Below are positions 1-32,182 of a stretch of 32,182 nt of DNA, in pieces. Under the pieces are notes generated by a model. That model did no database searches, was not told where the DNA came from, and saw only the letters and a list, made by a program, of their open reading frames with translations. Origin of the DNA: Candidatus Nealsonbacteria bacterium CG23_combo_of_CG06-09_8_20_14_all_40_13 (GTDB lineage: Bacteria > Patescibacteriota > UBA1384 > UBA12157_A > GCA-002773005); contig PCRM01000044.1 of the NCBI GenBank assembly GCA_002771215.1, forward strand, positions 15,713 to 47,894, read 5' to 3'. Every line of letters starts with the position of its first letter. Positions within the stretch are counted from its first letter, which is position 1. A program made the position numbers and the translations under genes.

Positions 1-691
1 TGTTAATGATGTCCGCATTATCAATGGCTTCTGCCATAACGTTGACGGCGTCACGTTTTTTCAGAAATTTCCTTAATTTTTTGGTCTCTTTCCTTTTGAG
101 TCCAAATTGTCTTAATTCATTAAGTTTAATAAACGGTTGGTGATTAAGATTATGAATGGTTAAGACGCTGGCTATTTTATTATAAAAATTATCGCTTTTA
201 ATGCTAGTTTTGAGCCATTTAGGGATTAGACCCATCATCCCATCTTGGCAATGAATAACATCCGGCTGCCAATCAAATGATTTGATTAAATCCAAAGCGA
301 TTTTTGAAAGAATAAAAAATGGATAAGTCTGATTTCTGCCTTGTAAATTGTGATTGTAAACATCGTCTCCTAAAAAAACTTTCGGGGCATCAATTAAATA
401 TATCGGCACAATGGTTTCGGGTATGAATGTTTTCCAAACAGACGCTGTGTGCCATTTTTTATTTGGCAATTCAAATTTTGTGTCTTTAATAATAAGCTCG
501 GACGGATATTTTGCTGTGTCGATGCACTTATACTTCGGCATCACTATCCGAATTTCTATATGGAATTCGCGCGCTAGCTCTTTCGGCAGTTGACCGACAA
601 CATCACCCAATCCGCCCGCTTTAGCAATAGGGGTCAACTCTGAAGTGACAAAGAGCACTTTCAACCTATTTTTATACCTGACTTTTGCCAT
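1..691 (-). CDS. glgA: Glycogen/starch synthase GlgA (GT5), N-terminal part, truncated by the window edge
   Basis: The 230 residues read from the ATG at 691 begin with a basic N-terminus, then VLFVTSELTPIAKAGGLGDV. This holds the K-x-G-G-L loop that binds the ADP-glucose (or UDP-glucose) diphosphate in GT5 glycogen synthases. Further on come DVIHCQDGMMGLIP and VLTIHNLNHQP, both typical of the N-terminal Rossmann domain. The family transfers glucose to a growing alpha-1,4-glucan in the cytoplasm. The C-terminal nucleotide-sugar domain lies beyond base 1, so the gene is incomplete here rather than broken. Its start lies 20 nt inside the end of the upstream glycosyltransferase, suggesting translational coupling. 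Family assignment is secure; whether the product is glycogen is inference. Confidence 0.88.
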   Translation of the reverse strand, partial: MAKVRYKNRLKVLFVTSELTPIAKAGGLGDVVGQLPKELAREFHIEIRIVMPKYKCIDTAKYPSELIIKDTKFELPNKKWHTASVWKTFIPETIVPIYLIDAPKVFLGDDVYNHNLQGRNQTYPFFILSKIALDLIKSFDWQPDVIHCQDGMMGLIPKWLKTSIKSDNFYNKIASVLTIHNLNHQPFIKLNELRQFGLKRKETKKLRKFLKKRDAVNVMAEAIDNADIIN

Positions 692-1781
692 GCTTTCCCC
701 TCCAATCTTCAATTACCCTTTGATAGACCTTTTCATATCCATCAACCATTTTTTCAATGGGAAAGTTTTCCTCGACGTGTTTTCGGCAAGCCCTTCGCAT
801 TGCTTGATACTGCTCTTCTGGCATTTCGTAGATTCTTTGTACGGCTCCAACCATCCCCTTAATATCATCTGGTTTTACTAAAAATCCATTAACCCCATCT
901 CTGATTAGTTCTGGCATCGCGCCTTTAGCGAAAGCTACCACTGGCGTTCCACAAGCATTTGATTCTGGAACGACCAAACCAAATGGTTCATCCCATAAAA
1001 TAGGATTGATAAAGACCTTAGCTTGACCTAAAATTTTATTTTTTCTTTGGAGATTGATGGGTCCGATAAATTGTGCATAGTTACTTCGTTTCAAGGCCGG
1101 CTGAATAATCTCAGTATAATATTGATTTTCTCTAACAGGCGCGGCGATAGTAATCGGAACTTTTAATTGATCAGCCATCCTTATAGCTAAATCTGCTCCT
1201 TTTACAGGTTTAAATCGTCCAATCCAAACCAACTGATTCTTTTGCCCGCTGGCGACAAAATCAAAATCTTCTAACCTTATTCCATTGTATATACAAGCAG
1301 AAAATTTAATAGGCAGTTCTTTTTGGAAAGCATAACTGACAGAAACATTAAAACTTTTTGTTTCCTCTTTCAATAAATCAGCTATATTAGGATAGTGATT
1401 ATGAAAGGTAACGACAGCGGGACTCCTTGTGGATAATTGAGCTATAAAATAAGGCAAAAGGTCATAACTGACATGCCAATGAATAAGGTCAAATTTATAT
1501 TCTTTCATCAAAGGATCTAAAATGGTTTTATAATATCTCATCCGTTTGCTCAAATCAGCAAGATTATCCACCCCCAAGCCAGCTGCTTTATCAATATTGG
1601 AGATTAATGTAGCTTGGGTGAGAGAATCACCAGAGGCAAATAAAGTAACATCATATCCTCGTTTAAAAAGATTTTCCGTCAAATGACTAATAATAAACTC
1701 TGCTCCTCCATAATCAACAGGAGGCACCCTTACCCAAGTGGGAGCAACTTGAGCAATTTTATATTTTTGAATTCTTTTCAT
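672..1781 (-). CDS. GT4-family glycosyltransferase (369 aa)
   Basis: A GT-B fold glycosyltransferase. The N-terminal domain starts KIAQVAPTWVRVPPVDYGGAE, giving the glycine-rich acceptor-side loop. The C-terminal donor domain has a clear E-x7-E motif (E265 and E273 in EPFGLVVPE) followed by ACGTPVVAFAKGAMPELI, the usual GT4 nucleotide-sugar site. I chose the ATG at 1781 because it has GGAG five bases upstream and matches the normal family N-terminus. The frame is open to 1880, but that adds 33 basic residues unlike the family and overlaps the previous gene by 122 nt. With this start it overlaps the upstream gene by 23 nt. It probably acts on a cytoplasmic polysaccharide or lipid-linked sugar; the substrate cannot be read from sequence. 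Confidence 0.88.
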   Translation of the reverse strand: MKRIQKYKIAQVAPTWVRVPPVDYGGAEFIISHLTENLFKRGYDVTLFASGDSLTQATLISNIDKAAGLGVDNLADLSKRMRYYKTILDPLMKEYKFDLIHWHVSYDLLPYFIAQLSTRSPAVVTFHNHYPNIADLLKEETKSFNVSVSYAFQKELPIKFSACIYNGIRLEDFDFVASGQKNQLVWIGRFKPVKGADLAIRMADQLKVPITIAAPVRENQYYTEIIQPALKRSNYAQFIGPINLQRKNKILGQAKVFINPILWDEPFGLVVPESNACGTPVVAFAKGAMPELIRDGVNGFLVKPDDIKGMVGAVQRIYEMPEEQYQAMRRACRKHVEENFPIEKMVDGYEKVYQRVIEDWRGKHGKSQV

Positions 1782-2847
1782 TTTTCTCCATAAATAATTT
1801 GAGATAATTGTCAACCATCTTTTCGTCTGAAAATCTCTCCTCCGCCGCTTTACGACAAACTGCTCGGTCAATTTGATCAATTTTTAAAACAGCTTCAATC
1901 ATAGCCTCTAAATCACCCTTTGGGCAGATATAACCTGTAAGACTATCTGTAATAATCTCAGCTGGTGAGCCACAATCATAGGCAATGACTGGCGTCCCGC
2001 AAGCCATCGCCTCAATCATTACCAAGCCAAAGGCTTCCTCCCATTCTACTGGGAAAAGAAGAGCTTGACTTTTTCGAAGCAGTTTTTTCTTTTGAGAATG
2101 ATTTACCTCTCCGACATAAATAATCTTTTTACCATCAATATGAGGTTTAATCTCTTTTGCAAAATATTCTTTGCCCCCCCGGCGGGCAATATCAATCGGG
2201 CCAGCGATAATTAGTTTATAACCAGTTTGCTTAGCAACTCGAATAGCAGTATGGACACCTTTAATCTTAGCCAAGCGTCCTAAAAATAAAAGAGTTTTTT
2301 CCAATGGTTGAGAATTGAAATTAAAATCATTAATCCGAATCCCATGGTAAATGACTTCTGTACAATTCACTTTTGGTGGTAAAGTTTTAGCTTGGGCATT
2401 TGAGATAGGGACATAATAACCATTTTGAGCATATTGCTTGAAAATTCGCCGGTAGTGCTTGTTAGTGTAAGTACCGTGTAATGTGTGAAACACTTTAGAT
2501 TTTAATACCTGAACAACTGGTAATAATGTAAAACCAGCGTGGTTGTGAATAATATCAAAATCAGAGGAACGACGAATAAGTTCACCGATGGCCAGCGAAC
2601 GATAAATTCGTTCTATATCAGGTTGAATCTCGGGATTATCATTGAGGCCCTCATTAATCCCTTTGGGTGAAATCTTTATTATTTCACCAGGTAGTTGACT
2701 ATCCGCCGTGGCAAAGGTTGAAACTTTGTGCCCTCTTTTGTGAAAACCTCTAGCCAACAACTCAATAATTAGTTGTTTAGGTCCATAACCACTGGCTGGA
2801 ATTTTATAATCTGGATATTGAAAAAGAGCAATTTTTAGCTTTTTCAT
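1759..2847 (-). CDS. GT4-family glycosyltransferase (362 aa)
   Basis: A second GT-B glycosyltransferase, clearly related to the next gene downstream. Shared features are the loop after the first strand (ASGYGPKQLIIELLARG), an LLFLGRLAKIKGVHTAIRVA segment opening the donor domain, and an E-x7-E pair (E271 and E279 in EAFGLVMIE) followed by ACGTPVIAYDCGSPAEII. The start at 2847 has a GGGAGG ribosome site and forms an ATGA overlap with the stop of the DUF218 gene upstream; an extended start would add ten unrelated residues. The pair probably arose by duplication. The donor sugar and acceptor are not predictable. The tight packing with glgA and galE/galT suggests one sugar-polymer or surface-glycan pathway. 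Confidence 0.88.
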   Translation of the reverse strand: MKKLKIALFQYPDYKIPASGYGPKQLIIELLARGFHKRGHKVSTFATADSQLPGEIIKISPKGINEGLNDNPEIQPDIERIYRSLAIGELIRRSSDFDIIHNHAGFTLLPVVQVLKSKVFHTLHGTYTNKHYRRIFKQYAQNGYYVPISNAQAKTLPPKVNCTEVIYHGIRINDFNFNSQPLEKTLLFLGRLAKIKGVHTAIRVAKQTGYKLIIAGPIDIARRGGKEYFAKEIKPHIDGKKIIYVGEVNHSQKKKLLRKSQALLFPVEWEEAFGLVMIEAMACGTPVIAYDCGSPAEIITDSLTGYICPKGDLEAMIEAVLKIDQIDRAVCRKAAEERFSDEKMVDNYLKLFMEKNEKNSKI

Positions 2848-3701
2848 TTTTCCTCCCATCCTTCTCTCGAAGCCCATTCTGCTGGCGGCATCTCGCGAGG
2901 TAAAGATTCAATTTTATTTTGTAAATCATCTGGTGAAAGTTCTTCCCAATTATTTAAGCCGTTTTCTGCTAACCAATCTTGCACACCAGGCAGGGCCTTA
3001 ATAATTTGCCTAAATCGCTCGGGAGAAGTAGCGCTTGCTTGAGGCATCCAATAGGCAGGGATTTTTTCTAGTCCCCCCATCCAACGATTTTCTTCCAAGA
3101 GAGTTTTTTGATAATGCTCGTTTTGATTAGGATTAGTGGTCTTTTCAACCCACCTTTGATGATGGGGCGAGCGCATTTTTAAAAGTTCATCAGATGAAAA
3201 TTTAAGACCTGTAGTTAAAAATTTATCTGCGAGCATCTCTACTCGTGCTAAATGAAAACCAGCAGACAAAAAAGCCAAATTTCGATAGGTTTCTGGTTTT
3301 TGATCAATCATTTTTAATACATTAGCAAAATTCTCGATAGTGTTGGTAGATTTATCTTCTAAAATTAAACTTTCTTCTGGCACTTTCATTTTTTTCACTA
3401 AATAATCCCTCATTAGCTCCGCTTCTGACGGATAATCTTCGCCACCAGTTTTACCGCCTGTTAAAACTACTTCTCTAATTTGACCCTTATGAAAAAGTTC
3501 TGCCGCCGCAATACACCTGGCTTTAGCGCCTGTCGGCAATCCCCAGCACTGTTCTTTTTGAACAGGACCCTGGCCAAAAACAATTAAAACATCAAAAGGG
3601 GGCGCTTGCGGGTCTTTTTCAGGCGTTTTGAAAGACTCCTGGCTACTCAAGCCATTTTCTTCTGACTGTTCTTCAGGATAATAATTTGGCACTTCGCCCA
3701 T
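2844..3701 (-). CDS. DUF218 (YdcF/SanA/ElyC-like) domain protein (285 aa)
   Basis: The first 35 residues are polar, acidic and low-complexity. From about residue 38 comes FDVLIVFGQGPV, then RCIAAAELFHKGQIREVVLTGGKTGG, YPSEAELMRDYLVKKMKVPE and LEDKSTNTIENFANVL. These are the ordered conserved blocks of the DUF218 domain: Rossmann-like, binding a negatively charged ligand, with an E(D/N)xSxNT-type motif. Family members are linked to cell-envelope and lipid-carrier metabolism but the reaction is not established. No signal peptide or membrane helix is visible, unlike SanA and ElyC, so a cytoplasmic location is inferred. The last 80 residues match nothing I recognise. It is 18 nt downstream of the next glycosyltransferase and shares an ATGA overlap with the following one, so it sits inside the glycosyltransferase operon. 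Confidence 0.8.
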   Translation of the reverse strand: MGEVPNYYPEEQSEENGLSSQESFKTPEKDPQAPPFDVLIVFGQGPVQKEQCWGLPTGAKARCIAAAELFHKGQIREVVLTGGKTGGEDYPSEAELMRDYLVKKMKVPEESLILEDKSTNTIENFANVLKMIDQKPETYRNLAFLSAGFHLARVEMLADKFLTTGLKFSSDELLKMRSPHHQRWVEKTTNPNQNEHYQKTLLEENRWMGGLEKIPAYWMPQASATSPERFRQIIKALPGVQDWLAENGLNNWEELSPDDLQNKIESLPREMPPAEWASREGWEEK

Positions 3702-3719
3702 ATTTATTTCCTATAAATT

Positions 3720-4940
3720 TCATTCTACCCAGCCAAAATTAGCGTCAAAAGGAATAATATCGCGTACTCTGTCTTTATATTTCAATGCCTTTTGAAAAAT
3801 GTTAAGTATAGCGTCAGCCGCTTTTTCCCATGTATATTTCTCCTCAATTAATTTACGGCTTCTCTCGCCCATCGTTTGTCTCAATTTTTCATTGGCTAAA
3901 AGCAGATTAACTTTTTCGGCAATTTCTTTAGAAGAGCGCGGCTTAACTAAAAAACCTGTTTTGCCATCTTTAATAACCGAAGGGATGCCGCCTATATTTG
4001 ATGCTACTACCGGAGTGCTACAAGCCATTGCTTCTAGAATTACCAAACCAAGAGCTTCTTTGACTGTTGATGGGACAACTACTACATCTGCTCTCTGATA
4101 GAATTCGCGTAATTCCCTTAAATAGGATTTGTTTAAATATCCCATAAAATGAACATTTTTTAACTTTAACTCTTTCGTTAATTTTTCAAGATCGGTTTTA
4201 TAATCGCCTCCGCCTAAAATATAGACCTCCGCCTTAATTTCTTTGGCTGCGCGGACTAAATATTCGATGCCTTTTTCCTTATCGAGCCTGCCGGCATAAA
4301 TTACCAGTTTTTTGTCGGCAAGATGATATTTTTTATTAACAATGCTAATTTTTTTATCTTTCGGAAATAATTTTAAATCAACACCGGGAAATATGGTGCG
4401 AATTTTGCGCCTTAAGACTTTGCCAAAAATTGATAGTAATCTATTTTTAGTGTCAAAGCTATTTGGCAAAATCTTGCTCGCTCTGATTAATGAATGTCTT
4501 GTTAAAATTTTGATCCTTTTGTCAATGATAGCCGTATTTAAATCCGGCCCGTGCACGCTGACTACAAAAGGTATTTTATAAACTGATTTAATATAATCTG
4601 CAATCCACACCAAGAATGAGGCATGCTGGACGTGGATAATGTCGGGCTTAAATTGATCCACGGCTTGAAGTGTGGTCATCAAATACGGCAAAACATATTG
4701 GGAGAGTTCCTTATTGGTCATATCGGAATATTTTTTCGCTTTGGGATAATCGGGGTGGTTGTGAAAAACGCCGGGGAAAGGTGTCTTTACCTCGTAGATT
4801 TTTATCTTCGGCAGTTTTTTATCCTCGGGGCAAACAATCACCACTTCATTGTGCAACGAAAATTCTTCAGCGATTTTGCGCACATATGTTCCGCTGCCCG
4901 AACCCCACAATGGCGCGCGATGTAAAATTAAAATCTTCAT
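3720..4940 (-). CDS. GT4-family glycosyltransferase (406 aa)
   Basis: A full-length GT-B enzyme. It opens MKILILHRAPLWGSGSGTYV, a Rossmann strand followed by the Gly-rich loop, then DIIHVQHASFLVWIADY in the N-domain. The donor domain has KLVIYAGRLDKEKGIEYLV, then the E-x7-E pair (E295 and E303 in EALGLVILE) and ACSTPVVASNIGGIPSVI. The closest recognisable families are GT4 mannosyl- or glucosyl-transferases such as PimB-like and sucrose-synthase-like enzymes; the exact donor is unknown. The roughly 30 residues at the C-terminus (DRVRDIIPFDANFGW) are a short extension outside the conserved fold. It begins a run of four genes read toward glgA. No strong promoter was seen in the 56-bp gap after galE. 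Confidence 0.88.
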   Translation of the reverse strand: MKILILHRAPLWGSGSGTYVRKIAEEFSLHNEVVIVCPEDKKLPKIKIYEVKTPFPGVFHNHPDYPKAKKYSDMTNKELSQYVLPYLMTTLQAVDQFKPDIIHVQHASFLVWIADYIKSVYKIPFVVSVHGPDLNTAIIDKRIKILTRHSLIRASKILPNSFDTKNRLLSIFGKVLRRKIRTIFPGVDLKLFPKDKKISIVNKKYHLADKKLVIYAGRLDKEKGIEYLVRAAKEIKAEVYILGGGDYKTDLEKLTKELKLKNVHFMGYLNKSYLRELREFYQRADVVVVPSTVKEALGLVILEAMACSTPVVASNIGGIPSVIKDGKTGFLVKPRSSKEIAEKVNLLLANEKLRQTMGERSRKLIEEKYTWEKAADAILNIFQKALKYKDRVRDIIPFDANFGWVE

Positions 4941-4996
4941 ATTAATCCTCTGCTAGCCTCTCCTTACAGAATCAGTATGATATTCATTAGCTTATT

Positions 4997-5917
4997 TCAT
5001 GCCTTTTTCAACTCATCTTGATAATACTTGACAGTTTTCTTCAGGCCTACTTCCAAAGTTGTCTGGGGTTCCCAATTTAATTGCCTTGCGGCTTTTTTAT
5101 ACGCTGAAACCAAACAACTTGGATCACCTTTACGCTCTCCTAAATCATTAATGTTGGCCTTTTTGCCTATTACATTAGAAATTAACTTTAAAAGGTCAAT
5201 AATTTTTGTTCCTTTGCCGCTTCCCAAATTGTAGGCCTTTAAGCCCTTAAAATCAAGGGCTAAGATGTGGGCTTTTACTAAATCGTCTATATAAATAAAA
5301 TCTCTTATTTGCTGGCCTTGCCAATACAGCGAAACCGGTTTCTCCTGAATAATTGACTTGATAAAATTTGGTATTACAAGTGTTGTATTTTTGTTTTTTG
5401 CGCCTGGGCCATAAACATTAAAATATCTTAAAGATATGCTTTCGATGTTATAGGAATGATAATACGCGGAAAGCAGATCTTCAAAAATCAATTTAGTTGC
5501 GCCATATGGATTGACCGGGCCTTTGGGACTGTTTTCCGTCACCGGTTTAGATTGCGGTTCATAAATTGCCGCCGAGGAGGAAAAAACAATTTTATTGATT
5601 TTTAATTTTCTGGCGGCTTCTAAAAGATTAATGCCACCCATAATATTTACTTGATAAAAGTTTTCCGGGTTGTTTACAGATTCGCCAGCTTCTGTTTTAG
5701 CGGCAAAATGCATAATTAAATCATGTCCCATCATACTTTTGACAAGCAAATCTCTGTCTCTGATATCCCCTAAAATAAATTTCGCTTTAGGTTCAATTGA
5801 ATCTCTATAGCCAGTTGACAGATTATCGTAGACAGTAACCTGATGCCCTTTTTGTATCAGAGAATTAACTGTTGCAGAACCTATAAATCCCGCCCCGCCA
5901 GTAACAAAAATTTTCAT
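4997..5917 (-). CDS. galE: UDP-glucose 4-epimerase (306 aa)
   Basis: An extended short-chain dehydrogenase/reductase that interconverts UDP-glucose and UDP-galactose using tightly bound NAD. Visible features are the NAD loop GGAGFIGS (residues 7-14), VYDNLSTG after the second strand, the SSS run at 113-115 supplying the catalytic serine, and the Y-x3-K pair at Y138 and K142 (YGATK). LRYFNVYGPG and RDFIYIDDL are substrate-domain blocks. At 306 residues it is at the short end, close to the UDP-glucose epimerase/dehydratase subfamily, so a related sugar epimerase cannot be excluded. The start is eight bases after the galT stop, and the pairing with galT supports a role in the Leloir pathway or in making UDP-galactose for the glycosyltransferases next door. 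Confidence 0.87.
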   Translation of the reverse strand: MKIFVTGGAGFIGSATVNSLIQKGHQVTVYDNLSTGYRDSIEPKAKFILGDIRDRDLLVKSMMGHDLIMHFAAKTEAGESVNNPENFYQVNIMGGINLLEAARKLKINKIVFSSSAAIYEPQSKPVTENSPKGPVNPYGATKLIFEDLLSAYYHSYNIESISLRYFNVYGPGAKNKNTTLVIPNFIKSIIQEKPVSLYWQGQQIRDFIYIDDLVKAHILALDFKGLKAYNLGSGKGTKIIDLLKLISNVIGKKANINDLGERKGDPSCLVSAYKKAARQLNWEPQTTLEVGLKKTVKYYQDELKKA

Positions 5918-5925
5918 AATTAATT

Positions 5926-6906
5926 TTATTCCTTTTTCAAAAACTCTGCGGCTTTTTCAGGAGCAACAATATCAATAACGTTGCCTGAACCAAGTTCGTA
6001 ACCGCCATAATTGGAAAGCCGAGGAGTTATTTCAATATGCCAATGATAAAAGGAGCAGCTTTTCATTGTATTAGGCAGATTATGAATAAAAAAGTTAAAA
6101 GGCGGATCGTTTAGGGTTTTATCCAACATAACAAATACCTTGTTTAAAATTATGGCAAGGTTTTTCAAGACATCTTTGCCCACCTTCTCAAATTGACTCT
6201 CATGCTGTTTAGGTAAAACCCACATTTCAAAAGGAAATCTGGCGGCAAAAAAAGTAAACAAGATAAAATCATCATTTTCTGCCAAAACACGCACTCTTTC
6301 ATGATGCTCGTGCTTAACCATATCGCAAAAAACACAACTTCCATTGGTGTTATAGTAATTTTCAGAGCCATGCAATTCTCTTAAGATATAATTGGGCACA
6401 ATTGAAGAAACAAATAATTGAGCATGGGGGTGATCCAATGTTGCCCCTGATTCTGGACCATGATTATATATCGCCATAGCGTATTCATTAATTTTATCTT
6501 TTTTATAGAAAAGATAACGGTTTTGGAAAACTTCAAATAATTCTTGAGTCAGGCTGGTTGAAAACTGGAAAGGTTCCAAATCGTGATTTTTAATATTAAT
6601 CACCTCATGGCCACCCAAGGCATGTTTAACAAAATAAAAACTATCCTCAACCCGATAACTTTTGGAATCATTGCCATTTATTGATGTTACGAAGGCCGGA
6701 TATTTATTCGGTACAACATAGATATTTTCAGTTTCAGCGTCTTTAATACTATTTTTAAATGCTTCACCGCCGGGACAAAAAGGGCATTTTGATTTGTCTG
6801 ACCGCTTCATTCTTCCACTTCTGATATAATCATCAGGGCGCTGCGCTCTTTCTGGAGCTAATATTAACCATTCTCCTGTAATAATATTTTTTCGAAGTTG
6901 AGGCAT
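5926..6906 (-). CDS. galT: Galactose-1-phosphate uridylyltransferase (326 aa)
   Basis: A HIT-superfamily nucleotidyltransferase that moves UMP from UDP-glucose to galactose-1-phosphate through a covalent histidine intermediate. The catalytic block is NHGPESGATLDHPHAQL, with H159-P-H161; E. coli has HPHGQ, so the Gly-to-Ala change is a mild variant. Zinc-site cysteine pairs are visible as CPFCPGGE (C41, C44) and CVFCDMVKHE (C191, C194). The N-terminal LRKNIITGEWLILAPERAQRP is the family opening. The length is normal. The ATG at 6906 has AAGGAGTG six to eight bases upstream. It precedes galE by eight bases, so the two form a Leloir unit. Some archaeal and CPR homologues act as general sugar-1-phosphate adenylyl- or uridylyl-transferases, so substrate range is less sure than family. 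Confidence 0.88.
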   Translation of the reverse strand: MPQLRKNIITGEWLILAPERAQRPDDYIRSGRMKRSDKSKCPFCPGGEAFKNSIKDAETENIYVVPNKYPAFVTSINGNDSKSYRVEDSFYFVKHALGGHEVINIKNHDLEPFQFSTSLTQELFEVFQNRYLFYKKDKINEYAMAIYNHGPESGATLDHPHAQLFVSSIVPNYILRELHGSENYYNTNGSCVFCDMVKHEHHERVRVLAENDDFILFTFFAARFPFEMWVLPKQHESQFEKVGKDVLKNLAIILNKVFVMLDKTLNDPPFNFFIHNLPNTMKSCSFYHWHIEITPRLSNYGGYELGSGNVIDIVAPEKAAEFLKKE

Positions 6907-6940
6907 TTGTCACTCCTTGCTTGATTTTTTACTATTTTTT

Positions 6941-7033
6941 TTATTATTGAACCATAATACCCCTACGGGGATGAATGGTTCGATAAGAACTTGCCCGAAG
7001 GGATACTTCGCAGCTTGCTGCGAAGTAGTTCAT
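6941..7033 (-). repeat. Two-hairpin dispersed repeat, copy A, overlapping the 3' end of ruvC
   Basis: About 93 bp that is nearly identical to the copy at 31611-31713 and structurally matched by the copy at 13829-13937. Read in the ruvC direction it starts ATGAACTACTTCGCAG. It then holds a first hairpin (ACTTCGCAGC with GCTGCGAAGT), a small CCC-TTC-GGG hairpin closed by GAACT/AGTTC, and a second hairpin (CGAACCAT...ATGGTTC) capped by CCCC-GTA-GGGG. It contains no gene of its own. Its boundary falls inside the end of ruvC, so the last codons of that gene are repeat-derived. Confidence 0.85.
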
Positions 7034-7559
7034 TTTTTTTAATTATTTTTGATTTTTTTGAAACATTTATAATTCCCATTATATTTTTCGCGTAACAGAT
7101 AGCGCCTGCCAAAGCATCAGCCGCGTCGTCAGGTTTAGGCACCTCTTTTAATTTTAGTATATTTTTGACACTATTTTGCAATTCTTTTTTATCGGCGCGG
7201 CCGTTTTGGCAAATTGAGCTTTTTACTTGCAAGGGAGCTTGCTCAATAATGTCTAAATTGCATCTTTGGGCTGCCAGCATAACCACCCCCCTGGATTGAG
7301 AAACGCTCATAACCGTTCTTTGGTTCTTAAAGAAAAAAAGCGATTCCAAAGCCATCTTATGTGGTTTATAGCGGTTTATCAAGTACTTTATCTCCTTATA
7401 TATTTTTTCCAGACGCTTTGGCATATAGGAATTGGCTTCTGTTTTAATCACATTATAAGCAATTAATTTAAACTCTGGATTTTTTAATTTAGCATTGTCT
7501 ATTTCGATAATCCCCCAGCCCGTCGATGCCGTGCCCGGATCTATACCTAAAATTCTCAT
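6963..7559 (-). CDS. ruvC: Holliday junction endodeoxyribonuclease RuvC (198 aa) with a repeat-derived tail
   Basis: RNase H-fold resolvase that cuts four-way DNA junctions during recombinational repair as a dimer with RuvAB. The metal-binding acids are visible: D7 in MRILGIDPGTASTGWG, E72 in LESLFFFKNQ, and D145 with D148 in KPDDAADAL. SQSRGVVM and KSSICQNGRADKKEL are the family junction-binding stretches. The conserved core ends near residue 162. The last 23 residues, from about N176, are encoded by the dispersed repeat and end at a TAG inside it, so the native stop was probably lost or displaced. The tail NELLRSKLRSIPSGKF is therefore unlikely to be functional sequence. The start forms an ATGA overlap with the yebC stop. 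Confidence 0.93.
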   Translation of the reverse strand: MRILGIDPGTASTGWGIIEIDNAKLKNPEFKLIAYNVIKTEANSYMPKRLEKIYKEIKYLINRYKPHKMALESLFFFKNQRTVMSVSQSRGVVMLAAQRCNLDIIEQAPLQVKSSICQNGRADKKELQNSVKNILKLKEVPKPDDAADALAGAICYAKNIMGIINVSKKSKIIKKNELLRSKLRSIPSGKFLSNHSSP

Positions 7560-8317
7560 TTATATTGTCCCTCTAAAATTTTGTCTTCAATATCAAAATT
7601 GGAGTAAATACTATTTACTTCTTCAATTTCATCTAAAATATCCATAAAATTCAAGATTTGAGTTGCCTTTTGCGCATCGCTTATCTCTATCATATTTTTT
7701 GGTTCCCAAGATAATTTGATTTCTTGAATAATTATATTGGATTGCTCTAAATTTTTTTTGACCTGCTCTAACTCTTTAGGTGGGGTATAAACAGTCAGAT
7801 TACTGTTGTCCTCCACAAAGTCCAAAGCCCCTGCATCAATAATTTTCAAAATCAATTCATCTTTATTGATTTGCTGGTTCGACTCTAAATTAATTATTAA
7901 GACGCCTTTTTGCTCAAATAAATATTTGGCAGCGCCGTTTTCTGCTAATCTTCCCCCAAATTTATTAAGCGTGCTTCTGATTAATGCTGTTGTGCGGTTA
8001 CGATTATCCGTTATAACATTAATTATTATGGCTATACCGGCTGGACCATAGGCCTCATATAAAACCTCCTCAATATTAGCTCCAGTAAGTTTACCCTCAC
8101 CTCTCTGGATTGCGCGTGAAACATTTTCCTTGGGCATATTTAAATGTCTGGCCTGGTCTAATAAAAGACGCAACCTGATGTTTGCACTCATATCAGAGCC
8201 ACCCACCTTGACTGCAGCCGCAATAGCCCCAGCAATTTTAGAAAAAACTTTACCTCGGCGTAAATCAGCCGTCGCCTTTTGATATTTAATTTGGCTCCAC
8301 TTGTTATGACCGGACAT
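7556..8317 (-). CDS. yebC: YebC/PmpR-family (TACO1) protein (253 aa)
   Basis: Starts with the diagnostic SGHNKWSQIKYQKATADLRRG, followed by KVFSKIAGAIAAAVKVGG, LRLLLDQARHLNMPKENVSRA and the YEAYGPAGIAIIINVITDN block. Family members include transcription regulators and, in recent work, ribosome-associated factors that relieve stalling in proline-rich stretches (TACO1 and YebC). Which role applies here cannot be told from sequence. Length is normal (about 240-255). I start at the ATG at 8317, giving the canonical MSGHNKWS, rather than two codons upstream at a TTG; GAGG lies eight bases upstream. It shares an ATGA overlap with ruvC, and the yebC-ruvC order is common across bacteria. Confidence 0.92.
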   Translation of the reverse strand: MSGHNKWSQIKYQKATADLRRGKVFSKIAGAIAAAVKVGGSDMSANIRLRLLLDQARHLNMPKENVSRAIQRGEGKLTGANIEEVLYEAYGPAGIAIIINVITDNRNRTTALIRSTLNKFGGRLAENGAAKYLFEQKGVLIINLESNQQINKDELILKIIDAGALDFVEDNSNLTVYTPPKELEQVKKNLEQSNIIIQEIKLSWEPKNMIEISDAQKATQILNFMDILDEIEEVNSIYSNFDIEDKILEGQYK

Positions 8318-8341
8318 TTTCAACCTCGTTTTAATATTATC

Positions 8342-9214
8342 CTACTTTTGTGTTTTTAGCCAGAAATTTTGTCCATTGGTTTCCAGCTCAATATCGCCCT
8401 TTTCATCAGTCCTTAAAACTTTAATATTTTCAAAAAACTTTAAAAGTTGAGGCGAAGGATGGCCAAACTGATTATTTTTGCCAACTGAAATAATTACTAA
8501 CTCCGGTGAAACCTTATTAAAAAAACTGCTGCTTAAACCATTTTTACTCCCATGATGAGGAACTTTCAAGACATTTGAAGCAAGATTATTGCCGTATTTT
8601 TGCGCCAGCTGGTCTAAGATGCTCTTTTCAGCATCACCGGGAAAAATTACTGTAAATTTATCATATTTAAGCTGACTGACTATCGAAGTGTTATTTAAAT
8701 TATCTACTTGAGCTACTGGTTTATCGGGATATAAAATATCAAGTTCAACATTATTTTCCAAGCTTATCTTCTCGCCTGTTTTAGCCATTGAAGTAGGAAT
8801 GTTTTTATCTTTTATCTGCTTTAAAAACTCAAGATACTCTAAAGTCGTGTGAACCGCATCGGTCATTAGAATGCTCTTAACATGGTAGCTTTTAATAACA
8901 TCAATTAAACCAGAAAGATGGTCCGAATGAGGGTGGGTTAAGAGCATATACTCAATGTCTTTATCATAAAAAGGCATTGCCCGACCCAGTTTTGACAGAA
9001 TTTTATTATCCGGTCCGCCGTCAATCAAAATTTGTGTGCTTTTTTGTTGAACCAAAATCGCATCGCCTTGACCAACATCAAAGAAAAATATATGCAGATT
9101 TGAATTCGGCTTCTGAAAAAAAACAGTCCACACAAAAATTACTGTTACTAAAAGAACTAAAATTGTTAGACGACCAAACTTATCCGATTTAATAGCTTTT
9201 CTAATTTTGTTCAT
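8342..9214 (-). CDS. ComEC-type metallo-beta-lactamase-fold hydrolase, membrane-anchored (290 aa)
   Basis: One N-terminal membrane helix (about residues 16-34, LTILVLLVTVIFVWTVFF) anchors a metallo-beta-lactamase domain. Metal ligands are clear: H94, H96, D98 and H99 in LLTHPHSDHLSGL, then FPGDAE and VPHHGSKNG. The opening FFDVGQGDAILVQ and the NQFGHPSP block identify the ComEC C-terminal subtype, thought to degrade the non-transported DNA strand or act as a nuclease during uptake. In most bacteria this domain is the tail of ComEC. Here it is a separate gene whose ATG overlaps the last 14 nt of the channel gene, so the two proteins are probably made at matched levels and work together. Confidence 0.85.
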   Translation of the reverse strand: MNKIRKAIKSDKFGRLTILVLLVTVIFVWTVFFQKPNSNLHIFFFDVGQGDAILVQQKSTQILIDGGPDNKILSKLGRAMPFYDKDIEYMLLTHPHSDHLSGLIDVIKSYHVKSILMTDAVHTTLEYLEFLKQIKDKNIPTSMAKTGEKISLENNVELDILYPDKPVAQVDNLNNTSIVSQLKYDKFTVIFPGDAEKSILDQLAQKYGNNLASNVLKVPHHGSKNGLSSSFFNKVSPELVIISVGKNNQFGHPSPQLLKFFENIKVLRTDEKGDIELETNGQNFWLKTQK

Positions 9215-10697
9215 ACATTTTTATACTCCTAGATTTTAAATAATACCAAAGCAAAAGGCCAACTAAAATGAAATAATATAAAAACATCCAAATCAAGTTT
9301 CCTTTGGCGACAGTTAGGGCGCCATATGGCAGCTTTGACAGCTTTTCTATAACCCAGATAATATAATGCAAGGGCAGCCAGGCAAAGTAGCCCAATAGCC
9401 GTCCCAAACCTAACCAAAACATCCCCGAAAATGCCGCAATAAAGCCGATTCCCATAGTCAGAGGAACTAAAGGTAAAACCAGGATATTTGCCAATGGGGC
9501 TACCAAGGAAAGAGTCCCAAAATTTGATATTAAAATAGGTAAAGTAAAAATTTGAGCAGCTAAAGTAGCTGTTAAGGCCTCACTGACAAGAGATGGGACG
9601 CGATTGGAAAAATGCCAGCGTTTTATTAACTTATGGAAAATCGGCTGAAGATAAATTAAGCCCATAACTGCTGCAAATGAGAGCTGGAAACCGACGTCTG
9701 CTTGCAATAAGAGAGGATTGTGCAAAACCATCAATACTGCAGCCAATAATACGGCGATAATGGAATATTCTTTACGTCCCAATTTCCCAGCCAATAAAAA
9801 GATGCTACCCATAATCGCCGCCCTGACAACCGAGGCTGATGCTCCAGTTAAAACAACGAAAAATAAAATAAAAATTAAAGTCAGCCAAAAGCTGATATTA
9901 AATGAGTATTTTTTTAGCCAATCATAAAATATTTTAATTAATATTGAGATATTATATCCGGAAATAGCAATAATATGGGTAGTGCCGGTTGCAGATAAAG
10001 CGTTCATCAGGTCGGGAGGAATTTGACGCCTTGAGCCGATAAGAAGCCCGGCCAGAAAAGAAGCCAGAGGTTCGGGTAAAATAGCGTTCATAGCAAATTC
10101 CATCTTATCCTTTAAAAGGTAAATGTATTTGATTATCAAATTGCCGTCGCTTTTGATAAATTTGATATTCTCAGGCGATTCAATAATGCCGTAAATTTGC
10201 TGCTTGCGAAGGTAACTGACATAATCGAAGTCATTAAAATTTGTTGGTTGTCCTAAAACGCCGGAAAATGATATTGAATCCCCATATTTATATGCAGGAT
10301 AGCGAGGAAATATCGCTAATATATTTAAATTTTTATCATTGGTTTTAACTTTAAAAACTATCCTTTGCTGTTTGGAGCTAACAACTGGCTCATAAATTAT
10401 ATTTCCAACTAGCTCCAATTTTTTTCCAAATGGCATATTTTCGGGTGTTTTATACTTTGAAAACCAATAATTGTATTGAATTGCGATGAATAATACCATA
10501 ATAACTAATGCTAAAAATTTCACGATTTTATCTTGCTTATATACAAAATAAATTAAAACCAAAGCTAAGCACAAAATTGGAAGAAAATAAAAAATATTTT
10601 TGGGTAATTTTTCCAATACATTAATCGGAGATATAACTACACCAATTAAAAAAGTGGCTAAAACTGATATTGTAATCTTTGAACGCGGTAATGACAT
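9201..10697 (-). CDS. comEC: ComEC/Rec2-family DNA-uptake channel protein (498 aa)
   Basis: A polytopic membrane protein. It has two or three N-terminal helices and an OB-like DUF4131 region with FSGVLGQPTNFNDFDYVSYL (about residues 145-165). The Competence domain carries the signature LIGSRRQIPPDLMNALSATG, THIIAISGYNISIL, LTGASASVVRAAIMG and QADVGFQLSFAAVMGLI. ComEC forms the inner-membrane channel that passes single-stranded DNA into the cytoplasm. The usual C-terminal hydrolase is absent but is encoded immediately downstream in an overlapping gene. The window also holds most of a type IV pilus, so natural transformation is plausible. The start at 10697 lies across the grpE -35 region, so the two genes diverge with almost no spacer. 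Confidence 0.9.
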   Translation of the reverse strand: MSLPRSKITISVLATFLIGVVISPINVLEKLPKNIFYFLPILCLALVLIYFVYKQDKIVKFLALVIMVLFIAIQYNYWFSKYKTPENMPFGKKLELVGNIIYEPVVSSKQQRIVFKVKTNDKNLNILAIFPRYPAYKYGDSISFSGVLGQPTNFNDFDYVSYLRKQQIYGIIESPENIKFIKSDGNLIIKYIYLLKDKMEFAMNAILPEPLASFLAGLLIGSRRQIPPDLMNALSATGTTHIIAISGYNISILIKIFYDWLKKYSFNISFWLTLIFILFFVVLTGASASVVRAAIMGSIFLLAGKLGRKEYSIIAVLLAAVLMVLHNPLLLQADVGFQLSFAAVMGLIYLQPIFHKLIKRWHFSNRVPSLVSEALTATLAAQIFTLPILISNFGTLSLVAPLANILVLPLVPLTMGIGFIAAFSGMFWLGLGRLLGYFAWLPLHYIIWVIEKLSKLPYGALTVAKGNLIWMFLYYFILVGLLLWYYLKSRSIKMYEQN

Positions 10698-10725
10698 TGA
10701 CTTTTCCTTTTTTTTATCCTATCAT
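10697..10725 (+). promoter_or_regulatory. Promoter of grpE
   Basis: TTGACT (10697-10702), a 17-bp spacer and TATCAT (10720-10725) fit a sigma-70-type promoter. The expected transcription start near 10732 leaves only about 15 nt of leader and coincides with an upstream in-frame ATG, which therefore cannot be the initiator. Confidence 0.65.
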
Positions 10726-10746
10726 ATTTATATGCAGGGAGTGTCA

Positions 10747-11205
10747 ATGCGTAAATCATCCAGTTTCAAAGGTAAAAAAATTAAAGAATTAGAAAACGAT
10801 TTGAAGAGATTGGCCGCAGATTTTGCAAATTACCGCAAACGCCAGGATGAACTATCTCAAAAGTCAATAAGATCTGCAAATACGGATTTAATTTTAAAAA
10901 TAATTCCAATTCTGGATAGTTTCCGCCGTGCCTTTGCTCACATTCCAGATAAACTTACTAATAATAAATGGGTTGAGGGTGTTAAAAACATTGATAAGCA
11001 ATTGGAAAATATTCTTAATCAAGAAGGCGTCAAAAGAATCGACGTTAGCCATTCTAAATTTGACCCTCATTTCCATGAGGCAATTTTATACCAAGAAAAT
11101 AAAAAAATACCCGAGGGATATATAGTTTGCATGTTTGAAAACGGCTACACCCTTTATAATCAAGTAATTAAACCGGCGAAAGTTATTGTTTCTAAAGGTA
11201 AATAA
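10747..11205 (+). CDS. grpE: Nucleotide exchange factor GrpE (152 aa)
   Basis: Opens the DnaK ADP/ATP exchange cycle by releasing ADP from DnaK. The N-terminal part (IKELENDLKRLAADFANYRK) is the long coiled-coil dimer helix, followed by the family block LIPILDSFRRAF-like (IIPILDSFRRAF), LENILNQEGVKRID and FDPHFHEAI. The C-terminal beta wing ends GYTLYNQVIKPAKVIVSKG, the standard GrpE close. At 152 residues it is short because the disordered acidic N-terminus of larger homologues is nearly missing. I start at 10747 because AGGGAG sits five bases before it and the mapped promoter would start transcription near 10732. The frame is open upstream to 10600 but would read through the promoter. dnaK follows after 56 bp with its own promoter. 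Confidence 0.92.
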   Translation: MRKSSSFKGKKIKELENDLKRLAADFANYRKRQDELSQKSIRSANTDLILKIIPILDSFRRAFAHIPDKLTNNKWVEGVKNIDKQLENILNQEGVKRIDVSHSKFDPHFHEAILYQENKKIPEGYIVCMFENGYTLYNQVIKPAKVIVSKGK

Positions 11206-11213
11206 CATAGGTC

Positions 11214-11242
11214 TTGACAAATTGTAAAGTTGACTTTACAAT
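11214..11242 (+). promoter_or_regulatory. Promoter of dnaK
   Basis: TTGACA (11214-11219), exactly 17 bp, then TACAAT (11237-11242): a near-consensus housekeeping promoter. The predicted start at about 11249 sits just before the AGGAGG ribosome site (11250-11255), leaving a leader of about 13 nt before the ATG at 11262. Confidence 0.8.
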
Positions 11243-11243
11243 T
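11220..11243. promoter_or_regulatory. 24-bp palindrome filling the dnaK promoter spacer (putative operator)
   Basis: Two perfect 11-nt arms, AATTGTAAAGT and its complement, around a central TG. It covers the whole spacer and the -10 box, so a bound dimer would block RNA polymerase. It does not match CIRCE (TTAGCACTC-N9-GAGTGCTAA), and no second copy was seen at grpE or dnaJ. The regulator is unknown and not encoded next to it. Confidence 0.6.
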
Positions 11244-11261
11244 TTTATTAGGAGGTAATTT

Positions 11262-13130
11262 ATGTCTAGAATAATCGGCATAGACCTAGGCACAACTAAT
11301 TCAGTTGCTGCCGTCATGGAAGGCGGCAGCCCCAAAGTCATCCCAACAGCTGAAGGACCAGCAATTTGTCCTTCAATCGTGGCAATTACAAAAAACGGTG
11401 AGCGATTAGCGGGGTTATTGGCCAAGCGTCAAGCTATTACCAATCCCGAAAACACGGTTTATTCTATAAAACGTTTAATTGGCCGCAGATTTAATGACGC
11501 AGAAATTGAACAAGCCAAAAAAACTCTCCCCTATAAAATTGTGCAGGCAGGCCAAGGTGTCAAAGTTGTTATGGGTGATAAAGAATATTCACCACAGGAA
11601 ATTTCAGCTTTTATCCTACAAAAGCTGAAAAATGATGCCGAAGCTTATTTAGGAGAAAAGATTACTGAAGCTGTCATAACTGTACCAGCATATTTCAATG
11701 ATTCACAAAGGCAAGCCACTAAAGATGCCGGAAAAATCGCAGGATTAGATGTAAAACGAATAATCAACGAACCGACAGCTTCCGCTTTAGCCTACGGACT
11801 AGAAAAGAAAAAAGGAGGAAAAATTGCTGTATACGATCTGGGAGGCGGTACTTTTGATATAACTGTATTAGATATTGGCGGTGGCGTCTTTGAAGTCCTT
11901 TCAACCTCAGGAGATACTTGTCTTGGCGGCGACGATTTTGACCAAAAAGTTATGGATTATATTCTGGAAGAATTTAAGAAAAAAGAAGGTCTGGACCTTA
12001 AAAATGATCCAATGGCTCTGCAGAGAGTTAAAGAGGCCGCAGAAAAGGCAAAAATTGAGCTTTCCAGCGCCCAAGAAACTGAAATTAACTTACCTTTTAT
12101 AACAGCTGATGCCTCCGGTCCCAAACATTTAATCTTGAAACTTTCACGCGCAAAACTTGAACAGTTGGTAGATGATTTAATTGAAAAAACAAAAGGACCA
12201 GTCACGCAAGCTTTGAAAGATGCCAAGCTTAAACCTGAAGAAATCAGCGATGTCATTTTAGTCGGCGGACAAATAAGAATGCCTAAAGTTCAAAAATTCG
12301 TCGCAGATATCTTTGGTAAAGAACCTGAAAAAGGAGTTAATCCCGATGAGGTAGTGGCATTGGGGGCTGCAATTCAAGGTAGTGTTTTGTCGGGAGAGAT
12401 TAAAGATATTCTTCTACTTGACGTTACACCCTTAACTTTAGGACTGGAAACTTTGGGCGGCGTTATGACTCCTCTAATAGAACGCAACACCACAATTCCT
12501 ACCTCAAAAACGCAGGTTTTTTCAACTGCAGCTGATAACCAAACATCCGTTGAAGTTCATATCTTGCAGGGAGAAAGATCAATGGCCGCAGATAACCGCA
12601 CATTAGGAAGATTTATGCTTGATGGTATACCCCCTGCTCCTCGTGGCATCCCACAAATAGAAGTAACATTTGATATTGACGCCAATGGGATTTTAAATGT
12701 CAAAGCCAAAGATAAAGCCACCAGTAAAGAGCAAAAAATTACCATCACGGCCACTTCAGGTCTCTCTGAAGATGAGATTAAAAAAATGCAAAAAGAAGCT
12801 GAAAGTCATCTGGAAGATGACAAAAAGAAAAAGGAGCTTGTTGAAGCCAAAAATGAAGCGTCTAATCTGATTTATACTTGTGAGAAGACATTACGCGAGG
12901 GATCTGATAAAATAAAAGTGGAAGATAAAAGAGAGATTGAAGACAAAATTCTGGCGCTCAAAAACACTCTCTCATCTGATAATTTAGAAAATATTAAAAA
13001 AGAAAATGAGCAACTATCAGCTTTGATTTCGAAAATTGGCGCCCAAATGTATGAGAATCAAGACCAGAGCCAATCCTCCCAGCAGACCTCCCCAGACAAA
13101 CCTGCAAATCAGGAAAAATCCCAATCTTAA
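11262..13130 (+). CDS. dnaK: Chaperone DnaK (Hsp70, 622 aa)
   Basis: ATP-driven holdase/foldase of the cytoplasm. The nucleotide-binding domain starts [16 protein letters not shown], then [47 protein letters not shown] and [14 protein letters not shown], which are the Hsp70 phosphate, connect and adenosine motifs in order. [14 protein letters not shown] marks the linker and start of the substrate-binding beta domain, and the helical lid is followed by a Gln/Ser/Pro-rich tail ending near NQEKSQS. The usual EEVD-like tail of other lineages is not present, as expected in bacteria. Length is typical. AGGAGG lies six bases before the ATG. Its own promoter and operator suggest regulation separate from grpE, though read-through from grpE is likely because no terminator lies between. 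Confidence 0.98.
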
Positions 13131-13133
13131 AAA

Positions 13134-13832
13134 ATGTTTAAATACGCGGCGGTCACTTTAATTATCGTTATGGGACTATCTTTAAGTGGGCTAAGTTGCA
13201 GCCTATTTTCACAATCCCCATCAAACACTAACAATACGCAACCTACAAGCTCTTCTGTGGGGAACTCAACTGCTTCAGGTAATCTTTTAACAACCATTAG
13301 TCCAGACCAGATAAATAGCCAAGCTGCCTCAAATTATGCCAAATCTAACCAAGAAGCTACATCCTGGCAACCAGATGCAGTATTATATGCTTTAAATATA
13401 AAACTGTCCTCTTCTCTTAAAGTCAATCAAGCGACAGAAATTTACATTTATGGTTCATCAGCAGATCCAAAAGTCTGGTATACAGTGTCTGTTAACCAAC
13501 AAACAGGCAAAGTTACGAGGGCTTGGGTCATGAAACAGGATTATATGCCGGAAATTCAAAACCAAGTTAAGATACAATACTGGAAAACAAACTATGTTGA
13601 AGCGCTACAGCAGGCTGAAAAAAATGGTGGTAAAGTTTTTAGAGATAAAAATCCCAACGCTAACATTTCCTTGACTTTATCTATCACACAACCTAAAAAT
13701 TGGCTTTGGTGGACTGTGGAATATCAAGCTTCTTTCTCTGGAGAAACCCTTAAAATTAAAGTGGATACCAACACGGGTAAAATCTACTCCGAATCAGGCG
13801 AACCGACAGACAAGGCAAGCACTAATCAATAA
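13134..13832 (+). CDS. Secreted or lipid-anchored PepSY-like protein between dnaK and dnaJ (232 aa)
   Basis: The N-terminus MFKYAAVTLIIVMGLSLSGL is a signal peptide whose hydrophobic stretch ends in SGLSC-SLFS. Cys22 could be lipidated, but the -3 and -2 residues (G, L) are not canonical for a lipobox, so a plain signal or anchor is possible. Residues 25-55 are a Ser/Thr/Asn/Pro-rich linker. The rest has two similar blocks, TVSVNQQTGKVTRAWVMK and IKVDTNTGKIYSE, separated by a helix-like ALQQAEKNGGKVF. This pattern is typical of PepSY-type domains. It starts four bases after the dnaK stop with no clear ribosome site, so it is probably translationally coupled. An envelope protein inside a chaperone operon is unusual. 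Its function is unknown. Confidence 0.7.
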   Translation: MFKYAAVTLIIVMGLSLSGLSCSLFSQSPSNTNNTQPTSSSVGNSTASGNLLTTISPDQINSQAASNYAKSNQEATSWQPDAVLYALNIKLSSSLKVNQATEIYIYGSSADPKVWYTVSVNQQTGKVTRAWVMKQDYMPEIQNQVKIQYWKTNYVEALQQAEKNGGKVFRDKNPNANISLTLSITQPKNWLWWTVEYQASFSGETLKIKVDTNTGKIYSESGEPTDKASTNQ

Positions 13833-13937
13833 ACTACTTCGCAGCAAGCTGCGGAGTATCCCCAAAGGGGCGAGTTTGTTTTTAAATAGGCTTCATCCTC
13901 GCAGCAAGCTACGAGGTATTCAGCCTCTTAAAAATAA
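13829..13937 (+). repeat. Two-hairpin dispersed repeat, copy C, between the PepSY-like gene and dnaJ
   Basis: Begins at the stop codon of the upstream gene (ATAAACTACTTCGCAG). First hairpin: ACTTCGCAGC/GCTGCGGAGT. Small hairpin CCCC-AAA-GGGG, closed by AAACT with AGTTT. Second hairpin CCTCGCAGC/GCTACGAGG, flanked by GGCT and AGCC. Compared with copy A, the closing pair changed on both sides (GAACT/AGTTC to AAACT/AGTTT) and the small stem gained one pair, so the structure rather than the exact sequence is kept. It fills nearly the whole 119-bp gap before dnaJ. Confidence 0.8.
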
Positions 13938-13951
13938 AAAGAAAGATATAA

Positions 13952-14572
13952 ATGGATAATGAAGACTACTACCAAATTTTAGGTGTGAGTAAAAGCGCTT
14001 CAACTGATGAGATTAAGCGCGCCTATCGCAAATTAGCGCATCAATATCACCCTGATAAAAACTACGATCAATCGGATGGTGAGAAATTTAAAAAAATTAA
14101 TGAGGCCTATAAAGTTTTATCTGACCCTCATAAAAGACAGTCCTACGACCAATTCGGTAAAGCTGGTGTCGGCGGACAAGCTGCCGGGGGAAACTATGGA
14201 TACTATGGTAACGGGGCCGCCGGTTTTAGTGGTTTTGAAGATATTTTCAGAAACTTTGGTGGCTTCGGTGGCTTTGGTGATATTTTTGATATTTTTTCTG
14301 AAAGCTTCTCGCAAGTTCAGGTTGAAGTTCCTGTCACCATCTCGCAAGCTGTTTTGGGCGCCGAGATAGAATTTAATGCTGCCGGCCAAAAAATAACCTT
14401 AAAAATACCAGCAGATACCGCCGATAATCAAGTTTTTAGGCTTAAGGGCATGGGATTGGAGCACCGCCGCGGCCGCGGCGATATGTTGGCTATAGTTCGT
14501 ATTCAAATGCCAAAGCACTTATCTCGAGAACAAAGAGAGCTTTTTGAACAGCTGAGAGCAAAAGGACTTTAG
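13952..14572 (+). CDS. dnaJ: Short DnaJ-family co-chaperone lacking zinc finger and first C-terminal domain (206 aa)
   Basis: The J domain occupies residues 5-67, with the DnaK-stimulating HPD at 33-35 ([10 protein letters not shown]) and the [18 protein letters not shown] helix. Residues 70-115 are Gly/Phe-rich ([20 protein letters not shown]). A single C-terminal beta domain follows, [37 protein letters not shown] and [12 protein letters not shown], which matches the second client-binding domain (CTD-II) of DnaJ/CbpA. The four CxxCxGxG zinc repeats and CTD-I of full DnaJ (about 370 residues) are missing, and no frameshift remnant is visible. It is therefore a genuine short form rather than a broken gene. 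It probably serves the DnaK encoded upstream. The ribosome site (AAGAAAG) is weak. Confidence 0.88.
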
Positions 14573-14583
14573 ACAAATTTTGC

Positions 14584-14612
14584 TTGACACAATTTTTTAT
14601 TCATTGGATAAT
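14584..14612 (+). promoter_or_regulatory. Promoter of the membrane protein gene at 14651
   Basis: TTGACA (14584-14589), 17-bp spacer, GATAAT (14607-14612), followed by AT-rich sequence. The start would fall near 14619, leaving about 32 nt of leader that ends in AAAGGAGGGG. It begins 11 bp after the dnaJ stop. Confidence 0.6.
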
Positions 14613-14650
14613 ATATTTAAGAGATATTAACGAGCCGAAAGGAGGGGTTC

Positions 14651-15184
14651 TTGGTAAATCTTCCGTCTTGGGATTTGTTTATCACACTTTTTTTTATTAT
14701 CGGTATTGCTTATGGATTTATTCTTCAAAAAGAAAAAATCATTGCTACGTTAGTATCTGCGTATATTGCTTTAGTGATTGTTTCTGTTTGGTCTGAAACA
14801 CTGCACAAGTTTTTCCTTGGAGAAAAAGCTGTTTTAAATCAATTATTTGTTCGCTCCAATGCCTCTCCATTTACCATCCAGGTAATTATGTTTGCGGTAA
14901 TTATTTTATTGTTATCCAGTAAAAGCGGCATTTCCGGCTCTAAAGCAAGCAAGAGCATTTTATCCCCTTTAGAATCAATAATTTATAGCTTTTTAACAAC
15001 GGCATTAATTTTGTCTTCCATCTTTTATTTCCTCCCAGCAGAGGCAAGAACGGCTTTTGCGGCACAATCTAAACTTGCCAAATTAATTATTGATTATCAT
15101 AACTGGTGGATAATGCTCCCTGTGCTATTCTTGCTTTTTACCGGATTTCGAAATGGTGGCAGCAGTAGTAGAAGCAGCGAATAA
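14651..15184 (+). CDS. Predicted four-helix inner-membrane protein of unknown function (177 aa), TTG start
   Basis: I do not recognise a named family with confidence; the layout is loosely reminiscent of CvpA-like proteins. Four membrane stretches can be read: about residues 8-25 (DLFITLFFIIGIAYGFIL), 30-47, 72-92 (FTIQVIMFAVIILLL) and 110-130 (SIIYSFLTTALILSSIFYFL). A final hydrophobic segment (WWIMLPVLFLLFTGF) may be a fifth helix. The C-terminus is a short Gly/Ser/Arg tail. The start is TTG at 14651, placed three bases after GGAGGGG; no ATG fits as well. It has its own promoter and is followed eight bases after its stop by a copy of the dispersed hairpin repeat. Expression independent of dnaJ is inferred. 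Confidence 0.65.
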   Translation: MVNLPSWDLFITLFFIIGIAYGFILQKEKIIATLVSAYIALVIVSVWSETLHKFFLGEKAVLNQLFVRSNASPFTIQVIMFAVIILLLSSKSGISGSKASKSILSPLESIIYSFLTTALILSSIFYFLPAEARTAFAAQSKLAKLIIDYHNWWIMLPVLFLLFTGFRNGGSSSRSSE

Positions 15185-15191
15185 GCGGGAG

Positions 15192-15240
15192 TAAACTACT
15201 CTGCGGCAAGCCACAGAGTATTCGGCCTCTTGAAAATAAA
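15192..15240 (+). repeat. Dispersed repeat, shortened copy E, after the membrane protein gene
   Basis: Begins TAAACTACTCTGCGGC, eight bases past the gene stop. It has one hairpin, ACTCTGCGGC/GCCACAGAGT (one C-A mismatch), followed by TATTCGGCCTCTTG and an A-rich end. This end matches the 3' end of copy C (TATTCAGCCTCTTA), so it looks like a copy in which the middle (small hairpin and second stem) has been deleted. Confidence 0.65.
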
Positions 15241-15250
15241 GAATAAAAGG

Positions 15251-15367
15251 CGTGATAAAGGAATGATAAGGTGGTGATATGGTCGTGACGCATTGTCAGA
15301 CAAAATGTCCTGTCCTACAATATATCACTACTTATCACAACGTGTCACCCTATGTCACGGTTTTTTT
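15251..15367 (+). other. Structured intergenic segment with a terminator-like end
   Basis: Two arms, TGATAAG-N3-GTGATAT (15264-15280) and ATATCAC-N2-CTTATCA (15322-15337), can pair over 14 base pairs. They enclose a smaller ATTGT-CAG-ACAAAAT hairpin. Directly after comes CGTGTCA-CCCTA-TGTCACG (15341-15359), six pairs plus one T-T mismatch, and then GTTTTTTT. The last part could end transcription of the upstream membrane gene. No open reading frame of note is present. The rest of the gap to the tRNA (15368-15432) holds a CCACC-TTC-GGTGG hairpin and nothing else I can name. Confidence 0.45.
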
Positions 15368-15432
15368 ACTGGAAACTATTAACTGCTGACTGTAGACTGC
15401 TCATTGTTGACTATCCACCTTCGGTGGATCCC

Positions 15433-15507
15433 GGGCCCGTAGCTCAGTGGTAGAGCGACAGCCTTTTAAGCTGTGCGTCGCGGGTTCGATCCCCGCCGGG
15501 CCCTCCA
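15433..15507 (+). tRNA. tRNA-Lys (anticodon TTT)
   Basis: A complete cloverleaf. The acceptor GGGCCCG pairs with CGGGCCC. The D arm is GCTC-AGTGGTA-GAGC and the anticodon arm ACAGC-CTTTTAA-GCTGT puts TTT in the loop. The T arm is GCGGG-TTCGATC-CCCGC, followed by discriminator T and an encoded CCA at 15505-15507. TTT reads AAA and AAG lysine codons. The gene stands alone on the plus strand. Confidence 0.97.
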
Positions 15508-15510
15508 CAA

Positions 15511-15622
15511 TTGGTCGTTAGTCATTGGTTGTTTGTCGTTGGTCGTTAGTCATTGGTCGTTTGTCGTTGGTCGTTTGTCGTTGGTCGTTAGTCATTGGTC
15601 GTTTGTCGTTGGTGGTTTTTCA
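15511..15622 (+). repeat. 14-bp tandem repeat (two heptamers per unit), about eight copies
   Basis: Starts three bases after the tRNA CCA. Seven good units alternate between TTGGTCGTTAGTCA and TTGGTCGTTTGTCG, and an eighth is degenerate (TTGGTGGTTTTTCA). Each unit is two heptamers of pattern TTNGTCR, so it resembles short tandemly repeated heptamer families known from other genomes. There are no unique spacers, so it is not a CRISPR. The frame is open through it, but the reading is not credible as protein. Confidence 0.9.
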
Positions 15623-15649
15623 GTATCATTGAAGAAAAAAGGAAATGGA

Positions 15650-16009
15650 ATGAGCGAAAATTTACAAGAAGGTCAAAAACACAGTCCAGAAGAAGAAAAA
15701 GACCACTTTGCGGAGCAACAGCAACAAGAGCTGGCGCGTCGTCGCGAAGCTGGCGAATTAGCGCCTTATGACTATGAGGTAATTTACATTCAGTATCTTC
15801 AGCAAGACGGTGAGCCTGTCACCCTTAAAGATGTTGAAAATCATGCCATTGTTATTAACCCCGATGAATTTGAAACCCTTGGCTTCATTGAATTTGTGAA
15901 GGCCAATGGCGAAATAATTAACATTGATTTTACGGATGAAGGTTTTGACAGAAGCCATCCGTTAATCATTTTTCTTGAAGAACTCGGGGACAAAAAATCA
16001 TCTGAGTAA
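15650..16009 (+). CDS. Small acidic protein of unknown function (119 aa)
   Basis: The N-terminal 35 residues are highly charged and glutamine-rich (SPEEEKDHFAEQQQQELARR), likely helical or disordered. They are followed by a compact beta-rich stretch, YDYEVIYIQYLQQDGEPVTL, then HAIVINPDEFETLGFIEFV and IINIDFTDEGFDRSHPLIIF. I do not recognise the family. There is no signal peptide or membrane helix, so a cytoplasmic location is inferred. The ATG at 15650 has AAGGA about eight bases upstream. The frame is open back to 15473 across the tRNA and tandem repeat, which argues for the internal start. A strong terminator follows 27 bp after the stop. No partner gene is obvious. Confidence 0.7.
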   Translation: MSENLQEGQKHSPEEEKDHFAEQQQQELARRREAGELAPYDYEVIYIQYLQQDGEPVTLKDVENHAIVINPDEFETLGFIEFVKANGEIINIDFTDEGFDRSHPLIIFLEELGDKKSSE

Positions 16010-16035
16010 ATTTGCCGCCAGCGATGGCCCTCCAT

Positions 16036-16060
16036 AAAAACGCCTTTAAGGCGTTTTTAT
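16036..16060. terminator. Bidirectional intrinsic terminator
   Basis: AAAAACGCC-TTTAA-GGCGTTTTT is a near-perfect stem with a T run on both strands. On the plus strand it ends the small acidic protein gene. On the minus strand it ends the murJ/small membrane protein unit, whose stop codon (16057-16059) lies inside the stem. Confidence 0.88.
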
Positions 16061-16197
16061 CTTTTGAGAAAAAACCAGATTAAAAATACAATCAGAACAA
16101 ATAAAAAACCAAAAAGTACCAGCATCGTTTGACAGGTGCAGGCGCCGCCTTTTTCTTTCTTTTTATCAATTTCGTCATAAAAATTATCTTTGGCCAT
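16057..16197 (-). CDS. 46-residue single-span membrane protein overlapping murJ
   Basis: The peptide starts MAKDNFYDEIDKKKEKGG, a charged cytoplasmic-like head. A short Cys-x-Cys (ACTCQ, residues 19-23) follows, then a hydrophobic helix (MLVLFGFLFVLIVFLIWFFL, about 25-44), ending in KR. The ATG at 16197 lies 14 nt inside the end of murJ, with AAGGAAG about eight bases upstream, so coupled translation is likely. The stop falls in the terminator stem, meaning the pair is one transcript. No family is recognised. A role beside the lipid II flippase is only an inference from position. The short length makes the call less sure, but the frame, ribosome site and helix agree. Confidence 0.65.
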   Translation of the reverse strand: MAKDNFYDEIDKKKEKGGACTCQTMLVLFGFLFVLIVFLIWFFLKR

Positions 16198-17740
16198 TGG
16201 CTCTGACTTCCTTCAGTTTAAATATCCAAGCTAGAACAAAATAAACTAAAATACCCACAGTTGCGGCTCCAAAAGTTTGTACAAAAATGCCCCAAAAACG
16301 GTGCATATCAACTACTGGTGCCAAAATATACTTGGACAGCTGAATTGCTACAGCCATCAGCAAAGACATAAGAATTACTTTGGCTACGAATATAAAAATT
16401 ACTGACGCTTGTATCGTTTTATTGTCTTTTTGAAATAATATATAAAGCAACAAGGCGTTCAGAAAGCTTCCTAAAGAAAAAGCCAAAGCTAAACCGGCTA
16501 CACCGAGTGTTTTTGCGAAGATATATCCAAAAATTATCGAAAGCAAACCTGAAATTATGCTTATGGTCATCGGTGTTTTCGTGTTTTGCCGGGCGTAAAA
16601 AGCTCGTGCTAAAAGTGGAATACTGCCTTGCGCGACCAATGAAATGGCGAAAAACCCTAATGTCTGTGAGGTTAAAATCGTTTGCTCCCAGCCAAAATGT
16701 CCTGAGCCTAAAATTAATCGGACAATCTGGGTGCGTAATAATATCATCCCAACAGACAATGGGATCAAGAAAAATAAAACTGTCCTTAAAATTCTGTTAA
16801 AATAGTAGGAAAATTTTTCATCATCTTTAAGAGAAACTGTTTCGGAAAGCAAAGGGAAAACTGCCGTAGCAAAAGCGGTGCCAAAAACAACTGTCGGCAT
16901 TGTTTGGATATTATCAGCAAGATTGAAAATTGCCACCGCCCCACCTCCCAAAGCTGAACCGATAGCCGTATAAACAAGCAAAAGAAGCTGCTGCGAGGCC
17001 AAACCGATGGTGCGCGGTACCATTAATTTTAAAATACGCCTGGCACCCTGGCAAAGCGGATCCCAAACTAAACGCCACCTAAATCCTAAAGAATAAGCGG
17101 CGGGCAATTGGACGACCATATGTAAAAAGGCTCCAGCCACAACGCCGAAGGCAACACCATAAACTGAATATCTACCTGACAAGAACAAGGTGGCAACAAT
17201 AATTGACAGGTTATAAAACAATGGTGCGACTGAATAAGCTAAAAATCTCTTGTAAGAGTTTAAAATCCCCCCAAAAATATACGAGAAACCAAAGAAAACC
17301 GGCGAAAGAAGCATTAAACGTGAAAGCTTAAGCGTAATCTCCTGTTTCTCTAAATCAAACTTTGGCACTAAAACAGGCACTAAATAGGGCATAATTATAA
17401 ATAAAATTATGCAAGCAAGAATTACTGCAATTAGGGCCATATTCAAAAAAACATTGGCAACATACCACCCATCTTTGGTCCTGTTTTGCCATATATAAGA
17501 AGTAAAAACCGGAATGAAAGCGGAAGTGATGGCGCCTAAAATCATCAAGTTGAAAATTAGGTCGGGTAGCCGAAAGGCGGCATAATAGGTGTCCAAAAGT
17601 GAAGTAGGAATTTTTTGCGCTAAATAGTGATCACGAACGACACCCAGAATATTGCTTAAAAAGAGTGTTATTATCAGAATCAATGAGGCGCCTTTAAGAC
17701 TATTTTGGCCGCCAATATAATTTTTAAAAAATTTCATCAT
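16184..17740 (-). CDS. murJ: Lipid II flippase MurJ (MviN, 518 aa)
   Basis: MOP-superfamily transporter that moves the peptidoglycan precursor lipid II across the inner membrane. About 14 hydrophobic helices are evident. Family blocks include SNILGVVRDHYLAQKIP near the N-terminus (the region of the essential Arg), YYAAFRLPDLIFNLMILGAI, SAFIPVF, GILNSYKRFLAYSVAPLFYN, IFNLADNIQTMPTVVFGTAFATA and LLARAFYARQNTKTPM. Length matches the family (about 510-530). The two adjacent ATG codons at 17740 and 17737 have no ribosome site, but an extended -10 box lies six bases upstream, so a leaderless message is likely. A small membrane protein gene overlaps its 3' end. Confidence 0.93.
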   Translation of the reverse strand: MMKFFKNYIGGQNSLKGASLILIITLFLSNILGVVRDHYLAQKIPTSLLDTYYAAFRLPDLIFNLMILGAITSAFIPVFTSYIWQNRTKDGWYVANVFLNMALIAVILACIILFIIMPYLVPVLVPKFDLEKQEITLKLSRLMLLSPVFFGFSYIFGGILNSYKRFLAYSVAPLFYNLSIIVATLFLSGRYSVYGVAFGVVAGAFLHMVVQLPAAYSLGFRWRLVWDPLCQGARRILKLMVPRTIGLASQQLLLLVYTAIGSALGGGAVAIFNLADNIQTMPTVVFGTAFATAVFPLLSETVSLKDDEKFSYYFNRILRTVLFFLIPLSVGMILLRTQIVRLILGSGHFGWEQTILTSQTLGFFAISLVAQGSIPLLARAFYARQNTKTPMTISIISGLLSIIFGYIFAKTLGVAGLALAFSLGSFLNALLLYILFQKDNKTIQASVIFIFVAKVILMSLLMAVAIQLSKYILAPVVDMHRFWGIFVQTFGAATVGILVYFVLAWIFKLKEVRANGQR

Positions 17741-17746
17741 AGATTA

Positions 17747-17755
17747 ATTATATCA
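17747..17755 (-). promoter_or_regulatory. Extended -10 promoter of murJ, predicted leaderless
   Basis: On the minus strand TGATATAAT (TG-N-TATAAT) ends six bases before the ATG at 17740. Transcription would then start at or next to the initiator codon. No matching -35 hexamer was found, which is usual for extended -10 promoters. Confidence 0.6.
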
Positions 17756-17798
17756 GATAAAACCGTTAAAATGCTATGTTTAATTTTTAAAATTGACC

Positions 17799-17819
17799 TG
17801 TGGATAAGTTTTATCCACA
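17799..17819. promoter_or_regulatory. Inverted pair of DnaA boxes
   Basis: TGTGGATAA (17799-17807), a GTT spacer, and TTATCCACA (17811-17819): two consensus DnaA-binding 9-mers in opposite orientation forming a 21-bp near-palindrome, about 50 bp upstream of the murJ -10. Single boxes also occur at 32011-32019 and inside a glycosyltransferase gene near 1429-1437. Two boxes alone do not make an origin; they could regulate murJ or titrate DnaA. Confidence 0.55.
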
Positions 17820-17881
17820 AGGTATTAAACAATGATTATGAACCTGTTATAAGCAAGAAAATACTTAATCATCTTGGGAGG

Positions 17882-17910
17882 TTGACAAAGAGCACTTTTA
17901 GTGCTATTAT
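17882..17910 (+). promoter_or_regulatory. Promoter of the orphan RNA, with a palindrome in the spacer
   Basis: TTGACA (17882-17887), 17-bp spacer, TATTAT (17905-17910). The spacer holds AGCACT-TTT-AGTGCT (17891-17905), a 6-bp inverted repeat reaching the -10 box. The layout matches the dnaK promoter, though the palindrome sequence differs. No protein gene lies downstream on this strand. Confidence 0.75.
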
Positions 17911-17916
17911 ATATTT

Positions 17917-18210
17917 ATCTAAGTAAAAATTTGCATACGGTCAGGGAGGGGTATTTATTATCTTTGAACTCTAGGGATAATAGATATGCTTGCCTTACCG
18001 TAAAAACAAAAATCCTCCTTGGTGGAACTCGAAAACAAAAATCACCTCTTTAACAAACGGTAAGGTACAAAAAGGCTTAAAACTGCTTCTTACGAGGGAC
18101 CACAGCGTTCTTGGTAGGATGTTGTAATTTGAGCCAATTAGAAAAAAAGGCGCGACGAGCGGTCAATAATTTAAAGTTAGATTAGGCCGGTTCTCGACTC
18201 GCGCCTTTTT
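17917..18210 (+). ncRNA. Unassigned structured RNA, about 294 nt, free-standing transcription unit
   Basis: Lies between two minus-strand genes but has its own plus-strand promoter and intrinsic terminator, and no significant reading frame. Stems I can draw: 17951-17962 with 17976-17987 (12 pairs, including G-U); CCTTACCGT at 17993-18001 with ACGGTAAGG at 18057-18065 (9 perfect pairs, extendable to 11); GGCTTAAA at 18074-18081 with TTTGAGCC at 18128-18135, enclosing a G-U-rich hairpin with loop around 18101-18106; and the terminal stem. An earlier ACGGTCAGG at 17937-17945 could pair with the same CCTTACCGT, so two exclusive folds are possible. It lacks the hallmark motifs of RNase P RNA, tmRNA, SRP RNA and 6S RNA. 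Confidence 0.7.
18149..18210 (+). terminator. Terminator of the orphan RNA
   Basis: GGCGCGA (18149-18155) pairs perfectly with TCGCGCC (18199-18205). CGAG/CTCG and CGG/CCG extend the stem inward across small bulges, and TTTTT follows at 18206-18210. The stem is longer and more complex than a minimal terminator, so it may also belong to the RNA's functional fold. Confidence 0.75.
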
Positions 18211-18222
18211 CATTGACTAAAT

Positions 18223-20844
18223 TTATGAGGGCTTACCTGCTCTCTTCTTATCTATACTTCTAAAGCACAATTGTTCTGGCACAAAAAAGAGTTCAATATC
18301 ACCGCAAGGACCATTGCGGTGTTTCCTAATTAAGATATCGGCAATATTTTTTCTTTCTGTATCTTTGTCATAATAACCCTCCCGGTAGATAAACATAACG
18401 ACATCAGCATCTTGTTCGATCGAGTTGTGCACAATGATATCATTAGCTACGAAATTGTGGCTGCCCACAACTGTGGCATCATACACTTCTTCAACTGCTA
18501 AAGGTTTAATTTCCAATATCTCGTCCCAGAAGATATCAGATTGGGCAAGATTGACTAATTTTTGATCCGGTATTGCAGTAGTAATGTGCAGCATTCTTTG
18601 GCGCGAAATGCCATTATGATATCTTTGCGTTCCCGAATAAGCCCAACCCAACTGTTGATGAAATTGGCGTGCAGTGAGAGTCCAATAAGACCGCAGCCGA
18701 TTAATTGTCTGCCAGATTTGTTTCGGAATCACGTCCAAATTGGGATTGAATTTAACTTTTTCTAAAAACCCAAGCGCTTTTTTAACCAACTTTTCTTTCT
18801 TCCCAAAAATACCAATTTGGCTTAGGAACTTCCATTGATCCTCTTTGCCGGAAATATCTACATGGTACCCTGGTTGATAGCCTTTTTTGTAACTTCTCCT
18901 TAGGCGTGCCGTGATACCAAAACGAATAAGTAAATGCGCCAATTGGCGAGCCAGCTTTTCACTTTTAGTAGCGTAATAAATGGTCCAGCCGGATTGGCTG
19001 ATATTGCAGCTGTAAGAAATCGTCCCATCGGTGGCCCAAAGATGCTTAATAAATAAGGCGAGTTTCTCTTTCGGTAGCTGAAAAATAATCTGGGGGATCA
19101 CTTTTTCACCAGATCTTTGATTGAAAATTTCTAAATCCGAGAGCCATTTCACAACCGGGTTGTGGCGGCCCCTCGCCAAGGGGTAAGGAGACGTCGTAAA
19201 AAGATGCCACCAATTCTTTTGTTTCACTAACCTGGTTTTGACTCCAAAAGCTTTTTGGGCCGCTATTTTAACTTCTTGCAGGCATAATGGATCGGCGTTG
19301 GTATATTGCAAAGAATGATTTTTAAGATAGCAACCATCGCCAATCAGGTGCGCTAAAACAATAATCTTTTCATCTTCTAAATTTTCTCGCCCTTGATAGG
19401 ATAGTTCTCGCGGTACCGCCAAATGTTCACCTATCTTTAATTGATCAAGTCTCTTCCAGCCCAAAATGGTGTAAAAAGGATGATTAGCCGAAGCGTTGAT
19501 TTCTTTGCCCGAGGCTAAGCGTAGTTTGTAGACCTTTTTTCGGCCCGATGGAAAAGCTTTGACCATCATCTGCCGCTCAAGCTTCAATCCCTCCCTTAAG
19601 CTGAGAACGGGAATTGCTATTTTTTTCTTGGCCAACTCTTTAATCGTGAAAAGCTTACCGGTATGAGCATGCATAATTTGAGTATTGCCGGTTAAACAAC
19701 CACTTTCCCTCAAGTCCGCCAGTTGGGGTCTTTTGCCCGGACGCATTTCAACTGCCCGTGAAAGTTGTGAAAGGGCTAATACGGGAACATTCAGTTCTCT
19801 GGCCAACGCCTTCAGCGCCCGCGATATCTCAGAAACTTCCGCAACTCGATTGTCGCTAGATTTTTGGCTACCAGCCATCAACTGAAGATAATCTATGACT
19901 ATCAAGCCAATTTTACTCTCAAGTTGCAATCGGCGCGCCTTGGTACGAATTTCCGTAACATTCAATAGTGGTGAGTCGTCAATAAAAATTGGCGCTTCAG
20001 ATAAAACACCCATGGCATAGCCAATTTTAGGAAAATCTTCGTCAGTTAAATTACCGGTACGCAACTTCCAAGAATCAAGGCCTGATTGAGAACAGATTAA
20101 TCTGTCCACTAGCTGCTCTTTGCTCATCTCCAGAGAAAATATTCCAACTGGCACTTTTTCTTTGACTGAGGCGTTTAGGGCAATATTCAACGCCAAGGAG
20201 GATTTACCCATCGAAGGTCGAGACGCTAAAATGATTAAATCGGATTGCTGTAGTCCCGCCAACAGGTTATCTAGGTCAGCAAAACCCGTAGGGACACCGC
20301 GCAACATGCTTTTATTTTTAGAAAGCTTATCTATTCTCTCAAATGACTCGGTTAGAACATCTTTAATCGGGATGAAATTCTCTTGCAAAAAGGACTGTGA
20401 AACCGAAAATAACTCCGATTCGGCTTTGTCTAAAACTTTTTCCACATCTTCTGCCTCTTGAAAACCAAATTCTGCTATCTTAGAGGCAGCAGAAATAAGT
20501 CGGCGCAAAACCGATTTTTGCTGAATTATTTGGGCATAATGAGCCACGTGAGCGGCGGTGGGCACAGAATTTACCAAAGAAGTCAAATAGCTTGCCCCGC
20601 CGACATCTTTTAATTTCTTTTCTCTTTCTAATTCATCGGTCAAAGTTACCAGGTCAATTGGAGAACGCTTCTGGTAGAGCTTGAGCATCGCTTGATAAAT
20701 TTGGGCGTGGTCGTTGCGATAAAAGTCAGCGGGAATAATAATATCCGCTACCTTCACAATAGCGTTTTTATCAAGCAAAATAGCGCCCAAAACTGACTGT
20801 TCGGCTTCAACATTTTGTGGTGGAAGTTTGACGCCGTCACTCAT
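18223..20844 (-). CDS. dnaB: Replicative DNA helicase DnaB with an in-frame intein (873 aa precursor)
   Basis: Hexameric helicase that unwinds the replication fork. The N-terminal domain begins LPPQNVEAEQSVLGAILLDK. The RecA-like domain has Walker A SRPSMGKSS (about 208-216), LIVIDYLQLM (Walker B) and LSQLSRAVE with RPQLADLRESG. An intein of 425 residues (383-807) interrupts the protein after RESG. The chain resumes at SIEQDADVVMFIYRE and ends with the normal helicase tail. Removing the intein gives 448 residues, the usual DnaB length. I start at the ATG at 20844, preceded by GAGGAG and overlapping the dnaX stop by eight bases. A TTG at 20862 would add six residues. It follows dnaX, suggesting a small replication operon. 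Confidence 0.95.
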   Translation of the reverse strand: MSDGVKLPPQNVEAEQSVLGAILLDKNAIVKVADIIIPADFYRNDHAQIYQAMLKLYQKRSPIDLVTLTDELEREKKLKDVGGASYLTSLVNSVPTAAHVAHYAQIIQQKSVLRRLISAASKIAEFGFQEAEDVEKVLDKAESELFSVSQSFLQENFIPIKDVLTESFERIDKLSKNKSMLRGVPTGFADLDNLLAGLQQSDLIILASRPSMGKSSLALNIALNASVKEKVPVGIFSLEMSKEQLVDRLICSQSGLDSWKLRTGNLTDEDFPKIGYAMGVLSEAPIFIDDSPLLNVTEIRTKARRLQLESKIGLIVIDYLQLMAGSQKSSDNRVAEVSEISRALKALARELNVPVLALSQLSRAVEMRPGKRPQLADLRESGCLTGNTQIMHAHTGKLFTIKELAKKKIAIPVLSLREGLKLERQMMVKAFPSGRKKVYKLRLASGKEINASANHPFYTILGWKRLDQLKIGEHLAVPRELSYQGRENLEDEKIIVLAHLIGDGCYLKNHSLQYTNADPLCLQEVKIAAQKAFGVKTRLVKQKNWWHLFTTSPYPLARGRHNPVVKWLSDLEIFNQRSGEKVIPQIIFQLPKEKLALFIKHLWATDGTISYSCNISQSGWTIYYATKSEKLARQLAHLLIRFGITARLRRSYKKGYQPGYHVDISGKEDQWKFLSQIGIFGKKEKLVKKALGFLEKVKFNPNLDVIPKQIWQTINRLRSYWTLTARQFHQQLGWAYSGTQRYHNGISRQRMLHITTAIPDQKLVNLAQSDIFWDEILEIKPLAVEEVYDATVVGSHNFVANDIIVHNSIEQDADVVMFIYREGYYDKDTERKNIADILIRKHRNGPCGDIELFFVPEQLCFRSIDKKRAGKPS
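18424..19698 (-). mobile_element. DnaB intein (425 aa) with LAGLIDADG homing endonuclease
   Basis: The self-splicing insert begins CLTGNTQIMHAHTGKLFTI (block A, Cys1) and ends VYDATVVGSHNFVANDIIVH-N (blocks F and G). It has the penultimate His and terminal Asn, followed by Ser as the +1 extein residue. Block B is ASANHPFYTILGW with its conserved His. Two endonuclease helices are visible, LAHLIGDGCYL and IKHLWATDGTISY, each with an Asp at the catalytic place. All splicing residues are present, so activity is expected. The insertion point RESG/SIEQ is the same conserved site used by the cyanobacterial Ssp DnaB intein. This is a homing mobile element that inserts at a fixed helicase site. Confidence 0.94.
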
Positions 20845-22339
20845 CCTGCTCCTCAACTCCAAAAAGGTCTTTGGCAGAAAGAAGCATATCTTCTTCCTCC
20901 TGTTTTATCTTTTCTTTATCCAATAAGATACAATCAATTAATAGGTCTCTCCCCAGAACTTGGCTTAAAGTTTGCTCTATTATAACACGGTTTTGGTGTT
21001 GCAAAATTTTCTCTTTATGAAACTTAAATTGCGCGGCCAAAACCAATTTATTCTCTTCAATAATAACCGGCTTGGCATCTTTGAGTAAAGCAAAAAGCGA
21101 ATGATTATGAGGTTTGATACCATTTAAAATCTTCTCCCATAAAACAGGGTTGATATTTTGCTCTGTTGCTTTTTGATAAGGAGTCTTCCTGTCTGCAGCC
21201 GCATCTGAAATATTTGAAGTTTCTTTATTGGCAGTAACCTTTAAAATATCCTGACCTAATAGTAATTGAGATTTGGCAATGGCCAGTTCTAAAGGCAGTT
21301 GAAGAATAAAACTTGTCTTAATCTGCGATTGACTTTCCAAAAATAGATTGGCCAAAGCTAAAATTTTATCAGGCGCAATAGCTTGGGCTTTTTTGACAAT
21401 CTCTGTTAAATTTTCATCTTCTTGCTCAAAATTGGTCTGCGCGCCCATCTTTAACAAAAGTATTCGGCGCAACGCTGAAACAACCATCTGGTTGAAATTT
21501 AAAAAATCTATACCTTGAACAAATAATTCTTCAATTAAATCAAAAGATTTGTCTTGCTTGCTCTGAAAAATATAACCGATTAACTGGTAGACAGATTCCC
21601 ATTTGCCCAATCCCAAAGCGGCACGAATCTCTTTAACACTAATTTCTTTGTTTTGAGTCAGATTTAAAGATTTTATCTGGTCTAAAATGGAAATGGCATC
21701 ACGAAAAGCGCCGTCTGAAAGGCTAGCAATTAAATTTAGGCCTTCGGAAGAAATTTTAAAATCTTCTTCTTTGGCAATTTTGGACAAAAGCTGGACAATT
21801 TCTTTAATTTTGGCCCTTTTGAAATCAAACTGCTGGCAACGGGAGAGAATAGTCGCCGGCACTTTGTGCGCTTCAGTAGTTGCCAAAATAAAAATTACGT
21901 GGGCGGGTGGCTCTTCCAAAGTTTTCAACAGCGCATTAAATGCTTCGCGGGTAAGCATATGGCATTCATCAATAATAATTACCTTATATTTACCTAAACT
22001 GGGGGCAAATTTTACTTTTTCGCGCAATTCCCTCACCTCATCAATTCCGCGGTTAGACGCGGCGTCAATTTCAATTAAATCCAAACTCTTGCCGGAAATT
22101 ATCTCCACGCAACTTTGACATTTATTGCATGGTTCGGCTTTGCCTTTCTGACAATTGAAAGCTTTAGCCAAAATTCTGGCGACGGTTGTTTTACCCGTAC
22201 CTTTAGGCCCGGCAAATAAATACGCGTGCGAAATTCGACCACTCTCCAAAGCCGACACCAGCACTTTCTTGATGTGGTCCTGAGAGTGAACATCTTTAAA
22301 TTTTTGGGGTCTGTATTTACGATATAAAGAGAGTGACAT
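20837..22339 (-). CDS. dnaX: DNA polymerase III gamma/tau subunit DnaX (500 aa)
   Basis: Clamp-loader ATPase of the replisome. It opens SLYRKYRPQKFKDVHSQDHI. Walker A is GPKGTGKTT (44-52), a zinc module uses C63, C71, C74 and C77 (CNKCQSCVEI), and VIIIDECHMLTREAFNALLK supplies Walker B. LATTEAHKVPATILSRCQQF carries sensor 1 and the arginine finger. Domain III follows with ISILDQIKSL. The C-terminal third is less conserved, with FAL-LKDAKPVIIEENKLVLAAQFKFH, and ends in an acidic tail. Length fits a tau-like form without a long extension. The start at 22339 has AAGG eight bases upstream and a promoter about 20 bp away. dnaB overlaps its stop. Confidence 0.95.
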   Translation of the reverse strand: MSLSLYRKYRPQKFKDVHSQDHIKKVLVSALESGRISHAYLFAGPKGTGKTTVARILAKAFNCQKGKAEPCNKCQSCVEIISGKSLDLIEIDAASNRGIDEVRELREKVKFAPSLGKYKVIIIDECHMLTREAFNALLKTLEEPPAHVIFILATTEAHKVPATILSRCQQFDFKRAKIKEIVQLLSKIAKEEDFKISSEGLNLIASLSDGAFRDAISILDQIKSLNLTQNKEISVKEIRAALGLGKWESVYQLIGYIFQSKQDKSFDLIEELFVQGIDFLNFNQMVVSALRRILLLKMGAQTNFEQEDENLTEIVKKAQAIAPDKILALANLFLESQSQIKTSFILQLPLELAIAKSQLLLGQDILKVTANKETSNISDAAADRKTPYQKATEQNINPVLWEKILNGIKPHNHSLFALLKDAKPVIIEENKLVLAAQFKFHKEKILQHQNRVIIEQTLSQVLGRDLLIDCILLDKEKIKQEEEDMLLSAKDLFGVEEQDE

Positions 22340-22359
22340 TAATTTGCCTTTGCGTTTTT

Positions 22360-22388
22360 ATCATAAACGTATATCTTTTTTTAAGCAA
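22360..22388 (-). promoter_or_regulatory. Promoter of dnaX-dnaB
   Basis: On the minus strand TTGCTT (22388-22383), 17 bp, TATGAT (22365-22360). The transcript would start near 22353, about 14 nt before the ATG. It is oriented away from the pilus genes. Confidence 0.55.
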
Positions 22389-22447
22389 TGGTGGTAAAAT
22401 GAAGAGCAAAAGGTTACCGGTTAATAGTTAATTGATTAGACAAATTC

Positions 22448-22466
22448 GTCGTCCCGTCGGGACGAC
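22448..22466 (+). repeat. Hairpin directly upstream of the pilB ribosome site
   Basis: GTCGTCCC-GTC-GGGACGAC, an 8-bp perfect stem with a 3-nt loop, ending five bases before AAGGAGGGG. It lacks a T run, so it is not a terminator. It could hold the ribosome site accessible, modulate translation, or be a dispersed palindrome. No other copy was noticed in the window. Confidence 0.6.
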
Positions 22467-22482
22467 AAGTAAGGAGGGGTTT

Positions 22483-24336
22483 TTGACTTTTCAACAGTTT
22501 ATCAAAGAATTTGCCATCAAAAAACAGCAGTCCTTTCTCAAAGCTACCAAAGACGTCAAAGCACTAGTAAACCTTCTCTCCGAGAAGATTGTCTCAAAGG
22601 AAAAAATACAAATCCCCGGCTTTGGCACTTTTGTAGTATTACAATATCCTTCCCGTACCGTAAAAAACCCCCGTGACCCTGGTAAAAAAATGGTGATATT
22701 AGCCCAGAATGTAGTGAAATTTCATTCAAGCTCTAATTTAAAATCGCAACTTTCAAATATTAAATGGGAGAGCCCTATGCAAAATATCACCAAGAAAATT
22801 TTTATCCCCTACGCTGATTTGTCAAAAATCACTGTCCAGAAAGAAATTTTGTCGCAAATCCCAGAGCATATCGCCCGTCATTACCAAGTCGTACCAATTG
22901 AAGAAAAAGTCAACACATTAGTTGTGGCGATGATTGATCCTGAAGATGAAGAAGTAATTGAGATGCTCAAGAAAAAAACCGGCAAAAAAATTGAGCGCAG
23001 AATTACCACTATGGACGACTTAAGCCATGTATTAGACCAGTATTCCAACATTGGCGCCGAGGTAGAAAAAATAGTTGAAGAAGCAGTTTTAGCAAAAACC
23101 AAACCTAAAGAAGAAATAAAAGGAAAGCCAGAAGAAATTCCTCAAAACGCCCCAGCGGCTAAGATCGTTTCTTCACTTTTGAAACGCGCCGTCCATGATA
23201 AGGCCTCTGATATCCATATTGAACCAGAGGAAAAAGATGTTGCCGTGCGTCTTCGAATTGATGGCGTTTTGAGAAAAATCATCAATTTGCCCAAAGATAT
23301 CCACTCAGCTCTAATTTCAAGATTTAAAATACTTTGCAACCTAAAAATTGATGAAACGCGCCTGCCTCAAGACGGCCGCTTCAGAGCCACAGTTGACCGC
23401 GCTGAAATTGACCTTCGGGTTTCTACTTTGCCGACTGTTTTTGGTGAAAAAGTGGTCGCCAGAATTTTGGACAAATCTGCCGGCGTGCTCACATTAGATC
23501 AGCTGGGCTTACGCGGCCGCTCTTTTGAAATTTTAAGGGATAATATCAAAAAATCACATGGTATGATTTTAGTCACCGGTCCCACTGGCTCGGGTAAAAC
23601 CACCACCTTGTACGCTATTATTGACCAAATCCAAAATGAGGGTATTAATATCATAACTTTGGAAGATCCGGTAGAGTATCAAATGCCAGGCATTAACCAG
23701 AGCCAAGTCAATGCGGAAATTAAATACACTTTTGCTACCGGTTTGCGCTCCATTGTGCGCCAGGACCCGGATATCATTATGATTGGAGAAATTCGCGACT
23801 ATGAAACAGCCAATATGGCTGTGCACGCTGCTTTGACAGGACATGTTGTCTTATCCACCTTGCACACCAACGATGCCTCGGGCGCCATTCCTCGCCTGAT
23901 TGATATGAAAATAGAGCCCTTTCTAATCACTTCAACCTTAAATGTGGTCATTGCCCAACGTCTTTGCCGAAAAATCTGTGAAGACTGCAAAAAGGAAATC
24001 CCTCTTTTAGAAGATCAACGTGTTCTGATTGAACAAGAAATTAGAAATTTGCCTAAAGAAGAGAGAAAAGAAACTGAAGGCAAAAAATACACCCTATTTC
24101 ATGGTGAGGGTTGTAATTTATGCTCTCAAACCGGCTACAAAGGTCGCATTGGTATTTTTGAAATCTTACCTCTCCAGGAATCACTTAAAATGCTCATCAA
24201 TCAACGCGTTTCCTCTGACCAAATCGCCAAAGAAGCTTTAAAATTAGGTATGCTGACTTTAAAGCAAGACGGCATTTTAAAGGTGATTGCCGGCATTACC
24301 ACCCTAGACGAAGTTTACAGAGTAACAAAAGACTAA
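22483..24336 (+). CDS. pilB: Type IV pilus assembly ATPase PilB with N-terminal HU-like domain (617 aa)
   Basis: Residues 1 to about 90 look like a complete HU/IHF DNA-binding domain: a helical part (FQQFIKEFAIKKQQSF), then KIQIPGFGTFVVLQYPSRTV, KNPRDPGKKMVI and VVKFHSSSNLKSQL, following the HU order GFGTF - R - NP - G - F - LK. A MshEN-type domain follows (IPEHIARHYQVVPIEEKV). The PilB motor has Walker A GPTGSGKTTT (about 365), GEIRD (about 434), and zinc cysteines CEDC (about 499) and CNLC (about 545). The motor powers pilus extension. The start is TTG at 22483 behind AAGGAGGGG. An internal ATG at 22777 with GGGAGAG upstream would give a 519-residue PilB without the HU domain. Confidence 0.9.
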   Translation: MTFQQFIKEFAIKKQQSFLKATKDVKALVNLLSEKIVSKEKIQIPGFGTFVVLQYPSRTVKNPRDPGKKMVILAQNVVKFHSSSNLKSQLSNIKWESPMQNITKKIFIPYADLSKITVQKEILSQIPEHIARHYQVVPIEEKVNTLVVAMIDPEDEEVIEMLKKKTGKKIERRITTMDDLSHVLDQYSNIGAEVEKIVEEAVLAKTKPKEEIKGKPEEIPQNAPAAKIVSSLLKRAVHDKASDIHIEPEEKDVAVRLRIDGVLRKIINLPKDIHSALISRFKILCNLKIDETRLPQDGRFRATVDRAEIDLRVSTLPTVFGEKVVARILDKSAGVLTLDQLGLRGRSFEILRDNIKKSHGMILVTGPTGSGKTTTLYAIIDQIQNEGINIITLEDPVEYQMPGINQSQVNAEIKYTFATGLRSIVRQDPDIIMIGEIRDYETANMAVHAALTGHVVLSTLHTNDASGAIPRLIDMKIEPFLITSTLNVVIAQRLCRKICEDCKKEIPLLEDQRVLIEQEIRNLPKEERKETEGKKYTLFHGEGCNLCSQTGYKGRIGIFEILPLQESLKMLINQRVSSDQIAKEALKLGMLTLKQDGILKVIAGITTLDEVYRVTKD

Positions 24337-24337
24337 A

Positions 24338-25534
24338 ATGACTTTCAAATACGAAGTTTGCAACAAAAGCGGGCAAAGTTTTAAAGGTGAAATTGAGGCT
24401 GACAATCAACCAGCCGCAATTAAGTCATTGCGAGAACAGGGTTTTTACATTTTGGAAATTAAAAACAAAACCACCTTTAGTGGTTTTAATATTCTTAAAA
24501 ACCGCATACCGCTTAGAGAAAAAATTATCTTTACCCAACAGCTGGGAATTATGATTAAAGCTGGTCTGCCGCTAATTGAAGCGCTGGCCACCCTGCAAGA
24601 TCAAACTTCAAACAAAGCTTTAGCCAAAATCATCTCCAGTATTATTGCCGATGTCAAAGGCGGCGAAGCATTATCAAAAGCGCTGGCCAAACACCCCTCT
24701 GTCTTTCCGCGACTTTACTCCAACGTTGTCAGCTCTGGCGAAAAAACCGGTAAATTAGAAGAAGTGATGCAGCGGCTTTCAGAACAAATGATCCGTGATT
24801 ATGACTTGGTTTCCAAAGTCCGCACGGCGATGTATTATCCTGCCTTTATCCTTACGGCGCTGGTAGGAGTGATTATAATGATCTTAATCTATGTCATCCC
24901 GCAACTGCAAAAAATATTTGAAGAAGTAGAGGTGCCCTTGCCCATTACCACCCGCGCTCTGCTTTTTACAAGCAATGCGGTCAAATATTATTGGTGGCTG
25001 CTGCTGATTTTCATTGTTGCTGTATATCTTTTGATTAAGAGATTAGCCAAAAATGAGCAGGTCGCTTTATATCTTGACAAGATAAAATTGAAAATGCCAA
25101 TCTTTGGCCCGCTGTTTATAAAGGTTTATATGGCTCGGTTTTCCCGAACGATGGCCACTTTGATAGCCGCCGGCCTTCCTATGCTTGATGTTTTTGACAC
25201 CGTTGCCGATGTTCTCAATAACAAGGTTTTGCAGCAATCCTTAAAAAATGCCTCCAAACAAGTGGAAGCCGGCATGACGCTTTCCTCCATTTTGATGAAA
25301 GACCCCAATTTCCCGCCGATGGTTTCTCGATTAATCTCAGTTGGCGAAAAATCCGGCAATATTGACTTTGTTTTGGCCGGTACCGCTGATTTTTATGATA
25401 AAGAGGTAGACAATGCCACCAAATCGCTTTCATCACTTATAGAGCCCATTTTAATGATTATTATGGGAATTGGCGTCTTCCTTGTACTTACGGCCGTCAT
25501 TATGCCCATTTATAGCTTAGTCAATGTTATATAA
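24338..25534 (+). CDS. pilC: Type IV pilus inner-membrane platform protein PilC (398 aa)
   Basis: The platform protein that couples PilB ATPase rotation to pilin assembly. It has the two tandem T2SSF domains of the family. The first is around RIPLREKIIFTQQLGIMIKAGLPL, with VVSSGEKTGKLEEVMQRLSE. The second is VYMARFSRTMATLIAAGLPM, with LISVGEKSGNIDFVLAGTADFYD. Three membrane helices are visible, about 165-190, 218-240 and 370-395 (LIEPILMIIMGIGVFLVLTA). The N-terminal 60 residues (TFKYEVCNKSGQSFKGEIEAD) are the usual small beta domain. Length is normal. It starts one base after the pilB stop, so the two are co-translated. No pilT was found beside it, though retraction ATPases may lie elsewhere. 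Confidence 0.93.
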   Translation: MTFKYEVCNKSGQSFKGEIEADNQPAAIKSLREQGFYILEIKNKTTFSGFNILKNRIPLREKIIFTQQLGIMIKAGLPLIEALATLQDQTSNKALAKIISSIIADVKGGEALSKALAKHPSVFPRLYSNVVSSGEKTGKLEEVMQRLSEQMIRDYDLVSKVRTAMYYPAFILTALVGVIIMILIYVIPQLQKIFEEVEVPLPITTRALLFTSNAVKYYWWLLLIFIVAVYLLIKRLAKNEQVALYLDKIKLKMPIFGPLFIKVYMARFSRTMATLIAAGLPMLDVFDTVADVLNNKVLQQSLKNASKQVEAGMTLSSILMKDPNFPPMVSRLISVGEKSGNIDFVLAGTADFYDKEVDNATKSLSSLIEPILMIIMGIGVFLVLTAVIMPIYSLVNVI

Positions 25535-25542
25535 ATAAATTC

Positions 25543-25757
25543 CAAGCACCATAAATTCAATAAAATTTTCAATTAACAATTTACAATCTCCAATCAATTA
25601 ACAATGAATAAAATCCAAAATCCTAAGCATGAAATCCTAAACAAATTCAAATGTTTCAAATCCAAAATTCAAAACTGTTTTGAATATTTGTATTTTGAAA
25701 TTTGAGCTTGTTTAGAGTTTAGAAATCAGAATTTAGGATTTAGAAGTTATAACTTAT
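25543..25757. repeat. Long AT-rich imperfect inverted repeat upstream of the pilin cassette
   Basis: The 244-bp gap after pilC holds no gene. Left sequence rich in AAATCCTAAAC, CAAATTCAAATG and CCAAAATTCAAAAC pairs imperfectly with right sequence GTTTTGAATATTTG, TTTTGAAATTTGAG and AATTTAGGATTT, folding around 25675. A sequence of the same type and vocabulary lies at 28650-28785, on the other side of the three pilin genes. Confidence 0.6.
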
Positions 25758-25760
25758 AAT
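25755..25760 (+). promoter_or_regulatory. Possible -10 box for the pilin genes
   Basis: TATAAT with only a weak -35 match (TTTAGG at 25732-25737). The predicted start is near 25767, leaving a leader of about 12 nt that begins at the TTGGAGG ribosome site. Confidence 0.35.
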
Positions 25761-25778
25761 TTCTCCCTTGGAGGTTCA

Positions 25779-26192
25779 ATGAACCGATTACCAAAAAAAT
25801 ATAATCGCGGTTACAGTTTAGTTGAGTTGATCGTCGTGATCGCCATTGCCGGTAGTGTTTTGGTGACAATTTATTTAAGTTTGCTTTATGCCTTAAAAAT
25901 TAATCTGCGCGCCCGACATTCAACCTTTGCCTATCAGTCTGCCGAGCAAGAAATGGAAATTATCCGCAATACCCCTTTTGCCAATCTGACCAACCAGACG
26001 AGCGGTTCTTTTTTGGGCACAGTTAGCACGTTGCAACAGCTGCCGTCCGGCACTGGCACTTTAACCATTCAAGATTATCAGAGCAACAATAAAATTAAAG
26101 AAATAGTTGTTATTATCAGTTGGCAGGAAAAAACCCAAAGCAAGCAAGTCACCCAGTCAACATTGCGCGCTGAAGGAGGAATCGGCCAATGA
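25779..26192 (+). CDS. Type IV prepilin-like protein, PilV/GspI type (137 aa)
   Basis: The leader MNRLPKKYNRG precedes YSLVELIVVIAIAGSVLVTI, a class-III prepilin signal. Gly at -1, Tyr at +1 and Glu at +5 are the peptidase and assembly determinants. After the hydrophobic helix comes YQSAEQEMEIIRNTPFANL, the same arrangement as PilV/GspI minor pilins. A short beta-rich globular domain follows (LTIQDYQSNNKIKEIVVIISW). Minor pilins prime pilus assembly at the tip. The ATG has TTGGAGG seven bases upstream. The next gene starts inside its stop (ATGA). The exact minor-pilin class is inferred from layout. Confidence 0.82.
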   Translation: MNRLPKKYNRGYSLVELIVVIAIAGSVLVTIYLSLLYALKINLRARHSTFAYQSAEQEMEIIRNTPFANLTNQTSGSFLGTVSTLQQLPSGTGTLTIQDYQSNNKIKEIVVIISWQEKTQSKQVTQSTLRAEGGIGQ

Positions 26193-27322
26193 AAAAAGCA
26201 TGCCCAAAGCGCAGTCGAAGGGTTTACCCCGAGTGCAGTCGAAGGGGCGTAACTTTAATTGAGATGATTGTTGTCATCGCAATTTTGGGCGTCGCGTCTA
26301 GCATTGTCTATACCATCTTTACCCAGTCGCAAAAAACCTACAATATTGAGCAAAATCAAACGGCATTGCAGATGGATATTCGCGCCTCTGTTGATGAAAT
26401 TACCAGGCGGGTTAAACAAGCCTCATCCTCTGCTTCTATTTTTGCTAATCCCGCCCCGGCCACTACTGGTTATGTTGACCTTAGCGGCGATAATGCCCTA
26501 TCTTGGCAAACAGCAGTTCCTTCGGGCGCACATTATACAACGTTAGATGATGGCACAAGACAACCCGCCGTACCAAACACAACAGATTATATTACGGATA
26601 TGGGCCCACCATCAAGAAATGATGATTTTAACGTTGATATGAGCACCTTGGCGGCTGATTCGGTAAATTCAGTAAAACTTTGGGCTTATGCCAAAAATGA
26701 GGCGCCCGTTCCTTTGAATGTTAATATCTATATTGCTGGTGCTTGGCAAACAGCTGATACGAGCAATACTCTAACTGGTAGTTATGCTTGGTATTCTGCC
26801 ACTTGGACTGGGACTTGGACACAAGCTGACTTGGACGCCTTGAGGATTAGGGTAATGAAAACAGGTGGGGGGACGATAACCGAAACTGTTGCCGCCATAT
26901 ATGCAGAGGTTACTTATACATCAAACATTGCCGGTTATGGCCAGACACCGTTTAATTACACTGCCGTCACAGGCACGGCTTCTGATGTTTTAATCATCAA
27001 AATTATGTCGGAAGACACCTCTGGCAATATTATTCCGAATTCCTACGATTATTATATTTACAAACGCAGCGGCACCAGCCCTTCAGTTTTACAGGAAATA
27101 TTGATTGCCAACTCCGCCAGCGCCCGAAAGTCAAAAACAAAAACCCTGATGCAAAAAGTTTCTGCGTTTAGTGTGACTTACTTCAATTCGCAAGGCAACC
27201 CGATTACCTCTTCTTTTGAGAACGCCTCGATGGTCAAAGTTAAGCTGGACGGACAAGATATAACGGCCGGCAAAACCACAAACTCCAGTTTCACTTCAGC
27301 TAGCCGGCTGCGTAATTTTTAG
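26189..27322 (+). CDS. Type IV prepilin-like protein, PilW/GspJ type, with an inserted domain (377 aa)
   Basis: The prepilin signal is intact: Gly20 then VTLIEMIVVIAILGVASSIV with Glu at +5. However, most of the leader (KRSRRVYPECSRR) is encoded by a dispersed DNA repeat. Residues 40-85 form the helix and EITRRVKQASS stretch of PilW/GspJ proteins. Roughly residues 95-245 look like an extra beta-sandwich: VNSVKLWAYAKNEAPVPLNV, SATWTGTWTQADLDALRIRV and TVAAIYAEVTYTSN. The pilin fold then resumes (DVLIIKIMSEDTSGNIIPNS) and ends in KVKLDGQDITAGKTTNSSF. The insert would sit exposed at the tip. Overlap with the previous gene is ATGA. Confidence 0.82.
   Translation: MKKACPKRSRRVYPECSRRGVTLIEMIVVIAILGVASSIVYTIFTQSQKTYNIEQNQTALQMDIRASVDEITRRVKQASSSASIFANPAPATTGYVDLSGDNALSWQTAVPSGAHYTTLDDGTRQPAVPNTTDYITDMGPPSRNDDFNVDMSTLAADSVNSVKLWAYAKNEAPVPLNVNIYIAGAWQTADTSNTLTGSYAWYSATWTGTWTQADLDALRIRVMKTGGGTITETVAAIYAEVTYTSNIAGYGQTPFNYTAVTGTASDVLIIKIMSEDTSGNIIPNSYDYYIYKRSGTSPSVLQEILIANSASARKSKTKTLMQKVSAFSVTYFNSQGNPITSSFENASMVKVKLDGQDITAGKTTNSSFTSASRLRNF
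26203..26247 (+). repeat. Dispersed G/C-rich repeat inside the pilin leader
   Basis: Two direct copies of about 20 nt, CCCAAAGCGCAGTCGAAGGG and CCCCGAGTGCAGTCGAAGGG, joined by TTTA. The shared core GCAGTCGAAGGG belongs to a repeat type I recognise from many unrelated bacterial genomes, usually intergenic. Here it is read in frame as RSRR-VYPEC-SRR and provides the Gly at the cleavage site. Confidence 0.8.
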
Positions 27323-27330
27323 GAGTTGCG

Positions 27331-28641
27331 ATGAAACAACAAAAGGGTCAGATGTTAGTGGCGGCGCTTATCATCGCTACCGTAGTTATGCTTTTAGTCA
27401 CCGCGCTATTGTCTTATGCGACTTTCGGCAACTTTTCTGCCAATCGCTCTTTAAAACGCTCGCAGGCAATGGCTATCGCCGAAGCAGGGGTTGATAAGAC
27501 AATCATGTCATTGAATGGAGATGCCAACTACTCCGGAGAAACTGATACTGTTTTCGGCGGAGGTACTTTTTCTGTAATCCTCTCCGGCTTAGGAGATTCA
27601 AGAATCATCAAATCAAAAGGCAAAGTCGGGAATATCGAAAAAGTTATCCGGGCCCAAGCTGTGGTTGCTACTGATAAAGTTGAATTTCATTATGGTGCGC
27701 AGGTTGGAAGTTTAGGCCTAATTATGAGCAATCAAAGTAAAATATCAGGCACAGGAGGAGCAGCTGGGAATGTCTATTCAAATGGGAGCATCATCCCCTA
27801 CTCTCCTGGACATCGAGGAACAATTACCGGCGATGTTTATGTGGCTAAAAATGGAAATAGAATCGAAAATATAGATATCGGACATGATGCCCATGCCCAC
27901 ATCTTAAAAAATTGTACTGTGGCTAATGATATTTATTATGTCTCAGGAGGAAGCGTCCAAAATTGTACCTACGGTGGGACGGTTAAAGTAGAAATAGGAG
28001 CAATCCCCGAAAAGCCCCTGCCTATTGCACCAGAATCTATTTCTAAATGGGAGTCAGAAGCAGCAGCTGGCGGGGAAAGGGGACCTTATACTTTATCTGG
28101 CAAAGATGCGACTGTTTCTTTGGGTCCAATTAAGATAAATGGTGATATGTTGATTGATAACAACGCGATTTTGACTGTCACTGGAACAATTTGGGTAACC
28201 GGGAATATCACCATCAGAAATGGGGTAATTGTCAAATTATCTTCGGGCTATGGTGCAAGGAGCGGCATTATTATCGGCGATGGTCCTTCCACCCCGGCGG
28301 AGGCAGGTAAAATCTGGGTAGGAAATGATGTCACGGTGGGCGGTTCAGGCTCCACCGGCAGTTATATTATGCTTCTTTCAACCAACACCAAATCAAATCC
28401 CGATGATCCAGCGATTAATGCTGGCAATAACAGCACTTCGGTTATTTTCTATGCCTCAAGGGGGATGATTACGATTGAAAATAATGCCTCTTTAAAAGAG
28501 GTCACAGGCTATGGTCTTTATTTAAAAAACGGCGCCCAAATTACTTACGAAAGTGGTTTAGCTTCAACAACTAACTTTGCCTCTGGTCCGGGAGGTAGCT
28601 GGAAGTTTAAAAAAGACAGCTGGCAGGAAATTAAGGAATGA
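27331..28641 (+). CDS. PilX-like minor pilin with a beta-helix-like passenger (436 aa)
   Basis: The N-terminus MKQQKGQMLVAALIIATVVM has the PilX_N pattern: short basic leader, Gly then Gln, and no Glu at +5. It is followed by SLKRSQAMAIAEAGVDKTI, the signature alpha-helix of PilX-type proteins. From about residue 120 the protein turns into repeated short beta strands (GGAAGNVYSNGSIIPYS, TITGDVYVAKNGNRIE, VTGTIWVTGNITIRNG, AGKIWVGNDVTVGGSG). This is typical of a right-handed beta helix or the DUF7305-like part of such proteins. It is probably a surface-exposed tip component. It begins nine bases after the previous stop with GGAGTTG before the ATG. Confidence 0.8.
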   Translation: MKQQKGQMLVAALIIATVVMLLVTALLSYATFGNFSANRSLKRSQAMAIAEAGVDKTIMSLNGDANYSGETDTVFGGGTFSVILSGLGDSRIIKSKGKVGNIEKVIRAQAVVATDKVEFHYGAQVGSLGLIMSNQSKISGTGGAAGNVYSNGSIIPYSPGHRGTITGDVYVAKNGNRIENIDIGHDAHAHILKNCTVANDIYYVSGGSVQNCTYGGTVKVEIGAIPEKPLPIAPESISKWESEAAAGGERGPYTLSGKDATVSLGPIKINGDMLIDNNAILTVTGTIWVTGNITIRNGVIVKLSSGYGARSGIIIGDGPSTPAEAGKIWVGNDVTVGGSGSTGSYIMLLSTNTKSNPDDPAINAGNNSTSVIFYASRGMITIENNASLKEVTGYGLYLKNGAQITYESGLASTTNFASGPGGSWKFKKDSWQEIKE

Positions 28642-28649
28642 GTATAAAA

Positions 28650-28785
28650 TCCCAAGTACCAAATAACAAACAATATCCAAATTCAAATGACCAAAATCCA
28701 AAACAATCCATTTAAAACATTGGAACATTAAATATTTGAATTTGTTTGGAATTTGTAATTTGTAATTTGGAATTTCAATTTTATG
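28650..28785. repeat. Long AT-rich imperfect inverted repeat downstream of the pilin cassette
   Basis: Left arm words CCAAATTCAAATG and AAATCCAAAACAATCC pair imperfectly with ATATTTGAATTTGTTTGG and GGAATTTGTAATTTG, folding near 28715. It resembles the element at 25543-25757 in composition and layout. No reading frame of interest. Confidence 0.6.
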
Positions 28786-28794
28786 TATTATAAT
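28766..28794 (+). promoter_or_regulatory. Promoter of pilM-pilN-pilO
   Basis: TTTGGA (28766-28771), 17 bp, TATAAT (28789-28794). The start near 28801 places AGGAGGGG at the very 5' end of the message and leaves about 13 nt before the TTG start. Confidence 0.5.
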
Positions 28795-28813
28795 ATCATT
28801 GAGGAGGGGTATT

Positions 28814-29854
28814 TTGTTCCAACTTGGCAAATCAACAGTATTTGGTTTAGATATAGGTTTTGGCTCGGTTAAGGTTGTTCAACTAAAAAAATCGGGCAAA
28901 GATATTTCTATAGTGGGCTTCGCGAGAGAACCAATTGCTGAAAAATCTCTGCAAAAAACCAAAATTTTAGAAAAAAATAAGATTCAAGAAGCCCTCAAAA
29001 AAGCAGTTAAATCTGCTAAACCTCACGCTATCACCACTAAGGCTGTCTGCGCGGCACTGCCGGAACACTTGGTTTTCACCAAAGTGATTGAATTGCCTAA
29101 AATTAAAGAAAATGCTCTTGCTAAAACTATCCCCTATGAAGCGGGCGAATTTATGCCCATCTCTCTTGAAGAAACCTATCTTGATTGGCAAATTTTAGGC
29201 GACAACCCGGACAAAAGCAAAATTGAAGTTTTGGTTGTGGCTGCGCCCAAAACTTTAGTTGACGATTATATTGACCTGGTCAAACAAGCTGATTTGCAAC
29301 TTTTTGCCTTGGAAACTAAACCTATCTCCGCTGTCAGAGCCATTGCCAAAAACGAAAAAGAAGGTTTGGCAATCTTGGATATCGGCGCTGAAGCTTCCGG
29401 TATCGCCATTGTAGATCAAGGCATTATCCGTTTAACCGGTACGGTGACAGTCGGCGCCAATATGGTAGATAAAGCACTGCAAACAAACCTAAATTTAAAG
29501 CCTGAAGACGCCAGCAAAATTAAATATGAAAGCGGTCTCTCCTTCAAGACCGAGACAAAAACCAAAGAAATTATCCAGCAGGCGCTGGCGCCCATCACCG
29601 ATGAGTTGGCGCATACTATCAAATATTACCAGAGCCGTATCAAAGCCGAAGGCAAAATTGCCAAAATCAAGCTTTGCGGCGGCGGCGCGGCAATACAGGG
29701 CATCGCTGATTATTTCTCCAGACAAACCGGCATTCACACTGAAATTGGCAATCCGCTTGTGCACCTGTCTAAATCATCAGAGAAAATCTTATCCAAAACA
29801 GATGCCCTGCCTTACACCACGGCTATCGGGCTGGCTTTAAGGGAGTTGGGATGA
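28814..29854 (+). CDS. pilM: Type IV pilus assembly protein PilM (346 aa), TTG start
   Basis: An actin-fold (FtsA-like) cytoplasmic ATPase that binds the N-terminus of PilN and forms the inner-membrane alignment complex. STVFGLDIGFGSVKVVQLKK is the first phosphate loop, LAILDIGAEASGIAIVDQG the second, and KIKLCGGGAAIQGIADYFS the adenosine motif. LPYTTAIGLALREL closes the fold. Between them, ALAKTIPYEAGEFMPISLEE is the shared PilM subdomain. The start is TTG at 28814 behind AGGAGGGG; the frame is open five codons upstream, but that reads through the ribosome site. Its stop overlaps the pilN start (ATGA), so the three downstream genes are one unit. Confidence 0.92.
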   Translation: MFQLGKSTVFGLDIGFGSVKVVQLKKSGKDISIVGFAREPIAEKSLQKTKILEKNKIQEALKKAVKSAKPHAITTKAVCAALPEHLVFTKVIELPKIKENALAKTIPYEAGEFMPISLEETYLDWQILGDNPDKSKIEVLVVAAPKTLVDDYIDLVKQADLQLFALETKPISAVRAIAKNEKEGLAILDIGAEASGIAIVDQGIIRLTGTVTVGANMVDKALQTNLNLKPEDASKIKYESGLSFKTETKTKEIIQQALAPITDELAHTIKYYQSRIKAEGKIAKIKLCGGGAAIQGIADYFSRQTGIHTEIGNPLVHLSKSSEKILSKTDALPYTTAIGLALRELG

Positions 29855-30417
29855 TAAATTTTTCCATCAATTTGCTGCCTGCCAACCTTAAAGCAAACAG
29901 AAAAATAAGTTTGCAAAATACCACACTGCTGTCACTTTGCATCACAGCCGTCATTATTTATGTTATTTTGCTCGCCATTATTTTTTCCCTTAAAACAACC
30001 TTAGCGCTGTCGGAAAAGGTTGACGAGCGGCAAATTGACAATCTGCAGGTTGAAATTGCCAGCTTCAAAGACATTCAAGCCCAGATAAATTTTATCAATG
30101 ACAGAGGTGCAGAGCTTAAAAATAAAGATGCCGACAAAAATAAACTGATGTCTAATATTATCGCCGAAATAGCCCAGTCCACTCCTTCTGATGTGCAGAT
30201 CCAGCAGCTTTCCGCCAACGTTAAAACAAAGCCCAATTTTAAAATAACTGGTGCAACCACTTCCATTGCAGAAGCGGTAAAATTTAAAGAGAAGTTAGAA
30301 GAAAGCCAATTTTTTGGCGAGACTAATCTGCAATCCGCTGCCACCGATTCAACCACGCATCAGGTAATATTTAACATTGATTTCAATTTGCAGACATCTG
30401 GAGAAAGCCAAAAATGA
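29851..30417 (+). CDS. pilN: Type IV pilus assembly protein PilN (188 aa)
   Basis: Starts MINFSINLLPANLKANRK, the conserved PilN INLLP segment that docks in PilM. It is followed by a single membrane helix (about residues 24-48, LLSLCITAVIIYVILLAIIF), a coiled-coil (KVDERQIDNLQVEIASFKDI) and a ferredoxin-like periplasmic domain (VQIQQLSANVKTKPNFKITG, SIAEAVKFKEKLEESQFF). It joins PilO in the inner-membrane alignment complex. Length is standard. It overlaps both neighbours by four bases, as expected for the conserved pilMNO order. Confidence 0.9.
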   Translation: MINFSINLLPANLKANRKISLQNTTLLSLCITAVIIYVILLAIIFSLKTTLALSEKVDERQIDNLQVEIASFKDIQAQINFINDRGAELKNKDADKNKLMSNIIAEIAQSTPSDVQIQQLSANVKTKPNFKITGATTSIAEAVKFKEKLEESQFFGETNLQSAATDSTTHQVIFNIDFNLQTSGESQK

Positions 30418-31154
30418 TTATCTTCAACAAAACATTTTGGGCTATACTACTTTCAACTTTAATTTTTGTGCTGGCTTCCGCTTGGTTTATTGGCAAGCCC
30501 TTGGTTGAAAGCGCCTGGCAGGCCTACGGCAAAAAAGCCGATAATAAACAGCAAATTACCTCGCTGGAAGAGAAACTTGCCTCTCTGCAGAGCTTGAAGA
30601 AAAACCAGACAAAAGTTAGCGATATTTATCAAAAAGCTGAAAATTTTCTTCCCAAAGAGAAAAATGAAGGTCGATTTGCCGTCCAGATTGAAGATCAGTC
30701 GGGCAAAGTAGGGTTGATTTTAAGTAATTTAACCTTCACCGCTACTAAAGAGCAAGTAAATCAAACACAAACATCAGAAGAAACGACCCAAGCCCAAGGC
30801 GCCAGCCAAGAAACTACCCCAACTTCTGCCCCCAAAGAAAAGTATCCGTCTGTCGGCTTCAGCACCGACTTGACCAGCGGCTGGAGCCAGCTTTTAAGCT
30901 TGCTGCAGCTGATTGAAAATGGCGCCCGCTCTAATAATCTTTACACTTTAAGCATAAATAAAGGCGAGGGCGACAATTTGGCAGTCAGAATTGAGGGAGT
31001 TATTTACTATAAGCCATCAGTTGTAGAAAACGACCAAACCAATACAAATATTTCGCCCGAATTAGAGCGAAAATTTGAAACTTTAGGCCAAAGCGTACCG
31101 GCTTTAGACCTCACCCATGGCTTTGGCAGAGAAAACCCGTTTGCCTCTTATTAA
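30414..31154 (+). CDS. pilO: PilO-like alignment protein (246 aa)
   Basis: One membrane helix at about residues 7-25 (FWAILLSTLIFVLASAWFIG). A coiled-coil follows (DNKQQITSLEEKLASLQSLKK), and then the PilO pattern KAENFLPKEKNEGRFAVQIED. A Gln/Thr/Ser/Pro-rich linker (about 118-145) and a ferredoxin-like domain (SVGFSTDLTSGWSQLLSLLQ, NLYTLSINKGEGDNLAVRIEG) complete it. The C-terminal tail ends HGFGRENPFASY, like many CPR PilO proteins that carry a PxxFGRxNPF-type end. The linker is longer than usual. No separate PilP or secretin follows, consistent with a lineage lacking a standard outer membrane. Confidence 0.85.
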   Translation: MIIFNKTFWAILLSTLIFVLASAWFIGKPLVESAWQAYGKKADNKQQITSLEEKLASLQSLKKNQTKVSDIYQKAENFLPKEKNEGRFAVQIEDQSGKVGLILSNLTFTATKEQVNQTQTSEETTQAQGASQETTPTSAPKEKYPSVGFSTDLTSGWSQLLSLLQLIENGARSNNLYTLSINKGEGDNLAVRIEGVIYYKPSVVENDQTNTNISPELERKFETLGQSVPALDLTHGFGRENPFASY

Positions 31155-31555
31155 CTGGCGATATTTTTGATATTTTTTTCAATAACTGACTTGATTTTTT
31201 CAATCACCTCTTTTGGCATGGTCTCTGATTTAACGATATAATCAGCCGCTCCCGATTTGAGACCTCTTTGCTTGTTGGTGTCTTGAATCAAGGCAGTTAA
31301 GATAATAATGGGGATATTTTTGGTTTCCGGAGTGGTTTTCAAAATATCCAGCACATCAAACCCGTTAACTTTCGGCATCATCAGATCCAGCAAAATCAGC
31401 TGGGGCAAAATATCCACCGCGCGCGCCAGGCCTTCCTCGCCGTTTGAGGCCGTGGTCACCTCATAACCTTCGGCTGCCAGCCGCTCTTTGTACATTTCCA
31501 GCAATGTCACATCATCATCAACAATAAGTACTCTTGTTTTAGGATTGTCTTCCAT
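31151..31555 (-). CDS. Stand-alone CheY-like response regulator (134 aa)
   Basis: A single receiver domain. The acid pocket is D13-D14-D15 (LIVDDDVTLLEMY), the phosphoryl acceptor is D57 (LILLDLMMPKVNGFDVL), and T87 (IIILTALI) with K109 (ADYIVKS) complete the switch. No output domain is attached. No histidine kinase lies beside it in the window. It converges on pilO, and the two stop codons overlap inside a TTAA. By analogy with PilG/PilH-type receivers it may regulate the pilus, but that rests on position only. The ribosome site GGAG is seven bases before the ATG. Confidence 0.9.
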   Translation of the reverse strand: MEDNPKTRVLIVDDDVTLLEMYKERLAAEGYEVTTASNGEEGLARAVDILPQLILLDLMMPKVNGFDVLDILKTTPETKNIPIIILTALIQDTNKQRGLKSGAADYIVKSETMPKEVIEKIKSVIEKNIKNIAS

Positions 31556-31610
31556 TTTTCTCCTCCGATATAATTTTACTTTAATCTTCTATTGCTAAAA
31601 ATTCAACCCT

Positions 31611-31713
31611 TTATTATTGAACCAGAATACCACGTCAGCTTGCTGCGGGGATGAATGATTCGATAAGAACTTGCCCGCAGGGATACTTCGCAGCTTGCTG
31701 CGAAGTAGTTCAT
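31611..31713 (-). repeat. Two-hairpin dispersed repeat, copy B, at the 3' end of the coiled-coil gene
   Basis: Nearly identical to copy A over about 90 bp. The difference is in the second hairpin, where B has CCGCAGCAAGCTGACGTGG and A has the shorter CCCC-GTA-GGGG. The edge reads ATGAACTACTTCGCAG on the minus strand, and the TGA in it is the stop codon of the neighbouring gene. The remaining gap to the response regulator (31556-31610) shows nothing but AT-rich sequence. Confidence 0.88.
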
Positions 31714-31964
31714 TTCTTGCTGAAAATTTTCTCCAACTTTTCCACCCGTTGTTCAAGCGCTAAAAACTCCGACCTTCTGACCATTTCTGTCATATGAAAT
31801 TTTATTTCCGTAACATCTTTTTCAAGACCGCTCAATCTTTTATTCACAGAGTGAAACCCATCGATCATTTTTTTATTCATCTCAACAAAATTTTTCCCCA
31901 TCTCCAAAAACCCTTGTTGAGTCATTCTTGCCAAATCTTCAAGTTCAATTTTTTTCTTTGCCAT
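31710..31964 (-). CDS. Small coiled-coil protein of unknown function (84 aa)
   Basis: Almost entirely heptad-like: ARMTQQGFLEMGKNFVEMNK, then MIDGFHSVNKRLSGLEKDVT and LALEQRVEKLEKIFSKK, with basic ends. No membrane helix or signal is seen. Such short coiled-coil proteins next to PIN-domain genes are frequent in CPR genomes, but a function is not known to me. GAGG lies four to five bases before the ATG. The stop is supplied by the edge of the dispersed repeat, and the frame ends cleanly there. Confidence 0.7.
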   Translation of the reverse strand: MAKKKIELEDLARMTQQGFLEMGKNFVEMNKKMIDGFHSVNKRLSGLEKDVTEIKFHMTEMVRRSEFLALEQRVEKLEKIFSKK

Positions 31965-31969
31965 TTATC

Positions 31970-31983
31970 CTCTTAATTAAGAG
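31970..31983. promoter_or_regulatory. 14-bp perfect palindrome upstream of the coiled-coil gene
   Basis: CTCTTAATTAAGAG, ending six bases before the ATG on the minus strand and overlapping the ribosome site region. It could be an operator, or chance in AT-rich DNA. Confidence 0.3.
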
Positions 31984-32043
31984 CTTATCATTTGCAAGTT
32001 ATAATTTCCATGTGGATAATTTCTTACCGATAATCCTATCTTC

Positions 32044-32182
32044 TCAATTCTCCTGCGATGAGGAATCTTCAAAAATTTTGGAAAAATTTTTTGGTTCTAA
32101 AATTTCGGTTTGGCGATATTTCTTTAGAGGCAGTAAATGCTTGCGGTCAAACGTAACCAAATAATCAGCTTGAACCTTATAA
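32044..32182 (-). CDS. PIN-domain protein, C-terminal fragment cut by the window edge
   Basis: The last 45 residues read YKVQADYLVTFDRKHLLPL, then KKYRQTEILEPKNFSKIFED and a short Ser/Gln end. The ADYLVTFDRKHL block carries the C-terminal conserved Asp of PIN-fold ribonucleases, and ILEPKNF is the usual closing strand of the VapC/COG1569-like group. The N-terminal catalytic acids lie beyond the window. A toxin role would need a partner antitoxin, and none can be identified here; the coiled-coil gene downstream does not look like a known antitoxin. Confidence 0.6.
   Translation of the reverse strand, partial: YKVQADYLVTFDRKHLLPLKKYRQTEILEPKNFSKIFEDSSSQEN

Follow-up and report, generated by a model that had tools for sequence, protein, structure and literature searches.

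How do four copies of a short two-hairpin repeat come to stand next to gene 3' ends in one stretch of 32,182 nucleotides (the window) from a Patescibacteria genome? A first-pass annotation had noticed the copies at 6941-7033 (-), 13829-13937 (+), 15192-15240 (+, shortened) and 31611-31713 (-), had described them as a succession of hairpin I, CCC/GGG mini-hairpin, closing pair, hairpin II and A-rich end, and had considered an mRNA 3'-end stabiliser or processing site, a REP/BIME-like element moved by a RAYT-type transposase, and an uptake or recombination sequence. The four copies are present, with their parts in the order claimed. The analysis leads to the view that the repeat is very probably a non-autonomous, PATE-like element of the IS200/IS605 type, apparently inserted 3' of the tetranucleotide TTAT.

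Copies in the window and in the host genome

The host genome (G000) is a Patescibacteria MAG of 654 kb (94% complete, 46 contigs), in which pattern and covariance searches recovered approximately 10 copies, a tally that may miss more degenerate ones. Four copies, three full and one a 45-bp remnant, are located in the window, one more at comEA on the window's contig (C20:10364), two on C11 and one each on C9, C26 (rearranged) and C25 (short); full copies span 89-105 nt. Close relatives of G000 were not found by DNA pattern, and the nearest genomes compared share its class only.

The window copies belong to two subfamilies, w7 and w31 with GAACT..AGTTC and w13 and w15 with AAACT..AGTTT. Copy w7 (subfamily A, 89 nt, 6945-7033, minus strand) has lost the tip of hairpin II and enters ruvC in frame, by which RuvC gains a 23-residue tail NELLRSKLRSIPSGKFLSNHSSP that ends at a TAG in the hairpin II loop; alignment of the ends places its putative target tetranucleotide, ATAA in gene sense and TTAT in insertion sequence (IS) orientation, at 6941-6944 (-), adjoining the left end of the copy. 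In w13 (subfamily B, 105 nt, 13829-13933, plus strand) the element opens with A|TAA, which serves as stop codon for the ORF 13134-13832, and the putative target ATAA occupies 13934-13937 (+). Equally, A|TGA of w31 (subfamily A, 99 nt, 31615-31713, minus strand) is the stop codon of the ORF 31710-31964 (-), with a putative target ATAA (in sense) at 31611-31614 (-). The terminal-only remnant w15 (45 nt, 15191-15235, plus strand), in which the 5' half of hairpin I is fused to the 3' half of hairpin II, lies 8 nt past the stop of the ORF 14651-15184 and is followed by a putative target ATAA at 15236-15239 (+). A third subfamily in G000, on C9, has quite different hairpin letters (CCCCGTCCC/GGGACGGGG). 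The locus on C26 (L009, 14621-14851) is a composite of two tandem, rearranged element copies, broken up by further GTCGGC/CTTCGG palindromes as nested insertions.

Structure and covariation

The full window copies fold far better than their shuffles (z of -6.3, -4.8 and -2.9). In an alignment of 23 copies from six genomes, G000 and five others of its class, 94% of the cells are paired, 14 of 17 pairs show two-sided changes, and the covariation score of 0.510 compares with 0.194 ± 0.018 upon shuffling (none of 500 shuffles reaches the score) and with at most 0.165 when one strand is slid. The compensatory arm changes initially read from the window find covariation well beyond chance over the 23 copies, but within the four window copies they amount to approximately one event, as these split into two subfamilies. 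That the structure is conserved holds, with mobility as its likely reason, and the transposase suspected at the outset belongs to the correct enzyme class, Y1/HUH. An Rfam scan of the window returned a tRNA alone, with no family match of the repeat at gathering score.

An end in common with IS200/IS605 insertion sequences

Evidence on the origin of the repeat comes from its hairpin-I end, which a scan of a genome collection found in at least 116 stretches distributed over Deltaproteobacteria, Nitrospirota, Bacteroidetes, Firmicutes, Endozoicomonas, Omnitrophota and Patescibacteria. In sense, the common end reads AATGAA-CTAC-hairpin-GTATC, with conservation dropping sharply outside AATGAA (113/115). 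Down to the terminal TTCAT this matches the right end of IS200/IS605-family ISs, and in a number of foreign stretches it adjoins the 3' end of an IS200 tnpA gene of approximately 150 aa. The TnpA behind the shared end reaches 132 bits with the IS200/IS605 model NF033573 (cut-off 55) and just 23 bits with REP_Tyr_transpos (cut-off 80), and by these models is not a RAYT. IS200-type TnpAs of Patescibacteria come with a right end of the same kind, more diverged. Furthermore, the covariance model R2, built from tnpA-less elements only, also recognises the right ends of four ISs that carry tnpA (G136, G158, G199 and G220); tnpA and the elements co-occur (P = 0.002), partly since R2 matches the tnpA-bearing ISs themselves.

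With an IS200-type right end, a left end with a hairpin of its own and nothing in between, the element has the anatomy of a PATE (palindrome-associated transposable element). Laid out as a transposon, opposite to gene sense, it reads TTAT|T-ATTGAACC-AGAATA-hairpin II-...-GATAC-hairpin I-GTAGTTCAT|, where the bars delimit the element, and with a length range of 45-164 nt it is too short for a transposase gene. The search for a tnpA with matching ends in G000 found none; the resident IS200-type TnpA (L007, C38:32709-33077, 138 aa) has its own hairpin ends (CCCCACCGC../CCCCAATGC..), which differ from those of the element, and was rejected as parent. No Y1 transposase above threshold was detected in the copy-rich genomes G018 (79% complete) and G186 (100% complete), no autonomous IS with the left end of the element (TTATT...GAATACC) was seen, and a plasmid BLAST search gave no matches. 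It is the end of the element that points to an IS200-type mover, which was not found beside the copies in G000, G018 and G186.

A second type of MITE (L029, L038, L040, L048 and others; MAG JACRML) has the same right end and the left end GATTAAA (TTTAAT in IS orientation); one of its copies is located at the TAA stop of a gene resembling ruvB.

Position relative to genes and stop codons

The repeat had been said to abut gene 3' ends always and in sense. All four window copies are in sense and near 3' ends, but w7 differs in phase, leaving the ruvC frame open for 23 codons up to a stop in its shortened hairpin II, and the genome contains copies antisense to the adjoining genes (C11:17921 and C26), an intergenic copy (C11:26808) and one in frame within a gene (C9:34809). 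Every clear left end adjoins ATAA in gene sense (TTAT in IS orientation). When the flanks are joined at X|ATAA, w13 gives ..CAA TAA, w31 ..AAG AAA TAA and the comEA copy ..ACG ATA TAA, that is, in 3/3 clean cases the C-terminus comes out identical and is followed by a TAA stop once the element is removed in silico, since the terminal bases of the element itself provide A|TGA or A|TAA in an unchanged register.

Among the copies of the genome itself, its class and its phylum, 17/71 close an ORF of 80 codons or more precisely with A|TRA, as compared with 2.8% of the AT[GA]AA sites that this DNA contains (p = 9e-12). Measured against a noncoding-plus-stop background, which has 17% of its sites in stop register, the difference has p = 0.09, and no active choice of stop codons is called for; target sequence and selection suffice. 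On contig C20, in-frame stops account for 10 of 854 ATAA sites, versus approximately 4 of the 10 genome copies, and of the foreign copies of the hairpin-I end only about 9/115 are located at a sense stop. Position and orientation across the genome are hence neither random nor fixed: a stop-codon bias exists, roughly as large as insertion at ATAA (in many cases itself a stop codon) and loss of gene-damaging insertions would together produce.

In-frame copies inside protein genes

Approximately 10 copies reside in frame and in sense inside genes. They interrupt the genes for the RmlC-like epimerase in G000 (C9), MiaB, TsaD, a UvrD-type helicase and MnmA in G018, TopA in G004, RelA/SpoT and a UvrD/PD-(D/E)XK protein in G002, a membrane protein in G269 and a glycosyltransferase-like protein in G145. 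Translation of these inserts would add approximately 33-42 residues, as predicted from the reading frames. The residues are missing in PDB homologues (143->188 versus 128->130 in TsaD, 217->266 versus 223->232 in MiaB and 197->254 versus 228->245 in TopA). Equally, MiaB, TsaD and UvrD are uninterrupted in G004 where G018, a member of the same genus, has the insert, and TopA is uninterrupted in G018 where G004 has it. Base-exact empty sites were sought for the in-gene copies in same-genus orthologues, in which the junction sequence is too diverged, and among foreign loci, where the matches were ends of other repeats and no true empty site.

In-frame copies are mostly 3n long with two open sense phases, while the third phase meets a stop immediately. 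Lengths of 3n are over-represented, amounting to 28/39 distinct lengths per genome with the start positions of eight copies corrected by hand (p = 1e-6), to 26/42 without this correction (p = 1.4e-4) and to 23/34 with corrected starts and the in-gene copies left out (p = 4.5e-5), all p-values being optimistic owing to shared ancestry.

Two loci show further features. At L236 (G082 C30:3147-3278) an antisense element is nevertheless in frame within a 584-codon membrane-protein ORF, and at L240 (G145 C49) the C-terminus of the insert-bearing ORF contains tandem copies of another repeat, ENASLKASRYRKAPQCSGTALASRQRDKSPP.

Distribution in Patescibacteria

With the model R2, the family was identified in 52/379 Patescibacteria genomes. 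G186 harbours nine near-identical copies of 102 nt with ATAA junctions (L271-L279), and this near-identity suggests recent movement; these copies possess 12-bp terminal inverted repeats (CCAGCACCTTCC..GGAAGGTGCTGG), whereas the G000 copies have none of note. Literature searches, which covered open-licence papers, brought up no description of elements of this kind from Patescibacteria.

Proposed mechanism and alternative explanations

In the mechanism proposed here, an IS200-type Y1 HUH transposase acting in trans would recognise both hairpins on single-stranded DNA, excise the element and paste it 3' of TTAT without target duplication, with TTAT presumably chosen by base pairing with the guide AATA at the foot of the left hairpin. 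Since TTAT reads ATAA on the gene strand, TAA stop codons often qualify as targets, and as the element end ATGAA/ATAAA re-creates a stop in the same register, the protein stays unchanged. In many elements the other two sense phases are open and the length is 3n, so that some copies are in frame in protein genes.

The suggestion that a RAYT (TnpA_REP) moves the repeat as a REP/BIME-type element (REPIN) was not without reason. Y1 RAYT-like genes occur in G000 (C37) and in many relatives, two RAYTs are located near elements, palindromes stand near gene ends and CTAC/GTAG is found at the hairpin foot in some copies. The gene asked for is thus present in G000, together with the IS200-type TnpA on C38, but the termini of both are unlike those of the element. 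RAYTs inspected in G000 (C37), G021 and G036 carry their own, different terminal palindromes, GTAG sits at the 3' foot and is missing in other subfamilies, copy number is low, arrays of inverted pairs were not seen, and the same end occurs behind IS200/IS605-type TnpAs that fit the RAYT model poorly; we consider movement by a RAYT very unlikely. Somewhat less improbable, yet still unlikely, is a protein-coding palindromic element of the Rickettsia type (RPE) with some non-IS200 mechanism as its mover. The size is the same, RPEs equally insert in frame in conserved genes with the coding phase kept, and copy-rich genomes without a Y1 transposase would fit; against it, the right end is common to IS200-type ISs down to the terminal nucleotides. 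RPE-like behaviour and IS200 origin may, on the other hand, both be true at once.

Stable RNA folds, real covariation and the sense orientation of the four window copies at 3' ends make an mRNA 3'-end stabiliser or processing signal, kept by selection at gene ends, a natural proposal. A T-run or U-tract is, however, absent, antisense, intergenic and in-frame in-gene copies exist, hairpins recognised by a transposase would covary just as well, and with a stop-register rate close to the noncoding-plus-stop background nothing calls for selection on a 3'-end role, so that a dedicated device of this kind appears highly improbable. That in-gene copies are removed at the RNA or protein level (intron-like, by bypass or intein-like) and are absent from the final protein would agree with the strong hairpins and with their location in genes of conserved proteins, but two of the three sense phases stay open, a feature for which RNA-level removal would have no use, a known intron or intein motif was not noticed, and the Rfam scan recognised nothing of the sort in the window; this is the explanation we would least expect to hold, next to negligible in our estimate. 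An uptake or recombination sequence is spoken against by approximately 10 copies in 654 kb; together with an attC-like site it was set aside, as housekeeping genes stand on both sides of so few copies.

Comparison with known systems

An IS200/IS605-derived mini-element finds its closest counterparts in the PATEs of Haloquadratum, which, as described in the accessible text of PMC3119063, are likewise too short for a transposase and possess subterminal IS605-like palindromes and a conserved terminal oligonucleotide. These PATEs include 52-bp terminal-only forms with a core deletion, the same deletion as seen in the hairpin fusions of w15 and of the C25 copy, and pose the same puzzle of apparent mobility with intact IS200 transposases being scarce (PMC3119063). 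Unlike PATEs as portrayed in that text, the Patescibacteria element has a bacterial host, ends in stop register, repeated in-frame insertion in genes and an excess of 3n lengths. With the ISs IS608 and ISDra2 it shares subterminal hairpins at both asymmetric ends and, apparently, insertion 3' of a short fixed target (PMC5934647); it differs in the lack of an internal tnpA or tnpB, in the target TTAT and in that no cognate transposase was found in G000. IS608 keeps its target tetranucleotide TTAC as part of the left flank, and recognition of this TTAC falls to a guide on the 5' side of the left hairpin's foot (PMC5934647); AATA at the hairpin foot of the element would be compatible with TTAT as a guide of this type. 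REP/BIME/REPIN sequences with their RAYTs resemble the element by palindromes near genes and Y1-class transposases in the genome (PMC8266576, PMC3733652), whereas the element is an asymmetric two-hairpin unit with fixed ends, low in copy number and not flanking the inspected RAYTs.

In-frame mobile DNA in conserved proteins is, as far as the accessible accounts reach, best known from Rickettsia and Wolbachia. RPEs (105-146 bp, inserted in frame in conserved genes; PMC2229807) and their Wolbachia counterparts are mobile palindromes of approximately 100-150 bp that occur in frame in conserved genes and between genes (PMC2229807, PMC10969869), and the available text of these reviews names no transposase. 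The host phylum is another and the end of the Patescibacteria element is recognisably of the IS200/IS605 type; the likeness is one of behaviour. Such a family has now been found across a major bacterial radiation of very small genomes, and the element is almost harmless to genes, with its own stop at a stop codon or in frame inside well-conserved proteins. A testable mechanism is offered by single-strand peel-and-paste with a TTAT-targeting guide, and the stop-codon sites find a reason in that target and element end would each contain a stop, in one and the same register. The natural insertions of 33-42 residues in TsaD, MiaB and TopA equally constitute a ready set for the study of protein tolerance, and the family offers a starting point for explaining how selfish DNA within proteins might be mobilised. 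We tentatively put forward a wider idea, which is possible though rather doubtful as a whole: Patescibacteria might host IS200/IS605-derived mini-elements that have evolved to be protein-safe, by cleavage sites that double as stop codons in the matching register, by keeping two sense phases open and by 3n lengths, and that could so have spread through genomes of very high density, both at stop codons and within genes for conserved proteins, with the protein-coding palindromes of the Rickettsia type perhaps moving by the same single-strand mechanism.

Other observations in the window

Apart from the repeat, the window encodes at 18223-20862 (-) the replicative helicase DnaB with an intein (Pfam Intein_splicing at residues 404-813; LAGLIDADG_3). 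Just past a tRNA gene (15433-15504), a 14-bp tandem repeat of the TTGGTCGTTTGTC(G/A) type with approximately 8 units is located within an ORF at 15496-15635.
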